This document shows positions 1 through 64,000 of a stretch of 64,000 nt of DNA, piece after piece. Position 1 is the first letter of the stretch. Each line of letters begins with the position of its first letter. The stretch spans positions 1-64,000 of the IMG/VR virus record IMGVR_UViG_3300020473_000023, one strand, 5' to 3'. Under the pieces are notes generated by a model. The model searched no databases and was not told the DNA's origin. It saw only the letters and a program-made list of their open reading frames with translations. The translations under genes and the position numbers were made by a program. Source of the DNA: a virus.

Positions 1-274
1 CCTGCGATGATCTCTGAAGGGAGTATAGGGTCACAGCGTTTCCGTACTTTTCCCTACCGATCGTCGGGCCCCTGTGTCCCAGGGTGTCACGAATGTAATT
101 AAAAAAGTCCTCGTCCTGATTCTTGATTGTTCTCATCAGGACGACTCTTCGAGTGCCATCCTCACTTAGAAGCTGAATGTCGTGCCGGATGGCTTCGCGC
201 ATCAGCTCCTTTCTTCGAATCAGCTCCTCCTCCTCTCGAATGATTTGCATAAGCTTTCTTCTACTAATTTTCAA
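1..274 (-). CDS. Helix-tagged protein, N-terminal part (runs off left edge)
   Basis: The reading frame is open from a TTG start at 274 to the window edge, so only about 91 N-terminal residues are visible. A good ribosome binding site (GGAGAAGGG) sits just upstream of the TTG. The protein begins KISRRKLMQIIREEEEL, one of the clearest copies of the basic amphipathic N-terminal helix shared by many proteins in this window. The rest is charged and helical with no domain I recognise. The real C-terminus is outside the window. Confidence 0.75.
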   Translation of the reverse strand, partial: MKISRRKLMQIIREEEELIRRKELMREAIRHDIQLLSEDGTRRVVLMRTIKNQDEDFFNYIRDTLGHRGPTIGREKYGNAVTLYSLQRSSQ

Positions 275-316
275 GGCCCTTCTCCTCGCACAAAGATAGA
301 TAACATAGACTAATTA

Positions 317-556
317 TTACACACCTGGGCTACTTACCACCTCAAATTGCCAATAGGGAGAGTTAAACTTCATAAGAACGCCGCCAACCAGGACAGTTCG
401 CGTAACTAGAAATGCGGCGGTAGGATCATCTGCCGCTCCGATCAGCGTTTCCTGCGTCTCAATGAACAGCCCAATGTGCTCCTCGGAGACTGGTGAGTGT
501 TCGGGACGCCGAACGCGAACTAGGTCTCCGGCCTTAGCTCTCTTATAGTCTTTCAT
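317..556 (-). CDS. Small SH3/KOW-like protein (GDLV family)
   Basis: A 79-residue protein if translation starts at the ATG at 556. A longer frame back to 676 would overlap the upstream gene by 79 bases and adds unrelated sequence, so the short start is preferred. The core reads AGDLVRVRRP, then HIGLFIETQ, then a VLVGGVLMKF strand pair and a final WQFEVVS. This is the pattern of a small five-stranded barrel seen in many small genes here: a GD[LV]V start, a central hydrophobic G[LI]I strand, and a last strand ending in EV or VI. The function is unknown. A nucleic-acid or protein-binding adaptor is only an inference from the fold-like pattern. Confidence 0.65.
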   Translation of the reverse strand: MKDYKRAKAGDLVRVRRPEHSPVSEEHIGLFIETQETLIGAADDPTAAFLVTRTVLVGGVLMKFNSPYWQFEVVSSPGV

Positions 557-597
557 GTCTCTTTTTCGTAGCCGAACCTCGGCTAATTCTATTCCCC

Positions 598-1413
598 TCA
601 ACCACCGTGATGGGATTCTCCTGAGATCATATCCTCTAGATGATCGAAGATTGCCGCCCGTGTTGACTTGGGGCACGTTGATCCACTCATCCGCATAAGA
701 CTTTCAATGGCCATGTCAATTAGATCTGGATTTGCCTGAAGAAACATTCGAACCTTGTCATAGCTTTCGGAGTGAGGAGCATCTCTCGTCTCATCTTCTC
801 CACCTAGCCCCATCATTCCTGCCTGGCGGCCTAGTCCCATTGCCTCTTCAGGTGAAAGGTCAGAAAGGTCGCCTGTATAGTCAAAAACCTCTCTCTCATC
901 GTGACCGCTAGCATACCCTGCACCAAAAGCTTCTTCCGGAGACATCATATCTTCTTCTGGAGGTTCAACCATCGACATTATCTGATCCTTCATGTCACAT
1001 CTATTGCATGTTCCGCATCCACAGCCGTGTCCTTCTCTAATAAGCTTAGCTGCTTCTTGAATCACCATTGTTCTTAAATTCATATTTCTTTCCTCATTAT
1101 TTTCTAAATCAGCTTCGCAGGCAGCATAGCCAACTCCTGCTGCCTCACCAGGCGTTAGAGAGTCGGGATCGTGAGACCATGATATTGAATCATGTGGGCC
1201 TGCGTTGCTCTCTTGTGTTTCAAAGTATGCGTGATCAAGGTTGTCCTCAATGTTATCCCCTCCAGCCCAGGCATCTTCTCTTGGTACAACTTCCGCAGGA
1301 TGAAATGCATCTGTTACATCCCTAGGTTCCACTTCAATTGGTAGCGGGGAGATTAAAACAAGCCCAATCTCTTCCTGAATAATTCTTTTCAATCTTTCTC
1401 TAGTCACAGTCAT
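598..1413 (-). CDS. Acidic helix-tagged protein with PEEAxGxGY repeats and a Cys cluster
   Basis: A 271-residue acidic protein opening with TRERLKRIIQEEIGLVL, a variant of the shared N-terminal helix. Inside is REDAWAGGDN, which recurs in the protein at 20733-21398. Three diverged copies of a motif like SPEEAFGAGY follow, at about residues 86, 158 and 186. The same motif occurs in the SET-domain protein at 18766-19188. Around residue 130 a CGCGTCNRC cluster could bind zinc or a metal. No catalytic domain is recognised. A modular virion or delivered protein is possible but is inference. The ATG at 1413 follows a weak ribosome site and an AT-rich upstream element. Confidence 0.7.
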   Translation of the reverse strand: MTVTRERLKRIIQEEIGLVLISPLPIEVEPRDVTDAFHPAEVVPREDAWAGGDNIEDNLDHAYFETQESNAGPHDSISWSHDPDSLTPGEAAGVGYAACEADLENNEERNMNLRTMVIQEAAKLIREGHGCGCGTCNRCDMKDQIMSMVEPPEEDMMSPEEAFGAGYASGHDEREVFDYTGDLSDLSPEEAMGLGRQAGMMGLGGEDETRDAPHSESYDKVRMFLQANPDLIDMAIESLMRMSGSTCPKSTRAAIFDHLEDMISGESHHGG

Positions 1414-1436
1414 GATATATTCTCTATCACAAATAA

Positions 1437-1634
1437 CTATTTTGATTCAAGGGTAACGATCCATGATTCTGCAACATTTTTTACGCTTCCTCCAACGAGG
1501 ACTGCCCACATTCTGTACCTCTCATCGTAGTGGGTGGACAAAGATCTTATGACAAGTCCAAATTCTCGTCGAACCTCCCTATCGGGAGGAACTACTAAGA
1601 CAACGTCACCTGACCTAATCCAACCCTTAGTCAT
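1437..1634 (-). CDS. Small SH3/KOW-like protein (GDLV family)
   Basis: A 65-residue protein with the family pattern: SGDVVLVVPP, a central FGLVIRS strand, MWAVLVGGSVKNV, and a final strand ending in IVTLES. Its start overlaps the end of the next upstream gene by four bases (ATGA), so it sits in a tight run of paralogous small genes. Function is unknown. Confidence 0.65.
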   Translation of the reverse strand: MTKGWIRSGDVVLVVPPDREVRREFGLVIRSLSTHYDERYRMWAVLVGGSVKNVAESWIVTLESK

Positions 1635-1834
1635 CCTATCTTCACAAAGAACTGCGTGTTATAAGTGCTGACAGTTCCTTCAAACAAAACTTCAGCTAGA
1701 TCAAGTATCTTACCCTCCGTCGTCCTATAAGTGTATACCCTAAGTATGAGTCCTATCGATCCAACACTCTTGTAGAACGCACCTGTCTCTGTTGCGTCAA
1801 TAAAATAGGCTAGGTCATTTTCACCTATTTCCAT
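1631..1834 (-). CDS. Small SH3/KOW-like protein, diverged
   Basis: A 67-residue protein. The GD motif is replaced by ENDLAYFID, but the order IGLILRVYTY, DLAEVLFEG and final FFVKIG matches the small-barrel family around it. Its ATG directly follows the stop codon of the membrane peptide upstream (TAGATG). Function is unknown. Confidence 0.55.
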   Translation of the reverse strand: MEIGENDLAYFIDATETGAFYKSVGSIGLILRVYTYRTTEGKILDLAEVLFEGTVSTYNTQFFVKIG

Positions 1835-1975
1835 CTAAAATAGAAGTGCACCAATTGCACCGTAGAGAAGAACACCAACCATAGCAGTGAGAAACCCCAT
1901 GGCCAGAATGACTGATATGAAGTCTTTTACGGTCACGCCCCTGCTGTCAAGAAAATCAGTAAGCTTATCAAACAT
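1835..1975 (-). CDS. 46-residue membrane peptide
   Basis: A 46-residue open frame with a short charged N-terminus (MFDKLTDFLDSRGVTVKDF) followed by about 25 hydrophobic residues that would span the membrane once. The ATG at 1975 is preceded by a GGGGG-containing ribosome site and a TACGTATTTTTAA stretch, which resembles the upstream element of the VWA lipoprotein gene near 31170. It fills an otherwise empty gap and abuts its downstream neighbour exactly, which supports it being real. Function is unknown. Confidence 0.6.
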   Translation of the reverse strand: MFDKLTDFLDSRGVTVKDFISVILAMGFLTAMVGVLLYGAIGALLF

Positions 1976-2003
1976 ATTACCCCCTTAAAAATACGTATGG
2001 GGG

Positions 2004-2219
2004 TCAAGAAGATTCAGATATGACCTCTATCATTGATCCGCTTCTCTCGGTGGTCATAAAGCAGCGCTGACCTTCTGAAAGGACGTAGACATGATCTTGA
2101 GAGATGTGGGTGATCATTCCCCTTCTGGGAATAGATGTCATGACGACCTCGCTCTTGCCAGCTCGTGATATGACGTACATTCCTGAGAAACTAATCAGAT
2201 CGCCTGCCTTGTATTTCAA
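2004..2219 (-). CDS. Small SH3/KOW-like protein (GDLV family), TTG start
   Basis: A 71-residue protein starting at a TTG codon inside the end of the upstream gene, with GAGGTGAT about a dozen bases before it. The core is KAGDLISFSGMYVIS, then RRGMITHIS, VYVLSEG and a final MIEVISES, the family pattern. The 29-base overlap with the upstream gene is longer than usual, so the start could lie slightly further in. Function is unknown. Confidence 0.55.
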   Translation of the reverse strand: MKYKAGDLISFSGMYVISRAGKSEVVMTSIPRRGMITHISQDHVYVLSEGQRCFMTTERSGSMIEVISESS

Positions 2220-2457
2220 TTTCGCTTATCACCTCAAAATGCTTAGGGGACACCCACGAAGTAACTCTTTCTCCTTTTGTAGACATCGCCTTCGCATTAA
2301 TAGGTATGTCGCTGCCCATCCACATGACTCTAATTCTGTGGTGATATTCTGATTCAGGAGAGCTTTGATCAATGATCATTCCCATGGGTCGGTCAAATGA
2401 GACAACATCACCCCAGTACATCTTTACATTGTATATCACTAGATCGCCAATCTTCAT
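2191..2457 (-). CDS. Small SH3/KOW-like protein (GDLV family)
   Basis: Taken from the ATG at 2457, this gives 88 residues beginning MKIGDLVIYNVKMYWGD. A longer frame to 2505 would overlap the NfuA-like gene. The core continues with GMIIDQS, IRVMWMGSD and a closing HFEVISEIE, as in the other small-barrel paralogues. Function is unknown. Confidence 0.6.
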   Translation of the reverse strand: MKIGDLVIYNVKMYWGDVVSFDRPMGMIIDQSSPESEYHHRIRVMWMGSDIPINAKAMSTKGERVTSWVSPKHFEVISEIEIQGRRSD

Positions 2458-2470
2458 TTTTAAGCTCAAT

Positions 2471-2734
2471 TTATTTTTCGTAATATGGGTTTTCCGCTTT
2501 GTCATGATCTGTAAGATCTACGATGTCTGTCACTTCTGGAAACTCTTCTGTGAGATACGCGCTAACCTGACCTTGCAGCGTTTGTTTAGAAGCAGCGCAG
2601 CCTTGACAACCTCCACTAAGTGAAACATACAGAATGCCCTCTCCATCAATGTTTTCGACAGCTAGGTGGCCTCCATGTCCTGCAAGAGCTGGGTTGATAT
2701 ACTCATTAACAAAATGCCTTATCTTTTCAATCAT
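2471..2734 (-). CDS. NfuA/NifU C-terminal-type Fe-S carrier protein
   Basis: An 87-residue protein matching the NifU C-terminal (NfuA scaffold) domain. It has an N-terminal helix, then INPALAGHGGHLAVENIDG, then the strand-turn GGCQGCAAS carrying the CxxC pair that holds a bridging [4Fe-4S] cluster in the family, then a helix and VTDIVDLTDH. In bacteria these proteins deliver Fe-S clusters to client enzymes. Here it stands alone without the A-type or aconitase-like partner domain of NfuA. It lies among SH3-like genes and shows no sign of decay. A role in maturing a phage or host Fe-S enzyme during infection is inference. Confidence 0.85.
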   Translation of the reverse strand: MIEKIRHFVNEYINPALAGHGGHLAVENIDGEGILYVSLSGGCQGCAASKQTLQGQVSAYLTEEFPEVTDIVDLTDHDKAENPYYEK

Positions 2735-2737
2735 GCT

Positions 2738-2923
2738 TCACTTTCCTTCACTAATCACCCTCAACTTATCAGCGTACCACCATCCCATTGGATAAGATGG
2801 GCTGTGCCAAAGAACATAGACGTCAGCTCTTTCCGACCACGAGCGAGTATCGAGGATCATCCCAACGCAGTGAAGGCCTCGACGCGCATCCTCAAGGGCA
2901 ATGACAAGATCACCCTTCTTCAT
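2738..2923 (-). CDS. Small SH3/KOW-like protein (GDLV family)
   Basis: A 61-residue protein: KKGDLVIALED, VGMILDTRS, DVYVLWHSPS and a final KLRVISEGK, matching the family order. It starts inside the last codons of the DUF2061 gene. Function is unknown. Confidence 0.6.
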   Translation of the reverse strand: MKKGDLVIALEDARRGLHCVGMILDTRSWSERADVYVLWHSPSYPMGWWYADKLRVISEGK

Positions 2924-3098
2924 CTGTCATCTTATCCCAGGTGATCTCAAACCCCCAGTGAAGAGACACAAGGAGAAGGTGAAGCAGCATCGTAAATCCA
3001 GATGCTTCCTTCACGCTACCGGTCACTGCCCATGTCAAGATAAATGTAGCTGTGAGTGATATCAGTCGCCACGTGATGACCTTATACAGCCGATTCAT
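2910..3098 (-). CDS. DUF2061-type membrane protein
   Basis: A 62-residue protein with the DUF2061 signature: a basic start RLYKVITWRLIS, a first membrane helix, the turn VTGSVKEA, a second membrane helix and a tail with HWGFEITWDKM. The family consists of small two-helix inner-membrane proteins of unknown function. Its start overlaps the stop of the upstream gene by four bases. Confidence 0.75.
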   Translation of the reverse strand: MNRLYKVITWRLISLTATFILTWAVTGSVKEASGFTMLLHLLLVSLHWGFEITWDKMTDEEG

Positions 3099-3940
3099 TT
3101 ATTGCCACCGATCAACTTCTTCTGATTGACAAGCCACATTGGAATCAGAGCGCTGACTGTGTCTCCGATCTTTGCTCTTCTAATCGAGTCAACCTGGCTA
3201 AATGGGACCCACGCCTTCTTTCCGTTTGTCGTAACAATTAGTGCAGCCTTGTTAGACTTCTTCTCAACTGTAACAATGATGGGAACTGCGTTGTTTTCAC
3301 GCTCAGCCTTCATAATCTTGTCATAAACAGTTGTGTCAGGCTCTGGGTCAACAACCTCAACAAGGGAGGTCGAAGGCCAGTGCTTCTTTCCTGCCTGATC
3401 AAGTACGATCAGCTTTTCTGTACCCCAGTTGTTAGTGAACTTCCTCTCGACGAGACCGACTGTCCCAACCTTTTGACGCCTTTCAATCGGTCCCCTGCCT
3501 GCCTTAACGATCTTCACAAGCTTTCCTTCTGACACCGTCCATCGTGCAAGCTCTTTACTGAGGTCGCCTGCAAGTTGCCGCCAACGATGGTCAAGAGCAT
3601 CAAGCTCTTTGGACTCTTCTGGCGTGTATGTGGGATGCCAGGTTGAATTCCGATTCCACTGATCATACTTGCTATTACCTGGAGCTAGACCAGACATCTC
3701 CCTAGAGTCAGGAGTGCAGCTATCACTCGGGCAAGAAGCATACTGTGCGTAGCTTCCTCGAATACAATCAAGGGTGTCCCACGTGACAACCCATCCTCGG
3801 CCTCGACACTTATCACAACCACCTGCGTCGATAAAGGCTTTCTCAGCGGCGACACGATGTGCTGCCTTGAAAGAGCCAAGCTCCTCACCGACTCGCTTGT
3901 ATTCTTCTCTAATTTCTTCGGTCCGATTCTTGAGTCGCAT
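3095..3940 (-). CDS. Unknown 281-residue protein with an N-terminal zinc-ribbon-like Cys motif
   Basis: The N-terminus is helical and charged. CDKCRGRGWVVTWDT follows at about residues 42-56 and further cysteines at about 70-76, which suggests a DnaJ-like or zinc-ribbon metal site. The C-terminal half contains repeated beta-rich units (VGTVGLVERKF, KKAWVPFSQVDSI, KIGDTVSALI) that could be one or two SH3/OB-like barrels related to the small GDLV proteins. The gene has a strong ribosome site (AAGGAGA) and is served by the promoter at 3961-3990. No enzymatic motif is seen. Confidence 0.7.
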   Translation of the reverse strand: MRLKNRTEEIREEYKRVGEELGSFKAAHRVAAEKAFIDAGGCDKCRGRGWVVTWDTLDCIRGSYAQYASCPSDSCTPDSREMSGLAPGNSKYDQWNRNSTWHPTYTPEESKELDALDHRWRQLAGDLSKELARWTVSEGKLVKIVKAGRGPIERRQKVGTVGLVERKFTNNWGTEKLIVLDQAGKKHWPSTSLVEVVDPEPDTTVYDKIMKAERENNAVPIIVTVEKKSNKAALIVTTNGKKAWVPFSQVDSIRRAKIGDTVSALIPMWLVNQKKLIGGNK

Positions 3941-3960
3941 ATTATCTCCTTGATGTTCCC

Positions 3961-3990
3961 ATTATACCATGGAAACAAGCAGCTTACATG
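3961..3990 (-). promoter_or_regulatory. Phage promoter, CATGTAA / 17 bp / TATAAT
   Basis: On the minus strand a CATGTAA box is followed by exactly 17 bases and a perfect TATAAT, 20 bases before the start at 3940. It belongs to a set of near-identical promoters in this window with the same -35 variant and spacer. Confidence 0.75.
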
Positions 3991-4209
3991 CTAAGCATCA
4001 TACCAATAAATAATCTCTTCAAGGTCGTTATTGATGCTCAATGCAATAGAGCAATATGAACTTTCCTCACACAATTTCTCTAGACAGCCACTTTCTTTTT
4101 TTCCTGACTTCTTAGATGCCCTGTGTATTCTTTGAAACTTTTCATCCTCTTCTGGGCGATCCCACGTCATCCTGTGAAATACAGATGAAACAGGTGTGAC
4201 CTTAGTCAT
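3991..4209 (-). CDS. Unknown small protein
   Basis: A 72-residue charged protein (MTKVTPVSSVFHRMTWDRPEE at the start, four cysteines and a WYDA end) that I do not recognise. It overlaps the upstream membrane-protein gene by four bases and ends directly at the -35 box of the next promoter, which supports a real operon member. Confidence 0.5.
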   Translation of the reverse strand: MTKVTPVSSVFHRMTWDRPEEDEKFQRIHRASKKSGKKESGCLEKLCEESSYCSIALSINNDLEEIIYWYDA

Positions 4210-4430
4210 CTCTCGTTACGACTAGGATTGTAGTCGTCACCCCTGCTAGCATCAACACTACAGCTACTACCAAAATTGTCATATTCATCACTATCTCCAT
4301 ATCTCTTTTTAAGACGGCTTGCAATTCTCCCTCTAAGAAGAACTACGCCTATTCCTACAAGCGCTGTAAACCCAAGTGCCACATAGTCAATTGAATCATC
4401 AAGCCTTTCTCTTAGAGATTTTCGATTCAT
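4206..4430 (-). CDS. Small single-span membrane protein
   Basis: A 74-residue protein with an N-terminal charged segment, one membrane helix (YVALGFTALVGIGVVLLRG) and a polar C-terminal tail rich in Asp, Ser and Arg. Its start overlaps the stop of the nuclease-like gene by one base. Function is unknown. Confidence 0.55.
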   Translation of the reverse strand: MNRKSLRERLDDSIDYVALGFTALVGIGVVLLRGRIASRLKKRYGDSDEYDNFGSSCSVDASRGDDYNPSRNER

Positions 4431-5200
4431 TATGACACAGCCTCAAGCCTAAAGCCTACTTGCGGGGGAGACTGGACCCAGAAATCAAGTTTACTAAAGA
4501 GCTTATCTTCTCTCGCATCAAGTCTGGACTTATTGTTCTTCATCATAGTTTCAAGGTTCTGCTTCTTTTTCACAGCTCTGTCAGAACACTCATTCAGTCG
4601 GTGAGTGAGCTCACTTCTTCGGGTAACATACTCAGATTGTGCAGCTGTTATCTGAGATGAAAGCTTATCAACTTCGGCGTGGTTTCTAATTACAACCTCC
4701 CCAAAAAGAACACTGCACTTCTTCATTGCCCGACCCTTTTTCATCCGCGCCTTTCCTCGAGATCCCGGAGCGGCCGGGTGAAAGTCATCAGGTGTTAGCC
4801 CTTCATAGAAGAGAACAGTAAATTCTGTGAAGCCTTCATTGGCGATTACATACAGGTAGTCAAGAGATCCCTTTTTCTTAAGGGTGGCAAGGTCTGTTTG
4901 AAGATCATACCCGCCAGAAGTTCTACCTGAAGTTAGCTTACACTCAAGCTCCTTTCCAATCTCTCCAATAACGATATCAGCCTTTCCCGTACGCCCATCA
5001 GCATCAACTCCGCTAAACTTCTTAGCTAGCTCCTTAGCAAAGAAATGCTCCTGGGTTTGTGACATAATAACATTTCTTCGACCAAGATTGCTTTTAAAGT
5101 CCATCCCCCAGTCAGCAAATAAGGCAATCATATTCTGGTGGAATCCCATCATGTTCTTCAGGGCAGCTTTTGTCATCTCATGTGTAATATACGATTCCAC
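4430..5200 (-). CDS. Probable PD-(D/E)xK-superfamily nuclease with C-terminal coiled coil
   Basis: GTG at 5200 is chosen as start because GGAGG lies eight bases upstream. The longer frame to 5275 overlaps the upstream gene by 74 bases. The middle of the protein has the nuclease core pattern ADIVIGEIG followed by KELECKLTSG, that is an Asp strand followed by an ExK strand, as in restriction-type nucleases and Holliday resolvase relatives. A basic patch (GSRGKARMKKGRAMKK) may bind DNA. The last 90 residues form a probable coiled coil. The substrate is unknown. An adjacent methyltransferase, expected for a restriction pair, is absent. Confidence 0.6.
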   Translation of the reverse strand: MESYITHEMTKAALKNMMGFHQNMIALFADWGMDFKSNLGRRNVIMSQTQEHFFAKELAKKFSGVDADGRTGKADIVIGEIGKELECKLTSGRTSGGYDLQTDLATLKKKGSLDYLYVIANEGFTEFTVLFYEGLTPDDFHPAAPGSRGKARMKKGRAMKKCSVLFGEVVIRNHAEVDKLSSQITAAQSEYVTRRSELTHRLNECSDRAVKKKQNLETMMKNNKSRLDAREDKLFSKLDFWVQSPPQVGFRLEAVS

Positions 5201-5201
5201 C

Positions 5202-5423
5202 CTATTCCTCCAGATCTCGAGGTCGACTAAACATATTTGTCTTCTTTTCATCATCAAGTCTTTCGACACAGTCAAGAGGAACGGGTACTGAATTTATAGA
5301 CTGTCCGCTTTTAACTTGGATGCCTTCAAAGAGGCTTACCCAGAGCTTATCTCCGACAGAAATGACTACACCATTCCCGTAGGGTGTCTTAACTCTGGCT
5401 CCAATTTCAATCTCATCGCTCAT
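5202..5423 (-). CDS. Small SH3/KOW-like protein
   Basis: A 73-residue protein: IGARVKTPYGNGVVISVGDKLWVSLF and VPVPLDCVERL. The VKTPYGNGVV turn is typical of KOW/Tudor-like small barrels. It lies just downstream of the tRNA pair. Function is unknown. Confidence 0.55.
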   Translation of the reverse strand: MSDEIEIGARVKTPYGNGVVISVGDKLWVSLFEGIQVKSGQSINSVPVPLDCVERLDDEKKTNMFSRPRDLEE

Positions 5424-5441
5424 TTTCTTTCTCCTGTTATG

Positions 5442-5518
<77 letters not shown>

Positions 5519-5524
5519 AATAAA

Positions 5525-5600
<76 letters not shown>

Positions 5601-5608
5601 ATAGGTCA

Positions 5609-5827
5609 CTATTTCTTCCTTTCTTTCTTCTTGGCCTTGGGCTTCTCAACTGACTCACCGGTCAGGACCTTAAATCGAGATCCTCCCGCGCCACATCGTC
5701 GAATCTTTGTAAGCTCTCCCTTTTCATTGAGAGCAGCTCTCTTCTCATCAGCATCTTTATATGTGCTATAGATGCCTACCTTATTCCACTTAAACTTCTG
5801 TGGATTGTGTTTGACTTCTTCTTCCAC
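5609..5827 (-). CDS. Unknown small basic protein
   Basis: A 72-residue protein with KVGIYSTYKDADEKRAALNE, then KIRRCGAGGSRFKVLTGE and a very lysine-rich tail (KPKAKKKERKK). The middle resembles small phage proteins in which a residue-counting 'DADEKR' helix is followed by a basic beta hairpin, but no function is assigned to those. It lies immediately upstream of the tRNA-Arg gene. Confidence 0.5.
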   Translation of the reverse strand: MEEEVKHNPQKFKWNKVGIYSTYKDADEKRAALNEKGELTKIRRCGAGGSRFKVLTGESVEKPKAKKKERKK

Positions 5828-5866
5828 GATTTCTCCTGTGTTAGAATAGTTATTGTAAAGGGTTAA

Positions 5867-5923
5867 GGTGTCAGGCGGCCAACCAAGGAGGCTTCACAGA
5901 GGCATCCCGAACCGCCTGACACC
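5867..5923. repeat. Perfect 12-bp inverted repeat, long stem-loop
   Basis: GGTGTCAGGCGG at 5867-5878 is exactly complementary to CCGCCTGACACC at 5912-5923, with a 33-base loop. It lies in the roughly 100-base gap after radA. No U-run follows on the minus strand, so it is not a classic intrinsic terminator. A structured RNA, an mRNA 3' protective hairpin or a binding site are the alternatives. Confidence 0.8.
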
Positions 5924-5931
5924 GATGTCTT

Positions 5932-6681
5932 CTACGAGACTGACACTCGAGACACCTCCATGAAACCCTTCTCTTGAAGCTGAAGGAAGAAGATGTGACC
6001 GGCACCGCCGAATCGGTTCTTCTCAACCTGAAGGACTCGGCATCCAGCCAAGTCCTGGTCCTTTCGCTCCACATCAAGTGTAACCATTGCGTCCACCATG
6101 TGCTTAAGGACATTGGCACCAGCCATTTGTCCGTTCTTCGTGACCTGTCCAATCACGATGGCATTGCAAAAGTTAGCCTTGCAGTAATCTGTAATCATAG
6201 ACAGCGACCGCTGTGCTGTCTTAGAGTTAGTCTGATGGTCGCCGTACTTTCCATCATTGAGACACTGAAGAGAGTCAATGATCAGAAAGAACGGCTTGTT
6301 TGGATTCTTAGCACGGAGCTTATCACAGTCCTCAAGAAGCTTCGGAACCATTGTCTCTTGCCCGGCAACAAATCCGTGTCGGAGGCGAAGCCTCTCAACA
6401 GTCATCTTAAGCTGGAAGAGAGATTCCTCTGCTGTGTTGAATAGAACTGTGGCGCCATTGCCAGTAAATGCATTTGCCAGCTCCAGCATCATTGTGGTCT
6501 TTCCAGCACCGGGAGTCCCAGTGAAAAGTGTAACCATCGAAGGAGTAAACCCACGTCCTCCCATTGCATCATCAAAGTATGTAAGTCCGGATCGGACGCG
6601 ACGTCGCAACTGCTGTGGTACTTCAACATCAAGAATGTTGGTTCCAAACTTAATATCACCTGCGTTTACATTGAGCTTCAT
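5932..6681 (-). CDS. radA: RadA/Sms-like RecA-superfamily ATPase
   Basis: A 249-residue protein containing the ATPase core of RadA. It has Walker A GTPGAGKTT near residue 55, a Walker B-like FFLIIDS, the GQVTKNGQMAG segment typical of RadA, and the diagnostic KNRFG motif near residue 223. In bacteria RadA drives branch migration during recombination. The phage version lacks both the N-terminal zinc finger and the C-terminal Lon-like domain, so it is a minimal form. It could act in recombination-dependent replication. The promoter at 6731-6760 lies inside the end of the upstream gene. The 12-bp inverted repeat follows it. Confidence 0.85.
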   Translation of the reverse strand: MKLNVNAGDIKFGTNILDVEVPQQLRRRVRSGLTYFDDAMGGRGFTPSMVTLFTGTPGAGKTTMMLELANAFTGNGATVLFNTAEESLFQLKMTVERLRLRHGFVAGQETMVPKLLEDCDKLRAKNPNKPFFLIIDSLQCLNDGKYGDHQTNSKTAQRSLSMITDYCKANFCNAIVIGQVTKNGQMAGANVLKHMVDAMVTLDVERKDQDLAGCRVLQVEKNRFGGAGHIFFLQLQEKGFMEVSRVSVS

Positions 6682-6706
6682 AACATCTCCTTGGTTGTGT
6701 GTGCTG

Positions 6707-6997
6707 TTAGCTCTGTTTCCTTTCTAAAATATTATACCACACCACTTTGCTGTTTACACGCGGCATAAAGTAACTATGCCAAATCATGTGATAGACTGCC
6801 CTGTGCCCCTCTTTAAGAAGACAATCGGCAAATTCAGTGATATCTGGTCTCCGAAAACCCTTTGAGCTATTGTGATAAAACCAGCCGTCTTTATAGTCGA
6901 CATCGTGATCCTTTGGGTCAGAGCCCGCGTCTGAGAGAATATCATTGAATAGTGCAATGCACATCTTCTTTTTCTCGTAACTGTTCCATTTTGCCAT
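6707..6997 (-). CDS. Unknown 96-residue protein
   Basis: The protein starts MAKWNSYEKKKMCIALFND and contains GWFYHNSSKGFRRPDITEFADCLLKEGHRAVYHMIWHSY. It is aromatic and histidine rich with no motif I recognise. Its own promoter lies at 7004-7033, and its final codons contain the promoter for radA. Confidence 0.55.
   Translation of the reverse strand: MAKWNSYEKKKMCIALFNDILSDAGSDPKDHDVDYKDGWFYHNSSKGFRRPDITEFADCLLKEGHRAVYHMIWHSYFMPRVNSKVVWYNILERKQS
6731..6760 (-). promoter_or_regulatory. Phage promoter, CGTGTAA / 17 bp / TATAAT
   Basis: On the minus strand CGTGTAA, a 17-base spacer and a perfect TATAAT. The -10 box is about 50 bases upstream of radA and embedded in the 3' end of the preceding gene. 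Confidence 0.75.
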
Positions 6998-7003
6998 AGC
7001 TTT

Positions 7004-7033
7004 ATTATACAGCAGCTTCTAAGAAATTACACG
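7004..7033 (-). promoter_or_regulatory. Phage promoter, CGTGTAA / 17 bp / TATAAT
   Basis: A minus-strand CGTGTAA box, a 17-base spacer and a perfect TATAAT seven bases before the ATG at 6997. The transcript would therefore have almost no leader. A short inverted repeat (ATTAC/GTAAT) overlaps the -35 box. Confidence 0.7.
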
Positions 7034-7040
7034 GGTAATG

Positions 7041-7256
7041 CTAACTTAGCTGCCTAGATAAAAGGACTAAAGATGTTCCACTTTCAATTGTGGGATTTTT
7101 ATCATCTTTTACTGGAACCTGATTCCAGAAGACTTCATATTCATCACACAAGGGCCTGTGAGCTCTCGTGTAGCAGCTTACTATGATTCCAACACACTCA
7201 GGAAAGACAGAGTGTCTAACAAGATCACCCGGGGAAAATGAATCTTCTGCCCCCAC
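7041..7256 (-). CDS. Small SH3/KOW-like protein (GDLV family), GTG start
   Basis: A 71-residue protein starting at GTG, with SPGDLVRHSVFPECVGIIVSCYTR, then YEVFWNQVPV and a final SLVLLSRQLS, the family pattern. GGAGCT just upstream, overlapping the end of the tagged peptide gene, supports the GTG start. Confidence 0.6.
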   Translation of the reverse strand: MGAEDSFSPGDLVRHSVFPECVGIIVSCYTRAHRPLCDEYEVFWNQVPVKDDKNPTIESGTSLVLLSRQLS

Positions 7257-7262
7257 AGCTCC

Positions 7263-7424
7263 TCACACAGATCCTTTGTATGCCTCTCTCAAAAGCTTTC
7301 TAATTAGCAACCTGGTCTTTTCAGACTCTGAAAGCTTTGGCTTCTCAATTTTTTCTTTTGATCCGGGATCTTTTAAAGCTTCGCTAATTAAAATCTCTCT
7401 CAGCTGTCTTCTGGAAATTTTCAT
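7263..7424 (-). CDS. 53-residue helix-tagged peptide
   Basis: A complete small gene with an ATG at 7424 after GAGGAAG. The peptide begins MKISRRQLREILISEALK, an almost canonical copy of the shared N-terminal helix. It ends with a second similar helix (RLLIRKLLREAYKG). Apart from these two helices there is only a short charged linker, so this gene is essentially tag alone. A role independent of any enzyme domain, such as scaffold or decoy, is possible but unproven. Confidence 0.75.
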   Translation of the reverse strand: MKISRRQLREILISEALKDPGSKEKIEKPKLSESEKTRLLIRKLLREAYKGSV

Positions 7425-7475
7425 GGCTTCCTCATAAGATAACTATATCTCGCAATATGAAATAGTATTCACTGT

Positions 7476-7727
7476 CTAGACTTCTTCTTCAGATTCGTCT
7501 AAAAGCCCAAGAGACTTAAGATAGTCTGATATCTGCCTATTCACAGGAACATCACTATATGCACTTCGGGAAGGACCTTCAGGCCAGCCGCCGTGTGACG
7601 TATCCCTGTCTAGAAACAGATTGCTGTCAGTTGCGGTGACATACCGCTGGTCGGGATAAGAGCCACCTGTGGACTTTTTAAGCCGCTCCCTTATGATGGT
7701 GCGAAGTTGTGTCTCGCTAATCTTCAT
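7476..7727 (-). CDS. Helix-tagged small protein
   Basis: An 83-residue protein starting MKISETQLRTIIRERLKK followed by a polar, Gly/Ser/Asp-rich segment with no recognisable domain and an acidic end (DESEEEV). It sits two bases downstream of the large 609-residue gene and is probably translated with it. Confidence 0.65.
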   Translation of the reverse strand: MKISETQLRTIIRERLKKSTGGSYPDQRYVTATDSNLFLDRDTSHGGWPEGPSRSAYSDVPVNRQISDYLKSLGLLDESEEEV

Positions 7728-7729
7728 CT

Positions 7730-9559
7730 TTACTTTAAGAGGTCAGCAAGACTAACATTTCCATCCAGGTAGGAGGCTGCTCCTCGCACCCTGTGTCTCA
7801 CGACCGACTCGTTCATGCTGAGCCCAGTTGCTGTGGCAGTGCCAGCTCCTAAAGCTGCGGTACCCCTTCCATATTTAGGTACACGTCTACCACCAGATCC
7901 GGCAGGAGCTGCACCGCCTGCGGGTGCTGGAGCGCTGCCGCCACCAGTTGGAGCTGGAGCTGTCCCCCCAGACGAACCACCAGAAGCTCGAGAGCCACCG
8001 CTTGCAGGAGCAGCAGCAGTTCCGCCGCCTCCGGCTGGTGCAGCAGCTCTACCCGTGTCTGTGGCTGTTCGACCAGTAGCAGTTACACCTGCCGGAGCTG
8101 GAACTGCAGTTCCAGCTGCTGTCAGCTCTGTTCTTGCCGTTCCGATCACAGCGAGATCATCCACAGAATTCTTAAGTTGCTGTCCCCCGGCAGCGAGAAC
8201 AAAATCATCTGAGAGGTTTTGAATTGGGACCATAGTTCCTCTTCCACCTGCCAGCCCTGTATTTACTGTTCCAAGACGTCTGACAAACTCACCGTCCGGC
8301 CCACTGGTCATTCTAAAACTTCGACCAACCTGGCCAACGCCTTCTGGTCCGCGTCGACCGACTTTGGCAATTACGGCAAATGTCTGCGTAGTTCCATCAT
8401 CAGCTGTCTGAGTAACGAACTTTCTAATTCCAAATCCTGACGGATTGGTGAGTGTGACTGTCCTTCCTGCAGCATTTTTAACTGTGAGCTCTGTCATTTC
8501 AGTCGCAGCTTTTCCGACAACCTGAGAGTTCATAGCCTTAAGTGTGGCTCCTTCTGCCCTGGCGATCCTAGTCGCAACCACAGCTACATCATCCGTCGCG
8601 CTAACACCGAACTTAGAAAGGTTTCTAACACTCTGTCTAGAGATAATGGTGTTAATTGCAGTAGAGGCTCTCTGAACCGCAAGACCGAGCATTCTTCTAA
8701 CTGCGTCAATTCCCCTCTGAAGAGCAGTGGCCATCTTACTCATCATGGTTGGCGCTCCACCCTTTGCTTGGATTCTAGCCGCGTATTGACCTGCCTTGTC
8801 AACTGGGAGGGCTTTCCACATCTTCATCACCCATTCCCAAACAGTTCCTCCGGGCTTGAACTGCTTGGTAAGGGGAGTGATCACTTCGACAACTTTCTGG
8901 CCGATCTTCTTAATCGGGCCCCATCTCATGATTCTTGCAACTGCCTTTCCTGCAAGACCCTTAGCTTTATTTACTTCCTTCCCTAGCCAGAAGATGGGGC
9001 CGGCTGTTAGGCCAAGGGCATCACCAACAGCTGGAATTGCCATAACCATAAATACAGCTGACATGAGAAGTTCAAAGTTGCTAGTAGACTTAAGAAACAT
9101 GTCAAGAGAGTTGACAATATCTATAACAGCTCCGGAGCCTGGGGCAACTAAGTCCGCGCCCATTCCCACAAAAGGTATGATCAGGTTGATCCACTTATTT
9201 TCAACACCAAAGACACCTTGTGCCCTGATCGGCTCCATTCCCTGGGAAGCTGCAGCATCGACATCAGCATCAGTGGGCGGAGTAACTGCAACAGCCTGTT
9301 CTCTTAGAAGCTTTTCAAGATTAGGAAACTCAGATTCAAAAAGCATATCAGCTTCTTCATTAAGCCTCTCAATCTCCAGCTTTATCTCAGAAAGTCTCGT
9401 AAAAGAAGTTCCAAAGTTATCTTTGTAGTATTTATCTAGATGCTCACGAATGGTATCACGGGCCACAAGCTCTAGAGAAACTCTTCTTCTTGCCTCAGCC
9501 TGGACAAGTGTTTTGGTAACCTCATAGGATATTATTGCTCGAGGAGATGTAAGTTGCAT
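7730..9559 (-). CDS. Large hydrophobic/low-complexity protein, possible virion protein
   Basis: A 609-residue protein. Residues 1-100 are helical and charged. Residues 120-210 hold several hydrophobic segments (LIIPFVGMGADLVAPG, MVMAIPAVGDALGL), which resemble the glycine-rich hydrophobic stretches before toxin domains in secreted effectors. The middle is basic and helical. Residues 480-570 are an Ala/Gly/Pro/Ser low-complexity linker. The end carries SMNESVVRHRVRGAASYL, a weak copy of the ESLLR-type tag. No catalytic motif is seen. A virion protein or an effector delivered with the genome are both possible. An AT-rich TATATTTATAA element lies about 36 bases upstream of the start. Confidence 0.6.
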   Translation of the reverse strand: MQLTSPRAIISYEVTKTLVQAEARRRVSLELVARDTIREHLDKYYKDNFGTSFTRLSEIKLEIERLNEEADMLFESEFPNLEKLLREQAVAVTPPTDADVDAAASQGMEPIRAQGVFGVENKWINLIIPFVGMGADLVAPGSGAVIDIVNSLDMFLKSTSNFELLMSAVFMVMAIPAVGDALGLTAGPIFWLGKEVNKAKGLAGKAVARIMRWGPIKKIGQKVVEVITPLTKQFKPGGTVWEWVMKMWKALPVDKAGQYAARIQAKGGAPTMMSKMATALQRGIDAVRRMLGLAVQRASTAINTIISRQSVRNLSKFGVSATDDVAVVATRIARAEGATLKAMNSQVVGKAATEMTELTVKNAAGRTVTLTNPSGFGIRKFVTQTADDGTTQTFAVIAKVGRRGPEGVGQVGRSFRMTSGPDGEFVRRLGTVNTGLAGGRGTMVPIQNLSDDFVLAAGGQQLKNSVDDLAVIGTARTELTAAGTAVPAPAGVTATGRTATDTGRAAAPAGGGGTAAAPASGGSRASGGSSGGTAPAPTGGGSAPAPAGGAAPAGSGGRRVPKYGRGTAALGAGTATATGLSMNESVVRHRVRGAASYLDGNVSLADLLK

Positions 9560-9621
9560 TATAGACTTCTCGTAACTTTATTTGATCGACATTATAAATA
9601 TATCGCTCAGAAGACAATAGC

Positions 9622-10410
9622 CTATAGAGCAGTTCTTATAATTCTTCTAATATTCCTTCTAGTCCTGCGGTCCGAAATGTCAGCAAGATTTGAGATTCCT
9701 CGGAGTATTTCTACCTCATCAATCATGTGAGCAGGCGTCACCCAGATAATGTCCTCAATTACCTGTGGGACAAATGCCCTCTCAACAGAAACGCCCCACA
9801 AGATTCCTACAAACCTTCCCCTGTCGTCATACACCCCGGAACCTGAACATCCGAACCATCCGTATGTGTGGAGCATGACAACAGGACCGTTCGGAACTGT
9901 GTGCTCATATCCGGCAACTGTTCCTCTGATTGACATCAAGTTTAAATCTGAAGGGTAGCCAGAATATAGTGTAGTTGTTCCAATAGATGCGCTTATATCA
10001 AGAGGTCTATATCTCATCGGAGACTGTCCCTCAATAGGCTCAACTAAAATTGCTGCAACGTCAATGTCCCTGTCTTGATAGACTAGTCTTCCAACTGTTC
10101 TTGAATCACCTCTGCCAACTATCTCATAGGGGTCTCCAAGAGCTCCCTCTGTAACGTGAGCAGCTGTTAGAATAAGGTGAAATCCTCGATACTTGATGTA
10201 TGTCCCAGATCCATGACCTCCTCCCGCAAGGACCTTCACAGCAGAGTCTCGAATTCTTCTCTCAGTGCTCCTAAGTGATGCTACATCTTGAACACCCGCG
10301 GAGGAAATGCTGGCATCATTAATAAGATGTGCCTCTGTGACCTCATCAGCGGCAAAAGAACTTAGGCAAAAAGCCCAAAACAATAAAGCAACCCTAAAAA
10401 TAAATTTCAC
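9622..10410 (-). CDS. Secreted trypsin/HtrA-like serine protease
   Basis: A 262-residue protein with GTG start after a strong AAGGAGG site. A signal peptide of about 20 residues (hydrophobic core ending SFAADE) predicts export. The chymotrypsin-fold triad is visible: His85 in TAAHV, Asp117 in DRDIDVAA and Ser189 in GCSGSG. The spacing and the WFGCSGSGVYDDRGRFVGI context fit the S1/HtrA-like group without a PDZ domain. It would act in the periplasm or outside the cell. The end is arginine-rich. Its neighbour across a small membrane-protein gene is a second exported protease on the opposite strand. Confidence 0.85.
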   Translation of the reverse strand: MKFIFRVALLFWAFCLSSFAADEVTEAHLINDASISSAGVQDVASLRSTERRIRDSAVKVLAGGGHGSGTYIKYRGFHLILTAAHVTEGALGDPYEIVGRGDSRTVGRLVYQDRDIDVAAILVEPIEGQSPMRYRPLDISASIGTTTLYSGYPSDLNLMSIRGTVAGYEHTVPNGPVVMLHTYGWFGCSGSGVYDDRGRFVGILWGVSVERAFVPQVIEDIIWVTPAHMIDEVEILRGISNLADISDRRTRRNIRRIIRTAL

Positions 10411-10444
10411 ACGACACCTCCTTGGGATTCACCCCTAAAAATAA

Positions 10445-10645
10445 CTAATCATCTAAGTCTCTTTCTCTACTCTTTTTGGACAATGAATGACCAAGTTTAC
10501 AAAACAACATCATGGCAAGATGCCAGATCATCATTCCCGGATCTTTGTACACCAGGAAGACAAAGAAGCAGAAGATATTAATGAATATGAAGACAGTCCA
10601 CACGTACGGTGGTATAAATTTAGTAGGATCCCACCTGTCAGGCAA
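10445..10645 (-). CDS. Small two-span membrane protein
   Basis: A 66-residue protein with two hydrophobic segments (YVWTVFIFINIFCFFVFLVY and MMIWHLAMMLFC) and a charged C-terminal tail. It lies between the two exported proteases. Function is unknown. Holin-like topology is possible but nothing else supports it. Confidence 0.5.
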   Translation of the reverse strand: MPDRWDPTKFIPPYVWTVFIFINIFCFFVFLVYKDPGMMIWHLAMMLFCKLGHSLSKKSRERDLDD

Positions 10646-10691
10646 CTCAAACCTCGTTGATTAATTTAATCTACTGTAATACGTATTTTAT

Positions 10692-11261
10692 GTGAAAGGC
10701 TTCAACCATACCTTTAAGCTTTTATTAGTAGCTATGATGATTATAGCTGGCTCAATCCCATTGATGGCTGAGGCTTCTACAAGAAACAGGTTTAGACAGC
10801 GTCCAGTTGAGGATACTGTTCAGATCAGAAGAATCCCGATCCAAAACGGATCCTGGCAGATGACTCCAACGGTCGTAATATGCAATTCGTCAATAGCTGA
10901 CATCCACGATGTTGAATCAGCAGTCGAGTGGTGGAGAGAGAGGGGCCATATGATTGGACAGGTAATTGTCAATGATTCGGGACAGGTTTGTCATCAAGCC
11001 GGAAGAGATGGATTTATTACAATTGAAGGTCCCGATGCTAAGTTCGACTTTGACTTTCTTGCAATCACACACAGAAAATCCTCGCGAGACGAAATATTGT
11101 CTGCGAGGATTCAACTAAGAGGTTCGAGTGAGAGAAGTAGAGTTCTAGAACATGAAATTGGCCATGCTCTAGGATGGAGTCACTGCAACAGGCGTGGTCA
11201 CATTATGAATCCAGAGTGGTCAAGAGGCGGTTGGAATGACTCTGGCCTCGAGAAACAATAG
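10692..11261 (+). CDS. Secreted matrixin-like zinc metalloprotease
   Basis: A 189-residue protein, one of very few on the plus strand. A signal peptide ends near residue 28 (LMAEAS). The metzincin zinc motif HEIGHALGWSH lies at residues 154-164, with the Met-turn at about 172 (HIMNPEW), as in matrix metalloprotease-like peptidases. Four cysteines could form disulfides after export. The GTG start has no clear ribosome site and follows closely on a TACGTATTTTAT element, so the start is uncertain. The gene is divergent from the small membrane-protein gene and convergent with the gene at 11265. Confidence 0.85.
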   Translation: MKGFNHTFKLLLVAMMIIAGSIPLMAEASTRNRFRQRPVEDTVQIRRIPIQNGSWQMTPTVVICNSSIADIHDVESAVEWWRERGHMIGQVIVNDSGQVCHQAGRDGFITIEGPDAKFDFDFLAITHRKSSRDEILSARIQLRGSSERSRVLEHEIGHALGWSHCNRRGHIMNPEWSRGGWNDSGLEKQ

Positions 11262-11264
11262 CAG

Positions 11265-11495
11265 CTAAGACACTGCTTCCTGAATTTCATGGGACTTAGA
11301 TTCAAGAATGTGTGAAACCATCATCTGAATATGACCTGAGTCCTGAAGACTTCGATGGACCTGGGAGACAGAATCTACTGACCATCTAACAGATATCTCA
11401 TTCCACATTAAAACCATAGATTCAACTTTAGCCCCTCTCATTTCAAGGAGAACCCTGCTGATTTCATCCTCAGATGCAATGTGCTTATCCTTCAT
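11265..11495 (-). CDS. Unknown small protein
   Basis: Taken from the ATG at 11495, which directly follows the stop of the upstream small gene. A longer frame to 11555 would overlap that gene. The 76 residues are helical (ISRVLLEMRGAKVESMVLMWNEISVRW, histidines near the end). No family is recognised. Confidence 0.45.
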   Translation of the reverse strand: MKDKHIASEDEISRVLLEMRGAKVESMVLMWNEISVRWSVDSVSQVHRSLQDSGHIQMMVSHILESKSHEIQEAVS

Positions 11496-11496
11496 T

Positions 11497-11646
11497 TCAC
11501 GACACCAGCGCCACATGGCCAGAAAGAATTGAGCCCTTTCCATACATTGCTTCAATCATTGCCTTGGCAGCCATTTGATCTGGAGCTTGAACGGTAATGG
11601 TTACTTGACCAGATGGGAAGCTAATTAGTGCCTTCCAAGTTTTCAT
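11497..11646 (-). CDS. 49-residue small phage protein
   Basis: ATG at 11646 overlaps the upstream stop by four bases. The peptide reads MKTWKALISFPSGQVTITVQ, then PDQMAAKAMIEAMYGKGSIL. This beta-hairpin plus AKxMxEAxYGKGS helix pattern resembles a small protein type I associate with marine phages. Its function is unknown. Confidence 0.6.
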   Translation of the reverse strand: MKTWKALISFPSGQVTITVQAPDQMAAKAMIEAMYGKGSILSGHVALVS

Positions 11647-11837
11647 TTTTTCTCCTCTTGATTTTCAGAAACTTCATCCTGAACATTGTTGTTAATTCTC
11701 TTTTCAGAAAGCTTTGCATTCGCTTCAGCTGACTTGCCTGTGGAGACTCCGTAGCAGATATCAGTCCCTTTTACAAAGAGTCCCCACTTTTCTTTGGAGA
11801 TCTTTCTTGCTTCGTAGATCATTTTCTTCTTTGCCAT
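11643..11837 (-). CDS. Unknown small basic protein
   Basis: A 64-residue protein (MAKKKMIYEARKISKEKWGLFVKG, then a charged tail ending EENQEEKK-like). A strong AGGAGG-type site precedes its ATG, and the promoter at 11855-11884 lies 18 bases upstream, so it heads a short operon with the two small genes below it. Function is unknown. Confidence 0.55.
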   Translation of the reverse strand: MAKKKMIYEARKISKEKWGLFVKGTDICYGVSTGKSAEANAKLSEKRINNNVQDEVSENQEEKK

Positions 11838-11854
11838 TAATTCCTCCTGATAAT

Positions 11855-11884
11855 ATTATACCATGAGAAGGTATGAATTACACG
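11855..11884 (-). promoter_or_regulatory. Phage promoter, CGTGTAA / 17 bp / TATAAT
   Basis: Minus-strand CGTGTAA, a 17-base spacer and a perfect TATAAT. It overlaps the last codons of the IMPDH-like gene and drives the small genes 11265-11837. Confidence 0.75.
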
Positions 11885-12903
11885 CGATTGATATGCGTAG
11901 AGCTTTCAACTGAACCTGCTGAGGTTTGTCTAATGAAGCTAGAAGCTGCTTGCAGCTCAGCAATACTACGGGCACCTGTGTATGACATTCCACTTCTAAC
12001 ACCCGTCATAATTTCACTAATGATATCTTTGACATCTCCCTTTAGGGGAACTGTCGATGAAACACCTTCGATAGACGCTGTATGTCCCCTCCATTGAATT
12101 TGTGCGTCCTTGCTTGCCATTCCCCTATATGCTTTGCAGCGACCTCCATCAAGATAGATGATCTCACCAGGAGTCTCTGTTGCTCCTGCAAGCATTGATC
12201 CAAGCATAACCATATCAGCACCGGCAGCAAGAGCTTTGACAATATCTCCAGAATTCTTGATACCGCCGTCTGCAATTAGAAGTGAATCCCTATCAGTTTG
12301 AGAGCAATCCATGATAGACTGAAGGGTTGGGATACCGTGTCCGGTTTGAATTCTTGTAGAGCAGATCGAACCTCCTCCGACACCGACTCTAATTGAATCT
12401 GCTCCCCAGTCTGACAAATCATTGAATGCTTCAAGAGTTGCAACGTTTCCTGCCATTATGTGAACTTTATCTGCAAAAATCTTGCGCAGCTCCTGGATGG
12501 CAGACTTCATTAAGATGTGGTGACCGTGAGCGATATCGACACAAATGACTCTAGCACCTGCCTCTGACGCAGAAATTGCCCTATCAAGATAATCTCCAGA
12601 AACTCCAACAGCTACTCCGACCAGCCCGGTTATTGACTGCCTAAGAGTTTCTGAAACTAGAGACGACTGCCTCTCAATTGTGTTGTATCTGTGAATAATT
12701 CCAAGGCCTCCACAATCAATCATAGCACCAGCCATTGAGCTTTCAGTCACAGTATCCATTGGACTAGATACGATAGGGATCCCTAGTGTCGATGCACTGC
12801 TAAGCTTAACGTTTGTATTGACCTCTTTTCTAGATCGAATATCACTATACTGCGGCTTGAGAAGGACATCATCAAAGCAAAGACCCTGTTTAATTTTATT
12901 CAA
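11878..12903 (-). CDS. IMP dehydrogenase / GMP reductase family enzyme without CBS domains
   Basis: A 341-residue TIM-barrel enzyme. It has the start [18 protein letters not shown] near residue 47, the catalytic loop GGGSICSTR with Cys181, the phosphate-binding DGGIKNSGD near 212, and YRGMAS near 259. The YRGM element and the ending IRQTSAG favour IMP dehydrogenase (IMP to XMP, GTP synthesis). The short length without the usual CBS pair and the GDVKDII segment resemble GMP reductase, so the exact reaction is open. Losing the CBS pair would remove nucleotide feedback control, which could suit a phage needing guanine nucleotides. It overlaps the TilS-like gene by eight bases. Confidence 0.85.
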
Positions 12904-13519
12904 CTTTATTCTCCCAATTTTTCTTGTAGTCTTTCTTGACTTTTTTCTTAATAACTTTTCTTAGCCCTGGGTTGACTCTAAGGCACTGCGGAACAATTGA
13001 ATGACGAATAATTGATCTCATAAATTTTTCATCATAGTTGCCAGGATCAGTAAGATATTCAACTTTATTTTTCTCACACCATCTAATGAATGATGCCTTT
13101 GGCGTCGTCAAAAAGGGTCTGATTACATTGCCCCTTCTATACGGAATCAATCTTGTGTTCCCATGGAGAGAGGTGAACAAATACCACTCAAGGCAGTCAT
13201 CAAGATGATGGCCGGTCACAATATCACCTGGTATGCAGTCAAGCCACGCATACCTCTCATCTCTCCAGTGTTCTTCAAGAGACTTATCTATCGGCTTAGA
13301 AGGAAAAATTGAACCAATTATAACAGGAACTTTCTTCTTCTTGCACCAGTCAACGATAAACTCTCTCGCTTGGGTCCCGTGAGATGTTCCGTGATTAAAA
13401 TATGCAACAGTTACATTCTTCTTTCCCTTTATTAGAAAGTCGACGATGGCCATTGAGTCTGGACCGCCGCTGCATGCAACTGTAATATCATTCGGAATCT
13501 TTCCAAGAATGCGAATCAT
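12896..13519 (-). CDS. TilS-like PP-loop ATPase (tRNA-Ile lysidine synthetase N-domain)
   Basis: About 207 residues from the ATG at 13519, which has GAGG just upstream. The earlier in-frame ATG at 13540 lies inside the -10 box and cannot be used. The PP-loop SGGPDS is at residues 17-22, followed by VAYFNHGTSHGTQAREF, DERYAWLD and VTGHHLDDCLEWYL. These match TilS, which adenylates C34 of tRNA-Ile(CAU) and adds lysine. The two C-terminal TilS domains are missing. A tRNA-Ile(CAU) gene is not in the window, so the substrate could be a host tRNA. Another PP-loop activity cannot be excluded. Confidence 0.75.
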   Translation of the reverse strand: MIRILGKIPNDITVACSGGPDSMAIVDFLIKGKKNVTVAYFNHGTSHGTQAREFIVDWCKKKKVPVIIGSIFPSKPIDKSLEEHWRDERYAWLDCIPGDIVTGHHLDDCLEWYLFTSLHGNTRLIPYRRGNVIRPFLTTPKASFIRWCEKNKVEYLTDPGNYDEKFMRSIIRHSIVPQCLRVNPGLRKVIKKKVKKDYKKNWENKVE

Positions 13520-13535
13520 TTTTTCCTCATGGTAT

Positions 13536-13565
13536 ATCATACCACAACAGTACTCGATTTACACG
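13536..13565 (-). promoter_or_regulatory. Phage promoter, CGTGTAA / 17 bp / TATGAT
   Basis: Minus-strand CGTGTAA, 17 bases, TATGAT, just upstream of the TilS/IMPDH-like pair. The -35 box overlaps the stop end of the SH3-like gene at 13559. Confidence 0.65.
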
Positions 13566-13798
13566 TCTTGATCTTTTGTGCTAATTAGAACTAGTTCAAA
13601 GTTTCCGTACATATAGCAGGCACCACTAACATAAACGTGAAAATACCTTTCAATGTACATTCCCCCATCGTCTTCGCTGAATACGGAAAAAGAAGAGTCT
13701 ACAGGAACAGAATCAGCTTCCTCAACTAAAATTCCAAGCTTTCCGCACATGCTATCTCTCATATCTGTGCTAACTTTAACAAGATCGCCTGGCTTCAT
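13559..13798 (-). CDS. Small SH3/KOW-like protein (GDLV family)
   Basis: A 79-residue protein with the canonical start MKPGDLVKVSTDMRDSMCGK, then LGILVEE, an acidic insertion, FHVYVSGACYMYG and a final FELVLIS. This is one of the clearest family members. Function is unknown. Confidence 0.65.
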   Translation of the reverse strand: MKPGDLVKVSTDMRDSMCGKLGILVEEADSVPVDSSFSVFSEDDGGMYIERYFHVYVSGACYMYGNFELVLISTKDQDV

Positions 13799-13806
13799 TT
13801 TTTAAT

Positions 13807-14073
13807 TTAACTTTCTTGATCAACCATCTTTAATTTAAGAATTTGATCTGTTCCGTCTATTCCTTGATATTTTATCTCTTCGTCATGCTCTTCGTCAAGA
13901 GTTTGTCTATATAACCCGTCTAAAACAACCTCCTCTCCTTGCTTGACTTCATTTGTATCTCTATTTCTATAGACAGTTTTCTCCACCTTTCTAAAAAACC
14001 CATCTTCATCTCTGATAAATGAAAATATCTTTTCTTCCTTAACATCAAGCACAAGGCTTCTTATTTGCTTCAT
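13807..14073 (-). CDS. Unknown 88-residue protein
   Basis: A charged, beta-leaning protein (IRSLVLDVKEEKIFSFIRDE, then NEVKQGEEVVLDGLYRQTLDEE) with no family recognised. It directly abuts the upstream gene and is probably co-transcribed with it. Confidence 0.5.
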   Translation of the reverse strand: MKQIRSLVLDVKEEKIFSFIRDEDGFFRKVEKTVYRNRDTNEVKQGEEVVLDGLYRQTLDEEHDEEIKYQGIDGTDQILKLKMVDQES

Positions 14074-14349
14074 CTAATTGTAACCTACCTCAATTACTTC
14101 ATCATTGTTGACCACGAGAATCAGCCCATGAGACATGACAAGGCTCTTCTCACAATCATATTCAGACAATAAAACAATTTCTGAACCCCTAAGTGCCCTG
14201 GCCATTTGCCTTGTTTGTGGGTTCCAGAACCATCCGTAACCACTTCCGCTAAGAATGCACTGGGGAACATTGTCTTCTGATGCTGAAGACAATAGAAGCT
14301 GATCTACTATCTCTTGAACTTCATCAGATTCCTCTATGATTGTATTCAT
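14074..14349 (-). CDS. Unknown 91-residue protein
   Basis: An acidic N-terminal helix is followed by ILSGSGYGWFWNPQTRQMARALRGSEIV and a hydrophobic beta end LILVVNNDEVIEVGY. No family recognised. A strong CCGGAG ribosome site precedes it, with an operator-like inverted repeat at 14369-14387. Confidence 0.5.
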   Translation of the reverse strand: MNTIIEESDEVQEIVDQLLLSSASEDNVPQCILSGSGYGWFWNPQTRQMARALRGSEIVLLSEYDCEKSLVMSHGLILVVNNDEVIEVGYN

Positions 14350-14368
14350 CGGTTTTATTCTCCGGATA

Positions 14369-14387
14369 TAGTCTAACTATATCGATT
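14369..14387. repeat. Inverted repeat in gene leader
   Basis: GATATAG, five bases, CTATATC: seven-base perfect arms about 20 bases upstream of the gene starting at 14349. The site could be an operator or a leader hairpin. The sequence alone does not decide. Confidence 0.5.
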
Positions 14388-14400
14388 GAAAAAGTTAACG

Positions 14401-14796
14401 TCATCGATGTACAAACAGCATCCCGGGCTTAGGGTGAACTTGTATTGAATTTCCCTGAAGATATGACAGAAATTGATTGTCTGTTACGCCGATGTTTTCA
14501 ATCTGGCCCGGGAAGATTATAGTAAACTTATCTCCAGGACTCCTCTTAATCCTAACTTGTCGAAGAGCTCTGTTTCCATTTTTCCCTCTACAAAAAACGG
14601 GCTGATATTCTATTTGAGCCGGCTCAAGACTGCTATACGGAACTTCAAGGACGTCACAAAGAAACCTCTCAATGGCTCTTTTAGTGACCTTCTTAACAAG
14701 GTCTGTGCCACTTAGGGTCGCTACTTTCTTTCCAGCTCTTCTAATTGTAATAGGAATTTTAGATCTCGCAATTGGATAAAAATAACTATAAGTCAC
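14401..14796 (-). CDS. Unknown 131-residue protein
   Basis: A GTG start overlaps the upstream gene by 11 bases. The protein is basic and beta-rich: SKIPITIRRAGKKVATLSG, RQVRIKRSPGDKFTIIFPG, VHPKPGMLFVHR. No domain is recognised. The overlap suggests translational coupling to the SH3-like gene before it. Confidence 0.5.
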   Translation of the reverse strand: MTYSYFYPIARSKIPITIRRAGKKVATLSGTDLVKKVTKRAIERFLCDVLEVPYSSLEPAQIEYQPVFCRGKNGNRALRQVRIKRSPGDKFTIIFPGQIENIGVTDNQFLSYLQGNSIQVHPKPGMLFVHR

Positions 14797-15022
14797 TCAT
14801 GCAAGATAACGGCTTCAAATATACATCAGTTAAAAAAACAACTCTAGAGAAAGCAGGGGACATGACACCGTACTTTAAAAGTCTAACCCTCCTGTCAGGG
14901 TCAAACGTTCTTTCACTAGTATGTGTTCTTTCAACTATGATCCCTACGGAATCAAGTGAGACACGCTTTCCCATATGGTTGGGGACATGAATATGTACGA
15001 CGTCACCAACACTATACTGCAC
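14786..15022 (-). CDS. Small SH3/KOW-like protein (GDLV family), GTG start
   Basis: A 78-residue protein. The GTG start shares its first base with the upstream stop (TAGTG). The core is SVGDVVHIHVPNHMGKRVSL, then VGIIVERTHTS, RRVRLLKYG and VYLKPLS. Function is unknown. Confidence 0.6.
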   Translation of the reverse strand: MQYSVGDVVHIHVPNHMGKRVSLDSVGIIVERTHTSERTFDPDRRVRLLKYGVMSPAFSRVVFLTDVYLKPLSCMSDL

Positions 15023-15252
15023 TACATCTTCCTATAGGTACCTGTTCTCGGATCTATCCTAATAACATTGCTATGCTGAGAGTGTTCTTCATCCTCTTCT
15101 CTTTCCCAGCCTCCTGGCGGGACACTGTCAAGAAGTGCTTGGACTCTTCTATTTAATTGACGCCTCTGGGCACGTGCCATCACAAATATACAGATAAAGA
15201 TGGCAAATACTATCCAAGTAACTATGAACAGTGGGATAAAATTGCTGATCAT
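15022..15252 (-). CDS. Small single-span membrane protein
   Basis: A 76-residue protein with an N-terminal membrane helix (FIPLFIVTWIVFAIFICIFV) and a cytoplasmic, acidic/arginine-rich tail (RRQLNRRVQALL, WEREEDEEH). It overlaps the upstream gene by four bases. Function is unknown. Confidence 0.55.
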   Translation of the reverse strand: MISNFIPLFIVTWIVFAIFICIFVMARAQRRQLNRRVQALLDSVPPGGWEREEDEEHSQHSNVIRIDPRTGTYRKM

Positions 15253-15458
15253 CCTCTACTATCTCTCTTAAACATTTTAAAGAGGTTCCTAAACTTTTTG
15301 CCAGGGACACTATTGTAAACCTCTTCAGTATCGATATCGCTCCTTTCACAGATCTCAGCAAGAGCTCTTGCAACCTCTTCTGTAATGTCGTCGATTTCAA
15401 TATTCATTTCATGAGTGATTTCATCAAATGATGTAATTGGCTTCGCTACCTTTTTCAT
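15249..15458 (-). CDS. Unknown small acidic protein
   Basis: Starts at the ATG at 15458, after AAGGGGGAG. A longer frame would run into the tRNA-Asn gene. The 69 residues include IEIDDITEEVARALAEICERSD, a probable helix, and a basic end FKMFKRDSRG. No family recognised. Confidence 0.5.
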   Translation of the reverse strand: MKKVAKPITSFDEITHEMNIEIDDITEEVARALAEICERSDIDTEEVYNSVPGKKFRNLFKMFKRDSRG

Positions 15459-15476
15459 ATTCTCCCCCTTCTGATC

Positions 15477-15553
15477 TGGCTCCCCCTGTTGGACTTGAAC
15501 CAACGACACCCGGATTAACAGTCCGGTGCTCTAACCAGCTGAGCTAAGGGGGA
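15477..15553 (-). tRNA. tRNA-Asn (anticodon GTT)
   Basis: A 77-base cloverleaf on the minus strand with acceptor TCCCCCT/AGGGGGA, anticodon loop CTGTTAA, T-arm GGTTCAAGTCC and an encoded CCA. Confidence 0.95.
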
Positions 15554-15600
15554 ATACATACATCTAAAATAATACTAATGGATGAGCCCAATGTTTAAGC

Positions 15601-16875
15601 TCACCTCTCCATCTTAATAACCACATCCCCTTTTGGCGGGTCAAAGGCTAGAGATCTTCCGGGAACAATTACCCAGGCCCGTCTTAGACGGCTTGGGCCT
15701 GGGCTAGAGCACTCACCGTCTGTCAAGACAATGTATCCATCAAACTTTCCAGCATTTTCTCGTGCGTGCCTGGCGACGGCATTAAAGCTAGTCCCACCGT
15801 ACCTGTGTCGAACAGGTGGGATATTTTGCCCCCTTCTCCATTCAATAGAGTTCTTCTCATCAACTTCAGTATCAAAGGGAAAGAGTGTAAAGTTGATCTT
15901 CTTTCCAAGGTTGTTAAGCTCTGCAAAGAGAAGTTCAATGCTATCAGATCCAACAGAACCAGATTGATCCATGTAGACGGCAATGTTTGCACTATGACCC
16001 CGTCGGATACCAGAGTGAATGTAGGGATACTTTCTATTAATCCTCTTCATAGTTCTACTCTTGTTCATCCGCTGGCTCCTTCCACAGAAGCTCTTAAGCA
16101 AAGTAGACCAGGGAATTGTATTGGAGACCATCTTTCTAAGATCCTCTCGAACAGATCCGGGAACAGATCCCCACTCTCCGCTACCATCACATCGCTTGAC
16201 TGCCTCAGAGACAGCCTGCCGGATCTTGCCCTCTACGATCTGACGATCTTCGTCGGACATCTCATCCCACTCGCCGTGGTCATCAATCATTACCTCAATG
16301 CCATCTCCTTGGCCCTGAATGGCTTCAGAGATCTCTTGGTCCTCCTGAAGCTTTCCAAAGTACCACTCGCTTGCCATCCCCTTGGGAAGTGACTCAATCA
16401 GGTCAGAGACCTTCTTCCACTTTTCAAGCAGGGCAGGATCTTCAACCTTGCTAAGATCAAGTGCCTTTCCTGGCATAAGACCACCCTCAGGAAGCTCCTT
16501 CTCCCTGATGAGGCCGTTGATTGCAAGGTCAGTCCCCCAGTTCCAGAGAATATGTGGGTCTTTCTTTCTGGACGTTACGTGCTTGTAAATCCAGTGATAG
16601 CACTCATGCTTCATAAGCCCTCTAACTTGAATGGGCTTTAAGCTCGCAAGGAACTTCGGGTTCCAGAAGAGTGTGGGATCCTGGTCAACAACTCCGATCC
16701 CAGCGGTTGAAATATCAGCCTTTCTCTTATTGAACTTACGAAGAACATGGCTAAAGAATGGCTCGTGAAGCATTAGATTGATGAGGTGGGGATCCAGTTC
16801 AAATGATGCTGCTTCCTCATCGGAAACCTCGTCAACTGTGACAGGAACATCGGTTTCAGTAGTCTTACCTTTCAT
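15601..16875 (-). CDS. DUF2201-type VWA-like / metallopeptidase-like protein
   Basis: A 424-residue protein. The first half fits the putative metallopeptidase domain of the DUF2201 family, with KHECYHWIYKH carrying an HExxH-like HECYH near residue 110 and WNWGTDLAIN after it. The second half is a VWA-like domain with a MIDAS-type YMDQSGSVG near residue 318 and VLTDGECSS near 392. In bacteria such proteins pair with MoxR-type AAA+ ATPases, and exactly such an ATPase is the next gene upstream (16939-18012). The pair is thought to act as a chaperone or metal-insertion machine. Its target in this phage is unknown. It has its own promoter at 16892-16921. Confidence 0.8.
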   Translation of the reverse strand: MKGKTTETDVPVTVDEVSDEEAASFELDPHLINLMLHEPFFSHVLRKFNKRKADISTAGIGVVDQDPTLFWNPKFLASLKPIQVRGLMKHECYHWIYKHVTSRKKDPHILWNWGTDLAINGLIREKELPEGGLMPGKALDLSKVEDPALLEKWKKVSDLIESLPKGMASEWYFGKLQEDQEISEAIQGQGDGIEVMIDDHGEWDEMSDEDRQIVEGKIRQAVSEAVKRCDGSGEWGSVPGSVREDLRKMVSNTIPWSTLLKSFCGRSQRMNKSRTMKRINRKYPYIHSGIRRGHSANIAVYMDQSGSVGSDSIELLFAELNNLGKKINFTLFPFDTEVDEKNSIEWRRGQNIPPVRHRYGGTSFNAVARHARENAGKFDGYIVLTDGECSSPGPSRLRRAWVIVPGRSLAFDPPKGDVVIKMER

Positions 16876-16891
16876 ATTTCCTCCTACCCCT

Positions 16892-16921
16892 ATTATAACA
16901 CAATTGGGGGTTGCTTACATG
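16892..16921 (-). promoter_or_regulatory. Phage promoter, CATGTAA / 17 bp / TATAAT, inside an inverted repeat
   Basis: Minus-strand CATGTAA, a 17-base spacer and a perfect TATAAT, 17 bases before the VWA gene. The six-base -35 core is exactly the loop of the 10-bp inverted repeat at 16905-16930. Confidence 0.75.
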
Positions 16922-16930
16922 CAACCCCCA
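16905..16930. repeat. Perfect 10-bp inverted repeat enclosing the -35 box
   Basis: TGGGGGTTGC at 16905-16914 pairs with GCAACCCCCA at 16921-16930 around the loop TTACAT. It lies between the MoxR and VWA genes. As RNA it would form a strong hairpin after the MoxR stop codon but has no U-run. As DNA it is a candidate operator over the VWA promoter. Confidence 0.8.
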
Positions 16931-16938
16931 GTATTTAA

Positions 16939-18012
16939 CTATTGAAGATTTCGAGCTACTGTAACTGCTTCTAGAACAGCCTGACCCAAGAACTTGTGAA
17001 GACGAGTGATGTTATTAACCTCACCAGAATCCATCACGTTGTTCCAGAGAGAAACAAGCATCTCACCCGGAAGAGTCTTTGCGAATACAGAAATCCTCTT
17101 GCACTGCTCTGCTGTCCACTCATTATTCTTACAGTGCTCACTGATCTTGTCAATGATGGAATTAACCTTATCATTGCTCAGGTCACTGATCTTCTCAGAG
17201 AACTCTTCATAGCGATCAATGACGTCCTCTGCAGAGATTTGAAGATCGTAGTTCTTGACAAAATCAACAAAGGTGATTGCTGCCTCAGCTCCTACGAAAC
17301 CAAGTGACATTGCATAGAATCCAGAGGGAGTATTCCTTCCGCAGATGGAAGAGGGAGTCATCCCAGCAGACTTTAAAGAAGTATCAATCCGCTCCCAGGA
17401 GCGGGGAGATGGGTAAACCTTTCCAGGCTCAATTTGCCCGACATGTCGAAGGTGAGCGGGATGGTGGCTGATAAAGTCCACAACAACCTCGTCAATCCCA
17501 GCTGCCTTGGCCCACTCAATCCAGTCCTTATCAGTTGGCTCGAGGTCAACAACCCAGAATCGATCCAGCAATGCAGGATCCATCTCATTGACCTGATAGT
17601 CAGCGGATGCGTTAACTGCGCAGAAGATACGAGTTTCTGGGTGAAGCTTATGACCATTCAGCTCACGGTCTAGAACGAGCTGGAAAGCACACTGCATCAC
17701 TTCAGGGGTTGCCCGATTAACCTCATCAAGGAAGAGTGCAACAGGTTCCCGACAAGCTCGAAGCAGCCAGTCAACCGGTGCAAATCGAGTGACACCGTCA
17801 ACAAGCTCCGGGAGTCCGATGATATCTCCCTCAGTCATCTGTGCGAGACGTCGGTCAATAAGGTCAATCCCGGTGGAGCCGTCTTCCAGATCGATTGCTG
17901 CTGCAACCTGTCGGAAAATCTGAGACTTACCAATTCCGTGGGGACCTCTCACGAGGATTGAAACGTCAGAAGGTAGCGAGGAAGCTACGTTAACAAAAGT
18001 CTTGATGTCCAT
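16939..18012 (-). CDS. MoxR-type AAA+ ATPase
   Basis: A 357-residue AAA+ protein with Walker A GPHGIGKSQ near residue 24, Walker B VALFLDEVNRA near 91, sensor 1 in FCAVNAS near 130, and ALLDRFWVVDL with the arginine-finger region near 146. The layout is the AAA_5/MoxR type. It is the partner of the DUF2201/VWA gene downstream. Together they resemble the RavA-ViaA or MoxR-VWA systems, in which the ATPase remodels or activates metalloproteins or complexes. The C-terminal 120 residues are helical. It is transcribed from the promoter at 18042-18071. Confidence 0.85.
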   Translation of the reverse strand: MDIKTFVNVASSLPSDVSILVRGPHGIGKSQIFRQVAAAIDLEDGSTGIDLIDRRLAQMTEGDIIGLPELVDGVTRFAPVDWLLRACREPVALFLDEVNRATPEVMQCAFQLVLDRELNGHKLHPETRIFCAVNASADYQVNEMDPALLDRFWVVDLEPTDKDWIEWAKAAGIDEVVVDFISHHPAHLRHVGQIEPGKVYPSPRSWERIDTSLKSAGMTPSSICGRNTPSGFYAMSLGFVGAEAAITFVDFVKNYDLQISAEDVIDRYEEFSEKISDLSNDKVNSIIDKISEHCKNNEWTAEQCKRISVFAKTLPGEMLVSLWNNVMDSGEVNNITRLHKFLGQAVLEAVTVARNLQ

Positions 18013-18041
18013 TACATCTCCTTGGTTGTGTTTACTTTTCT

Positions 18042-18071
18042 ATTATAAAACAAAACGTGCACAGTTACATG
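18042..18071 (-). promoter_or_regulatory. Phage promoter, CATGTAA / 17 bp / TATAAT
   Basis: Minus-strand CATGTAA, 17 bases, TATAAT, about 30 bases before the MoxR gene. GCACA/TGTGC half-sites flank the -35 box. Confidence 0.75.
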
Positions 18072-18076
18072 TGCTA

Positions 18077-18343
18077 TTACCACTTTTTGCTTTGAATCCT
18101 TTTAAGCTTGCCGGCATAGACTGTCTTCTTTCCAGATGATGTCATCACAGTCATCAAACCAGAGCTGCTAGGCTTGCTAACAACAAGACCCCAGATATCT
18201 GAATCTGATTCTCTAACAAGGTCACCTACTTCAAACATCCACTGCTTCTTTCTTGTAGGTCTGGAGCTAGGATGGGCGGAAGTAGATCTAGAGTTGGTAA
18301 AAGCCTTCTTTAAATCTTTCTTATACTTTTTGGGAATAGCCAT
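18077..18343 (-). CDS. Small SH3/KOW-like protein with basic N-terminal extension
   Basis: An 88-residue protein. The first 32 residues are lysine/serine rich (IPKKYKKDLKKAFTNSRSTS). The core then reads FEVGDLVRESDSDIWGLVVSK, LMTVMTSSGKKTVYAGKLKRI, the family pattern. The basic extension suggests nucleic-acid contact (inference). Confidence 0.65.
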   Translation of the reverse strand: MAIPKKYKKDLKKAFTNSRSTSAHPSSRPTRKKQWMFEVGDLVRESDSDIWGLVVSKPSSSGLMTVMTSSGKKTVYAGKLKRIQSKKW

Positions 18344-18364
18344 TAAGCCCCTCCTTTACTATTA

Positions 18365-18394
18365 ATTGTAACACAAACATTAGCCAATTACATG
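18365..18394 (-). promoter_or_regulatory. Phage promoter, CATGTAA / 17 bp / TACAAT
   Basis: Minus-strand CATGTAA, 17 bases, TACAAT, upstream of the SH3-like gene at 18343. The -35 box overlaps the stop codon of the small membrane-protein gene. Confidence 0.65.
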
Positions 18395-18555
18395 CATGAC
18401 ATGCAGAAACTTATTTGAAAAACAATTGAAAGTATAGAGACAATAACACCTGCTATCGAAAGACAGACAGCTGTCTTTGCACATTTGTCAATCTCATCAA
18501 CACGATTTAAGAGCTTCTTAAGAGCTTGAATTCTTGACATTCTTTTTTCTGTCAT
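18388..18555 (-). CDS. 55-residue membrane peptide
   Basis: ATG at 18555 follows a very strong AGGAGGAGGTG ribosome site. The peptide starts MTEKRMSRIQALKKLLNRVD and has one membrane helix (TAVCLSIAGVIVSILSIVF) and a Cys-rich end (FCMSCM). Function is unknown. Confidence 0.7.
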   Translation of the reverse strand: MTEKRMSRIQALKKLLNRVDEIDKCAKTAVCLSIAGVIVSILSIVFQISFCMSCM

Positions 18556-18570
18556 GGCACACCTCCTCCT

Positions 18571-18724
18571 CTACATTACATATTCAGAGAGAGGGGGATG
18601 CACGTCAATTTTAAGGTGGTCGCCATTTGACAGGCCTGGCTTAACAGACAGTGCTTCGCCGTCCCCCACGGCGGTCCCTCCGGGACACGGCATATTTTTT
18701 GCCACCCAATGGGAGCTTAGTCAT
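18571..18724 (-). pseudogene. Possible short ORF split by one base in an A6 run
   Basis: ATG at 18724, after a GAGG, opens MTKLPLGGKK and ends early in one frame. Dropping one base in the A6 run joins it to a second frame that runs to a stop at 18571, with NMPCPGGTAVGDGEALSVKP and then GDHLKIDVHPPLSEYVM. The fused product would be about 50 residues. The alternatives are a sequencing or assembly indel, a programmed slip, or no protein at all. Two adjacent GC-rich hairpins lie just after the A-run, GTCCC/GGGAC and CGCCGT/ACGGCG, so a structured RNA is also possible. The rest of the 210-base gap holds nothing else I can support. Confidence 0.35.
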
Positions 18725-18765
18725 GAGGATCGCGCCTCACTAGCTAGCGGCCAACTAGCAAAAGT

Positions 18766-19188
18766 TTAAGTGCACCAACTTTCTTCAGGTTGTTCAAGAT
18801 CAGGTTGTTCTCTATAGTCAACTGTAATCTCTGTGCCGACAGGAAGGTCCCTGAGTGTATGCAATCTTCTAACGTTTCCGTCCATCACATTTGCACAATT
18901 CGGTTCCTCAGAGTGATTGTGGTATCTTCCGAGCTCGGTGACATCCCACCCACTCTCCGGCCTTCTGACGTGGCAGACACCAATCTCCTCTCCCTGTCTA
19001 AAATCTCTATCTGTAAATGCACCCATTCCCTGGATATCAGACTGTTGTATCACAAAATCTTTTCCAGTATTGTAGCCGAGACCGTAAGCCTCCTCGGGCC
19101 CCATGTCATCCAGATCACTGGGAGCAAGATGCATCTCAAGCTCTTCCCTAATGATTCTTCTTAGATCGGACCCTTTAATACGCATCAA
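18766..19188 (-). CDS. Helix-tagged SET-domain protein (putative protein methyltransferase)
   Basis: A 140-residue protein. Residues 3-20 are the shared tag (RIKGSDLRRIIREELEMHL). Residues 29-41 hold the PEEAYGLGY motif seen in the protein at 598-1413. From residue 45 a compact SET domain follows: SDIQGMGAFTDRDFRQGEEIG, the NHSEEPN motif at 91-97 and the final GTEITVDY at 118-125. In the family the NHS and DY elements bind S-adenosylmethionine and form the active site that methylates lysines. The post-SET region is short (ending ESWCT). The substrate is unknown. Its gene starts overlapped with the double-tagged protein upstream. Confidence 0.8.
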   Translation of the reverse strand: MMRIKGSDLRRIIREELEMHLAPSDLDDMGPEEAYGLGYNTGKDFVIQQSDIQGMGAFTDRDFRQGEEIGVCHVRRPESGWDVTELGRYHNHSEEPNCANVMDGNVRRLHTLRDLPVGTEITVDYREQPDLEQPEESWCT

Positions 19189-20249
19189 ACTCTCATTCGA
19201 GGAGGTAGAACTTCCATCTCAGATGCATAGTCTTCTGGTTGAACTCCAGCCCTCCAAGCATCGATGGGCATTCCATGCAACGCACTATTTCCGATCTGAT
19301 ACAGATTGCTATCATCTCCCGGGGTTGCTGTGGGCAAGCCTTTCGCTACAAGGACCTGGTTGGCCCAATCTAGAAATCTTGCCTGGACCCTACCCTGCAT
19401 CGCCCGCGCCTCGAAATCATCAAACATAGCCTGTTCAGATTCAAGGTCTGATGCCTCGCAGAGAAGTGTACCTGCCATCTTGTTCCAGCGACCCAGATCT
19501 ATACGGGATTCAGATAACTGGCTCAAATCCACATGTCCAGGAGGTAAGCCTCGAAGCTTTTCATCCAGGTCCATGTAACCTGTCGTACCCCCGGGCGGTC
19601 CGAGACCTTGTGCTTCTAGTGCAACCATCGAGAGCATGCTAGCCATCTGTTCTGGATCGTGAGTGTCACGTTCGAAATCGACGAGCAGTTTATTGTATGC
19701 TTTCTCAAAGTGGCCATAGTTATCAGGTGTGGCGAGATCTGACCTATATGCTTTAAGCTTATTCCAGGCTGCTCTCTGTCTCGGTCGCCAGTGGGCGGGA
19801 GGCTTGCTGGGTAAGATGTTCGCACTTGGATCCCCTCCATGTTGGGCATACGGGTCTCCATGGTATACTTCAGAAAGACTTGAAAACTCTTCCTTAATCA
19901 TTCTCTTTAGGTCTGCTTTATTTATCTTCATCTCTCTCATTCCTACCATATTTTGTGGGACTGTGAAGTCTCCGCTGTCAACCTTAGCTCTTATCTCATC
20001 CAGTGCGCTGTCAACATATGATTCAAATGTCGGCTTATCAACATTCATAGTCTGATACTGTTGAGTTGTCTCCCACTCTGTAGTTAGCCCCTTCCAGTGG
20101 TTGATCTCCCCCATTGCAGATCTGACGATGGCATTTCTCATGAACGGCCCAGTGTCCTCAAGAGACATCTGAGTCCTGGGCGCTGGACCTGACTGAGCCT
20201 GAAATTGCTCTCTAATGATCTTCCTAAGCTGGCTGATCGTGATTTTCAT
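19185..20249 (-). CDS. Double helix-tagged protein, unknown function
   Basis: About 354 residues from the ATG at 20249, which overlaps the upstream stop as TAATG. It carries two copies of the shared helix: MKITISQLRKIIREQFQAQ at the start and MKINKADLKRMIKEEF near residue 108. This looks like two tagged modules fused in one frame. The rest is polar and helical (WRPRQRAAWNKLKAYRSDL, LDWANQVLVAKGLP) with no catalytic motif. Confidence 0.65.
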   Translation of the reverse strand: MKITISQLRKIIREQFQAQSGPAPRTQMSLEDTGPFMRNAIVRSAMGEINHWKGLTTEWETTQQYQTMNVDKPTFESYVDSALDEIRAKVDSGDFTVPQNMVGMREMKINKADLKRMIKEEFSSLSEVYHGDPYAQHGGDPSANILPSKPPAHWRPRQRAAWNKLKAYRSDLATPDNYGHFEKAYNKLLVDFERDTHDPEQMASMLSMVALEAQGLGPPGGTTGYMDLDEKLRGLPPGHVDLSQLSESRIDLGRWNKMAGTLLCEASDLESEQAMFDDFEARAMQGRVQARFLDWANQVLVAKGLPTATPGDDSNLYQIGNSALHGMPIDAWRAGVQPEDYASEMEVLPPRMRV

Positions 20250-20479
20250 TATTTGCATCCGCTGGGAAGGTGAGACCTAAGTGTCTCTTTATATTTGCTT
20301 AGCGGAGGCTGTGTCCAGTCTAGGTGCGGACAGTACTCCTCATAATCCTTCTGATCCTGAAGATATAACTCCAGCGCTCGGGCATCACGCTCAAGGTCAT
20401 TCAGATCACCCATCAGCTTCTCAGCCGAAGGAATGAAGAGCATCACACTCGATATGATTGCTAGAGAGGGGAGGTTCAT
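20249..20479 (-). CDS. Small protein with N-terminal hydrophobic segment
   Basis: A 76-residue protein with a short hydrophobic start (LPSLAIISSVMLFIPSAEK), possibly a signal sequence or anchor. A charged helix (LNDLERDARALELYLQDQKDY) and two cysteines follow. With the coiled-coil membrane protein next to it, it could form an envelope pair such as a spanin-like unit, but no lipobox is seen, so this is speculation. Confidence 0.5.
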   Translation of the reverse strand: MNLPSLAIISSVMLFIPSAEKLMGDLNDLERDARALELYLQDQKDYEEYCPHLDWTQPPLSKYKETLRSHLPSGCK

Positions 20480-20736
20480 CAGTCTATCAGATCCTCTATC
20501 CTGTCTAGGATATCTCTCAAGTGCCTGAGGTCGCTCTCAACTCTGATTAGTGTTCTTGTCGCCTCCTCCTGCTCATCAACCTGCGCTTCCAGCGAGGCAA
20601 CCTGACGTTCGAGATCTCCGATGTCGTTTCTCAACTGAGACACCTCAACGTTCACTGACCACACCCATCCAGCGAGGGGCATGACCAGGGCGCCGAGAAC
20701 GACAGTAAATACCTTCCACATCATGTCTGGCTTCAT
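20479..20736 (-). CDS. Membrane-anchored coiled-coil protein
   Basis: An 85-residue protein with an N-terminal membrane helix (VFTVVLGALVMPLAGWVWSV) followed by an uninterrupted heptad-like coiled coil to the end. The anchor-plus-coil layout occurs in phage inner-membrane spanins and in many uncharacterised phage proteins. Confidence 0.6.
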   Translation of the reverse strand: MKPDMMWKVFTVVLGALVMPLAGWVWSVNVEVSQLRNDIGDLERQVASLEAQVDEQEEATRTLIRVESDLRHLRDILDRIEDLID

Positions 20737-21398
20737 GGCCTAATCTTCTCATAGTGCTGACGGCGAAGATCTTCGTATGTGAAGTCGTCGGAACCGTGTT
20801 GCATAGGAGCTGTCTCTGTCGGAAAGTCTTCCATCCCAAGCTCCGCGTCCATAGGATCATCGTATGGGTCTTGCTCGAAAGCTAGCATATCTGGCATGCC
20901 GACTGTCTTAGAAAGCTGATCAACTGCCTCAACACCGAGGTCTGCGTCTCCAGCAAGAAGCCCCCAAATTACCTGCTCATCACCGATCCTCTGTCTAAGA
21001 GAGTTGAGAGCATCAAGTGTATCAACATCCTGAGGTGATGAAAACCTGGGCATCGGCTCACCGACTTCGGAGATCATTCTCATCTCTCTGTTAATCATTG
21101 CACGAAGCTCTGTGATCGACATGATCTCCTGCTCTGCTGTAACTGCCTCTGATCCGCCTGCCTTGGAGTGGTCTATGGCATTAAAGACATTATCACCGCC
21201 GGCCCAGGCATCTTCACGTGCCTTGACGTCTGCAGCGGGCCCGCCTTTAAAATACGCACCGTCACCGTAGTTAGGCTCTTTCTTTTTTGCCTCTACGAGA
21301 ATCCCGTCACCCCTGGCAGATTCTTCATAGTTGCCCTGAGTAATATTCTCAATAAAGTGTCTTGTCATATCTCTAAGGCTAAACTTGTCTTCGCTCAT
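20733..21398 (-). CDS. Helix-tagged acidic protein sharing the REDAWAGGDN motif
   Basis: About 221 residues from ATG at 21398, which has AGGAGA upstream. A longer frame to 21551 has no ribosome site and is rejected. The N-terminus (MSEDKFSLRDMTRHFIENIT) differs from the tag. REDAWAGGDNVFNAIDH occurs near residue 60, as in the protein at 598-1413. A tag-like SITELRAMINREMRMISEVG follows near residue 91, so the first 90 residues look like a leader module. An AATATTTATTTG element lies about 20 bases upstream. Function is unknown. Confidence 0.6.
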   Translation of the reverse strand: MSEDKFSLRDMTRHFIENITQGNYEESARGDGILVEAKKKEPNYGDGAYFKGGPAADVKAREDAWAGGDNVFNAIDHSKAGGSEAVTAEQEIMSITELRAMINREMRMISEVGEPMPRFSSPQDVDTLDALNSLRQRIGDEQVIWGLLAGDADLGVEAVDQLSKTVGMPDMLAFEQDPYDDPMDAELGMEDFPTETAPMQHGSDDFTYEDLRRQHYEKIRP

Positions 21399-21440
21399 GA
21401 TAGTCTCCTGCAAATAAATATTCTCGTTAAGTTGATTATC

Positions 21441-21469
21441 TTGAACAAAGACGAGGCGCAGTGTATTGT
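21441..21469 (+). promoter_or_regulatory. Sigma-70-like promoter for the GapR-like gene
   Basis: TTGAAC, a 17-base spacer and TATTGT on the plus strand, 20 bases before the ATG at 21490. It differs from the RTGTAA class and looks like an ordinary housekeeping promoter. Confidence 0.45.
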
Positions 21470-21489
21470 TTAAATGACACGGAGGAGTC

Positions 21490-21705
21490 ATGAACAAGCA
21501 AACAGTCGCAGAACTAGTCGAAAGACTTACCAAAGTTAACAATGAAATCAAGCTTTTACAGGAAGATAGAAGAGAACTTCTTGCAGACTATAAGGAGAAA
21601 CTTGACATCAGAGCATTTAAAGCAGCAATGAGAATTACGAAGATGAGAGAGGAGGTTGATGAAGCACAGCTTGACAATATTCTTCTCGTGATGGAAGATA
21701 TGTAA
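21490..21705 (+). CDS. GapR/DUF2312-like coiled-coil DNA-binding protein
   Basis: A 71-residue plus-strand protein with GGAGGAG before its ATG. The order ELVERLTKVNNEIKLLQEDRRELLADYKEK, then DIRAFKAAMRITKMREEVDE, matches the two-helix DUF2312/GapR pattern: a long coil, then ADYKExxD, then IRxFKxxxRxxKM. GapR-type proteins clamp over-twisted DNA. The identification rests on helix pattern and a few residues, so it is tentative. It has its own promoter and terminator, making it a self-contained unit against the local gene direction. Confidence 0.55.
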   Translation: MNKQTVAELVERLTKVNNEIKLLQEDRRELLADYKEKLDIRAFKAAMRITKMREEVDEAQLDNILLVMEDM

Positions 21706-21725
21706 AGATCACTTTAGAAATGAGC

Positions 21726-21751
21726 AAGCCCCGGAAATCCGGGGCTTTTTT
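21726..21751 (+). terminator. Intrinsic terminator of the GapR-like gene
   Basis: GCCCCGGA, a two-base loop, TCCGGGGC, then six T on the plus strand, 20 bases after the stop at 21705. The U-run end overlaps the stop codon of the convergent gene at 21750. Confidence 0.9.
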
Positions 21752-22220
21752 ATTTTGTGTGTCTGTCAGCAACAGAGGCCGAGGCCCAAGCATCAGGTTT
21801 AATCTTATACGAAAACCCGGCACCAAGGGCCCAGCCGCCAAGAGCATCCTTAAGATCTCTGGTCTTTGAGAGAGGTGTCGATCCGATGTCGATATGAATT
21901 TCAACAGGTGCATCTGGATTTGACTCCATTACCTTCATTCCGATCTCTATTGACCTTTCTACTTCACAGGTAATTCTGTGCCTGAGTGTATCTAGATTCT
22001 TATTTTTCTCAACTGTCCTTCTATAGAAGTATCTACCTCCTGACTGACCGTCTCCTCCATGAAGACAGATAGCGGATGCAAATGTGCATCCGTCAATCCT
22101 TAGCATGCTATCTGTCCCAATAAACACACTTCCGTTAAGCTTTACATGCTTCTTAATTTCCAATAGGACATCATTGAATTTCAGCTCATAGCCTTTACCA
22201 GAAATCCACGTGTCGTCCAC
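21750..22220 (-). CDS. YkuK/DUF458-like RNase H-fold protein
   Basis: A 156-residue protein. SVFIGTDSMLRIDGCTFASAI near residue 31 gives the first acidic strand of an RNase H-like fold. Then come GGRYFYRRTVE, EIHIDIGSTP near 107 and a conserved-looking end KIKPDAWASASVADRHTK. This order matches the DUF458/YkuK family, predicted RNase H-like nucleases of unknown substrate. Confidence 0.75.
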   Translation of the reverse strand: MDDTWISGKGYELKFNDVLLEIKKHVKLNGSVFIGTDSMLRIDGCTFASAICLHGGDGQSGGRYFYRRTVEKNKNLDTLRHRITCEVERSIEIGMKVMESNPDAPVEIHIDIGSTPLSKTRDLKDALGGWALGAGFSYKIKPDAWASASVADRHTK

Positions 22221-22230
22221 TTTGCAATCC

Positions 22231-22626
22231 TTAGATTATTTTAAAATATAATAAAGAAGAGAAGATACTAGTCGCGCAAAGGACAATGATCCAGGTAATA
22301 ATCACTCTTTGCATCTTTGATAGTGACTCAACCCTCTCTATCGAGCTCGTATCAGACAGGAAAGCTAGAGAATTTTCATGAGACTGAATGCTTTGTCCGT
22401 GTGAGTCTATAGATAGTTGAAATTTGTCATTAACCTCAATGATAGCGGAGCTATTCTCACCCATAAGATCTGATAGATTCTCAATTCTAGATTCAAGAGA
22501 GTTCATCCTTAATTCAAGAATCTCTATTGTATCTTTCTGATCATCAGCAAGAAATTGAAGATCTTCAATGATCTCCTCTAGCTTTTCAATCTTCTGATCA
22601 TTTTTTTTGAGAAAGGAAAAAAGCAT
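22231..22626 (-). CDS. Coiled-coil protein with C-terminal membrane anchor
   Basis: A 131-residue protein: long N-terminal coiled coil (KIEKLEEIIEDLQFLADDQK onward) and a C-terminal membrane helix (VIITWIIVLCATSIFSSLLYF). A tail-anchored layout. Function unknown. Confidence 0.55.
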   Translation of the reverse strand: MLFSFLKKNDQKIEKLEEIIEDLQFLADDQKDTIEILELRMNSLESRIENLSDLMGENSSAIIEVNDKFQLSIDSHGQSIQSHENSLAFLSDTSSIERVESLSKMQRVIITWIIVLCATSIFSSLLYFKII

Positions 22627-22640
22627 GTGGGTTCCTAAAT

Positions 22641-23390
22641 TTAAGTATCTTGAAAAAGCTTTTTACTGATGTATTCTCTTAATAAACTCTCTTGCTTTAC
22701 ACTCAGAGAATCGTCAAAATCTTTTGTCGCCGTGCTGTATAGTCTTTCAAGATATCCATTCCTTCTGAGTATTTTAAAGGCAAGATTTTCTGTGGAAAAT
22801 TCACCTGCTCTCTCGAGACCAGACTGCCTCATACTCCTTATCTTTTCTTTTATTCTATTAATCTTAGGAAGCCTATTTGGACTCTGAAGAACTTGATCGA
22901 TCTCGTACATTAATGATTCAGCCTTGCACCTAATGGCCTGAAAATCTACGTCAGTATTGATAGGAGTGGGCTTGGTAATCCACTTATCACCTAGCACGCT
23001 ATAGACGCCTGTTGAGTGATGGGGTTCACTTGCATCTTGGGCGTAAAGTTCAACCTCGTACCCCTTTATTCTAATGTCATGTTTATCATTCCATGTGGAC
23101 TTCTTCGCCATCATATAATTTTTAACCAGATCATAATTTTCATCTACAGTAAAATAGTCTATTAAAAGATGAAGATCGATATCACTAAACTTTGTGTAAT
23201 TAAAGTTAGCCAAGCTTCCTGTAAATGTTATATCAGCAACGGGAACGTTAATATCGAGTGATATGTAGAATTCATTTGCTATTCTTAGAAGCGCTTTTCT
23301 AATTTTAGAATTTAGCTTATAGTCTTCCCAAATTTCAGAATTAAGATCTTCATGAGGAAGCAGGGACTGTATTTGATCTTTGTGTATCAT
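22641..23390 (-). CDS. Nucleotidyltransferase-fold protein with C-terminal ESLLR motif
   Basis: A 249-residue protein with the polymerase-beta-like signature GSLANFNYTKFSDIDLHLLI near residue 54, where Ser-Asp-Ile-Asp gives the catalytic DxD, and VELYAQD near 112 as the third acidic strand. The C-terminus carries KQESLLREYISKKL, a copy of the ESLLR-type tag. This family transfers nucleotides to tRNA, proteins or drugs. The substrate here is unknown. The AGTTATTTT element lies just upstream of the start. Confidence 0.75.
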   Translation of the reverse strand: MIHKDQIQSLLPHEDLNSEIWEDYKLNSKIRKALLRIANEFYISLDINVPVADITFTGSLANFNYTKFSDIDLHLLIDYFTVDENYDLVKNYMMAKKSTWNDKHDIRIKGYEVELYAQDASEPHHSTGVYSVLGDKWITKPTPINTDVDFQAIRCKAESLMYEIDQVLQSPNRLPKINRIKEKIRSMRQSGLERAGEFSTENLAFKILRRNGYLERLYSTATKDFDDSLSVKQESLLREYISKKLFQDT

Positions 23391-23455
23391 CGAAAATAAC
23401 TGGTAACAGAATTAATTATCCCGCTGCCTTAGAAGTTATTAAAGATAAAAAGCAA

Positions 23456-23614
23456 CTAAGAAACTTCTCTGTCCTGATATTCAGAAGCAAATCTAAATAC
23501 TCCCGATACACACCCGATAGAAACAAGAGCTATAAGCCCTGTCGTGCTTCCAAAAATTCCTAATGCTGTTCCGCATATAATCAAAACTTCTGGTGACCCT
23601 ATAGTAATTTTCAC
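23456..23614 (-). CDS. 52-residue hydrophobic peptide
   Basis: GTG start at 23614 after AGGAAG. KITIGSPEVLIICGTALGIFG is followed by a second hydrophobic run and a charged end (RFASEYQDREVS). It could span the membrane once or twice. It fills the gap between tRNA-Ser and the nucleotidyltransferase. Function is unknown. Confidence 0.55.
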   Translation of the reverse strand: MKITIGSPEVLIICGTALGIFGSTTGLIALVSIGCVSGVFRFASEYQDREVS

Positions 23615-23633
23615 TTTAACTTCCTTTTGTTAA

Positions 23634-23721
23634 TGGCGGAAGCGGTGAGATTCGAACTCACGGTAGGTTTCCCTACGCCGGTTTTCAAGACCGGTACCTT
23701 AAACCACTCGGTCACGCTTCC
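23634..23721 (-). tRNA. tRNA-Ser (anticodon TGA)
   Basis: An 88-base minus-strand tRNA with the long variable arm of serine tRNAs, acceptor GGAAGCG/CGCTTCC, anticodon loop CTTGAAA, T-arm AGTTCGAATCT and encoded CCA. Confidence 0.95.
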
Positions 23722-23737
23722 ATTAAAATAATTCTTT

Positions 23738-24337
23738 TCAAACTTTCCACTTTCCAGATTCATTTCCAACACCCTTCCATCCCGGTCTTGCAGTCCGGGA
23801 ATAAAGATCTAAGTACGGGCCCCTGCTTCTAGACTCAACAAATTTATAAAATTCTTCAGGCTTTCTAGAGTGCTGCCTTCGATCAGCTAGGATAAAATCC
23901 TTTGAACCACACAAGCCCTTTCCGTTTGGAACGGATTCAATGTCAGAATTACCTGAATATCTGGTTCTTCTTCCATGTCCTTTCCGATATCTAACTGCAA
24001 AGATGCACATCTCTGTATATCTCATTCCGTATGGGGTTGGGCTCCCAATATTTGACTTAACCCATGGTATCAGGGTTATAGGCTTAAAGCCAAGGTGTTC
24101 ACAAACGTTCATGGCTGCAAGGATTCCCTGGTCCTTTCCGGCAGTGAAGGAGTTTATAGTCCACATATAAAGATGAGACTCTGGAGCAACGGGATATCGA
24201 GAAAACCAATCAGAGATTGTCCCAATAACTTCTCCCACAGTTTGAACGGGATAGTGCGTGGACGCCTGAAGTGTTGCATGCCCAACTCCTCCTGTTGACT
24301 TTTTCCAAGGCGGATCAATCACTACTGTCTTATACAT
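23738..24337 (-). CDS. MT-A70-type adenine N6-methyltransferase
   Basis: A 199-residue protein with the catalytic DPPW at residues 8-11 (VVIDPPWKK), HLYMWTINSF near 55, and the C-terminal RQHSRKPEEFYKFVES with YLDLYSR, all typical of the MT-A70 family. It would methylate adenine in DNA, possibly to protect phage DNA from restriction or mark it. No matching nuclease is adjacent. Confidence 0.85.
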   Translation of the reverse strand: MYKTVVIDPPWKKSTGGVGHATLQASTHYPVQTVGEVIGTISDWFSRYPVAPESHLYMWTINSFTAGKDQGILAAMNVCEHLGFKPITLIPWVKSNIGSPTPYGMRYTEMCIFAVRYRKGHGRRTRYSGNSDIESVPNGKGLCGSKDFILADRRQHSRKPEEFYKFVESRSRGPYLDLYSRTARPGWKGVGNESGKWKV

Positions 24338-24364
24338 TGAAATCTCATCTTCCTAAACTGGGAA

Positions 24365-24398
24365 TGAGGCACCTATAGACCCGTGCCTCCCTGCGGTT
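24365..24398. repeat. Duplicated hairpin element, copy 1
   Basis: GAGGCAC and GTGCCTC seven-base arms with a ten-base loop, followed by CCTGCGGTT. It lies directly after the stop of the lipoprotein at 24406. Copy 2 at 24546-24580 keeps both arms and the flanking CCTGCGG while the loop differs. Confidence 0.75.
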
Positions 24399-24405
24399 AA
24401 TTGCA

Positions 24406-24525
24406 CTACTCTTCTGCAGTGTCGGATGAATCTTCAACAGTAGCTGTATCAGATCCAGAATCTTCATCTGAACCACTGCATGCAGAAATCATTCCACAAG
24501 CAATAATTGAAATAATATACTTCAT
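24406..24525 (-). CDS. 39-residue lipoprotein
   Basis: A tiny exported protein: MKYIISIIACGMISACSGSD, with lipobox ISAC giving a lipid-anchored cysteine at residue 16. An acidic Ser/Asp/Thr tail (DEDSGSDTATVEDSSD) follows. The mature part is only about 24 residues. It is the first of several lipoproteins between 24.4 and 34 kb. Function is unknown. Confidence 0.65.
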   Translation of the reverse strand: MKYIISIIACGMISACSGSDEDSGSDTATVEDSSDTAEE

Positions 24526-24545
24526 TTTTCCCTCTCTATTGAAGA

Positions 24546-24580
24546 TGAGGCACCTGTATCCCGTGCCTCCCTGCGGTTTT
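24546..24580. repeat. Duplicated hairpin element, copy 2
   Basis: Same GAGGCAC/GTGCCTC arms as copy 1, here with a nine-base loop, followed on the plus strand by CCTGCGG and six T. It lies directly after the stop of the lipoprotein at 24585. On the plus strand this would be a terminator. On the coding (minus) strand it has an A-run before and no U-run after the stem. Confidence 0.75.
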
Positions 24581-24584
24581 TTAT

Positions 24585-24851
24585 TTACTCTTCTGTATTT
24601 TCGCTATTTTCTGTCGTGCCCGAATTCTTCGTCTCTTCTGTATTATTCTCAGAATTGTCTGTAGAGTTCGTGGTTGTCTCCGTCGTCTCACTTGTAGTAC
24701 CACTCGTTTCAGTGGTCGTGTTATCACTGGTGGTATTCTCAGTAGCATTCTCAGCTGCTTCGGTTCCATCAGTAGTGTTGGCAGTCTCATCAGTTTCAAC
24801 ACATCCGACTGCAATTACAGCTGCAAGAGCAGCCAGCTTAGTTCTCCACAT
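24585..24851 (-). CDS. Ser/Thr/Asn/Glu-rich lipoprotein
   Basis: An 88-residue protein from the ATG at 24851. A longer frame would read through tRNA-Leu. The signal sequence ends AVIAVGCVETDE, giving a lipobox cysteine at about residue 17. The mature chain is a low-complexity string of Thr, Ser, Asn and Glu, resembling a flexible surface stalk. Possible roles are surface masking or superinfection exclusion (inference). Confidence 0.65.
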   Translation of the reverse strand: MWRTKLAALAAVIAVGCVETDETANTTDGTEAAENATENTTSDNTTTETSGTTSETTETTTNSTDNSENNTEETKNSGTTENSENTEE

Positions 24852-24874
24852 TTTATGTCTCCTTTTAGTGGGTA

Positions 24875-24959
<85 letters not shown>

Positions 24960-24977
24960 TTTGTTAACCATTTATGG

Positions 24978-25006
24978 ATTATAACGTCAATCCATAAGTG
25001 TGTACA
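24978..25006 (-). promoter_or_regulatory. Weaker promoter of the same spacing (TGTACA / 17 bp / TATAAT)
   Basis: Minus strand TGTACA, 17 bases, TATAAT, about 20 bases before tRNA-Leu. The -35 box departs from the RTGTAA consensus at two positions. Confidence 0.45.
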
Positions 25007-25008
25007 AG

Positions 25009-25200
25009 CTAATATCCGTTATAATTTGTCTCTTCTCTAAGCTTGAGAACTTCTTCCATAAGATCCGGAATCTTCTCCATGACAGTAAATGCAATTCTTG
25101 CAGCACTTAAAGAATCCTCATCTCCGCTAAGTCGCCCAACCCTGATCTCATTCCACTCTGTGTAAAGAAGTGCAATCTTCTGAAGGTCTTCTTGTGTCAT
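25009..25200 (-). CDS. Unknown small helical protein
   Basis: A 63-residue protein (MTQEDLQKIALLYTEWNEIRVGR, then ARIAFTVMEKIPDLMEEVLKL), predicted all-helical. No family recognised. Confidence 0.5.
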   Translation of the reverse strand: MTQEDLQKIALLYTEWNEIRVGRLSGDEDSLSAARIAFTVMEKIPDLMEEVLKLREETNYNGY

Positions 25201-25230
25201 AACTAATCCTAACCTAAGCCAATGTATTCG

Positions 25231-26130
25231 TTAAAGAATTCCAAATTTTCTATAAATCTCAGACAAAGCAACTGTATCATCAACAGCTGGGGCTGCCACT
25301 GTCGAACCTTTAAGCGCTATATCTTCCGCTGTGGGTTCATGTGGGGTGTAGTCAGCTGTCCTGTCTTCTGATCTCTGATACTTAAGCCTTATGAGGTCTT
25401 CAGGGGTCATATATCGAGGAGCTTCCCAATCTTTTCCTTGAAGCCCGTAGTGGGAGGTATGAGCCTCTTCAGCAGCGACGACTCCCTTAAAAGAGTAGTC
25501 TCGCTTGTCTGATCTCTGCTGCCCAAGAAAAAGTCTTTCGAGTTGCGCGTAAAGTTTTTCTGTCGCTGAGTCCTTTAGGTAGGCTTCTACTTTTTCCGGC
25601 GTCCTGGGACCGAGAGGGTCTGCAAGATAGTCAAATTGTGCCATTGCGTCTGCACGCTTAGCAAACTTATTAGCCTGATCACTGATGAATTCAAATTCTG
25701 CCTGTGGGTTATCTGCAGCAACATGAAGTGCAATGTCTAAAATATCTCGCCCTTCAAGCCGCTCAACTATTAAATCTATCGCCCTCTGTCTTTTCATCAT
25801 CTCTCTCAGTGCACCATCTGAAGACTCGGTCAGCTTAATTGCTGTGTGAAGGTCTGTAGCTCTCTTATAGCCGAGATTGGTTGAAGCCTTGGTGATCGGT
25901 GCACCTCTCTTGGTTGCCTTCAATCTCTGCTTTCTCTTACCTTTTCTCTTTGGTCTCGTCTTACCGTGAACTACCTTCCACTTATCACCCTTTGTCTCAT
26001 CAGCATACTCCTTGTTGCTGATTCCTTCTTCTTCCTTCTTCTTGAGCCAGCTTTCAAGGCTGTAGCCCATGGGAACTACATATTCAGCAAGAAGGGCTTC
26101 TCTTATATATTCTCTAAGTACATCATCCAT
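25231..26130 (-). CDS. Helix-tagged basic protein, unknown function
   Basis: A 299-residue protein. The start DDVLREYIREALLAEYV is the ESLLR-type tag, followed by a strongly basic region (KTRPKRKGKRKQRLKATKRG, residues about 57-76) that could bind nucleic acid. A helical remainder follows. The gene overlaps the PAP2 gene by eight bases, so the three tagged or linked genes 25231-27420 form one operon. No catalytic motif is visible. Confidence 0.6.
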   Translation of the reverse strand: MDDVLREYIREALLAEYVVPMGYSLESWLKKKEEEGISNKEYADETKGDKWKVVHGKTRPKRKGKRKQRLKATKRGAPITKASTNLGYKRATDLHTAIKLTESSDGALREMMKRQRAIDLIVERLEGRDILDIALHVAADNPQAEFEFISDQANKFAKRADAMAQFDYLADPLGPRTPEKVEAYLKDSATEKLYAQLERLFLGQQRSDKRDYSFKGVVAAEEAHTSHYGLQGKDWEAPRYMTPEDLIRLKYQRSEDRTADYTPHEPTAEDIALKGSTVAAPAVDDTVALSEIYRKFGIL

Positions 26131-26653
26131 CGAGGATCTCTCTACCTATTAAATATGCAATCTGTCTTCCAAAATCTACATCTGATGGGAAGTGAACCCC
26201 CCTGTCAATTCTTGATTGAGCAATCATCTCAGCAAGACTTAGGAAGTCTTCTGCGTGTTGAGGAAACTTTCTACCTAAGATCAAAGCGTGAACAAATGCC
26301 TGAATGGTATGACCGCTGGGATATGACGGGCTCTGTGCAGAGTCGAGATCATCCCCTCGCCATGGAATCCCAAGCCGCTCTGCTGTAGAAGTAGGCCTTT
26401 CTCTACCATACAGCTCCTTCATAGACATAGCGATGGGCCCTAGGGCGTTGTGGATTCTATCGTGAAAGTCAGAATCGTATGGCAGACCCTTGCCCTTAAG
26501 ATACGTCTCAAATATTTCCCTCATATTCTCATCACATATTTTCTGAAGGGCTTGTGGGACTTTAGGGTTTTTGTGTTGTCTAATGACCTGCGCTAGATCT
26601 TCTATCTCTTCATGAGATCCTGGTGCTGGAGGTGGAATGCTTGGAATCTTCAT
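26123..26653 (-). CDS. PAP2-family (class A acid phosphatase-like) phosphatase
   Basis: 176 residues from ATG at 26653 (TAATG coupling with the upstream gene). All three PAP2 motifs are intact: KELYGRERP (Kx6RP), YPSGH (PSGH) and SRIDRGVHFPSD (SRx5Hx3D). No signal peptide or membrane helices are seen, unlike lipid phosphatases and typical periplasmic class A enzymes, so it is soluble in the cytoplasm or virion. It would remove phosphate from small molecules or lipids through a phospho-histidine intermediate. Its neighbours carry the helix tag but it starts MKIPSIPPPAPGS, without a helix. Confidence 0.85.
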   Translation of the reverse strand: MKIPSIPPPAPGSHEEIEDLAQVIRQHKNPKVPQALQKICDENMREIFETYLKGKGLPYDSDFHDRIHNALGPIAMSMKELYGRERPTSTAERLGIPWRGDDLDSAQSPSYPSGHTIQAFVHALILGRKFPQHAEDFLSLAEMIAQSRIDRGVHFPSDVDFGRQIAYLIGREILDG

Positions 26654-27420
26654 TAATCCTCCCTCATCTCTGCCGGCCAGTCTTGCTGTGGCCATCTTGT
26701 CATTAGATAATACTGATAGATTTCACGAATTCTTGCCATAACTGGGCCCATCTCTTCCTCTGTATATCCCTTGTGAAGCGCAGTGGCATAAATGTTTTGT
26801 AATTCCCAGTCTATCACATCAGCAGCCTCTACTCCCTCCATCTTTGCCTGCAAGACCCAGTCTGAGACATGTGCTGGAGTCTCCGCCTTATCTACAAAGT
26901 ATGCCTCAATGCTTTCAGGAGAAGCCCAGATAGAATCTTCATCTTTAATCTTTCTCTGGGTTGCCATAAGATCTTCTGTGGGCTGACCGGAGTGTTCTAG
27001 CTCGTGACGAATAGTTCCAACAATCTTGGACTCAAACCAGTCTACATCTTTATCAGTGTAGGAAGTAGGCATGAATAGGTTAAGAATAAGATCAGAGTTT
27101 CTCCTCTCTTCTGGCGATGCATTTAGGGAATACTCATAAGCAGCAGATGCGTTAAATTCTTGACTACCAATAGGAGGCTTCATTTTTATAATTACGTCTC
27201 TAAGCCACGTGACGTCGTCTGGGGGTGTGTAGTCAAGTCTAAATTCTAGCGGGAAGCTTCTGCCAGGTTTAGAAAAAAACGCCTTTATCTCTTCATCTTT
27301 AAGCGCAATTGTAGCTTCTCTACCTATTCTTCGAGCAGCTCTCTCTAGTTTTCGACCTGTTAGAGATTTTTCAATAAGAATCTCTCTCACATATTCACGA
27401 AGAATCTTCTCGCTTGACAT
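26653..27420 (-). CDS. Helix-tagged zinc-metallopeptidase-like protein
   Basis: 255 residues from the ATG at 27420, preceded by GAGGCG. The tag is SSEKILREYVREILIEKS. Later comes VGTIRHELEHSGQ near residue 160, an HExxH zinc motif whose His-Glu-Leu-Glu-His fits a gluzincin or metzincin-like helix. A third ligand (possibly Glu or His downstream) cannot be assigned with confidence. The target could be a capsid, cell-wall or host protein. Confidence 0.6.
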   Translation of the reverse strand: MSSEKILREYVREILIEKSLTGRKLERAARRIGREATIALKDEEIKAFFSKPGRSFPLEFRLDYTPPDDVTWLRDVIIKMKPPIGSQEFNASAAYEYSLNASPEERRNSDLILNLFMPTSYTDKDVDWFESKIVGTIRHELEHSGQPTEDLMATQRKIKDEDSIWASPESIEAYFVDKAETPAHVSDWVLQAKMEGVEAADVIDWELQNIYATALHKGYTEEEMGPVMARIREIYQYYLMTRWPQQDWPAEMRED

Positions 27421-27757
27421 TTCGACTGCGCCTCTTTGTGACAACCACATTATAATTATCTTGCTGTCGATGAGATTTTCTTCTATTTCTTTTCTTGTAA
27501 GGCCCTCGGACCTCTTTAATCACATTGCTGTGAAAGACAAAGCACTCAGCCTCCCCAGGCTTGTCAGTCTTTGGGTCCCACGGAACACAAGCTTTATTAA
27601 GGGCAACGAGGTCCTGATGTCTTATAATGACGGCAAAGAAGCCATACGGCTCTTTCGGATCAGACTTTATCGCCTTCACATGAATCTTCGGTCCTGCAGG
27701 CGTCTTCACCTCGTAGACCTTCCCGATTCTTATCTTTCTCTCTTTCCCACTCGTCAA
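27395..27757 (-). CDS. Unknown basic protein
   Basis: A 120-residue protein with a TTG start. IRIGKVYEVKTPAGPKIHVKAI suggests a small beta barrel, and the end is strongly basic (YKKRNRRKSHRQQ, VVTKRRSRNVKRE), suggesting nucleic-acid binding. Its first 98 bases overlap the upstream gene in another frame, so the true start may be further in. Confidence 0.45.
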   Translation of the reverse strand: MTSGKERKIRIGKVYEVKTPAGPKIHVKAIKSDPKEPYGFFAVIIRHQDLVALNKACVPWDPKTDKPGEAECFVFHSNVIKEVRGPYKKRNRRKSHRQQDNYNVVVTKRRSRNVKREDSS

Positions 27758-27983
27758 GAGATTCTTCCCACTGTTTTAAAAAATGTAGACACCTACAAGT
27801 ATCATTGATGCTAGCTGCCAGTTTATCAACGCCAATATTAACGCTGTAGTATGCGTCAAAACCGTCTCTTTCAATCTTGTCTATTAGACCTTCACATGTT
27901 TTTTTTAAAGCTTCAGCCTTGGCCTTGAGACTTTTAATTCTATAGCTTCTCTCAGAGAAAATCTTTTCTCTCAGCTCAGACAT
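27660..27983 (-). CDS. Unknown helical protein
   Basis: 107 residues from ATG at 27983, which sits just after the upstream stop. Basic/helical (KIFSERSYRIKSLKAKAEALKK) with a charged end. The 98-base overlap with the downstream gene is unusual for this genome. One of the two annotated ends may be wrong. Confidence 0.5.
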   Translation of the reverse strand: MSELREKIFSERSYRIKSLKAKAEALKKTCEGLIDKIERDGFDAYYSVNIGVDKLAASINDTCRCLHFLKQWEESLDEWEREKDKNREGLRGEDACRTEDSCEGDKV

Positions 27984-27984
27984 A

Positions 27985-28728
27985 CTATTTCTTAATAACA
28001 AACAGAGCTATTCCATGCCACCAGTTTATATCTGGATGCTCGAGCCTTTTCTCTCTATCAGCGGGAAAAATTTGCCACTGGGCAAGAATCTTATATCCAA
28101 GCTCGCTAAACGCTTCAAATGTTCCTTCTCTCACAGCACCCTTTTCCCAATCGTCTATGACAGTAATAAAAGTATCACAAAGAGCATCGTTAAAATATGT
28201 GAATGCTTTCTTCTGTGACTCTTTTGAATGATGCCCGTCATAAAAGTAAACGTTTGCTTTTTCTTTTATTTCTTCAGAAACATCAATAGAGAAGCAATCA
28301 GCCTCTATGACTGTAAGCTTATCTTCTTTAAATCCGGGTATAAAGGTATCTAGATTCTTTTTAAACACACCCTTTGGATCATCACCCTCATTAAATTCAG
28401 ACCAGTTATCAATTGCATAGGCGTGCTTAATTTGATTATAGTTTCCATAAAGAGAGGAAATTAAAGATGAGCCACAATAAGATCCAACCTCTAAATAAAC
28501 ACAATCTTCAAAGTTACTTAAGTTATTAAGCAGATGTCTAAATGACCTTCCTGTAAACCCTGGAAGAATATTGTGAAGTAGCATCTCACCTGAGAGATTT
28601 GATGACTTTGAAAAGCCTGCTGTAATAGAAGAAGCTGCTTGGACTATTAGTTTAGCAATATCTGCAAATCCCACAGATACTTTAAGATTCGGACCTGAGT
28701 CAAAAGCATAGATCGGCGGTGATGTCAA
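27985..28728 (-). CDS. Class I SAM methyltransferase-like protein, copy A
   Basis: A 247-residue protein of the Methyltransf_24 type: YLEVGSYCGSSLISSLYG (motif I) near residue 91, AYAIDNWSEF near 119, VIEADCFSID near 151 and YFYDGHHSKESQKKAF near 170. It is a tandem paralogue of the next gene, with the same ending HPDxNWWHGxALFVIKK. Such enzymes often act on sugars or peptides in surface biosynthesis. The substrate is unknown. Its start overlaps the upstream copy by four bases. Confidence 0.7.
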   Translation of the reverse strand: MTSPPIYAFDSGPNLKVSVGFADIAKLIVQAASSITAGFSKSSNLSGEMLLHNILPGFTGRSFRHLLNNLSNFEDCVYLEVGSYCGSSLISSLYGNYNQIKHAYAIDNWSEFNEGDDPKGVFKKNLDTFIPGFKEDKLTVIEADCFSIDVSEEIKEKANVYFYDGHHSKESQKKAFTYFNDALCDTFITVIDDWEKGAVREGTFEAFSELGYKILAQWQIFPADREKRLEHPDINWWHGIALFVIKK

Positions 28729-29489
28729 GTTACTGCCTTGGACTTTTTAATAACGAACAGGGCCATTCCATGCCACCAGTTCATATCTGGGTGCTCCATC
28801 GGCTTCTTCCGATCTGGCGGGGTAACTTCCCAACTTGCAAGAATATTATAGTTCAGCTCATTAAATGCTTCATGAGTTGCATCTCTAACTTTCTTCTTTT
28901 CCCAATCATCAACGACAGCAATAAAAGTATCATGAAAGACGTCATTAAAGTATGTGAATGCTTTCTTGTGATCATCGTACGTGTGCGCACCGTCATAAAA
29001 GTAAATGTCAATTTTTTCATCTATTTCTGACAGGTCAAGAGAAAAACAGTCTCCTTCAATTATCTTTAAGCTGTCGCTATACTCTGGTATATAGGCTTCT
29101 CTATTTTTAGAAAATCGTTCTTCAGGCTTACAATATTCTCTAAATTCTGACCAGTTGTCAATGGCATATGCTTTTTTAATTTTTCCATGATTTCCGTAGA
29201 GAGCGGAGACCAGAGATGATCCGCAAAATGTACCTACTTCAAGGTATGTGCAATTTTGCATTTTACAAAGACTGTTAAGAAGGTGCCTAAATGATCTTCC
29301 TGTAAATCCATTAAGTGAGTCTTGAGACTCCAGCTCCGCTGCCAGGCCTGACGCTTTAGAGAATCCTGTAGAAAATGCAACCAGGCACTGAGCAGTTAGC
29401 TGTTGCTCTCTCGCATAATTGATAGACACCTTTAGCTCATCATGTACCACGACTGATCCACTGTCATCTTTTCCTTCTAGTTCTGACAT
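28725..29489 (-). CDS. Class I SAM methyltransferase-like protein, copy B
   Basis: A 254-residue paralogue of copy A with the same motif order: YLEVGTFCGSSLVSALYG, AYAIDNWSEF, IIEGDCFSLD, YFYDGAHTYDDHKKAF. The pair arose by tandem duplication and has diverged substantially, so both copies are probably kept for function. Transcription probably starts at 29634-29663 together with tRNA-Leu. Confidence 0.7.
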   Translation of the reverse strand: MSELEGKDDSGSVVVHDELKVSINYAREQQLTAQCLVAFSTGFSKASGLAAELESQDSLNGFTGRSFRHLLNSLCKMQNCTYLEVGTFCGSSLVSALYGNHGKIKKAYAIDNWSEFREYCKPEERFSKNREAYIPEYSDSLKIIEGDCFSLDLSEIDEKIDIYFYDGAHTYDDHKKAFTYFNDVFHDTFIAVVDDWEKKKVRDATHEAFNELNYNILASWEVTPPDRKKPMEHPDMNWWHGMALFVIKKSKAVT

Positions 29490-29518
29490 TTTTTTCCTAG
29501 TTTAAGTTTAAAATAGAA

Positions 29519-29604
29519 TGGTACCCGGAGCCGGATTCGAACCGGCACGCCCTTACGAGCAGAAGATTTTAAGTCTCCTGTGTCTACCATTTCACCACCC
29601 GGGC
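29519..29604 (-). tRNA. tRNA-Leu (anticodon TAA)
   Basis: An 86-base minus-strand tRNA with a long variable arm, 5' GCCCGGGTGGTGAAATGG, anticodon loop CTTAAAA, T-arm GGTTCGAATCC and encoded CCA. Confidence 0.95.
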
Positions 29605-29633
29605 ATATAGGTATAGTACCCATAGGTGAATTT

Positions 29634-29663
29634 ATTATATCATACTATTACTTTCTTTACATG
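29634..29663 (-). promoter_or_regulatory. Phage promoter, CATGTAA / 17 bp / TATAAT
   Basis: Minus-strand CATGTAA, 17 bases, TATAAT, 30 bases before tRNA-Leu(TAA) and the two methyltransferase genes. Confidence 0.75.
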
Positions 29664-29683
29664 TAATAGAAATTACTTATAAA
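29656..29683 (+). promoter_or_regulatory. Possible divergent sigma-70-like promoter
   Basis: TTTACA, 16 bases, TATAAA on the plus strand ahead of the gene at 29700. It shares the ACATGT palindrome with the minus-strand promoter, so the two may be co-regulated. Confidence 0.4.
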
Positions 29684-29699
29684 AAAGGGGGATTGTCTC

Positions 29700-29948
29700 A
29701 TGGATAACATTACATACCATCCAAAAGCCATTCTCAAAAAATCTGAATCTCTGACGATTTGGGAAAGTCACCTTCGATCCAAAGAAAATGATCTTAAGCA
29801 TAGAGAGCTTGATTTAATTCAAATGAGAAGAGAAGTTAGATTTAAAGAAATCCAAATAGACGCAGAAAGAAGACGACATATTGTTCAAGTAATTTTAATG
29901 TTCTTCGTTGGAATGATCTCAGGTGCCCTCATAGCAAGCGCCCTTTAA
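29700..29948 (+). CDS. Coiled-coil membrane-anchored protein
   Basis: An 82-residue plus-strand protein after AGGGGGA. An N-terminal charged helical region (SESLTIWESHLRSKENDLKH) leads into a C-terminal membrane helix (VQVILMFFVGMISGALIASAL). It is convergent with, and overlaps by four bases, the SH3-like gene at 29945. Function is unknown. Confidence 0.6.
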   Translation: MDNITYHPKAILKKSESLTIWESHLRSKENDLKHRELDLIQMRREVRFKEIQIDAERRRHIVQVILMFFVGMISGALIASAL

Positions 29949-30139
29949 GAGATTTTAGTGAGCATTCCAGAAGAAAGGCCATACACCTTTCCACATATAA
30001 AGACTTGAATCTTTCCATCTCTTCTAACATTTGTAACAAGCCCGACATCACCTGCTCGTGCTATGTGACCAGGCTTCATGACATAGTTAATGTTTTCATT
30101 AAGACTTACAAGATCTCCAGAAGATATAGTGCCCTTCAT
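29945..30139 (-). CDS. Small SH3/KOW-like protein (GDLV family)
   Basis: A 64-residue protein: SSGDLVSLNENINYVMKPGH, then AGDVGLVTNVRRDGKIQVFICG and LSSGMLTKIS. This is a clear family member with the DVGLVTNV strand and the usual L-xxI ending. Function is unknown. Confidence 0.65.
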   Translation of the reverse strand: MKGTISSGDLVSLNENINYVMKPGHIARAGDVGLVTNVRRDGKIQVFICGKVYGLSSGMLTKIS

Positions 30140-31161
30140 TACGCACCTGTATCGAGACCAGTGTCACCTGTATCTGATCCGCTTTCAACTGGAAAGTATC
30201 TATAGCCTACTTCAACTAACTCATTTCCACCAGGTATAACGGTAAAGTAGACTGTATTGTCTGCAGAAGAATAATACCAGTCATAATTTAGAGACCCATT
30301 AATAAAGACTCTGATTGATTCTTCAATTGCCTCATGAGTTAGGCTGATATATTCATAAGGTTCAAGACGAGAAGTTGCATCTATGACACCTGCTGACCAG
30401 TCTTCAGAGCATATGTCTACGATCTGTCCCGCAAAGTGATTTGTTGCCTCAATATACCTATCACCTGTATTCGTATCTGTTTGATTACATAGAGATTCAG
30501 CTGGGGGTACGTTGACTATGCTTGATAGAAATGATGAACCGCCCCGCTGAGTCTGGTACCAGCTCACATATTCACTAACAGATGGAAAGTGATCATCACT
30601 TTGTTCCTCTTCATCAGAAACAAAAACTACAAGAAGCGCTGCATCATGTCTGAGCCATGTTTGAGCATAAGAATTGTTGATAATATATTCATATGATGCA
30701 TCAAACCCTTCTTCTCTGTGACCCCTTCCCATTCCTAGATACATGGATTCAGCATCTGCAACATCGTCACCGGGAACTAGAGGGAACTGAGATTCGATTG
30801 AAGCTGATCCTGGATCATTTGACATCATTGCAAGACGCCACCCAGACTCAGGTAGTGCGAGCATCATTGCTTCAATTCCTGCTAGCAGCTCTTCATCAAA
30901 CCTATTCATTGATCCTGATGTGTCAATTACCCAGAGTATATCAACTCCATCAACACTTTGCGGCTGAGTAAAGGAATCTATCCATATTTCACCCGGATCT
31001 GTTGGTACCTCAACCTCAACGTAGACTGGAACTTCTATCTCTACTTCAACCTCTTCATAGACTGTTTCTACGACCGTTTCGGTTCCAGATCCAACGATGT
31101 AATAGTCCATGTTTGTAGTGCATCCTACTAGAAAAATCAGTAGCAAGAGCCTTGCAAACAT
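30139..31161 (-). CDS. VWA-domain lipoprotein
   Basis: A 340-residue exported protein with lipobox FLVGC (cysteine at about residue 14). A Val/Glu/Pro-rich stalk follows (VEVEIEVPVYVEVEVP), then a von Willebrand A domain with the MIDAS motif DTSGSMNRF near residue 81, LVVFVSDEEEQS near 180 and a C-terminal DTGDTGLDTGA tail. VWA lipoproteins of this layout with DTG-rich ends are familiar to me from predatory and other delta-type bacteria, so the gene may come from the host. It would sit on the cell surface and bind a ligand through a divalent metal. A role in surface exclusion or adhesion is inference. Confidence 0.75.
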   Translation of the reverse strand: MFARLLLLIFLVGCTTNMDYYIVGSGTETVVETVYEEVEVEIEVPVYVEVEVPTDPGEIWIDSFTQPQSVDGVDILWVIDTSGSMNRFDEELLAGIEAMMLALPESGWRLAMMSNDPGSASIESQFPLVPGDDVADAESMYLGMGRGHREEGFDASYEYIINNSYAQTWLRHDAALLVVFVSDEEEQSDDHFPSVSEYVSWYQTQRGGSSFLSSIVNVPPAESLCNQTDTNTGDRYIEATNHFAGQIVDICSEDWSAGVIDATSRLEPYEYISLTHEAIEESIRVFINGSLNYDWYYSSADNTVYFTVIPGGNELVEVGYRYFPVESGSDTGDTGLDTGA

Positions 31162-31234
31162 ATAGCCTCCCTTAAAATTACGTATAACGCAACTTAAGGG
31201 CTAGCTAAAAAAACTTAAAGGAAACTATAAAGGG

Positions 31235-31420
31235 TTACGAAAAGTTAACTTTATCTTTGATTAAATCATCTAGGCTTCTAATTGTTGTTTCAAGAATTGT
31301 AGCGACAGATCTCTCACTCATAATAGCATTTGGTGCTTCATTCGGATTGTTAAGCTTTTGATACTCATTGATTAGATGCTTCCGAAGCCTAACGATCTTT
31401 TTTACATCATTATCGTTCAT
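31235..31420 (-). CDS. Unknown small helical protein
   Basis: A 61-residue protein: DNDVKKIVRLRKHLINEYQKL and SVATILETTIRSLDDLIKDK. Predicted two-helix hairpin. No family recognised. Confidence 0.5.
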   Translation of the reverse strand: MNDNDVKKIVRLRKHLINEYQKLNNPNEAPNAIMSERSVATILETTIRSLDDLIKDKVNFS

Positions 31421-31482
31421 TTTTTCTCCACAGATTCCAATAGAGCATAATATTTCACAGAAGTGCCTAAGTTAATTAAATC

Positions 31483-31899
31483 TTAAATTTTATACCAGCT
31501 GCTACTTCCATCTGATATCAATCTAAAAGCCTCGGCATTGCTAGAGAATTGAATAGACGTCGTCGATGGGTTTCCTTCAAAGTTATCAGATCCATCTCTC
31601 TGAATTGTGATGGCATTTGTCTGTGAATACCCGCCTGCATCTTTTATCACAACAACTCTACCGGCTGTTGACGCACTTGGCATTGTTATTGTAATTGCAC
31701 TATTTATTCCGTTTTGTGCAGTAGGTCTAGTGTTGACTAGAATGGTATAGTCTCCATCTGCCACAGTGTAAGTTGTTCCGGGATCGTTTCCCGACCAGAG
31801 CACAGTCACAGGATATCGAAGTGTGCTTTCATCAATATCGCTACCCGTAATTGAGTCATCCTGTATTTGTGCTCCCCTTATTCCAGTTTTTCCTGCCAT
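31483..31899 (-). CDS. Probable tail-fibre or baseplate beta-rich protein
   Basis: A 138-residue, Ser/Thr/Gly/Asp-rich beta protein. The order ITITMPSASTAGRVVVIKDAGG, then NAITIQRDGSDNFEGN, then FRLISDGSSSWYKI is the pattern of repeat units in phage tail-fibre and appendage proteins, where TMPSA...VVIKDxxG and a closing W are typical. It is the best candidate virion protein by motif in the window. Confidence 0.6.
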   Translation of the reverse strand: MAGKTGIRGAQIQDDSITGSDIDESTLRYPVTVLWSGNDPGTTYTVADGDYTILVNTRPTAQNGINSAITITMPSASTAGRVVVIKDAGGYSQTNAITIQRDGSDNFEGNPSTTSIQFSSNAEAFRLISDGSSSWYKI

Positions 31900-31913
31900 T
31901 TCTATTCCTTATG

Positions 31914-31989
31914 TGGAGCCACCGAGAGGACTCGAACCTCCGACCGGCTGATTACAAATCAGCTGCTCTACCAGCTGAGCTACGGTGGC
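31914..31989 (-). tRNA. tRNA-Thr (anticodon TGT)
   Basis: A 76-base minus-strand cloverleaf with acceptor GCCACCG/CGGTGGC, anticodon loop TTTGTAA, T-arm GGTTCGAGTCC and encoded CCA. Confidence 0.95.
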
Positions 31990-32023
31990 ACCATTCAATA
32001 ATATTCAAACTTAACAAGATGTA

Positions 32024-33010
32024 TCATTCAATTTCAACTATAAGACCTGACGCTATCCAGGCCTCAAGACCGTCAGCAGACCAGGAACGGATTCCGTCTT
32101 CTGATAGGCCTGTCATTGACATGACAGAAGCCGTGCCTAGAGTAATAATTGCAGATCTAATTTCTGAATCTCCAAATATTACTGTTGAATTTTCACAGCT
32201 CATTTCACACACAGCGTCTGTTGGATTTTCAAAGTCACAGTGATCAGAGCTTGCAACCCTAACAGACCGATAATCACTCATCATTCTGAATAAGTCTATC
32301 CCATTATTTTCTGCATTGCATGTAGAGGGCTCTCCAGCTATAAGGAATGCTGGGCATGATACACTTCCAGCGTGACTCTGGCCAATGTGATCATCAACAC
32401 CTGGGATGTCTTCTGTATCTGTGGTATCTAGGCCGAGAACTCCAGCAGCATTTTTATCTTGTGATGCTGCTATGATAGCTGCCAAGCCTCCGGCCGAGTG
32501 CCCAGCATACACAGTGCTTGCTGAACCGTGCAGCGAAGCGAGCTCTACCATATTCCAACCATTCATCTCATGATCCACACCAAGCCAGATATTGTAGTGA
32601 CAAAGCGTAGGAAGAAGAACCTCCGCACCCCAGGATGACAGGTGCTCAGCCCACCCTGTCATTACTCCAGAACCACGAGCAAATCCATGACCTAGAACAA
32701 CAACAGGCGGGTCAGAAACTCCAGGAGAATATACGCTATAGACCATGCTAGGGCAATCTGTTACGCTTGCTGTGTGACTATCAACTGTCACTGAAAACGG
32801 TCCGGATTGAAGAAAGTCAGTGATCGGATCATCTACCTGTTCTTCTTCAACTGTATCTTCCTGACTGTCTTCGACTCCTGTCCCACTTTCCTCTAGCAGC
32901 TCTATGGAGCCGGTATCATTCTGAACTACTCCTGGTCGATGAATTATATCCACACCACAAGAAAGTGCGGCACAAAGGGATAGGCTTATTAAAAATACTC
33001 TTGTTTTCAT
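32024..33010 (-). CDS. Alpha/beta-hydrolase lipoprotein
   Basis: 328 residues from ATG at 33010 (ATGA overlap upstream). The signal ends SLCAALSCG with a lipobox cysteine near residue 18. An acidic linker follows, then an alpha/beta-hydrolase core: VVVLGHGFARGSG (oxyanion region), the nucleophile elbow VYAGHSAGGLAA, and a late DHCDF with the catalytic His. The cutinase/chlorophyllase-like arrangement suggests an esterase on the cell surface. The substrate is unknown. Confidence 0.75.
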   Translation of the reverse strand: MKTRVFLISLSLCAALSCGVDIIHRPGVVQNDTGSIELLEESGTGVEDSQEDTVEEEQVDDPITDFLQSGPFSVTVDSHTASVTDCPSMVYSVYSPGVSDPPVVVLGHGFARGSGVMTGWAEHLSSWGAEVLLPTLCHYNIWLGVDHEMNGWNMVELASLHGSASTVYAGHSAGGLAAIIAASQDKNAAGVLGLDTTDTEDIPGVDDHIGQSHAGSVSCPAFLIAGEPSTCNAENNGIDLFRMMSDYRSVRVASSDHCDFENPTDAVCEMSCENSTVIFGDSEIRSAIITLGTASVMSMTGLSEDGIRSWSADGLEAWIASGLIVEIE

Positions 33011-33909
33011 ATTGCACCTGCACTGTCCAGTGCTGCTAGAACTCCATCGATAGTCCAAAAAGCAGTGTAAATTTCGCTCTCAGCAATCCATCCACCCCAC
33101 CATTGCTCAAGATACCATCTGTTGTTCCAAGATTTAGTTCTGATAGTTTGGTATGATAGAGTAATTGTTGTATCTTGACCGTACGCGCCATCGACCCAAT
33201 CCCCAAGGAAAAATCCATTTAAAAGATCTTCTGTTTCTGTGTCGTAATAATATCGGAGATCTTCAATAAAATCAGGCGTAATCTCTATCATCAACTCTCC
33301 CAGCACAAAATAATCGTCTTTATGATCTTCAGTAGTTTCAATATCGACTAAAGAATAGGGTAGGTCGAGTGTGAGGTGAGCAACCATGGCTACAACTACT
33401 GCACGGGTACGAGAAGCCTCTGGATTATCTGCCAAATAGTAGTATTGGTTCCAGGCATATGAAGGTTGACCGCCCATCAGAGCCAGCTGAAGATTGGCCA
33501 TGTAGCGTGATGCAAAATCTACAACAATTCTCTCACCCCACTCTTGATCTTCTATTTCTCCGCTCTCTATTGCTCTAATAATTCGATTAGTGATATGTCG
33601 ATAAGTCGTTGGAAACATGCCCCAGGGGTCACTGCAACTCTCAAATAAGGTAGCAATTCCATCAATACGTTCGTATGTACTGTAGACAGTCTCAGAGTCA
33701 GTTACAGCTGCTAGTGCATACACCTGATGGGCAGCTTCGGCTGAGATCAATTCTCCATTACACATAAGCTGATCAACATGACCTGAGCTGATCTCGTGAC
33801 GATCATAGTCTGCTTCTTGACCTGTGTCACCAGCCCCTGTATCTTCAACAACATCATCCGCGCAAGCAGAAATAAAAACAAGGAAAATAATCCTAATAAT
33901 ATACTTCAT
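33007..33909 (-). CDS. DUF5995-like lipoprotein
   Basis: A 300-residue protein with lipobox ISAC (cysteine near residue 16) and an acidic VEDTGAGDTGQE linker like the other lipoproteins. The body has FPTTYRHITNRIIRAIESG, RIVVDFASRYMANL and MVAHLTLDLPYSLVDI, which I associate with the DUF5995 family of helical proteins. It is coupled to the hydrolase gene by ATGA. Function is unknown. Confidence 0.6.
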   Translation of the reverse strand: MKYIIRIIFLVFISACADDVVEDTGAGDTGQEADYDRHEISSGHVDQLMCNGELISAEAAHQVYALAAVTDSETVYSTYERIDGIATLFESCSDPWGMFPTTYRHITNRIIRAIESGEIEDQEWGERIVVDFASRYMANLQLALMGGQPSYAWNQYYYLADNPEASRTRAVVVAMVAHLTLDLPYSLVDIETTEDHKDDYFVLGELMIEITPDFIEDLRYYYDTETEDLLNGFFLGDWVDGAYGQDTTITLSYQTIRTKSWNNRWYLEQWWGGWIAESEIYTAFWTIDGVLAALDSAGAI

Positions 33910-33974
33910 TATTTACTCCTAAGAGACAAATATACTCTTGAGTAAATTAATGTATACTGCTCACACTAAACCAT

Positions 33975-34826
33975 TCACAGGTTTTGTAGAATCCAATCTT
34001 CTGCAGTTGCTGACAGCGGACCCTGTATGAATCTATTTATCTTCTGAATATCCTCAGAAGTAACTGCCGTCCCTCTCGGCTTTGTATTATCAATCTCGAC
34101 AAACCGATCCTCACCAAACGCTGCCATGTACTCTGGAATTAGTGATGGGGTGGGCGGAGCTTCAGGCTTGTCTGGATTGATTCCCCCAAACAGTCTCCAG
34201 CATGTTCTTTCAACAGCAATATCGGCAAGCCCTCTTCCGGGTGGGTCAGCAAGGCCCCTCTCTCTATTCCTTCTGACCGACTCTTCTCTTGGAACATTGA
34301 CTGCAATCATCATTGTTTCATATCCCAGCTTTTCTAAAATAGCCTTCTGCTCGAGTGTCTTGTTTAGAGACGCAGCTGTTCCATCGATTATAAGGCCGAG
34401 CCTTCCGTCTACGTAGAATTCTTGAGAGCTTTTCTTTGACAAGCTTCTTCCGGGCTTCAAGCCAAATTCTTCGGGGTCGAGACCCTGCCTCTCAGGTGTG
34501 ACTCCATGCCATCCGGTAATGTTCTTTCTAGCCCTTGCTCCGAGCTTACCGGCTGCTGACTGCTGATCACTGGTAAAGTCCTGCTGATATCCCATCAGGC
34601 CGCTTGCTGTCAAATATCTATCAAGGGCATCATCTTGATTAACAATCTTCATACTGTTGGCTGCTAGAGTTGGAACATTGTTCAATACAAAGCCTATGAC
34701 AGATCCCTTTCCAGACCCTGGACATCCCGCCATGAAGATTGCCTTAAATATCCCTTCATCTCTTGGGCCCTCTCTCAGGAGCTCTTCTCTGATAATTCTT
34801 CTAAGCTGCCTGCGTGAGATCTTCAT
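33975..34826 (-). CDS. Helix-tagged P-loop kinase (zeta-toxin/AAA_33-like)
   Basis: A 283-residue protein beginning MKISRRQLRRIIREELLREG, the most canonical copy of the tag. FKAIFMAGCPGSGKGSVIGF follows, with Walker A near residue 33. KIVNQDDALDRYL matches the substrate-Asp region of zeta-toxin-like kinases. LGLIIDGTAAS is the Walker B strand, and VPREESVRRNRERGL forms the arginine-rich lid. The family phosphorylates small molecules or UDP-sugars. The substrate here is not known. An AATATTTATAG element is just upstream. Confidence 0.75.
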   Translation of the reverse strand: MKISRRQLRRIIREELLREGPRDEGIFKAIFMAGCPGSGKGSVIGFVLNNVPTLAANSMKIVNQDDALDRYLTASGLMGYQQDFTSDQQSAAGKLGARARKNITGWHGVTPERQGLDPEEFGLKPGRSLSKKSSQEFYVDGRLGLIIDGTAASLNKTLEQKAILEKLGYETMMIAVNVPREESVRRNRERGLADPPGRGLADIAVERTCWRLFGGINPDKPEAPPTPSLIPEYMAAFGEDRFVEIDNTKPRGTAVTSEDIQKINRFIQGPLSATAEDWILQNL

Positions 34827-34862
34827 AGACTATAAATATTGCTGACACATCCATTTAACAGG

Positions 34863-35087
34863 CTATAGTGGGGGCTCTCCGCACCTTATCTCAGTCACAC
34901 CGTCTATAATTTCCGCATAGAAGTGAGATCCCTCTGAAACCTCGCATGGAAATAGGTCAATCGGAATATCAGCGTGATACGTCTCCTGATCATCAGTCTT
35001 AAATTCCACAGTAGCCATATTGCCCTCAATAACATCAACAACGCCCAGACAAAAAAGCGTTGCAACAAGTAAGTTACAAACTCTCAT
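34863..35087 (-). CDS. Small exported DUF3006-like protein
   Basis: A 74-residue protein with a short hydrophobic start (NLLVATLFCLGVVDVIEG) that could be a signal or the first strand. GVVDVIEGNMATVEF and DIPIDLFPCEVSEGSHFYAEI match the small DUF3006 barrel pattern (a VxDxIEG start and an EGxxL end). Function is unknown. Confidence 0.5.
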   Translation of the reverse strand: MRVCNLLVATLFCLGVVDVIEGNMATVEFKTDDQETYHADIPIDLFPCEVSEGSHFYAEIIDGVTEIRCGEPPL

Positions 35088-35094
35088 ATTTTCC

Positions 35095-35592
35095 TCAATT
35101 TTCTACAGAGATTTTTCCGTTCACAAGGGCGCTGGAGCTCTGTACTTTCCCGCCTCCCACGTTAAATAAAACTTTACATCCGACTTCCTGGCATATCTCC
35201 CATTCTGGAATGTCCTCAGGAGCGGCTCTGTCTCCACCTTTGGTAAAGTAGGTTGGCCTAAGCTTTGCTATTGCACCCGTGACTGTCTGGCCCCCGTCGT
35301 CCCATATAACAGCTGCATCGACACCACGTATCCCAGCGATAATCTCTGCTCTTTCTTTTTCTGGCATAAAAGCAAAGCCCTTCTTCCTATCTAGAAATCC
35401 ATCTCCGTTGACTATCACAACGACATATCCGCCATCTTTATCAGCCATGGATGTTGTATCTAAAATACATCTAAGGTGCCCAATATGAAGCGGGTCAAAA
35501 CCTCCCGATGTCATGTAGATTGGGCACCGCTTTTCAAGCCAATCATTGTCAACACATTCCAGAAAATCTTCTATCGTCTCATATACTTTCAT
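35095..35592 (-). CDS. HldE C-domain-like nucleotidyltransferase
   Basis: A 165-residue cytidylyl/adenylyltransferase with SGGFDPLHIGHLR (HIGH motif) near residue 29, VVVIVNGDGFLDRKKGF, MPEKERAEII and YFTKGGDR. The order matches the adenylyltransferase domain of HldE (RfaE), which makes ADP-heptose for LPS, though related NMN or pantetheine enzymes share the motifs. Possible role in modifying host surface or NAD metabolism (inference). Confidence 0.75.
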   Translation of the reverse strand: MKVYETIEDFLECVDNDWLEKRCPIYMTSGGFDPLHIGHLRCILDTTSMADKDGGYVVVIVNGDGFLDRKKGFAFMPEKERAEIIAGIRGVDAAVIWDDGGQTVTGAIAKLRPTYFTKGGDRAAPEDIPEWEICQEVGCKVLFNVGGGKVQSSSALVNGKISVEN

Positions 35593-35933
35593 TAGAATCT
35601 TTCGTCCTTTACAATTCGCATCACTCGCCTGAGATGGCTAAAGTTTTCTTCATTATATCCAATGTCGGAGCCAAGTACAATATCATCATTTTTAATACTG
35701 TTAATAAGGCAGAGGTCTATTTCCCAGATTTTTTCCAGACTTCCCTTGACAAGAACGTCCCAGACCCTGCTGCCAAAGCCTAGACTCTCAACATCCTCTT
35801 CGCTATACTCAGCTGTTCTCTCTCTGAGGAGTATTCCAAATACATCATCATCAACAGCATTTTTTACTGATGGGTCAATTGCAGAATAAAGCCGAGCGAC
35901 ACCTGTTAGTCTAACTAAGTCTCCAGGTTTCAA
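35592..35933 (-). CDS. SH3/KOW-like protein (GDLV family), longer member
   Basis: A 113-residue protein: MKPGDLVRLTGVARLY, VFGILLRERT, VWDVLVKGSLEKIWEIDL, then a C-terminal extension (HLRRVMRIVKDERF). It shares its first base with the stop of the acidic gene upstream (overlap). Function is unknown. Confidence 0.6.
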   Translation of the reverse strand: MKPGDLVRLTGVARLYSAIDPSVKNAVDDDVFGILLRERTAEYSEEDVESLGFGSRVWDVLVKGSLEKIWEIDLCLINSIKNDDIVLGSDIGYNEENFSHLRRVMRIVKDERF

Positions 35934-36466
35934 GCTATCGTGAACTTGGGCATCGTGAGAGATTTACCTGTTGGGAGCCTTGGATCCCAATTCCACTCTG
36001 CATAAGTCGCTGGATCTCCTAGATCTTCTAGATAATCTTCTTTGCCGGTCCCTTCAATTTCTAGACCATCATCCATTACGGTGGCACTGGCAACAGCGAA
36101 TCCATCGTCATCACGAGAAAATGATAATTGAACTGTGAACGATCCACTGACGTCGTCACGGTTTAATTTTGAAGAGTAATCTCTCCAAGTATTCGAGATG
36201 CTCTTGTTGATATCATCGGCGCGGACGAGCTCGTCGACATCATCTTCTTCTTCTTCTTCGTCGTCGTCTTCGTCTTCGTCTTCGTCTTCGTCTTGGTCGT
36301 CTTCTTCTTCTTCGTCTTCTTCGTCTTCATCATCAGCGTCGTCTTCGTCTTCTTCGTCCTCGTCTTCGTCGTCGCCCAGGGCATCAGCTCCCGGGGAGGC
36401 TTCAAGAATTAAGCTAATAAGCTCGTCCCTGACGATCTTTCTAAATTCACTAAGTCTTAATCTCAT
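35930..36466 (-). CDS. Helix-tagged protein with Asp/Glu run
   Basis: A 178-residue protein. RLRLSEFRKIVRDELISLILE is the tag. Residues about 28-78 are almost uninterrupted Asp and Glu, coded by GA(C/A/T) triplets that form a trinucleotide repeat at about 36240-36380. A structured C-terminal domain follows (GSFTVQLSFSRDDDGFAVASATVMDD). Acidic runs of this kind occur in DNA-mimic and histone-binding proteins. The exact number of repeat units is prone to sequencing error. Function is unknown. Confidence 0.65.
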   Translation of the reverse strand: MRLRLSEFRKIVRDELISLILEASPGADALGDDEDEDEEDEDDADDEDEEDEEEEDDQDEDEDEDEDDDEEEEEDDVDELVRADDINKSISNTWRDYSSKLNRDDVSGSFTVQLSFSRDDDGFAVASATVMDDGLEIEGTGKEDYLEDLGDPATYAEWNWDPRLPTGKSLTMPKFTIA

Positions 36467-36501
36467 AGGATCCTCGCTTCAATCAATAAGTATTTACTTC
36501 A

Positions 36502-36756
36502 CTAGTTAAAGTCATCTTCTTCAGGTGTCAGCATAAATTGTTCATATGTAACTCCATCGACCTCATATGTTCCGAGAGTTACACCGGGTGTTGACTTAAG
36601 GGTCTCTGCTATTGACTGTGTAATGGTAAGAAAGTCTGAGAACTCTTCTAGGGGAAGTGTGATTGTAACCCTCTCACTCACAGAAAAACTAACTGTCCCG
36701 GAAGATAGATCAAGCCAAGCGTAATCAGTTACTAGTTCGCCGTCTTTGTTTGACAT
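36502..36756 (-). CDS. Unknown small beta protein
   Basis: An 84-residue protein, mostly beta (DLSSGTVSFSVSERVTITL, TLGTYEVDGVTYEQFML). No family recognised. It overlaps the upstream SH3-like gene by 32 bases. Confidence 0.5.
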   Translation of the reverse strand: MSNKDGELVTDYAWLDLSSGTVSFSVSERVTITLPLEEFSDFLTITQSIAETLKSTPGVTLGTYEVDGVTYEQFMLTPEEDDFN

Positions 36757-36937
36757 TTTTCTCTTGAAACCTTTCTATGTTTGGCTCAAACCACGTCACA
36801 ACGTCATCAGCAATAAGAACATTCCAGTAATCTTCGTGTGTAACGCATCGCTTTATTAGAACACCAATCTCAGAGTCTTCAGACTTTCGAGATGTATTTT
36901 TTACTATTTCACCGGGCAAGAATGTAGAAATCGTCAT
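36725..36937 (-). CDS. Small SH3/KOW-like protein (GDLV family)
   Basis: A 70-residue protein: FLPGEIVKNTSRKSEDSEIG, VLIKRCVTHEDYWNVLIADD, then FEPNIERFQ and a basic end KQRRRTSN. The G-E-I-V variant of the GDLV start with the conserved WNVLI strand. Function is unknown. Confidence 0.55.
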   Translation of the reverse strand: MTISTFLPGEIVKNTSRKSEDSEIGVLIKRCVTHEDYWNVLIADDVVTWFEPNIERFQEKNVKQRRRTSN

Positions 36938-36947
36938 AGGCTACCCA

Positions 36948-37286
36948 TCACTTCTTTGAAGTCTTAGATGGAGCTTTTTTCCTTGTTGACCTTCTAGCCC
37001 GTGGCTTTCTCTTAGGCACAGGGATTTCTTTAGTAGGAGTGGTAGCTTTCTTTTCTTTAGTGGGCTTCTGTACCACAGGCACCTCGGGAGGCAGTTCAGG
37101 TGGCAGTGGAGCCTCAGGTGGGCCAAGGATCGCTAGGACATCTTCATGAGATTCATGAGGTGGAATAACACCAGCCCTGAGCAGGTGCTTTCTCATGTCG
37201 CTATATGTTTTAATTTCATGATGAGCAGCCCAACCTAGAATCTTAAGAAATCTTCTATTTTTATAATCTTCCCATCTAATTCCCAT
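36948..37286 (-). CDS. Small protein with Lys/Pro/Arg-rich tail
   Basis: A 112-residue protein. Residues 1-52 are folded-looking (RWEDYKNRRFLKILGWAAH). The rest is a proline/lysine/arginine tail (PTKEIPVPKRKPRARRSTRKK) like histone-H1-type or DNA-condensing tails. Binding to nucleic acid is inferred from composition alone. Confidence 0.5.
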   Translation of the reverse strand: MGIRWEDYKNRRFLKILGWAAHHEIKTYSDMRKHLLRAGVIPPHESHEDVLAILGPPEAPLPPELPPEVPVVQKPTKEKKATTPTKEIPVPKRKPRARRSTRKKAPSKTSKK

Positions 37287-37566
37287 CTGACATAATTCCT
37301 TCTAAGTTTTGAGAGATAATATCATTAAGTATGCTGAGAACAGAATTTACCTGATCTTCTGATAACAAGTCTCCCAAATCTTTAGAAATTTTATCTCTGA
37401 AACTGTTTGGAGAAGCGTAGTTTTGAATATTAGTCTCCATCTCACTAATAGACTTTGCACACACTTCCATTACTTTTTGGAGCTTGTCATCTGACCAGTC
37501 AAGAGACTCTAGAATTGCTGTTTGCTTCGAAATATTAGAAAGCTCATTAAAGAAAAACTCTAACAA
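37276..37566 (-). CDS. Unknown helical protein
   Basis: A 96-residue, probably all-helical protein (LSNISKQTAILESLDWSDDKL, LGDLLSEDQVNSVLSILNDI). No family recognised. It is part of the sigma-factor operon. Confidence 0.5.
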   Translation of the reverse strand: MLEFFFNELSNISKQTAILESLDWSDDKLQKVMEVCAKSISEMETNIQNYASPNSFRDKISKDLGDLLSEDQVNSVLSILNDIISQNLEGIMSDGN

Positions 37567-37568
37567 GA

Positions 37569-37850
37569 CTAAATCTCCAAATCCCTAATTGCTTCAGATA
37601 CACCTAGTTGAAATCTAGGATCAATCGATACCTCATCAATCTTTTCTTGATTTGGGCTACAGTCATAAAGCGTAACCATATCTTCAGCAATTTTTCTCAT
37701 TGCAGAAATAAAAACATTTCTAGCAGTTGAGTGATTCATCTTAAAACCATCTTCAGACATCTTTTCTGCAATCTCTCTATATCCGAGTCCTCCATCAGAA
37801 CTGACAGTTGCATATCCTCTCTCAACCTTAAAGCCTTTGGGCATTGACAT
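37569..37850 (-). CDS. Sigma region 4.2-like helix-turn-helix protein
   Basis: A 93-residue protein. GLGYREIAEKMSEDGFKMNHSTARNVFISAMRK has the layout of the sigma region-4.2 helix-turn-helix: an IAExM first helix, a turn, a STARNVFxxAM recognition helix, then KIAEDM. It follows a sigma factor gene that ends before region 4.2, so it may supply the missing -35-recognition unit in trans. It is in a different frame from the sigma gene and has its own AAGGAGAG ribosome site, so this is not a simple frameshift. An independent repressor or activator is the alternative. Confidence 0.6.
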   Translation of the reverse strand: MSMPKGFKVERGYATVSSDGGLGYREIAEKMSEDGFKMNHSTARNVFISAMRKIAEDMVTLYDCSPNQEKIDEVSIDPRFQLGVSEAIRDLEI

Positions 37851-37881
37851 TTATTCTCTCCTTTGGTATAAGTTTATTTTT

Positions 37882-38616
37882 CTATACAGAGACGTTAAAC
37901 TCTTCGTCTCTTTCAATGTCTTCATAGATTCCAAATCGAAGTCTTAGAATCTTTTCTTCTCTTGGCGAAAGCTTTCTTAAAGAGCTCTTAATCACCTCGA
38001 GTGTTTTTTGTCTATCGAGGGCTGCATCAGGCGTCTCTGTCCTGTCATCAGAGATAATCTCTTCAAACCTTCTTCCATTTTTTTCATCGCCGAGTGCAGC
38101 ATCTAATGAAATTGAATTTTGAACAGCTGCAGATTCAAGACTAAGCTTGATCATCGCTTCTGTTACGCCAAGCAAGTCTGCAATCTCACTAGTAGTGGGC
38201 TGGTGTCGAAATTCATCTTCATATTCCTTGCAAATTCTTTTAATTTTCCATATTAAGCCAGAAGCATGAGCAGGAACTCTAACAGTCGACTTATGAGAGC
38301 TCAAGTGCCGACTCACAGACTGTCTAATCCACCAGCTGGCATATGTGCTAAATTTAAAACCTCGTCTCCAGTCAAATCGATCAACAGCTTTCATAAGCCC
38401 AATATTTGATTCCTGGATTAAGTCCTCTAAATCACAGCCCATTTTAGAATATTTTTTTGCAATACTGATCGCTAGTCGAAGATTACACTGAATCATTCTA
38501 TCTCTAGCGTGAAGATCACCATTTTCAATGGCTTGAGAGAGAATAACTTCTTCTTCTCGAGTTAAAAGGTCGTATCTTGATACATCTTTAAAGTAATAGT
38601 TTAATATATTTGACAT
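37882..38616 (-). CDS. Sigma-70-family factor lacking region 4.2
   Basis: A 244-residue protein with region 1.2/2 (DLLTREEEVILSQAIENGD), 2.1-2.4 (NLRLAISIAKKYSKMG, DLIQESNIGLMKAVDRFDWRRGFKFSTYASWWIRQ), region 3 (HRSTVRVPAHASG-like segment and the HQPTTSEIADLLGVTEAMI helix-turn-helix), and region 4.1 (LRKLSPREEKILRLRFGIYED). It stops within about ten residues of 4.1, where the -35-binding HTH of RpoD-like factors should follow. It would direct RNA polymerase to phage promoters, perhaps with the HTH protein downstream. An inverted repeat at 38648-38665 lies just upstream. Confidence 0.85.
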   Translation of the reverse strand: MSNILNYYFKDVSRYDLLTREEEVILSQAIENGDLHARDRMIQCNLRLAISIAKKYSKMGCDLEDLIQESNIGLMKAVDRFDWRRGFKFSTYASWWIRQSVSRHLSSHKSTVRVPAHASGLIWKIKRICKEYEDEFRHQPTTSEIADLLGVTEAMIKLSLESAAVQNSISLDAALGDEKNGRRFEEIISDDRTETPDAALDRQKTLEVIKSSLRKLSPREEKILRLRFGIYEDIERDEEFNVSV

Positions 38617-38647
38617 TTAATTTACAAATTGATAATTGAAATATTAA

Positions 38648-38665
38648 TGACACAGAATTGTGTCA
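38648..38665. repeat. Operator-like inverted repeat before the sigma gene
   Basis: TGACACA, four bases, TGTGTCA: perfect seven-base arms about 32 bases upstream of the sigma start. A dimeric regulator site is likely. The binder is unknown. Confidence 0.6.
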
Positions 38666-38702
38666 CACTAAATATAGTCACGACAATAATAAAGGAAAGG
38701 CT

Positions 38703-38924
38703 TTATTTATTTCTTCGTGATCTTTTTTGAATAAATTCTTCATGAGCCCTTCGTCGCTTCTCTCTAATGAAGATTTCTCTCTGAAGATAACAGAGCTCGA
38801 TTTCAAGATGTTTCTTGTTATCTTTTTGATTTTTATAGGTTAAAAGGTTTTTAATTTTAGAAGATTGACCATACAAATCTTCATCTGCCATAACTGAAAT
38901 CTTATCAATGTTCAGCTTTCTCAT
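38703..38924 (-). CDS. Unknown small basic helical protein
   Basis: A 73-residue protein (IDKISVMADEDLYGQSSKIKN, IELCYLQREIFIREKRRRAHEE), helical with a basic end. It has its own promoter at 38993-39022 with an inverted repeat just below the -10 box. No family recognised. Confidence 0.5.
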   Translation of the reverse strand: MRKLNIDKISVMADEDLYGQSSKIKNLLTYKNQKDNKKHLEIELCYLQREIFIREKRRRAHEEFIQKRSRRNK

Positions 38925-38970
38925 AGATATCCTCTTTTTTAATGTTATCTAGTTGATTAAAAACAGCCAT

Positions 38971-38988
38971 ATTGGGATAGTTCCCAAT
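38971..38988. repeat. Operator-like inverted repeat just downstream of a -10 box
   Basis: ATTGGGA, four bases, TCCCAAT, beginning four bases after the TATAAT of the promoter at 38993-39022. The position over the transcription start fits a repressor site. Confidence 0.6.
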
Positions 38989-38992
38989 TAAT

Positions 38993-39022
38993 ATTATAAA
39001 TCACAATTACACTTTTTACACG
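38993..39022 (-). promoter_or_regulatory. Phage promoter, CGTGTAA / 17 bp / TATAAT
   Basis: Minus-strand CGTGTAA, 17 bases, TATAAT, overlapping the 3' end of the gene at 38994 and driving 38703-38924 and perhaps the sigma factor. Confidence 0.75.
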
Positions 39023-39215
39023 TAGATCCAAGCATTTCTTTATATATTTTTTTAACCCTTCTAGAGGCAGTGTGTGTAAATAGAAATGGAACAAGAGAAT
39101 GAACAAAGAGAGCAAAAGAAGCTATGCATGACTCACCGGACCACCTAAGTGATCTTTTCATATGATCAACATAGGAAATATTATTTTCTTTAAGATGAGA
39201 ATCTAGAAGTCCCAT
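38994..39215 (-). CDS. DUF6356-like membrane protein
   Basis: A 73-residue protein with MGLLDSHLKENNISYVDHMK, a central hydrophobic segment (SFALFVHSLVPFLFTHTASRR) and a Cys-rich end (CKKCNCDL). The MGLLDSHL start and the FVHSLVPFLF segment match the DUF6356 family of small single-span proteins. Function is unknown. Confidence 0.65.
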   Translation of the reverse strand: MGLLDSHLKENNISYVDHMKRSLRWSGESCIASFALFVHSLVPFLFTHTASRRVKKIYKEMLGSTCKKCNCDL

Positions 39216-39216
39216 A

Positions 39217-39552
39217 TCACACCGCCATTAAATCAAAAAACGTTTTAACTACAAGCCCAACAAGAACAGAAATCACCATCCAGCTTACCTTTCTATAGGA
39301 GGCAAGCTGAGACTTCATAACAGCAAAGTCCTCTCCAAGCGCTGCTGGGATTCTTGAACAATGTGCTTCAAGAAGCTGAAGCCTTGTCTCTTGGTTGGAA
39401 GTGATATTTTTCATATCATCTAGTGATGTTTCTAGCTTGTTCATGCCCACCATAAGTTGCTCAATCTTTGCCTCGACATTTGCAGAAGAAACTTTAATCT
39501 CTGTTAAAGATTCCTGAAGCTTTCCTACCCATTCAGCGCTAGCATTAGACAT
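39217..39552 (-). CDS. Coiled-coil protein with C-terminal membrane anchor
   Basis: A 111-residue protein: long coiled coil (LQESLTEIKVSSANVEAKIE onward) and a C-terminal membrane helix (VSWMVISVLVGLVVKTFFDL). Same tail-anchored architecture as the protein at 22231-22626. The upstream gap (39553-39651) holds an AGATTAATTAATCT palindrome at 39598-39611 and a plus-strand TATAAT. Confidence 0.55.
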   Translation of the reverse strand: MSNASAEWVGKLQESLTEIKVSSANVEAKIEQLMVGMNKLETSLDDMKNITSNQETRLQLLEAHCSRIPAALGEDFAVMKSQLASYRKVSWMVISVLVGLVVKTFFDLMAV

Positions 39553-39651
39553 TTTCTACCCTCCCTCTAAAGCGAAAACAAAACAAACAAAGCACAAGAT
39601 TAATTAATCTGAACTTAGTACTTTTCTATAATATAAAAGTAAAGGAGTCTT

Positions 39652-39699
39652 GTGAACACTGAAGAAGAAAATCTATTATCTACGATCATAAGACAATAG
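39652..39699 (+). CDS. Possible 15-residue plus-strand peptide
   Basis: GTG start preceded by AAAGGAG and, further up, a perfect plus-strand TATAAT at 39627-39632. It codes for 15 residues (VNTEEENLLSTIIRQ), ending inside the 3' end of the convergent gene. The promoter and ribosome site are better than chance would suggest, but the peptide is tiny. It may be a remnant gene or the transcript may act as RNA. Confidence 0.3.
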   Translation: MNTEEENLLSTIIRQ

Positions 39700-40069
39700 G
39701 TTTTCCATTATGTAGAACCCTCTTACTGTTAACTGTAATTACTTTAACAATCTCTACACCAGGTAATTTTTTAATATTTTTGCAAAGGCTGTAAATGTTA
39801 TCATAGTTCGTCTGACCGTCTTTCGGTAAAAACTTAACATAAACAATAAGAATAGAGTTTCCACCTCTTGTACTTCTAAGCACCTTATCACCCTGTCCGA
39901 CAACAGAAACACCTTCAAGAACTCTAATTCTTGTTAAAGTGTCTGGAACATGACCGTCTGGATGCATTATTAGTCGCAACGTTGTCTTGGCAAGATTTAC
40001 TTTAAGTCGAAAGTCTGCCTCAAGCAGAAGGTCAATAGCTGATCTTAAATCTTCTTCTTCCCTTTTCAT
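39686..40069 (-). CDS. Unknown 127-residue alpha/beta protein
   Basis: A tag-less protein with VNLAKTTLRLIMHPDGHVPDT, ILIVYVKFLPKDG and IKKLPGVEIVKVITVNSKRV, probably a ferredoxin-like fold. GATATTTATTCAC lies about 30 bases upstream of the start. No function recognised. Confidence 0.5.
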   Translation of the reverse strand: MKREEEDLRSAIDLLLEADFRLKVNLAKTTLRLIMHPDGHVPDTLTRIRVLEGVSVVGQGDKVLRSTRGGNSILIVYVKFLPKDGQTNYDNIYSLCKNIKKLPGVEIVKVITVNSKRVLHNGKPIVL

Positions 40070-40116
40070 TGCAAGAAGCCCCCGTGTGAATAAATATCAT
40101 CCACAGTAGGTAAAAT

Positions 40117-41727
40117 CTACAACTGATGAAACTCAGCTTGGTCCTCGTCTACCATCGTGCATCCGACAGTAAGCATCATAGATGCAGCTGAGGAAGCATT
40201 CTCCAGTGCAGTTCTAACAACCTTTAAAGGATCTATAATTCCCATCTCCATCATATCACCATACTCATCTGAAAATGCGTTGTAGCCAAGATTCTTTTTC
40301 ATTCCAGTAACCCTGTCTAGAACAACATCCGGTGTTCCTCCAGAATTAATTACGATCTGTCTCAAGGGTTCAGAGCATGCTCTTCTTACAATCTGCCTTC
40401 CAGCCTCGAATCCAGACATAGCATCTGCATCATTATTAGAAAGTATGCTCGCTGCCCTAACAAGGGCAACTCCTCCGCCAGGTAAGATCCCTTCTTCTAT
40501 TGCTGCCTGAGTAGCGTGAAGCGCATCATCAACCCTGTCTTTTCTCTCCCGTAATTCAACCTCTGTCGCACCACCAACCTTAAGAACAGCAACACCACCA
40601 GAGAGCTTCGAAAGCCTATCTTTTAAAATCAACTCCTCAGCCTCTTCAAGAGCGGGGGATTTAAGCTGCTCCCGTATTGAAGTGACTCTTTCCTTAACAG
40701 CTGATTGATCACCTGAACATCCGATAAAGACGGTATTGTTTTTTCCACATATTATCTTTTTACACGTTCCAAGGTTTTCAATGCTGGCTTCTTTAAGAGA
40801 GGTCCCTGTCGTATCCGAGACAATATCACAATCTAAAAGAACGGCGAGGTCTTGAAGCATCGCTATTCTGCTTTCTCCAAATCCAGGAGACTTAATTGCA
40901 CAAGACTCAAGTGTCCCTTTAAGGTGATTAACAACAAGACCCTGCATTGCATCTCCGTCGACATCATCTGCAATTACAAACAAGGGATGACCTGATTCGA
41001 GAACGACTTCAAGAATGTGCATAATATCTTTAAGATTTGTAATTCTAGAATTAGAAAGTAAAACATAGGGATTCTTAATCTCAGATATCATCTTGTCTTG
41101 ATTGTTGACAAAGTATGGAGACAGGTACCCTCTTTCAATATTCATTCCCTCTACAGTTGTTAAAGTAGTATTAAATCCTTTTGCCTCCTCAACTGTGATC
41201 ACACCATCTCTTCCAACAGAGTTAATTGCCTCAACTAAAAGAGATCCAATTTCTGTCTCCCCGTTGGCTGAAATAGTACCAACATGTTCTATTTCTTTAT
41301 CTGTTGTAACTTCAATAGAAAGCTCTCTTAGCTTGTCTATTACATCTGAGACTGCACTTTCGATACCCTTCTTAATTTCTGATGATTGAAATCCAGCAGC
41401 AAGCATCCGAACCCCCTCAGAAAATATTGATTGAGATAGAACTGTTGCTGTTGTGGTGCCGTCACCTGCAACTTCAGCCGTTCTAGAGGCTGCCTCTTTA
41501 ATAATTTGAACACCTAGATTGTCAAACTTATCTTTTAAATTTACAGCCCTGGCAACTGTAACCCCATCTTTTGTCAGGATTGGCGAGCCAGATTGTTGCT
41601 CAATGACTACGTTTTGACCTCTTGGTCCCATAGTTATTTTAACTGCATTTGCCAAGATATTTACTCCGGTTAGGAGCCTCTCTCTTGCAGAAACATCAAA
41701 CTTTATAATCTTATTTGTCTGAGACAT
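40117..41727 (-). CDS. groEL: GroEL-type chaperonin (Hsp60)
   Basis: A 536-residue group I chaperonin, near the usual 540-550. It has MGPRGQNVVIEQQ near residue 31, the ATP-site GDGTTTATVL near 85, apical-domain VEGMNIERGYLSPYF near 190, and the intermediate-domain GGVAVLKVGGATEVE and GILPGGGVAL near 405. The C-terminus ends VDEDQAEFHQL, without the GGM tail of GroEL. It would form a folding chamber for phage proteins. No GroES-like gene is visible next to it, so it may use host GroES or act alone, as reported for some phage single-ring chaperonins. Confidence 0.95.
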   Translation of the reverse strand: MSQTNKIIKFDVSARERLLTGVNILANAVKITMGPRGQNVVIEQQSGSPILTKDGVTVARAVNLKDKFDNLGVQIIKEAASRTAEVAGDGTTTATVLSQSIFSEGVRMLAAGFQSSEIKKGIESAVSDVIDKLRELSIEVTTDKEIEHVGTISANGETEIGSLLVEAINSVGRDGVITVEEAKGFNTTLTTVEGMNIERGYLSPYFVNNQDKMISEIKNPYVLLSNSRITNLKDIMHILEVVLESGHPLFVIADDVDGDAMQGLVVNHLKGTLESCAIKSPGFGESRIAMLQDLAVLLDCDIVSDTTGTSLKEASIENLGTCKKIICGKNNTVFIGCSGDQSAVKERVTSIREQLKSPALEEAEELILKDRLSKLSGGVAVLKVGGATEVELRERKDRVDDALHATQAAIEEGILPGGGVALVRAASILSNNDADAMSGFEAGRQIVRRACSEPLRQIVINSGGTPDVVLDRVTGMKKNLGYNAFSDEYGDMMEMGIIDPLKVVRTALENASSAASMMLTVGCTMVDEDQAEFHQL

Positions 41728-41729
41728 TT

Positions 41730-41921
41730 TTACCCTTTAAGGATTTTCCGCTTAGATTCTGAAATAATTGAACCTGCATCGAGAACTCTTCGGGACTTTG
41801 TGAGAACATTTTCTGCAACCACTATATCTCCAACCTGTATTGCAACCTCACACTCCTGAAGAACGCCTTTGTCTCTTAGATCCTTGATATCAGAATCAGA
41901 TAAAATCTTTTCAATGCTCAT
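41730..41921 (-). CDS. Unknown small protein of the groEL operon
   Basis: A 63-residue protein (KILSDSDIKDLRDKGVLQEC, VAIQVGDIVVAENVLTKSRRV). It lies between groEL and the next gene with a four-base overlap upstream. It has a GDIVVAENV segment recalling the GroES barrel, but the length and remaining sequence do not support GroES. Confidence 0.5.
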   Translation of the reverse strand: MSIEKILSDSDIKDLRDKGVLQECEVAIQVGDIVVAENVLTKSRRVLDAGSIISESKRKILKG

Positions 41922-42364
41922 ATTAGCCCCTCTATTTTTGACATATTAACCTTTCCTTTAATCCCATTTCCGAGATCTATCATTACTGTACTATCTAACT
42001 GGCTTCCGGTGTCCATGATATCAATAGCCTTTTTACTTATATCTTCATCATCACTGGAATTAAAAATTTCACTACTGGTCTCAAACTTTGAATTAGCAAT
42101 TGCAATAGATTCATTAACAAGAGTATCTATTGCAGATGTTGCATTTTCTACCATTAAGGCTCTAATATCTTTTGAACTTGTAAATATTTCACAATCTATT
42201 TTTGAAAGATCGATCTTAGTGCCTTCAGAATTCGGAAGCTTAACGACATAAGAAACATTTTCTCCCTCAATGCTCTTTCTAACTATTTGCTCGACAATTT
42301 GAACCGGTGCTATTTTTTGGCTTTTGTTAATTAAGAGATATAAAATTTGACCAACATCATACAC
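41918..42364 (-). CDS. Unknown protein of the groEL operon
   Basis: A 148-residue protein from a GTG start: YDVGQILYLLINKSQKIAPVQ, VSYVVKLPNSEGTKIDL, then a Ser/Asp-rich linker and LGNGIKGKVNMSKIEGL. The beta-rich start resembles proteins I associate with T4-like marine phages. No function is known. Confidence 0.55.
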   Translation of the reverse strand: MYDVGQILYLLINKSQKIAPVQIVEQIVRKSIEGENVSYVVKLPNSEGTKIDLSKIDCEIFTSSKDIRALMVENATSAIDTLVNESIAIANSKFETSSEIFNSSDDEDISKKAIDIMDTGSQLDSTVMIDLGNGIKGKVNMSKIEGLI

Positions 42365-42410
42365 TTGAATTCTCCGACTAGAAAAGATACACTACAGAAC
42401 AGAAAAAGTA

Positions 42411-42439
42411 TAAAAAAATAGGAGACCTTTCGGCCTCCT
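42411..42439 (-). terminator. Intrinsic terminator (GAAA tetraloop)
   Basis: On the minus strand AGGAGGCC, GAAA loop, GGTCTCCT (one G-U pair), then ATTTTTTT. It ends the operon read from 42661 and upstream, isolating the groEL group. Confidence 0.9.
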
Positions 42440-42463
42440 AGTTTTAAACTATAGAAAAATAAA

Positions 42464-42661
42464 TCACCGCTTTAAGCTATTGAGATATTCTTCTATATCA
42501 CCCGTAAGGACAAGAAAGGTCTCCTTCCCGCCGGATTGTTTTGTATATGGTGATAAGTTAAGTCTCATTAACTCATCTCTTAGGCGATGCTCTTCTCTGT
42601 ATCCGCCATATGTGGTATAAATCTGTACTAACCGCTCAATAACGGAAGGATGTAGCTGCAT
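42464..42661 (-). CDS. Unknown small protein
   Basis: A 65-residue protein: VIERLVQIYTTYGGYREEHR, LRDELMRLNLSPYTKQSGGK, FLVLTGDIEEYLN. Probably alpha/beta. No family recognised. Its end lies just before the terminator. Confidence 0.5.
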   Translation of the reverse strand: MQLHPSVIERLVQIYTTYGGYREEHRLRDELMRLNLSPYTKQSGGKETFLVLTGDIEEYLNSLKR

Positions 42662-42673
42662 TATTTCTCCTGG

Positions 42674-43282
42674 CTATTTAAACCCGATTCCAAGTCCCGC
42701 AACAGCAACCTGTCCAGGCTTGCTGTGTTGAGGCTTATTATCACCGTACATCCAGTTTCTTGTAGTGTATAGGCCGCCGTCACCCATTTCTTCAACTATG
42801 CTACCAATCTCTTTTCTAATGGCATCTCTAAGTTGATTTTCTTCCTGCAACCTCTTGCTTGACAAGTTGTTTCGCTTAGCTCGCTCTTTCTTCATTCTAG
42901 AAATCTCTCTTCGAAGCATAGACTCATTAATCTCAACCATCTCTTCCATCGGGCCGCCAAGCTCTTCATCGGTGATGGCGTCATAGTCCTGCTCCTCAAC
43001 TGGGGCGAGCGAATCGAGGGCTTCCGCGTCTTCATCACTCATCGTCATCTCATCACCGCCTCCTGGAGGATCATCAAGTTCTCCCATGGCGAATGGGTTG
43101 TTATCTTCATCGCCGCCCTCTGGAGGCTCGTCAAGCTCATTCAGGTCTCCTGAATACCAATCAACTCCCTCATCATGGCCCTCATCATGTCGGCTTTGAT
43201 TTCCTGACTCATTTAGTGATCTTCTGTCTGAAGAAGTAGAAATTCCAGCAAGCTTTGCTAGTCTATTGGCATTGAAACGCAT
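42674..43282 (-). CDS. Acidic phage protein with internal NESMLRREI motif
   Basis: A 202-residue protein. It starts RFNANRLAKLAGISTS, then an acidic Gly/Asp/Pro-rich middle (ELDDPPGGGDE type), then EINESMLRREISRMKKERA, which is an internal copy of the ESLLR-type tag. It ends with a Gly/Val segment. An AAATATTTAATTC element precedes the AGGAG site. A virion or scaffold role is inference. Confidence 0.6.
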   Translation of the reverse strand: MRFNANRLAKLAGISTSSDRRSLNESGNQSRHDEGHDEGVDWYSGDLNELDEPPEGGDEDNNPFAMGELDDPPGGGDEMTMSDEDAEALDSLAPVEEQDYDAITDEELGGPMEEMVEINESMLRREISRMKKERAKRNNLSSKRLQEENQLRDAIRKEIGSIVEEMGDGGLYTTRNWMYGDNKPQHSKPGQVAVAGLGIGFK

Positions 43283-43330
43283 GATAAATCTCCTATACGC
43301 TGAATTAAATATTTCACAACTTTAGAAAAT

Positions 43331-43717
43331 TCAATCAACTTTTATATGTTCTTGCTCTGTAGTTTCAGCTTCTAGGTTATTTCTAACCCTCCCGGTTATT
43401 GCAGAACCCTTTGCGGCAGCAACTCCAAGCGGCTCTAATCCCAGAGCGCCTCTAACAATATCGTAAATTGAAGGAGAAAGCTTATCTTTAAGAACAGCCA
43501 TGTCTGCGTATTGGTGAAGATCCCACTCATATACGGGAACCTCTTCGCCCTCCAGCCCCGGTTCGTAATTTCCACTAGCACGACTTTCAAATATAAATAG
43601 CATTCTGGGCATATCTTCACCCAGTGGAACCATTATAAAGGGTATCTGGGAAGATACACCCTCCTGAGACTCTTCATACATGATCTCAGGAAACCAATTA
43701 GAAACTTTTTCTGTCAT
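43331..43717 (-). CDS. Unknown 128-residue protein
   Basis: Starts MTEKVSNWFPEIMYEESQEG and has IPFIMVPLGEDMPRMLFIFESRA and VYEWDLHQYADMAVLKDKL. It is probably alpha/beta and preceded by a strong GGAGG site. No function recognised. Confidence 0.55.
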   Translation of the reverse strand: MTEKVSNWFPEIMYEESQEGVSSQIPFIMVPLGEDMPRMLFIFESRASGNYEPGLEGEEVPVYEWDLHQYADMAVLKDKLSPSIYDIVRGALGLEPLGVAAAKGSAITGRVRNNLEAETTEQEHIKVD

Positions 43718-43781
43718 AGCAAACCTCCGCTAATATGTGTATTATGCCACAATTAAATCCAAAAGTTTATATTATATTTCT

Positions 43782-44951
43782 CTATAAAGCCGGCTCTGCT
43801 TCAAGGGGTCGAATTTGCTGCAGTGTTTCTTCATAGATTGGCTTTATTGCTACTAGGATTGCCTCTTGGACTTCGGGTGAATCAGAGGAAGTCTCGCTTA
43901 CAATTCTATCAAGAGACCCCCCGATAACACCAGAAAAAATATCTGGAATTAAAACCCTTATTTGAGAAAATAAATCCTCAGACCCTGCCTGAATATCTTC
44001 GACAGTAACGTTTTCTCCAGTAATCTTTTTCACTCTTTGAGCAAGGACTTGCGGGGTAAAAGACCCTGATTCTCCGGGTTTTCCCATAAGAGAAGAAAGG
44101 CTTATAGCAAGTGAATTTAAATCTTGAGAAGACATGGCATCACGATACATTACCAATAGATTGTCCATGTCTAATCTGGCAGAATTTGACAATTCAGAAA
44201 CTACTTCTGGAACCTGTGACACATCAATCTGTGGCAGCACTTCTTGAGCTGGGTCAGGAAGTTCACCCAATCCATCATCAGGCTCTTGAAGGTCATCAAT
44301 CTCTGGATCAACCTCAACGACTTCAGGATCTATTTGACTCTGATCAATGGGCTCTAGATCGACAAGAGGCTCATCTTCTAAGGGTGTAGCCAAGATAGTT
44401 TCTTGTGCCTCTTCCTCTTCCTCTGCAGCCGCCTCAATCGCATCGTCAACTATTTTATCTGCCTCTGCCTCTTCTCCAGCCCTAGCCTCATCTGCCTCTA
44501 ATAAAAAATCAAGCGACATATTTTCAAGACTGAACGTATCAAGTGAATAGTGAATGCTTTCTGTTGCAAGGCCAGTTGTCTGAAGAATTCCTGGACGCTG
44601 CTGCGTACGCCCGAGAAAACCTCGTGCCTTTCTAAGTGTTGTAGCTTGATTGGTCACGATGCTTTCATAATCCGGAGTCCCACCCCCAAGAAGTCCCTTC
44701 ATCCCTTCAGCACCTATCTTAAATACTGATTCAGCTCCCTTGTAGGCAGCAACACCAGCGTAAGCAAGAGATGAGACAACACCTATGGCATGCCCTATTA
44801 TCTTCTTAACAGAACCTATCCACCCAATAACGTCAGGCATAGTACCCACACCGACAGACTGACCGGCACGTCGGACGTCTCCTCGATCTTTTCGTTCAGC
44901 AATTAAAGACTCTCTAATAAACTGACGGATTAATTTTTCATTTGAGCTCAC
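43782..44951 (-). CDS. Helix-tagged acidic protein
   Basis: About 389 residues from GTG at 44951 (GGGAG upstream), overlapping the upstream gene by 14 bases. The tag is SSNEKLIRQFIRESLIAERK. A hydrophobic stretch follows (IIGHAIGVVSSLAYAGVAAYKG), then a long acidic region (EEEEEAQETILATPLEDEP and a Val/Glu/Asp/Pro-rich part), then a helical C-terminus. No enzyme motif. Confidence 0.6.
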   Translation of the reverse strand: MSSNEKLIRQFIRESLIAERKDRGDVRRAGQSVGVGTMPDVIGWIGSVKKIIGHAIGVVSSLAYAGVAAYKGAESVFKIGAEGMKGLLGGGTPDYESIVTNQATTLRKARGFLGRTQQRPGILQTTGLATESIHYSLDTFSLENMSLDFLLEADEARAGEEAEADKIVDDAIEAAAEEEEEAQETILATPLEDEPLVDLEPIDQSQIDPEVVEVDPEIDDLQEPDDGLGELPDPAQEVLPQIDVSQVPEVVSELSNSARLDMDNLLVMYRDAMSSQDLNSLAISLSSLMGKPGESGSFTPQVLAQRVKKITGENVTVEDIQAGSEDLFSQIRVLIPDIFSGVIGGSLDRIVSETSSDSPEVQEAILVAIKPIYEETLQQIRPLEAEPAL

Positions 44952-45207
44952 CAAACAACTCCCTTCTCTCAGCAAGTGTTCTTAGGACAAGCCTAACACC
45001 TGTTAGATCATGATAATAATTAATCAGCTCCTGCTCAAAATTATTAAGCCACTGCTCCTTTGTCTTAGGGTCTCTGGTGGAAAAATTCTTTCTAAGCCCT
45101 GAGGGTATTCCAAGCATGATCTGCTTCTTAATCATAACCCAGTCATCCATGTCGCCCGCGTAAGATGACACAAATTCAACTTGCTCCCTGATCCTGTCAG
45201 GAATCAT
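44938..45207 (-). CDS. Unknown 89-residue protein
   Basis: A helical protein (IREQVEFVSSYAGDMDDWVM, EQWLNNFEQELINYYHDLTG). No family recognised. It lies between two tagged genes and overlaps both. Confidence 0.5.
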   Translation of the reverse strand: MIPDRIREQVEFVSSYAGDMDDWVMIKKQIMLGIPSGLRKNFSTRDPKTKEQWLNNFEQELINYYHDLTGVRLVLRTLAERRELFGELK

Positions 45208-46679
45208 CTATTCATTCCCAGCAAGAGCATCTCTCTGACGAACTCTCTTAGGAGCGATTCCCGAATCTTATCATACATGACAAATCCACTTTCTTGCCCT
45301 TGGGGCGACATCTGAACATCTCCAATTGTAATATCTTCCTTGTTAACAGCCCTAGCTGGATCAAGCATAACAGCAGCTTTTGCCCTATCTGCTATCACGA
45401 TTTGAAATCTAAGGCCCATTATCGGCTTGACGGGAGATGATTCCGAGTCTCCAGCGGGAGGTGAAAGATATTTCTTAGGCCTTCCTGCAGAACCGGTTAT
45501 AATTACTGTAGGTTTCTCATTTGGAGAGAGGTCATCAATAGAAGAGTAGACAGATCCAGGTATAGTGAGTGTTTTTGTGGATGGGTCCCATTCTCCTACG
45601 GGCTCATCGGCGTAATAGTCTCCTTTAAGGACAAGGTCTGCTCTATTTTCTCCAGACCCAAAGACAGCATGCTCCATAAACTCAGGACCCAAATACTCAT
45701 CTGGAACTGTAAAGTTGGTTCTAATCTGTTGACCATCCTTTTCAACAACCATCTTAGAGCCCGCTTGATTTGGACCTGCTCCAACTATCTTTGCTATTCC
45801 CCCACCGTCAACCTCGACTCCAGAACCTTCCAGGGCCTGAAGGAGCGGGCTTAGCAGGGGAAAGGACATGTCCGCAGAGAGCCAGTGACCAGCATTTATC
45901 ATTTTCATGCTGACACCTATCTCACTCTCACCTCCGTTGTACACAATGTCGACATCACTCTTTGAGGTAACTCCGCCCTTCTTTTCTGTTCCGGCAGCCT
46001 TGGCGCTAATAACTCCCTTAAGTGACGTATTATTCTTGCCTTTCCGATCCAGAAAGACAACAGTTAAAGGATAATCTCGACCGAGATCCGACTCATACGG
46101 GGGAAGCCCTTGCACAGCAAGATTTATGTCATCAGTGACTCTTTCTTCGCTTATAATCCCTAGAGACTTCGAGCCTCCTGCCCCTTGGACCTTAAATGCA
46201 AGTTTTTGATGAGGTGTAATGTCATCTTTCCCTGTCTTTGTAAACTGGCCAAGAGATTTAACAAACTCAATTGGACCAAGGCCCTGTGGGCCTTGCATGA
46301 CCTGAACTTTTATTCCTTGATTTTTCACCATTTTCTGGAGAGCCTGAGCCCCTGACTCTCTCTGCTCCTGGTCTTTTCCAGAAATTAGTGAGAGGTTCTC
46401 AAGAAATGTAATTATCTCTCGATTGTGTGGATCATCTTTGAGAATTATACCTTGAATAAATTCTTCTGGATAAAGATCTCCGTCAATGGAAGCTTCTTTG
46501 CGAACGCTAATTGTAAAGTAGTCGCCTGTTCGGATCTTCTCCAGCATTATTAAAAATCTATCAGGCCTACCGGCACTGCTCTTTGGCTTTGATAGCTCTC
46601 CAGCAGTCAGCCCGACCCGATTGGCTTCTAGAAAAAGCTCTCTTATGTACTGTCTAAGAAGTGACTCAGAAATCATCAT
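45204..46679 (-). CDS. Protein tagged at both ends
   Basis: A 491-residue protein. It begins SESLLRQYIRELFLEANRVG and ends YDKIRESLLREFVREMLLLG, so both termini carry the ESLLR-type helix. The body is alpha/beta with glycine-rich turns (IISEERVTDDINLAVQGLPP, SKSDVDIVYNGGESEIGVSMK, the last recalling a DxD nucleotidyltransferase or nuclease strand). No enzyme can be named. The GTATAC repeats at about 46688-46707 form an inverted pair upstream. Confidence 0.6.
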   Translation of the reverse strand: MMISESLLRQYIRELFLEANRVGLTAGELSKPKSSAGRPDRFLIMLEKIRTGDYFTISVRKEASIDGDLYPEEFIQGIILKDDPHNREIITFLENLSLISGKDQEQRESGAQALQKMVKNQGIKVQVMQGPQGLGPIEFVKSLGQFTKTGKDDITPHQKLAFKVQGAGGSKSLGIISEERVTDDINLAVQGLPPYESDLGRDYPLTVVFLDRKGKNNTSLKGVISAKAAGTEKKGGVTSKSDVDIVYNGGESEIGVSMKMINAGHWLSADMSFPLLSPLLQALEGSGVEVDGGGIAKIVGAGPNQAGSKMVVEKDGQQIRTNFTVPDEYLGPEFMEHAVFGSGENRADLVLKGDYYADEPVGEWDPSTKTLTIPGSVYSSIDDLSPNEKPTVIITGSAGRPKKYLSPPAGDSESSPVKPIMGLRFQIVIADRAKAAVMLDPARAVNKEDITIGDVQMSPQGQESGFVMYDKIRESLLREFVREMLLLGMNR

Positions 46680-46715
46680 TATTGTATACCTGATTATCTA
46701 GTATACATATTCACT

Positions 46716-47525
46716 CTAAGACGTTCTTAATAGCGACTCATTAATATAGTTAGTCGCCCGTAGAGCCTCTCTGGGCATCTTTGACTCATAGTCTGCAATG
46801 TAATTCATGCCCGTTGCACCTGTGACTCTGTCGCTGAATTCACGCAAAACAGGCCTAATTCGTGCGTCCTTTACACAGTAGTTAACGAGACCCTTAAAGG
46901 TTCGGACATCTTCAGGTTGCGCCTTAAGCTTAAGGACCTTCATGATGTGCCGTGGACAGGTGATTCTACGCTCTAGAATCGGACCCCTGCCTCGCTTAAT
47001 CATCATCCCACCTGGATAGGCTATGGTAATCTTAACATCCTCTCCTGAAGATTCAGTAATCTCTCTAGATCGATCCTTAGCAATCAGGCTAAGTAGAAGG
47101 TTTCTAAAGACACCCTTTACCTGGCCTCCCGACATAAGCCACGCAGTTCCGGAAGGATCTTGGCTTGTCATCACATCTATCTGAACATGTTCATTTAATT
47201 GGGTGCCTCTAATTGGGTACCTGACTGAGACAATTGATCCAACCTTCTTAACTTGGTCTAGACCGAGAGACTCAGATAGATATTCAAACACCTCATGCTT
47301 AAAGTATTTTGGATCTAGATCTCCGCAGCCTACGACCACATCCATGTCACCCAGAAGCTGTGATGTTGATCTACTGTCTGTGCTTCCCAGTGGGTGGCAC
47401 TCAGTTATTCCAAGCTGACTAAGGTAGTCATCCCTAAATGAGCATAGCGTCTCTTCAACGTTCTCTCGCCTAATCATTGTAACAGTTGGATTTCCAAAAG
47501 CGTCCCTAAAAACCTTACCACCCAT
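46716..47525 (-). CDS. Nucleotidyltransferase-fold protein with C-terminal NESLLR
   Basis: About 269 residues from ATG at 47525. HPLGSTDSRSTSQLLGDMDVVVG (residues about 45-67) has the GS...DxD pattern and EHVQIDVMTSQD the third acidic strand of nucleotidyltransferases. The basic middle (PRHIMKVLKLKAQ) may bind RNA. It ends YINESLLRTS, a short tag copy. It overlaps the ligase-like gene by 11 bases and may act with it. Confidence 0.65.
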   Translation of the reverse strand: MGGKVFRDAFGNPTVTMIRRENVEETLCSFRDDYLSQLGITECHPLGSTDSRSTSQLLGDMDVVVGCGDLDPKYFKHEVFEYLSESLGLDQVKKVGSIVSVRYPIRGTQLNEHVQIDVMTSQDPSGTAWLMSGGQVKGVFRNLLLSLIAKDRSREITESSGEDVKITIAYPGGMMIKRGRGPILERRITCPRHIMKVLKLKAQPEDVRTFKGLVNYCVKDARIRPVLREFSDRVTGATGMNYIADYESKMPREALRATNYINESLLRTS

Positions 47526-48750
47526 GCCAGTAATCCTCTTCAAAAAATGTCTTTGTCCAGTAGGTCTTCTTGGCAAAAGTTATGGGATCTTTGCCATAGG
47601 AAAATAGGGCATTCAATCTATTGACCGGTGTGAACATGCCTACAAGTTTGGTCTCCCTTCCCTTCCACTCAAATACAAAACCCTCTGTGGATTTTTCAAT
47701 TAAATCCTCATTGGTCTCAATGCACTTAAGAAGAATTCTAACCTCATCTATCTGATCAACTGTTCCTATCAGGCGACTATTAACGAATGCCTCTCTGATA
47801 ATTGTCATCCCTTTCTTAATCTGATCTGGGGGGTATGCTTCCAGCTTAAAGTCAATGGGTCTAAGAGTGATAGCGCCTATCTTCTGAATGGCATTATCAA
47901 ATGGGATTCGGGCCTCTGCGACAATAAGCCTTCCTTTCTTTTGTAATTTTTTAAACTGATCCCAGGAGCCTGGCCTGCCATACTGCTTAAACTTTCCAGC
48001 AATCGGACCCTTGTTAAAGACGAGTCTTTTCGCTGCATCTCTTCTGATCTCAGGTGGAATAAAGGCGTACTTGGAGATGTGGGACTCAACTAGAGAAACC
48101 ACAAGATCTCCAATTGTGTGGTCGTCATTCAAATTATGCTCGACAAGAATCCCGCCGAGTTCGTCACAAATATCTATAATTTCTTGAAAAGATACGTCGG
48201 GCTTTTTAAGATCGACCTTATGTGGATGTCTAATGGGTATTGTTGTAGACGTTCTTGCGGCATCGGAGAGAAGCGCCCTATAGTTGTCATTGTCAACCTT
48301 GGCATCTCTCTCAAGATCCCACCCTTGAATAAAGTAAATTCCCGAGTCCTTATAGGGAATAGTGTTCATATTTTTTGGATCTATTAGTGCAGTCTCAACA
48401 ACAACAGTTCCATCTTTAAAGAATCCAGCGTGCCTCCTTGCAACATCTTTTAGGGAGGAATATGCATTTAGATACGCACGCCTTACGCTTTCTTTCTCTT
48501 CAATATCGTATTTTTCACAAATCCCGCGCTCATTAAGGCCACCTGACCTGATCGAGGAGAGAGTCACGCCCTTGAAGAAAAACCTGAGTTCACCGTTTAT
48601 GACGGTGAATGTAAGGTTTTGTCCATCCATTTTTTCAACTGGATTCTTAATCAACCGGGTGTCTGCAGTAAAAAATGCATCAATCATTTCAAACAAATCA
48701 CCAATTGGAAGATCTGTAAGCTCATAAATATTTTTAATATGTCCTCTCAT
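47515..48750 (-). CDS. ATP-dependent ligase-like protein
   Basis: A 411-residue protein with VEKMDGQNLTF, where Lys40 in the KxDG motif would be the adenylated lysine. VVVETALID is the motif-III-like strand, EGFVFEWKG the motif IV and KLVGMF a motif V-like segment near 365-385. This order fits the RNA/DNA ligase nucleotidyltransferase superfamily, with an N-terminal extension. The substrate (RNA end repair or DNA nick) is not decidable from sequence. Confidence 0.65.
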   Translation of the reverse strand: MRGHIKNIYELTDLPIGDLFEMIDAFFTADTRLIKNPVEKMDGQNLTFTVINGELRFFFKGVTLSSIRSGGLNERGICEKYDIEEKESVRRAYLNAYSSLKDVARRHAGFFKDGTVVVETALIDPKNMNTIPYKDSGIYFIQGWDLERDAKVDNDNYRALLSDAARTSTTIPIRHPHKVDLKKPDVSFQEIIDICDELGGILVEHNLNDDHTIGDLVVSLVESHISKYAFIPPEIRRDAAKRLVFNKGPIAGKFKQYGRPGSWDQFKKLQKKGRLIVAEARIPFDNAIQKIGAITLRPIDFKLEAYPPDQIKKGMTIIREAFVNSRLIGTVDQIDEVRILLKCIETNEDLIEKSTEGFVFEWKGRETKLVGMFTPVNRLNALFSYGKDPITFAKKTYWTKTFFEEDYWHGW

Positions 48751-49401
48751 CTAACCTCCGCAAAGCACTTTTAAAAATTCATCAGAAGACCTAATTCCAT
48801 TATAATTAGTTTCAAACAGGAATGAAGGTACATAGTTTTTAACTGATTCTACATCTTTTTTAAGAACAGCCCTTCTTATAGCTGAGCCCCTGACCTTTAC
48901 AAGATCTTCTATTTTCTTATTAGACAGAGTAGGGTAAAAATTTTTCATTGACATGGTCAATCTTTCAATATCTCCAGATGTAAAGAAAAGTCTATTATCC
49001 GACACAAGATTTCCAAAATACTTCTCTTCAAGGGGAGTTCCAATATATTTGGTAAACCTATGCTCATCATCCTCACCTGAATATACAGTTAACAGGTCGT
49101 TGCTATTTTTATCATTTTTAATTCTTTCAATTAGAAAAAATATCTCAACGAGAGGATTGGGAACACCTTTCTTAACAATGATCCTGTCTCCAAACATTTC
49201 ATCTAATGAAGACTTAACAATATTAAAGATTCTCTCAGCCATCTCTTCTGTATAGAGAAAGTCCGAGTTTTTCTTTCTAGGTGAAACACCATAAAATAAA
49301 TAAGTTATATCATTGTCATCCAGAGATAAAGATATTTTTGAAAAATGACCCGTTGTGAAAGGCTTGAACCCGCCTCCAAAGACACCTATTTTCATTTTCA
49401 C
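48751..49401 (-). CDS. HxGH-type nucleotidyltransferase
   Basis: A 216-residue protein with GVFGGGFKPFTTGHF at the start (TTGH in place of HxGH) and VRGSAIRRAV near residue 167 as the conserved (I/V)SxTxIR-like segment of NMN or pantetheine adenylyltransferases. The altered HxGH suggests a diverged substrate. It directly precedes the ligase-like gene. Confidence 0.6.
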   Translation of the reverse strand: MKMKIGVFGGGFKPFTTGHFSKISLSLDDNDITYLFYGVSPRKKNSDFLYTEEMAERIFNIVKSSLDEMFGDRIIVKKGVPNPLVEIFFLIERIKNDKNSNDLLTVYSGEDDEHRFTKYIGTPLEEKYFGNLVSDNRLFFTSGDIERLTMSMKNFYPTLSNKKIEDLVKVRGSAIRRAVLKKDVESVKNYVPSFLFETNYNGIRSSDEFLKVLCGG

Positions 49402-49412
49402 ACCAGTATTTA

Positions 49413-49616
49413 TTAATCGTTCTTTTCTTCCAGCTCTCTTTCTGCCTTGTCAATTGCGCCCTTAAAAGAAGAATAGACAAATGACCTTAGTTCATCATCT
49501 GTTATCTCTCTAAACTCAGAGATCTTCATTGACTTTCTAACAATATTATAAAATTCAGGCGTGCAATCTATCTCAAGATTTCCGCCATTTCGTAGCTTAA
49601 TAGTTCTTTTTTCCAT
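49413..49616 (-). CDS. Unknown small protein
   Basis: 67 residues from the ATG at 49616. A longer start at 49631 lies inside the -10 box of the promoter. RTIKLRNGGNLEIDCTPEFYNIV and ITDDELRSFVYSSFKGAIDKAE. No function recognised. Confidence 0.55.
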   Translation of the reverse strand: MEKRTIKLRNGGNLEIDCTPEFYNIVRKSMKISEFREITDDELRSFVYSSFKGAIDKAERELEEKND

Positions 49617-49622
49617 AAGCTT

Positions 49623-49652
49623 ATTATACAATATACTGTGCTATTTTACATG
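49623..49652 (-). promoter_or_regulatory. Phage promoter, CATGTAA / 17 bp / TATAAT
   Basis: Minus-strand CATGTAA, 17 bases, TATAAT, just upstream of the gene at 49616 and the nucleotidyltransferase/ligase-like genes below it. Confidence 0.75.
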
Positions 49653-49668
49653 AGTACGGCTTATAAAC

Positions 49669-50367
49669 CTAATTTCTCATCAGCTGCTTCAGCCGAGATC
49701 TAACTTCTGAAAGGTCTTGGCCGGCGCCCGCTTTAATTGGTGGAGATGTATCTTCTTCTCCCGGGGCAGGCTCTTCTTCTCTCCGATCTTCTTCGGGCTC
49801 TTCTTCAGATCCATCTGATTCTCCGCTAGATACATCAATAGAGGCTGGGGGTTCGGAGGGATCCTGGGCTTCTGTTCCTGAAACTTGACTTCGCATGAGT
49901 TGGTCAACTGTAGCTAGATATCCGAGAAGAAGCTCTTTCTCACTATCATCTAGTCGGTCAAGCCACGCTTCCATGTCCTGCTTTACTTCCTTTCCTTTGA
50001 GAGAGGGTGCAGCTCGAATATCATTAATCTGATCTCTGATCTTGTAATATGTTACGTCTGGAGATGTTTCAATCTGTTCTTCCTCGTCGCCTGCGGGCTC
50101 GGGTTCTCCCCCTTCTTCATCTCCTTCAGGCTCGGAGAGATCTGAGCCTTCTTCGTCAGCGGGAGGGTCTTCCCCTTCATCTTCTTCACCCGCTTCCTCT
50201 TCTTCCTGCTCTGATATCTCTCCGTACTTTCTAAGATCGTCTTGGATTCTTTTTGACATCGCCTCTTGGCGCTGTTTGAGAACACCCTCCCTGCCTTCGC
50301 TCTCTTCTTGAAGAATTGTTAAGAAACTCTCAAGTTGAGATGCATTCCCTATTCTAAAGATGCTCAC
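49669..50367 (-). CDS. Acidic low-complexity protein
   Basis: A 232-residue protein. It starts FRIGNASQLESFLTILQEES, then two acidic Glu/Asp/Pro/Gly-rich regions (residues about 53-100 and 180-215) around a folded middle (YYKIRDQINDIRAAP, MEAWLDRLDDSEKELLLGYL). The end SEVRSRLKQLMRN is a weak tag-like helix. A virion or scaffold-type role is possible (inference). Confidence 0.55.
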   Translation of the reverse strand: MSIFRIGNASQLESFLTILQEESEGREGVLKQRQEAMSKRIQDDLRKYGEISEQEEEEAGEEDEGEDPPADEEGSDLSEPEGDEEGGEPEPAGDEEEQIETSPDVTYYKIRDQINDIRAAPSLKGKEVKQDMEAWLDRLDDSEKELLLGYLATVDQLMRSQVSGTEAQDPSEPPASIDVSSGESDGSEEEPEEDRREEEPAPGEEDTSPPIKAGAGQDLSEVRSRLKQLMRN

Positions 50368-50537
50368 TTCTTTCTCCCATACTTAATGGTATTTTGCCAT
50401 CTCTCCCTATAGAGCTTATTATACCTTCTCTGGGGTGTTTCCTCAATTTTTTCAAGATCTTCCTTTGGCATTTGCTTAGCAGCATTTTCTCTCTTAACGA
50501 TATCCTTGATAAACTTATCAAACTTAAACTTGCTCAT
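50364..50537 (-). CDS. Unknown small basic protein
   Basis: 57 residues from ATG at 50537 after GGAGGGCAG. MSKFKFDKFIKDIVKRENAA and LYRERWQNTIKYGRKK. Basic and helical, and coupled to the acidic protein by a four-base overlap. Function is unknown. Confidence 0.55.
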   Translation of the reverse strand: MSKFKFDKFIKDIVKRENAAKQMPKEDLEKIEETPQRRYNKLYRERWQNTIKYGRKK

Positions 50538-50569
50538 TTTTTCTGCCCTCCAAGACATTATTAACTATT

Positions 50570-50923
50570 TCAATCAAGACAAATAGTCAACTCAACATTG
50601 TGATCATATGAAGATAAATTTACCTTAACGCCTGTGTTTTCTAAATTAATTTTCTCAAAGCTTAGCAAATTTAAGTCACCATGCTTAACGTACAGTGATC
50701 CTTTAAGATTGCCTCTCACAAGAAGCTTAACAAGCTCTGTTGTTGAATTAAATGAAATTTTAACTTTTTTTTCTGCTCTTGCAAATTCATTAATTTCAAA
50801 TGAAAATGCTCTGTTGTCAATAAAGATCTGACCAATGAACAAAGTGCTAGCGTCAGTTGCATCTCCAGATAAACATCTTGGATCAATCTTTCCTACAAGA
50901 GAGTCGCTCATCATAACAGTCAT
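50570..50923 (-). CDS. Unknown beta-rich protein
   Basis: A 117-residue protein of mostly beta strands (STLFIGQIFIDNRAFSFEIN, GSLYVKHGDLNLLSFEKINL, VELTICLD). No family recognised. It overlaps the pterin-dehydratase-like gene by four bases. Confidence 0.5.
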   Translation of the reverse strand: MTVMMSDSLVGKIDPRCLSGDATDASTLFIGQIFIDNRAFSFEINEFARAEKKVKISFNSTTELVKLLVRGNLKGSLYVKHGDLNLLSFEKINLENTGVKVNLSSYDHNVELTICLD

Positions 50924-51348
50924 AGCTGATCCTCACCTTGCTGGTCGGAAATATAAAAGTCTTGAATATCTCTGTATAAATTGTCACAAAAGCCAGCCAG
51001 CTCTTTATCCAGCTCTGTAACCTCATTAACATTATGTGTATAAGTTTCAATCTTAACATCGCTACCTTCGATAATAATTCTGGCATGATGTCCCATTTCC
51101 TCTTGCTCAAAGATTAAGTGTGTCACAAAATCTTTTACCATTCTAGGATCGTTAAAGGAAAACACCCGAGTTAATCTTTCAACCTCGCCGTCGCTTACAA
51201 CCATCCACTCAGACCTGCTAACAGCAACAGGAAGCTCTCCGATCACACCGGGAGAAAGATTTCCTAAAATTGAATCTATTCCTTTCATTTTCATATCACT
51301 CTCCTCCTGCAAGATTGACCTTCCAACAACTTCTAAGAGTGACTGCAT
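50920..51348 (-). CDS. Pterin-4a-carbinolamine dehydratase-like protein
   Basis: A 142-residue protein. After a helical start (MQSLLEVVGRSILQEESDMK) the second half reads FSFNDPRMVKDFVTHLIFEQEEMGHHARIIIEGSDVKIETYTHNVNEVTELDKELAGF. This has the FxFxD strand, the EMGHH pair of histidines, the THNVNEVTxLD loop and the final ELA helix of the PCD/DCoH family. The family dehydrates 4a-hydroxytetrahydrobiopterin and also serves as a transcription cofactor. Its role in the phage is unknown. Confidence 0.7.
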   Translation of the reverse strand: MQSLLEVVGRSILQEESDMKMKGIDSILGNLSPGVIGELPVAVSRSEWMVVSDGEVERLTRVFSFNDPRMVKDFVTHLIFEQEEMGHHARIIIEGSDVKIETYTHNVNEVTELDKELAGFCDNLYRDIQDFYISDQQGEDQL

Positions 51349-51373
51349 TAGAATATCCCCTGTAGTATTATAC

Positions 51374-53068
51374 TCAAACTTCCGGATTACTTAAAGCTTT
51401 TTGAATGGAATTCTTAACCTTGGCTGGTTCCTCAATCCTTTGAGCGTACTGTTGAGCAAGCGCGGTAGAATTAGCTGGATCAGCCGACCAAGCTCGAGCT
51501 CTTTCTAGTGCTTGTGAGAATTGAATCGGTGTCATTCCAGCTGCAATCTTTGCCTTAGCAGATTTTGAATTTGGACTAGTCTCTCCAATTAGCATCTTTG
51601 CAAATACTTGCTTGGGGTCTTGAATTCCCATTTCTGAGAGTATGACTCCCGCCTGTACCTTCCACGCCTTTAAGAAATCATTGACAAAGGGTTGAAAGAA
51701 TATTAGTTTAAAGTAAGTCCTAAAGTGATCGCCCGACATCTCAGGAGCTATTCTTGATGACCTAACAATCTGATTGACCTGATTTCTATCAACTCCCAAA
51801 CTAAAAGATCTCATTCCTCGCTTAAACGTTTGAAGAGCTCTTCCTTTAATTGTTTCCATGACGTCAGGAGGAATTGCCATACTTTCAAGATAATACTTAA
51901 TCATCGGCTTAAAGGCAAACTGTCTAGCACCTGCTGCTGATGCAAACCCCTCTTCCTTTGCTATTTGCGTCCAGAGATCTGATAGATCTTTTGGTGCAGC
52001 AACGACTTCTTCTTCCTCTGCAGCATCTTGAGCTCGAAGGGCTTGAATTTCCCTTTCTGATTCTCTTCTTGCTCTAAGTTCTTCAGCTGCACCCGATTTA
52101 GATAAGATCATCTGTGCCATTTCTTGATATGCATTAATCATATTCTGGTCTGTCTCAGATTCAGATCTTCTAACTAGTTCAGCGGCAACGTCTTCTTGTG
52201 TGGCTGGCGGCGCCATCCACTCACCTGTTTGTGAGTCTTTTTCACCCTTGAGCATCCTAAGAGCTATCTGATCAACAGCTTTATTTGCATCAAGCTGCTC
52301 TTGACTCCAGTCAGTGGGAGGGGGCTCTGACTGTACCGGTGTCACGGACTTCATAACAGCCTGTGTCACTCCGTGCCTAACCATATCAATTTGATCTGGT
52401 GTAAGATTGTATCTGCTAAAAATTTGAGAAACCGCAGGATCAACATCGGCAGGACCTATCTTTTGACGGAGCTGGATTTGCATCATATCGGGTGACTGAG
52501 GCCTTTGTCCGGTTCCTCCTAGAACTTTTCCGACTGTTGTGTATCCAAAGTTTATGGATCTTAAATGGTCTAATACACCTTGAATAGCATCTTCAACAGA
52601 GGGAGCATCATCCTGCTCTGCAAGAAGCCTACGAATTGACTCTCTTATCTGATCTTCGGCTGACTTCTTTTCAAACTTTTCTAAATCAGGGCTATAGTCT
52701 ATAAGCCTTACACCGCTGCTCCCGTCAAGATCTCCTCGAAGTCTGGCTTCCTCTCTATCTAGTGCCTTATCAAGAAGCTTATGAAGCTGCCTATAGTAGT
52801 ACTCAATCTGGTGAGAAGGAACTTCTCTTGCAATAACAGAGGCTGAATTTCCAAGCTCAACTGATGAAGCGGGGATAAATTCTGGGTCTTCAACCGGTGG
52901 TTCGTCAACAGAAAGCTGAACTGCCATCTGCTCTCTTGGGACTATTGGTTCGTCTTCATCGTCTTTGGCAGGAATTTCAGAAATATTTGCAGTATGAAAA
53001 CTTCTTTCTTCATTAACCATTGACTTAATAAAGTCTTCTAGAGCCCTTCTATCAATAATTACATTCAT
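51374..53068 (-). CDS. Large helical protein with internal tag-like helix
   Basis: A 564-residue mostly helical protein with no enzyme motif. The start (MNVIIDRRALEDFIKSMVNEE) is tag-like, and residues about 136-149 read DQIRESIRRLLAEQ, another tag-like copy. Many Glu/Arg-rich helices follow. CATATTTATCC lies about 25 bases upstream. A virion, tape-measure-independent structural or ejected protein is plausible but unproven. Confidence 0.55.
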   Translation of the reverse strand: MNVIIDRRALEDFIKSMVNEERSFHTANISEIPAKDDEDEPIVPREQMAVQLSVDEPPVEDPEFIPASSVELGNSASVIAREVPSHQIEYYYRQLHKLLDKALDREEARLRGDLDGSSGVRLIDYSPDLEKFEKKSAEDQIRESIRRLLAEQDDAPSVEDAIQGVLDHLRSINFGYTTVGKVLGGTGQRPQSPDMMQIQLRQKIGPADVDPAVSQIFSRYNLTPDQIDMVRHGVTQAVMKSVTPVQSEPPPTDWSQEQLDANKAVDQIALRMLKGEKDSQTGEWMAPPATQEDVAAELVRRSESETDQNMINAYQEMAQMILSKSGAAEELRARRESEREIQALRAQDAAEEEEVVAAPKDLSDLWTQIAKEEGFASAAGARQFAFKPMIKYYLESMAIPPDVMETIKGRALQTFKRGMRSFSLGVDRNQVNQIVRSSRIAPEMSGDHFRTYFKLIFFQPFVNDFLKAWKVQAGVILSEMGIQDPKQVFAKMLIGETSPNSKSAKAKIAAGMTPIQFSQALERARAWSADPANSTALAQQYAQRIEEPAKVKNSIQKALSNPEV

Positions 53069-53104
53069 ATTCTAACCCTCAAAGGATAAATATGGACCAA
53101 TGGT

Positions 53105-53566
53105 TTAATTTGCTGACGAAGAGATTGAATTTAAAATCCAAACTGATAGTGCAGTCATCCCTATCCCAGCTGCTGTCCCGACGCCGAACCAAACAGCGTT
53201 CTTATTTCCCGAAGCTCTCCTCAGTCTATCATATAAAAAGTTCACTTCTTCACGCTTGATATTCATGTGCATATCATATCTTTCCTGACATGCATTGGAA
53301 GAGATCTCTGACCTTTCTATTTGAAGATTTAGCTCAGCCTCCCTTAGCCCGACCTCTCTATCGATCCTTATCTGGCATGCAGCATCTTGATTTTCTAACT
53401 GAACAAGTATGTCAGCTGCTGCCCTTGTGCTAAAAAGTGTACCATCAAAGGGTGCAACCTCACCCTCTTCAATTGACACTATGACTGCCCCTACTTCGTC
53501 ATCTGCCTGTGCGGTTGAAGAGAAGATCCCAAGTGAAAGAAGAACCATCAGAGATCTTAATAACAT
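53105..53566 (-). CDS. Exported protein with C-terminal membrane helix (lysis-cassette candidate)
   Basis: A 153-residue protein with a signal peptide (LLRSLMVLLSLGIFSSTAQADD), then EVAPFDGTLFSTRAAADILVQLENQDAACQ, a charged helical middle, and a C-terminal membrane helix (VWFGVGTAAGIGMTALSVWIL). This layout, with GTLFST...LxxxE...C, is seen in phage envelope proteins near lysis genes. Two membrane genes follow. A spanin or antiholin role is inference. Confidence 0.55.
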   Translation of the reverse strand: MLLRSLMVLLSLGIFSSTAQADDEVGAVIVSIEEGEVAPFDGTLFSTRAAADILVQLENQDAACQIRIDREVGLREAELNLQIERSEISSNACQERYDMHMNIKREEVNFLYDRLRRASGNKNAVWFGVGTAAGIGMTALSVWILNSISSSAN

Positions 53567-53569
53567 TTT

Positions 53570-54007
53570 TTACTCCACATGAATTTCAAATCCAGTAAGC
53601 TCAGAGAGTCTTCTCGTAATTTCATCTGGATCTTTTTTATTTTTCTTGACTAGAGACTCTATTTCCTTCTTCTTCTTTTCATCGAGTTCTTGATTTGATT
53701 TCTCATATTCCTCCTCGACTTTTTTCATAGTCTCAATCATTCTATCTTCTGCTTTCTTGAGCTCTTCTTTTTCATTTTCATGTATATCCTGTAACGCTTT
53801 CATCTCTTGTTCATGAAGCTTTCTAGAATTTTCCAGAACCTTTGACATTGAAGATGTCTTTGCTCTCTGCGTCGCATACACAAAAATGACCAGAATGGCG
53901 CCTAGAACAAGCTCCCAATGTGCTTTAATCCATATCCAAGATTTCTTAAGATAGTATTTTAGCCTTAACCATGTCAGCATTTCTAACCATTCTTTCCATG
54001 CTTCCAT
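53570..54007 (-). CDS. Membrane-anchored coiled-coil protein
   Basis: A 145-residue protein: N-terminal Trp-rich amphipathic segment, one membrane helix (HWELVLGAILVIFVYATQ), then a long charged coiled coil (EQEMKALQDIHENEKEELKK onward). Anchor-plus-coil geometry is compatible with an inner-membrane spanin-like role but is not diagnostic. Confidence 0.55.
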   Translation of the reverse strand: MEAWKEWLEMLTWLRLKYYLKKSWIWIKAHWELVLGAILVIFVYATQRAKTSSMSKVLENSRKLHEQEMKALQDIHENEKEELKKAEDRMIETMKKVEEEYEKSNQELDEKKKKEIESLVKKNKKDPDEITRRLSELTGFEIHVE

Positions 54008-54228
54008 GAAATCGCAGCGTCAATAACTGTTTGACCGCCAATATAGATCATTGCAATCATACCCCAAGAGTCAGCATCTAAAAAATTATAAACAAGTAAT
54101 CCTGTGGCTGCTAAAAACACAAAGAACTTTCTTGAGATTAGTCGTCCCATTATCCTATCCAGAAAGCCAAGTTTTTCACCTTCTGCTATCGCCTTAACTT
54201 CTCTCATGACAATTTCATCATCACCCAT
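53983..54228 (-). CDS. Two-span membrane protein (holin-like candidate)
   Basis: An 81-residue protein with two hydrophobic helices (FFVFLAATGLLVYNFL and WGMIAMIYIGGQTVIDAAI) and charged ends. Size and topology resemble small class II holins, and it sits next to other envelope proteins, but no endolysin gene is visible nearby. Confidence 0.5.
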   Translation of the reverse strand: MGDDEIVMREVKAIAEGEKLGFLDRIMGRLISRKFFVFLAATGLLVYNFLDADSWGMIAMIYIGGQTVIDAAISWKHGKNG

Positions 54229-54239
54229 AGTATCTCTCC

Positions 54240-54566
54240 TTAATGAAATATATCATCATCGTCAACTTTGTGAAATGAATAATCACTTTCCATATCTTCT
54301 ATGGATATTTCTGTTAGGTCTGAATTGCTAAAATTCTTTATTCTATCTACCTCTAGGGTAAGCTCTTTTTGAACTGAAGTTAATCCGTACTGATTGACAG
54401 CGACCTGCTGAATGACTTCACTGTGGATGTCTTGAATCTTAGAAATTTTTACTATAATTTCTGAAATTGAATCTATGTGACTGGAGTCTTCAATAATCTT
54501 TGAGAACTTCTTTGGCTTCATTGAAAAAAGCTTCCATAAATTTCTTAAAAAATAAAAAAGTCTCAT
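54240..54566 (-). CDS. Unknown helical protein
   Basis: A 108-residue protein (MRLFYFLRNLWKLFSMKPKK, then helices ISEIIVKISKIQDIHSEVIQ) with an acidic end (VDDDDIFH). Coiled-coil-like. No family recognised. Confidence 0.45.
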   Translation of the reverse strand: MRLFYFLRNLWKLFSMKPKKFSKIIEDSSHIDSISEIIVKISKIQDIHSEVIQQVAVNQYGLTSVQKELTLEVDRIKNFSNSDLTEISIEDMESDYSFHKVDDDDIFH

Positions 54567-54569
54567 ACA

Positions 54570-54857
54570 CTACTCCGAAGACAGAGGGTTGTCTGTCTCA
54601 ATCACACTAAATATTGACTCTGCATCAGTGTCAGAAAGCCTTCCAATTGCCTTATCTCTCTTCTTTTTTTGAATTTCTTCAAGTATGTCAATCATATCTG
54701 GATTTGCCACTGCAATTCTTTGAACTATCTCTTCAAGAACCTCTTGCATTGAAAGGCTATGCTTAAAGCATGCAATTCTAAAATGCGAATGGGTCTCTCG
54801 CAACAGGGAAAAGTGAACTGACTTCTTTGTTTCAAAATCAATAAGCTTATCATTCAT
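54570..54857 (-). CDS. Ribbon-helix-helix-like small protein
   Basis: A 95-residue protein. KKSVHFSLLRETHSHFRIACFKHSLSMQEVLEEIVQRI has the strand-helix-helix pattern of RHH proteins (VxFSL strand, then two helices), with an acidic/variable tail. DNA or partner binding is inferred. Confidence 0.5.
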   Translation of the reverse strand: MNDKLIDFETKKSVHFSLLRETHSHFRIACFKHSLSMQEVLEEIVQRIAVANPDMIDILEEIQKKKRDKAIGRLSDTDAESIFSVIETDNPLSSE

Positions 54858-54866
54858 CTCAAGTCA

Positions 54867-55475
54867 CTAGTCTCCGCCAGTAGCGGGCAAGCCTTCAGGG
54901 TCACCAATAGCACCGATTCCTGGCTCTCTCCCACCAGCAAGTGCAGAAGCAGGTTCTCTAATAGGGGCTATATTGAAATCAAAGTTTGTATCTAGAATAT
55001 TTTTAAATTCATCTATATAACCTTGGTCATAATTTTCGTCTAAGAAGTTAATAGCTCTATTTATTATAACAGTAGGGATATCTAGTCTAGCTCGGTATCC
55101 CAAGGCTAGTTGGGCAACTTTTTTAGTAAAAGAGTCAATATTCATTGCAGGACGCTTGGCAGGCTCTACAGGAGCAGATACATCGATATCTTCGCTTCCG
55201 ACGGGATCTTCAACTCCTGGGTCTTCCGGGGCTAGATTTTCATCTTGCTCAAATAGAAATGCTGATAGATTAAGATTGCTCAATGACTCAGTGACAAGAT
55301 CATCTGAGCTGACTATTGAACTAGCCTCGAAGTCAATCATGTGTGAGTCAATTTGATCGTCAACTGAATCCATAGACAGCCTGACTTTTGTCGAAGCATC
55401 TGCCATTGAAACAGGTTGATTTTCTTCATCCTGCTCTAGGATCATCTTCCTAAGATCATTAATTGAAATTTTCAT
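54867..55475 (-). CDS. Helix-tagged protein, unknown function
   Basis: A 202-residue protein starting MKISINDLRKMILEQDEEN, a clear tag. An acidic Asp/Glu/Pro-rich linker follows (residues about 75-100), then a folded segment (FTKKVAQLALGYRARLDIP, VIINRAINFLDENYDQGYI) and a Gly/Pro-rich end. It overlaps the SOD gene's stop by four bases. No enzyme motif. Confidence 0.6.
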   Translation of the reverse strand: MKISINDLRKMILEQDEENQPVSMADASTKVRLSMDSVDDQIDSHMIDFEASSIVSSDDLVTESLSNLNLSAFLFEQDENLAPEDPGVEDPVGSEDIDVSAPVEPAKRPAMNIDSFTKKVAQLALGYRARLDIPTVIINRAINFLDENYDQGYIDEFKNILDTNFDFNIAPIREPASALAGGREPGIGAIGDPEGLPATGGD

Positions 55476-56203
55476 GAGAACCTCAGTGCTTGTGCAATCT
55501 TTTCTGCTCTTTCAAACCTTGACTCAATTACAGGCCAGTTGAGCTGTTTCATCATTCCATAGGTATATGTCTTAGCATCCTTAAGATAATCTCTATAATA
55601 TGCATGCTGCCAAACGTCCATCACTATAATCGGATATCCGCCAAATGGAACATTTAGACTGTGAAGGTCAACAATAGTATTGACATACCTTTGCAAGTAT
55701 GTATTAAAATAGGTCACAGCCCAGCCGCAGCGAGATGCCATACAGCAAGCTATAAAATCTTTTTGCCAGGCATCGAACGTTCCAAAGTCACGCTCCAGCC
55801 TCATATATGCCAAAGAGTCCATTCCGATTTGACTGTGTAGATCGCTAATATTTGCAAAATAAAGCTCATGCAAATAAATGGCATTCATGTTATATGTTTC
55901 ATCAATCTTAAGTGCTCTGTACTGAGAATGATTTGAGCTTACCTCTTCTCTATTTGCTGAGTCCAGCTGAGCACTGATTTTATTGAAATCATCAATGTAT
56001 TGCTCGTAAAGCTCAAGATGGTTTGTCTTATTTTGCTTACTTAAAAGCTCAGTGGGCAAATTAAACACCTTGTCTTGAGCGACATATGCTTCTTTGACTA
56101 AATTATTTCCCGGAATATCAGTCTCAGCATCAGTAGTGGGTTCTTCTTTATCAATTCCCAGGGTTTCTCTTATGTTCTTAATGATTTCTTCTTCTGTGAT
56201 CAT
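55472..56203 (-). CDS. Fe/Mn superoxide dismutase
   Basis: A 243-residue protein. After a short helical start (ITEEEIIKNIRETLG, a weak tag) and a polar linker, the SOD fold begins at about residue 45. Candidate metal ligands are visible: His in KTNHLELYEQY, His in AIYLHELYFAN, and Asp and His in VMDVWQHAYYRDYL near residue 196. GTFDAWQKDF and GWAVTYFN are also typical. Some usual residues are changed (EHAYY to QHAYY, no clear Gln/His gatekeeper). It would remove superoxide in the infected cell. Its neighbours are the tagged gene below and an unknown gene above. Confidence 0.8.
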   Translation of the reverse strand: MITEEEIIKNIRETLGIDKEEPTTDAETDIPGNNLVKEAYVAQDKVFNLPTELLSKQNKTNHLELYEQYIDDFNKISAQLDSANREEVSSNHSQYRALKIDETYNMNAIYLHELYFANISDLHSQIGMDSLAYMRLERDFGTFDAWQKDFIACCMASRCGWAVTYFNTYLQRYVNTIVDLHSLNVPFGGYPIIVMDVWQHAYYRDYLKDAKTYTYGMMKQLNWPVIESRFERAEKIAQALRFS

Positions 56204-56208
56204 TGAAA

Positions 56209-56505
56209 CTACATCCTTTCATATTTAGAAATATCTGATGAAGGTATGGCATAATAGTCACCGTTTTCATCATCTTTAACTATTAAGACAGCCCCATCGG
56301 GTCGATCCAATAGCTTAACACAGGTGTAAGTATATCCTGAGTCTTTGTTTCGTATCTTAAACCCCTTGCTTATTAGGGAGGTTCTATCGTCTCCCACACC
56401 TGCAAATAGGGAAATACCATCCCCTTCGGAGATATCAGAGTCTTTCTTCTTTCTTTCAGACTCTATTATTTTTAAAATATTGCTTTTAGACAAGACAGTT
56501 GTCAC
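56209..56505 (-). CDS. Unknown 98-residue protein
   Basis: GTG start after GGAGAA. TTVLSKSNILKIIESERKKK is followed by a beta-rich part (GISLFAGVGDDRTSLISKGF, YTYTCVKLLDRPDGAVLIVK). The N-terminal helix resembles a weak tag. No function recognised. Confidence 0.5.
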   Translation of the reverse strand: MTTVLSKSNILKIIESERKKKDSDISEGDGISLFAGVGDDRTSLISKGFKIRNKDSGYTYTCVKLLDRPDGAVLIVKDDENGDYYAIPSSDISKYERM

Positions 56506-56526
56506 CTAAATTCTCCAAGATATAAA

Positions 56527-56946
56527 TTAATTATCATCCTTAGAGATAAACTTAACTACTTCTATCTCAGCATCTCTTAAGATTTCTAAAGAAGTTAAGT
56601 CCCTATAGTCTTCTGAATATACCACAGTAGAGATTCCTGAGTTGACAATTGCTTTTGCGCACATCCTGCACGGGCTTAGGGTGACATACATAATCTTCTT
56701 TTTAGGGTTGTTATAATCCATCTTAAGAAGGGCGTTAATTTCAGCATGAATCATTCCCGACTCTCCTGGAGAAGATGACTCTACTTCATTCGGGCCCCCC
56801 ATATAGTTTCCATTATATCCGACAGCAAGAACTTGAGTATTATCATCTGTCACAACAACAGCCCCCACTTGGTGCCTTTGATCAACCGATCTTCTTGCTA
56901 TTGAATAGGAAAAATCCATCCATATCTGGTGCCACGTAGGTCTCAT
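56527..56946 (-). CDS. dCMP deaminase
   Basis: 139 residues from ATG at 56946, after GAGGGA. A longer start at 57027 overlaps the sulfotransferase. It has VGAVVVTDDNTQVLAVGYNG, the zinc site HAEINALL and PCRMCAKAIVNSG. The arrangement matches phage and bacterial dCMP deaminases, which make dUMP for thymidylate synthesis. It fits with the thymidine kinase and TS-like domain nearby. Confidence 0.9.
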   Translation of the reverse strand: MRPTWHQIWMDFSYSIARRSVDQRHQVGAVVVTDDNTQVLAVGYNGNYMGGPNEVESSSPGESGMIHAEINALLKMDYNNPKKKIMYVTLSPCRMCAKAIVNSGISTVVYSEDYRDLTSLEILRDAEIEVVKFISKDDN

Positions 56947-56959
56947 TTGTCTTCCCTCT

Positions 56960-57634
56960 CTACAGTAAGTTAGAATAAATTGTAGAATAGCTTTTATTGT
57001 ATTTAAATTTTTCAAAATCCTTTTCATAAAATTTTAAAAATTCACTGAGCACATTTGGAAATCTTTCCCACGGAACTCTAATATCTGGAACGTCCTTAAG
57101 CGACACGTTCTCCCGAGGGAGAGAAGTTGATGGAGATATTATTTTTCTTCTCTGCAACTCAGACAAAAGTTCAGGTATTTGATCTTCTATCCTATACCAG
57201 TCTGTTCCTTCTCCGATAAATTCAAATTGGCTTCTAAAGTGATTATCATCTACCCCGGGTCCATTTTTAGGAATTACATTTTTAAAAAGATCTGTTACCC
57301 AGTCAATAAATCCCAGTGGGTGGGGATATTCAATTCCAAACTCTTTTGCCTGCTGCTTTGCTTTAGAAAATATTCTATCGTATGGGTTTCTAACAATAGT
57401 AAATTCATACTCCCACGTTCTATCCCAAAGATCCCTTAGGGCTCTATGCTGATGCTTGGACCGCTTATTGTCAGATACTTGAATCTCTCTAGACATTCTA
57501 GTCGGAAGAGGTCTATCTTTTTCAGCAATCTTCCACCCCTGGCTTTCGATCATCTTTCTAACAGAGCTTCCGCCAGCCTTTGGAATGTGAACAAATAAAA
57601 TTCTTCTTCCTTCACGTTCGTATATTGATGACAT
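56960..57634 (-). CDS. PAPS-dependent sulfotransferase-like protein
   Basis: A 224-residue protein with the 5'-PSB motif FVHIPKAGGSSVRKMI near residue 15 and the 3'-PB motif IVRNPYDRIFSKA near 81, as in carbohydrate sulfotransferases. It would transfer sulfate from PAPS to a glycan or other acceptor. It is coupled to the DHH gene by a one-base overlap. Confidence 0.75.
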   Translation of the reverse strand: MSSIYEREGRRILFVHIPKAGGSSVRKMIESQGWKIAEKDRPLPTRMSREIQVSDNKRSKHQHRALRDLWDRTWEYEFTIVRNPYDRIFSKAKQQAKEFGIEYPHPLGFIDWVTDLFKNVIPKNGPGVDDNHFRSQFEFIGEGTDWYRIEDQIPELLSELQRRKIISPSTSLPRENVSLKDVPDIRVPWERFPNVLSEFLKFYEKDFEKFKYNKSYSTIYSNLL

Positions 57635-58623
57635 TATTCCTCATCTTTAGATGACTCAATTTTATCTAAGATCTCTTCAACCTTGGCAACTGCCTCCTTG
57701 TCGCTCTCTTCTGCTAGAGCACTCTGAATTTTCTTAAGCTCTTCGCGAGCAGCTGAGGTGTCAACAGGCTCCTCTTCGACAGGCTCCTCTTCGGGGTCAA
57801 AGATATCATCAACACAAAGCTCGCCGCTTATCTGAAATCCTGCAGCTTTTTTGTGACCACCGCCTCCAAAACTCTTTGCAATCTCAGAAACATCAACTGC
57901 ATCATGAAAAGCCCTTAGGCTTACCTTGTTGATTCTATCCTCATGATCATAATACCATATAACAGCAAAGTCGCAATCAGGTGCAAGCCTAGCTCCGATC
58001 TCAGACATCCAGTGAGAAGAATTAACTACTATGACCTTCATTCCCTTATATTTTCTTACAACTGCCTTTTCACAAACCTTTTTAATGACTGTTTTACTAT
58101 AAGCAAGTATGTAAGATCCACGCTTAACAGCATCATCAAACACAGAATCATCTTCAAACTTCTCAAACTCTTCAAACTCGAATGGCACCATGTCAAATGC
58201 AGCACTAAACTCTTTTGAATAATCAAGCTCCCACTTCCAAAGATCTCGATCCTGAATATACTTGATAAACTTCGGCGGCTCTTTTCCTGGGTGAAACCAC
58301 TCCCATGCAAGCATTGCTCCGGATTTTGTCATATCAAAATGTGTGTTCGATATATCGTGAAGCTCTACCATCGCAGACTTATGGTGATCAATGACCAGCA
58401 ATGAGTTTGCTTCATCAATCATCTTCTTTGTCGTGGCATTGTCAAAGGAAAAATCTAAGATTACCACATTTTTTCCTTTGACATCTGGTGGAGGTGTGCC
58501 ATGTTTGCAAGCGTAGTATTCTGTTCTATTTCCTAAAAACTTCCAGGCTGAATAAGCCGCACCGAATCCGTCAGTACAGTTTGCATGGTAAATTACACAA
58601 TTCACACTGCTTGGTTCAATCAT
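57634..58623 (-). CDS. DHH/DHHA1-family phosphoesterase
   Basis: A 329-residue protein with VIYHANCTDGFGAAYSAW, VILDFSFD, the DHH motif VIDHHKSA near residue 78 and the DHHA1 element GGGGHKKAAGFQ near 254. The family hydrolyses nanoRNA, pAp or cyclic dinucleotides. An acidic/helical C-terminal extension of about 55 residues follows (VEEEPVDTSAAREELKKIQ). A role in degrading signalling nucleotides or short RNA is possible. Confidence 0.8.
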   Translation of the reverse strand: MIEPSSVNCVIYHANCTDGFGAAYSAWKFLGNRTEYYACKHGTPPPDVKGKNVVILDFSFDNATTKKMIDEANSLLVIDHHKSAMVELHDISNTHFDMTKSGAMLAWEWFHPGKEPPKFIKYIQDRDLWKWELDYSKEFSAAFDMVPFEFEEFEKFEDDSVFDDAVKRGSYILAYSKTVIKKVCEKAVVRKYKGMKVIVVNSSHWMSEIGARLAPDCDFAVIWYYDHEDRINKVSLRAFHDAVDVSEIAKSFGGGGHKKAAGFQISGELCVDDIFDPEEEPVEEEPVDTSAAREELKKIQSALAEESDKEAVAKVEEILDKIESSKDEE

Positions 58624-58658
58624 TTTTTACCCACCTGAAACAATAAGTTCATCAATAT

Positions 58659-59216
58659 CTATTTTGACTGATTCATAAAACTGTGATGAAACCAGGATCT
58701 TGGCTCATAGAGCTCAGAGCCACCGACAGTAATTTCATCAAGACCAGAAAGCTTTCTGTGTGTATAGTACGCATCCTGCCCGGAAATTGGACACACAGCG
58801 GGACAAACCTCAATCTTTGTTGCCCATGGCATCATGTCTCTAATTTCCTCAAAAACATTTCCACTAGCAGAAAGCTGAAGTGAAGATACTACAACAGTCT
58901 TTCCCTCTCTAAAGAGGGAGAGAAGTGCTGATGCAGAACCATCTATCATAAAAGCCTCATCTACGGCAATAACATGAATATTTTCTTTATCCTGTAGATA
59001 TTTTAATATATCTTCACCAGTTTTTACACATGTGGCTGAAATCTTTCCCCCTGAATGTGTACAGATCTCACCTAAAGAATACCTGTCGTCCATTGCAGGC
59101 TTAAAGCAGACAATATTTCTATTTTGATATCTAAATCGATCTAGAGTTGCCATAAGCCTGGTCGTCTTAGATCCAAACATGGGACCAGTAAAAATTATAA
59201 ATTCAGGAATTCTCAA
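58659..59216 (-). CDS. tdk: Thymidine kinase (type II)
   Basis: A 185-residue protein with the P-loop FTGPMFGSKTTRLM near residue 8, VIAVDEAFMID near 82 (Walker B and catalytic Glu), and the zinc-type CPAVCPISGQDAYYTHRK near 138. The match to type II thymidine kinase is full length. It phosphorylates thymidine for the dTTP pool. Confidence 0.95.
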   Translation of the reverse strand: MRIPEFIIFTGPMFGSKTTRLMATLDRFRYQNRNIVCFKPAMDDRYSLGEICTHSGGKISATCVKTGEDILKYLQDKENIHVIAVDEAFMIDGSASALLSLFREGKTVVVSSLQLSASGNVFEEIRDMMPWATKIEVCPAVCPISGQDAYYTHRKLSGLDEITVGGSELYEPRSWFHHSFMNQSK

Positions 59217-59634
59217 CTATAACCTCCGCAAGGTGTGCAAATGACTTATCCTCTCTTCCATAGTCGTCAATAATTCTAATTACACTATGATTTCTAGTGT
59301 CCCCTATTTCAAATATTATTGAATCTACTTCGGCTGTTATTCTATATGGACACTCAGATTGAATATTTAAGCACTCACCTTGAGACAGCGTCATCTTTCT
59401 CATTGGATGATTTGAAGGGTCTTCAAAAAATCCCTGATCTGCACAGTCAACAGAAACTCTCCCTTGAACGACAAATAAAGTTTCTGTCTTAACTTTATTC
59501 ATTTTAAAACTTAGCCTCTTTCCAGCTTCAATGGTTAGAATTTTTCCATAAGCATTTGGTGCTGTCCATGAAACCTCTGTGCCCCACGGCTTTACGTGAT
59601 TGTTGGAGACACCTCCCCATATTGCCTTACTCAT
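59203..59634 (-). CDS. Cupin, sugar-phosphate isomerase/mannose-type
   Basis: 143 residues from ATG at 59634 (overlaps the epimerase stop). It has HVKPWGTEVSWTAP, LTIEAGKRLSFKMN, LFVVQGRVSVDC and GECLNIQSECPYRI, the fold of the cupin domain of GDP-mannose pyrophosphorylase/phosphomannose isomerase-like proteins. The His of the first motif (usual SLQ.H) is replaced here (KRLSFKMN), so activity is uncertain. It is likely part of a sugar-nucleotide cluster with the epimerase. Confidence 0.65.
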   Translation of the reverse strand: MSKAIWGGVSNNHVKPWGTEVSWTAPNAYGKILTIEAGKRLSFKMNKVKTETLFVVQGRVSVDCADQGFFEDPSNHPMRKMTLSQGECLNIQSECPYRITAEVDSIIFEIGDTRNHSVIRIIDDYGREDKSFAHLAEVIVENS

Positions 59635-60631
59635 CTTTAAGACCCCACCACTCAACTGTTCTTTCTAGTCCCTCCCAAATTCTCACAACAGGCTCATACC
59701 CAAAATCTTCTCTAGCATTTGTAATATCTGCCTGAGTGTGCATAACGTCACCCGGCCTCCACGGTGCGTCAGTCACCTCTATATTAGGAAATTTATCTCT
59801 GAAGAAATCTAAGATTTGATTGTTTGTTGTTCTATCTCCGCAGGCAATATTATAATACTGTCCCTCAAAATCATCATCTCGACTTGCTACTAAAATATTA
59901 GCCTGAACAACGTTGTCAATATAGCAAAGGTCCCTTGACTGTGTTCCATCTCCATCACTCCTTAGGGGAAGGCCTCTAAGGACAGCATTGCACCATGCAG
60001 AAACAGCTGTTGAATACGGAGAATCTCCATACTGCCCTGGGCCAAATACATTAAAATATCTTAGGCACACAATATCAATATTATAAAGATTGCAAAAAAC
60101 ATTTGCGAGGTCTTCAATTGAAGATTTCTGCCAAGCATATGGAGATTTGGGGTCCTTTGGGTGATCTTCTGAAGTAGGCATTAAATCTGCCCCTCCGTAA
60201 ACAGAAGAGGATGATGCCCAGACAATTCTTCTAACGTTTCCAACACATGCTTCAAATAACCTGACAGTAGATCCAATATTTGTATTTGTTGTTATAGAGG
60301 GATTTTCAACAGAAAACAAGACTCTGGGTATTGCTGCCTGATGAAATACAACATCATATTTTCTCTGAGATATTTGATAAATTATTCCATCGGCAGCGAA
60401 GTCATCCTGAATAACCACAACAGTTTCCTGACCCCTTCCTGACTGTTTGTTAAATTCCGGGAGAAACTCTGAACTCGGAATTACTCTAAAGCTTAGCCCT
60501 TCTAAAAGCTCTAGATGGCCGTTTGACATATCGTCTACGATGTCAACTGTCCAGCCTTGACTGACAAGCTCTTTTGTTAGATTTGATCCGATGAATCCAC
60601 ATCCGCCTGTAACTAGTGCTCTTTTTTCCAT
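59627..60631 (-). CDS. NAD-dependent sugar epimerase/dehydratase (extended SDR)
   Basis: 334 residues from ATG at 60631, after GAGG. VTGGCGFIGSNL gives the NAD-binding loop, VFHQAAIPRV and SSSVYGG the core, and YAWQKSS the catalytic YxxxK near residue 155. FNVFGPGQYG and RDLCYIDNVV are typical of UDP-glucose 4-epimerase-like enzymes. It probably makes a sugar nucleotide for surface glycan or DNA modification. Confidence 0.85.
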   Translation of the reverse strand: MEKRALVTGGCGFIGSNLTKELVSQGWTVDIVDDMSNGHLELLEGLSFRVIPSSEFLPEFNKQSGRGQETVVVIQDDFAADGIIYQISQRKYDVVFHQAAIPRVLFSVENPSITTNTNIGSTVRLFEACVGNVRRIVWASSSSVYGGADLMPTSEDHPKDPKSPYAWQKSSIEDLANVFCNLYNIDIVCLRYFNVFGPGQYGDSPYSTAVSAWCNAVLRGLPLRSDGDGTQSRDLCYIDNVVQANILVASRDDDFEGQYYNIACGDRTTNNQILDFFRDKFPNIEVTDAPWRPGDVMHTQADITNAREDFGYEPVVRIWEGLERTVEWWGLKDE

Positions 60632-60650
60632 ATTTCTACCTCGGTATATC

Positions 60651-61559
60651 TTACTCAAGAATGTGTGCAGAGTTTAAAGTGAAATGCATTCTACAAAAAT
60701 TACATCCTTCACCAAGCAGGCTCCAGCATTCTGAAGCTATAAAGTATAGAAACTTTAAATCGTGCTGAAACTTGTTATTAATATCTGTTGATCTACAGAC
60801 AAATCTGATATCTAGGACTCCGCCTCTGTTGAGAATGTGAATCATTGAGATGCAGGTATCTTCTGTGAACACGTACCTTCTAGAGCCTATACCTTCTTTT
60901 CTTTCATACGGATTATTTCCTGCTTGCTCATCATCTATTTTATTCATCAGTGTGTTGTAGATGTGACAATAGTATTCTTTCTCTGACTCCTCACTCATAG
61001 AAGATATATCTGACTCTTTAAATTCACCATCGTCATGAAGTGTAAAGGTTAGTTGATTGCACTCCTTGTTTGGAAAGTGTTTGACAAAATTCCCAATCTG
61101 GCCGTAGATCTCTTTTAAGCTTAGATTCTTTTCAATGCAATTATGATAGTCAACAACCATGCTTGCAAGACGCCCTGATGCTCCATTCATAATGCCATAG
61201 ACGTTTGAGAGTGCAGGCCATCTGGCAAACTCTTTGTAAAAGTAATCATACGAATCCTTAAGAGATTCAATTGTGTGAATTTCATCTCCCCGGTGATTGT
61301 ACCTTTCTCTAAGGACCTCAAATGTAGGCATCATAAAAACATATCTGTTGTTAAGATTGCTAACCTCTTCATAGAATTCTCTAGTTGCTTGATCGACATC
61401 TCTGTTATACATCTTAGAAAATACCATTCTTGATAGCTTCGACCTATCCATTAGATGCCATCGGTAGTCAGTCTTTTTGTGAATGTCACTAATAAGTGTT
61501 GTCTTTCCAGAAAGGTCTGGCCCTTCAATGGAGATCATATTGATTGGAAAAGTTAGCAT
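60651..61559 (-). CDS. P-loop nucleotide kinase fused to a thymidylate-synthase-like domain
   Basis: A 302-residue protein. The first 140 residues form a P-loop kinase: ISIEGPDLSGKTTLISD near residue 9 (Walker A), the DRSKLSRMVF substrate region and RERYNHRGDEI lid, as in dNMP kinases. The last 90 residues (RFVCRSTDI, FQHDLKFLYFIASEC, MHFTLNSAHIL) resemble the dUMP-binding half of thymidylate synthase, but I see no catalytic PC(H/Q) site. The C-domain may bind dUMP or a modified pyrimidine. The gene follows the polymerase without a gap. Confidence 0.6.
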   Translation of the reverse strand: MLTFPINMISIEGPDLSGKTTLISDIHKKTDYRWHLMDRSKLSRMVFSKMYNRDVDQATREFYEEVSNLNNRYVFMMPTFEVLRERYNHRGDEIHTIESLKDSYDYFYKEFARWPALSNVYGIMNGASGRLASMVVDYHNCIEKNLSLKEIYGQIGNFVKHFPNKECNQLTFTLHDDGEFKESDISSMSEESEKEYYCHIYNTLMNKIDDEQAGNNPYERKEGIGSRRYVFTEDTCISMIHILNRGGVLDIRFVCRSTDINNKFQHDLKFLYFIASECWSLLGEGCNFCRMHFTLNSAHILE

Positions 61560-61568
61560 TATCCTACC

Positions 61569-64000
61569 TCACACATTAATCTTTCTCATCTTGTAGGAAG
61601 ATGTACTACATCCCCAAGATTCAGTTGATGCAACTTCAGCAATCCATATTGTATATGGATCAGGAACTTCTTTAAACTTTGTCCAGACTCTAAGCCAGCA
61701 GCTTTCAGAATTGTTATCGCAAACTCTCATTCTATAGAATATCTTTCCATTCTTGGTCTTCTTCTCAATAATTTCCTGAATGCAGAACCAGACTACATCT
61801 TTTGTCTTTCCAGAGAGTGCAGTAATCGGCTTAAGTTCAGACTTCTTAATCTTTTCCATTATCTTGGGAGGAAAGACAAGCGTCTCGTCAGCTCCTGACA
61901 TTAAGTCAACACTGAACCCGATCTTTAGGGTTCGAGACCAGTCAGCAGACCCGTAGTTGTCAACAATAAGCTTAGGAACAAATTCCTCAACAGTTGCCTG
62001 TGTCTTGAGGAGGCGCTTATGTGCAGTCTTTGTCATCCCATACCTACCTTTCTTCAATTGATCATAGTTTCCAACAATTATATCATGAAGCTGTCTGTGA
62101 TTTTGAATTTCTCCTTGGGATATTTCTGCTATACTTCCAAACGCCTCTACCTTACAAAGAGAATCAAAGGCTGTTTTATTTAGCTTGGAAGGCTTCCACT
62201 TCCCATCTTCTGTAAATAAAATATCATCAAGGGTGCTATATGGTCTATTTTCCATAATCTCAGTAACAGCAGATCCTCCAACACCTTTGATAGCAGTAAG
62301 CGGTGGTACGAACCCTTGCCTTTCTTCACTATACACCCAGACGTCTGAAGAAGCATTGATATCGGGTTGAAGGATTTTATATCCTAGTGACTTGATCTCT
62401 GCTATGATCTTTGCAAACTTTGGAGATCCGTTCCACGTCTGAAGGCATGTAGCGAGCCATTCCTTTTCATGGTATGTGTGTAACCATGCAGAATAATATG
62501 AATCAACAGCGTAGGCGACCGCATGTGACTTATTGAAGCCATAGGCAGAGAACGCCTCAATTGTCTCGTAGAGCTTGGTTGCTTTGTCTTCTGCCATGCC
62601 AGATAGTTTAACGGCACCTCCAATAAACTTCTCTCTAAGGTCAGCCCTCTCTTTTGCCTTTTTGTCATTCATGTCAAGAGACTTCTTGACAAGAGTCTTT
62701 CTCATCTTATCTGAAGCGCCTTTGTCGAATCCGCACAGCTTTTGTGCAATAAGCATGAACTGCTCCTGAAAGACGACGAATCCACGGCTTTCGCTTAGGA
62801 GATCTTCAAGGACAGGGTGGTCGTATGTAATGCTTTCAATGTTTTCACCGGCCCGAACATATTTCCTATGAACGTTAGCTGCAAGGGGTCCTGGTCGATA
62901 GATTGCTGTAATGGTTGCAAGGTCTTCAATAGATCTAGGCTTGGCAGCCACACAGAAGTTTCTAGCACCTGTATTTGTGAACTGAAATACTTGGACGAAT
63001 CTCCCATCGTGATAAACGTATTCCCAAACCTTTTGATCATCCATCTTGTGAAATCTACTATTTAGATTTGCATCAAAGAATTCATTAATATCGTCAAACG
63101 TAGGATTTTCTACGCCTTGGTTTCTTAGGATGAGTCTGATAGAATCTTCCACCATTTTAAGAGTTGCTAGCCCAAGAAAGTCAAATTTAAGAAATCCATT
63201 CTCTTCAAGGTGCCTCCAGTTCATTCCTTCTGACCACGGTGTTTGAAGCTCACCCCTAACTTTAATGACAGGCATACTGCTCTCAAGATCTGGGCAGACT
63301 AATACACCGCCAGCATGGCGACCGATCGATCTAGGCTCCATAAAGAGAGATTGAACGTGCTCTGCAATCTTAGGGTTATCGTTCATAAATTCCCGATAGG
63401 GTTCGCTGTATTTCATGCAGTCCTCATGAGAAAGAACATATGTTGACTTTTCCTCATGATCACCCATGGCTCTTGGCATTACCTCTCTTTCCAGCGGACC
63501 TGTTAGAGCGTTTATCTTATCAAAAGGAATTCCATAAAACTTAGAAACGTCCTTAACAAGTGACCTTAACTTTAAAGTGTTAAAGTTGGAGACAGGTATG
63601 ACAGAGTCTTCGCCAAAGAGCTCTCGAGAGACATCGATGAGTACATCTCTATCACCTACGTCAGAATCAATATCAGGCCAAGAAGCCTTGTGAATGCCAA
63701 GAAATCTCTCGAACAGAAGCCCATATTGAATAGGGTCAATGTGGGTAATCCCAAGGACATAGTTTACTAAGCTTCCGCCACCAGAACCTCGACCCGGACC
63801 GAGTAGAGTTCTATGCTGAGACTTCTCAAACACCTTAGTTAGAGTCAAGAAGTAATTTTCAAAGCCTAGCTGCTTAATAACAGACATTTCCTCCCTAATC
63901 CGATTGACGTACTCGAGATTGTCATGAAGCCCTTCTTTGATCATTCCCTGCTTTACCTGTTCAACAAGCTGAGTAAACGCAGGCTTCTCAGGTGTTCCGA
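61569..64000 (-). CDS. dnaE: DNA polymerase III alpha-type replicative polymerase, C-terminal part (runs off right edge)
   Basis: The frame stays open to the right edge, so the N-terminal PHP domain is outside the window. At least 810 residues are seen. GPGRGSGGGSLVNYVLGITHIDP and FERFLGIHKASWPDIDSDVGDRD hold the catalytic palm (the PDIDSD acidic pair). GRHAGGVLVCPD, FDFLGLATL, IYRPGPL and FQEQFMLIAQKL cover the fingers, and AYGFNKSHAVAYAVDSYYSAWL is another classic DnaE block. An OB-fold-like end follows. A phage with its own C-family polymerase replaces or supplements the host replicase. Confidence 0.9.
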   Translation of the reverse strand, partial: GTPEKPAFTQLVEQVKQGMIKEGLHDNLEYVNRIREEMSVIKQLGFENYFLTLTKVFEKSQHRTLLGPGRGSGGGSLVNYVLGITHIDPIQYGLLFERFLGIHKASWPDIDSDVGDRDVLIDVSRELFGEDSVIPVSNFNTLKLRSLVKDVSKFYGIPFDKINALTGPLEREVMPRAMGDHEEKSTYVLSHEDCMKYSEPYREFMNDNPKIAEHVQSLFMEPRSIGRHAGGVLVCPDLESSMPVIKVRGELQTPWSEGMNWRHLEENGFLKFDFLGLATLKMVEDSIRLILRNQGVENPTFDDINEFFDANLNSRFHKMDDQKVWEYVYHDGRFVQVFQFTNTGARNFCVAAKPRSIEDLATITAIYRPGPLAANVHRKYVRAGENIESITYDHPVLEDLLSESRGFVVFQEQFMLIAQKLCGFDKGASDKMRKTLVKKSLDMNDKKAKERADLREKFIGGAVKLSGMAEDKATKLYETIEAFSAYGFNKSHAVAYAVDSYYSAWLHTYHEKEWLATCLQTWNGSPKFAKIIAEIKSLGYKILQPDINASSDVWVYSEERQGFVPPLTAIKGVGGSAVTEIMENRPYSTLDDILFTEDGKWKPSKLNKTAFDSLCKVEAFGSIAEISQGEIQNHRQLHDIIVGNYDQLKKGRYGMTKTAHKRLLKTQATVEEFVPKLIVDNYGSADWSRTLKIGFSVDLMSGADETLVFPPKIMEKIKKSELKPITALSGKTKDVVWFCIQEIIEKKTKNGKIFYRMRVCDNNSESCWLRVWTKFKEVPDPYTIWIAEVASTESWGCSTSSYKMRKINV

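Follow-up and report, generated by a model that had tools for sequence, protein, structure and literature searches.

A helix-tagged SET-domain protein in a tailed-phage-like virus and its possible delivery with the virion

What might a small, free-standing SET-domain protein do in a phage, and why does its N terminus carry a short helical tag that recurs on other proteins of the same virus? The question is raised by a gene in the virus record IMGVR_UViG_3300020473_000023 (106,284 bases, IMG/VR), whose positions 1–64,000 form the window, the whole 64,000-nucleotide stretch analyzed here. The minus strand holds nearly all genes of the record, which include seven tRNAs, a chaperonin, DNA polymerase III alpha, and further phage-like genes. 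The 106-kb record is probably incomplete, or may be very divergent.

The SET protein and its locus

The first-pass annotation set the boundary of the gene at 19188, a TTG start one codon before the ATG at 19185. Since this ATG overlaps the stop codon of an upstream 357-aa ORF (TGATG), the two genes are probably translationally coupled and their products co-translated. The features of the locus are:

18766..19185, minus strand: mini-SET protein of 139 aa, counted from the ATG
19126..19185, minus strand: N-terminal helix tag, residues 1–20 (MRIKGSDLRRIIREELEMHL), identified from pattern and shuffles, the model helix, and the tag family
19072..19098, minus strand: PEEAYGLGY motif, residues 30–38, in the low-confidence linker from tag to SET domain
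18808..19059, minus strand: SET domain, residues 43–126, from Pfam, PHROG, pLDDT, and Foldseek
19021..19029, minus strand: G53-M54-G55, the GxG motif of the predicted SAM site, from conservation in 31 relatives
18910..18918, minus strand: N90-H91-S92 signature, invariant in 31 relatives and aligned with the NHS of vSET
18814..18819, minus strand: DY, residues 123–124
18814..18816, minus strand: Y124, predicted catalytic tyrosine, invariant in 31 relatives and aligned with the SY of vSET
18787..18795, minus strand: E131-Q132-P133, which marks the nearest SET subfamily, invariant in the subfamily alignment and present in most members
19185..20258, minus strand: upstream protein of 357 aa, tagged at its N terminus and internally

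Directly downstream of the SET gene, at 15601–18012 (minus strand), a MoxR-type AAA ATPase lies beside a DUF2201 metallopeptidase/VWA protein.

The Pfam SET profile (PF00856) matches the 139-aa protein with 36.2 bits against a curated cut-off of 22.4 (E = 8.6e-9), and two PHROG profiles match it with E = 8.3e-10 and E = 1.1e-6, the latter being PHROG 28741, matched over profile positions 11–93 of 100. Among PDB sequences, vSET of chlorovirus PBCV-1 matches the protein best (3.9e-6), with many eukaryotic SET enzymes next. In an AlphaFold model, for which an alignment of 31 phage sequences served as input, the 10-residue blocks spanning residues 41–130 have pLDDT values of 86–98, and a lower-confidence helix at residues 5–19 is followed by a disordered linker before the SET domain. 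Foldseek also places vSET first among PDB structures (E = 2.9e-7, probability 1.0, TM 0.65 on vSET); against viral models the top match is a SET protein of 971 aa from an uncultured virus, and several SET proteins of uncultured Caudovirales rank high. The first-pass annotation had proposed a SET domain from NHS and DY elements. The Pfam match, the PDB sequence search, the model, and Foldseek bear out the domain, and the two elements are located at residues 90–92 and 123–124. We regard a SET lysine-methyltransferase fold as well supported by these predictions for the product of 18766–19185 and, taken alone, its assignment as a SET-type enzyme as highly probable.

The GxG, NHS…PN, and terminal catalytic Tyr motifs are all present. 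Nine residues (S49, G55, N90, H91, S92, P95, N96, E119, and Y124) are invariant over the 31 phage relatives and G53 is kept in >90% of them; it is these conserved residues that suggest catalytic competence. GxG and NHS are separated by a short segment; since it is equally short in other phage mini-SETs, its length is a feature of the family, not damage. The post-SET zinc-binding region is absent from the sequence of the protein.

Relatives of the SET protein

The first-pass annotation considered SET domains uncommon in phages. The phage mini-SET is indeed rare in cultured phages, where about 10 of 50,697 records contain a detectable relative (4–7 records per query), but it is common among environmental contigs in IMG/VR, at least 416 stretches of which are confirmed to encode one. 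As an IMG/VR search with the SET protein as a single sequence gave no matches, alignments were used as queries. The sole match among genome contigs, in a Maricaulis MAG (L089), was a chance DDMGPEEA in an unrelated ORF and was discarded. A literature search for SET domain with cyanophage gave no text match.

Most phage mini-SETs are ~100 aa long, with YxPLPxxLTI at the N terminus, an RTPLGGFINHS signature, and no helix tag. Proteins of the PHROG 28741 type (Pelagibacter phage Kolga and cyanophages P-RSM6 and P-SSM7) have this length and both sequence features and the same short middle segment, at roughly 30–35% identity to the SET protein of the record; unlike the latter, they lack both the helix tag and EQP. 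The SET gene of cyanophage P-RSM6 adjoins baseplate genes, that of P-SSM7 lies beside nrdA/nrdB in a nucleotide-metabolism region, and the SET of cultured MW202744, annotated as PBCV-1-methyltransferase-like, is located in a capsid-terminase block.

The closest relatives, at ~40–48% identity for most, have in common with the SET protein a YR..P..EQP stretch after the catalytic tyrosine. They are mostly parts of larger phage proteins (568–3667 aa), including a ~690-aa DHH-SET protein and several proteins of 568–1843 aa with SET at the start; SET is usually one part of these proteins, whereas the SET of the record is free and tagged. In a 3667-aa phage protein (L016:5265-16268, plus strand), a crassvirus cargo domain is joined to DUF2272 and SET, and one large protein of the nearest subfamily matches lysozyme weakly, with a score short of the Pfam cut-off. 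Crassvirus cargo proteins travel in the virion (PMC10172136) and, by analogy, such cargo-like sister proteins support, without proving, a virion role for the nearest SET branch. The DHH-SET fusions in L217, L218, L219, L220, L223, and L227 begin with MKKIIKES, MRKLIKES, or MKRILKES, which resemble a shortened tag, and their neighbors start with MIKLIDILNES.

The helix tag

The first-pass annotation had described the SET protein as tagged, and in this it was right: the helix tag, MRIKGSDLRRIIREEL, is repeated at N termini across the virus. A tight pattern, [LIF]R.[IVMYF][IV][RQ][ED] within the first 25 residues, occurs at 8 of 150 N termini, against a mean of 0.024 and a maximum of 1 when those residues were shuffled (1000 shuffles). 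A DNA pattern for MKI....LR.IIREE matched at least 120 stretches in IMG/VR, where roughly a hundred distinct small proteins carry the tag, with as many as four in a locus; a scrambled version of the pattern, equal in composition, had 0 matches in 2.9 million IMG/VR contigs. The short N-terminal tag is common to otherwise unrelated proteins, almost none of which, among 77 tagged proteins, are recognized by Pfam and PHROGs. In the orthologues of two relatives, the tags are kept and the protein bodies have diverged. The core sequence of the tag had no match in a literature text search. Further proteins with the tag or tag-like helices in the window are:

598..1413, minus strand: tagged 271-aa protein with three PxEAxGxGY-like copies
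26653..27450, minus strand: tagged protein with an HExxH (HELEH) zincin-like motif; LIE-K after the tag
33975..34826, minus strand: tagged Zeta-toxin-like P-loop kinase; LRE-G after the tag
45204..46679, minus strand: 491-aa protein with a tag-like helix at each end, both kept in a relative with 55% identity overall
54867..55475, minus strand: tagged 202-aa protein, the tag conserved in relative L210

Tag-like helices also occur twice inside another protein (L004:8361-10163) and are conserved in relatives. Judged from internal and both-end copies conserved in relatives, the tag element is not solely an N-terminal address. Loci L106, L123, L151, and L206 contain small tagged proteins together with chaperonins 43–44% related to the chaperonin at 40117–41727.

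The PEEAYGLGY motif had been read as a second sign of delivery. It is present in the SET protein, and the tagged protein at 598–1413 contains its three diverged copies (GEAAGVGY, PEEAFGAGY, and PEEAMGLGR), but a delivery role found no support. Since PEEAYGLGY occurs in one other IMG/VR stretch only, its distribution indicates a local mini-repeat rather than a general tag, and we dropped it as a delivery motif.

Could the tag be a capsid-targeting sequence? The internal proteins of T4 are loaded via N-terminal capsid-targeting sequences of 10–20 residues (PMC9026906, PMC5694885), and gp21 removes the targeting peptide by cutting after L/I-X-E (PMC9026906). A second [LI]-x-E, with its Glu at residues 18–25, is present in 52 of 93 non-redundant tagged proteins (shuffle mean 14.7, maximum 27 in 2000 shuffles) and the residue after it is often Ala, Gln, or Gly. 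In the SET protein, I12-R13-E14 fits the gp21 cleavage motif and is the sole L/I-x-E; it lies inside the tag motif, and the second site is lacking.

We searched 36 records: two relatives of the virus and 34 to which the tag pattern or its neighbors had led. The T4-type prohead protease (PF03420) was present in 20 of them, including 16 of the 17 tagged records of ≥110 kb, an association confounded by record size, as long contigs are often T4-type anyway; the Gp23 capsid was present in 17 of the 36. Untagged SET-bearing records of ≥75 kb encode the T4-type protease in 2 of 6 cases. As the scrambled pattern matched no contigs, it controls for the pattern only and supplied no size-matched contigs for the protease test. 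In 11 protease-bearing tagged phages, a small protein near gp21, taken as a head-core protein, starts with a tag-like peptide (for example, MKLTRAKLKDLIKECIVEVLAEG), which ends in LxEG or LxEA in 10 of the 11. By analogy with T4, the second L/I-x-E sites, the association with prohead protease, and the head-core peptides suggest that the tag is a T4-style capsid-targeting sequence.

The S77 protease, Gp23 capsid, T4 portal, and Terminase_6C were not found in the record or its close relatives, and searches of the record for T4-type protease, capsid, portal, scaffold, core, and terminase gave nothing convincing, also with profiles made from tagged phages. The best match to a scaffold profile, 42674–43282, had E = 0.002 with filters off and was not accepted; the large ORFs of structural size have no usable Pfam or PHROG match. 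T4-type head machinery may be absent from the record, lie outside the fragment, or be unrecognizable. One further protein has matches to protease profiles:

G000:C1:84774-85376 (= L004:774-1376), outside the window, minus strand: ClpP-like protein with matches to "head maturation protease" PHROGs

From these matches it is a possible candidate for the prohead protease of the phage. It adjoins replication genes, and we do not claim it as the protease of the tag.

Proposed virion delivery and its alternatives

How would the enzyme reach its substrates if the tag directs it to the capsid? The product of 18766–19185 would be an active, minimal, vSET-like protein lysine N-methyltransferase, whose first ~15–20 residues would be a removable, amphipathic helix with a targeting function like that of the T4 capsid-targeting sequence. 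This helix would dock the enzyme onto the prohead core, leading to its packaging with DNA. A prohead protease would then release the enzyme by cutting the tag after L/I-x-E (I12-R13-E14). Once in the host together with the phage DNA, the enzyme would methylate lysine residues of host proteins or of phage proteins that enter with it. Activity, packaging in the phage, tag cleavage, timing, and substrates are what we infer in this best explanation. The full reading, a vSET-like methyltransferase that is packaged by its tag, freed by proteolysis, injected, and acts on host proteins, has in our estimate an even chance of being correct, and packaging of the enzyme in the virion via its tag, argued by analogy, is slightly favored. 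More tentatively, one helical tag may load varied injected effectors in many uncultured phages, with SET modifying the host at infection in this case; a tag-loaded, injected SET might similarly, with about the same reservation, be the bacterial-virus counterpart of packaged vSET and T4 Alt.

Delivery with the virion had been proposed in the first-pass annotation. The proposal is now better grounded, since in many phages the tag behaves as a T4-type targeting sequence, particles of PBCV-1 contain packaged vSET (PMC7019647), and the sister SETs are located in cargo-like proteins. Against packaging, neither the record nor its close relatives have recognizable T4-type head genes or protease, the SET tag lacks a second L/I-x-E site, and the protease association is confounded by record size (2 of 6 among the untagged SET-bearing records of ≥75 kb).

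It is also possible, if distinctly less likely, that an active SET methyltransferase, once expressed, works inside the infected cell on targets such as proteins of host transcription or translation, and that the tag docks it to a phage assembly complex. Most ~100-aa phage mini-SETs are small, free, and untagged, and the P-SSM7 gene lies beside nrdA/nrdB; tag-like helices are N-terminal, internal, and C-terminal, as a docking motif would predict and a simple N-terminal address would not need. These observations count for an intracellular enzyme and against packaging, whereas the link between the tag and both S77 protease records and L/I-x-E sites, and the sister SETs within cargo-like giant proteins, argue the other way.

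An improbable variant is that the packaged SET modifies phage head or core proteins during assembly, in a structural role, rather than the host. No phage substrate was identified, and the precedent of vSET is a host target (PMC7019647). The packaging evidence applies to this variant as it does to the host-acting reading, and the positions of the P-RSM6 SET beside baseplate genes and of the MW202744 SET in a capsid-terminase block are in its favor. That the protein is a catalytically dead SET fold serving as a binding module, as the very short GxG-NHS segment and the lack of the post-SET zinc-binding region could indicate, is very unlikely, since 31 divergent phage relatives keep GxG, NHS, PN, E119, and Y124 with little or no variation and vSET needs no post-SET zinc site for its activity.

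The preferred reading, a packaged SET enzyme acting on the host, can be compared with known systems. Like the phage SET, vSET (A612L) of PBCV-1 is a minimal free-standing fold of similar size with an NHS...PN...EIT.xY layout, at ~21% identity in the fold alignment; unlike vSET, the phage SET belongs to a tailed-phage-like virus, where no histone substrate is expected, and has an N-terminal tag and an EQP C terminus. The internal proteins of T4 and Alt, a delivered enzyme (PMC5512222, PMC9026906), resemble the tagged proteins in having a short N-terminal L/I-x-E peptide on unrelated small proteins and enzymes. However, the T4 tag differs in sequence, T4 packages an ADP-ribosyltransferase rather than a SET, and gp21 was not found in the record. 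Polyvalent proteins (PMC5512222) resemble the proposed role of SET in that they carry host-modifying enzyme domains and are predicted to be injected with DNA, but they have at least two disparate domains, whereas the SET protein of the record has a single domain and some of its relatives several. A full-text literature search for "polyvalent proteins" with "SET domain" did not return PMC5512222, so SET seems not to be described among its polyvalent proteins.

Should the tag prove to be a capsid-targeting sequence, injected proteins of many uncultured phages, nearly all of them otherwise without assigned function, could be listed by a simple sequence pattern. A packaged phage lysine methyltransferase, if true, would add, next to ADP-ribosylation, a new route by which a phage modifies the proteins of bacteria, and would open protein lysine methylation during phage infection to direct tests. 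The Zeta-toxin-like kinase at 33975–34826 and the HExxH protein at 26653–27450 are candidate co-delivered effectors.
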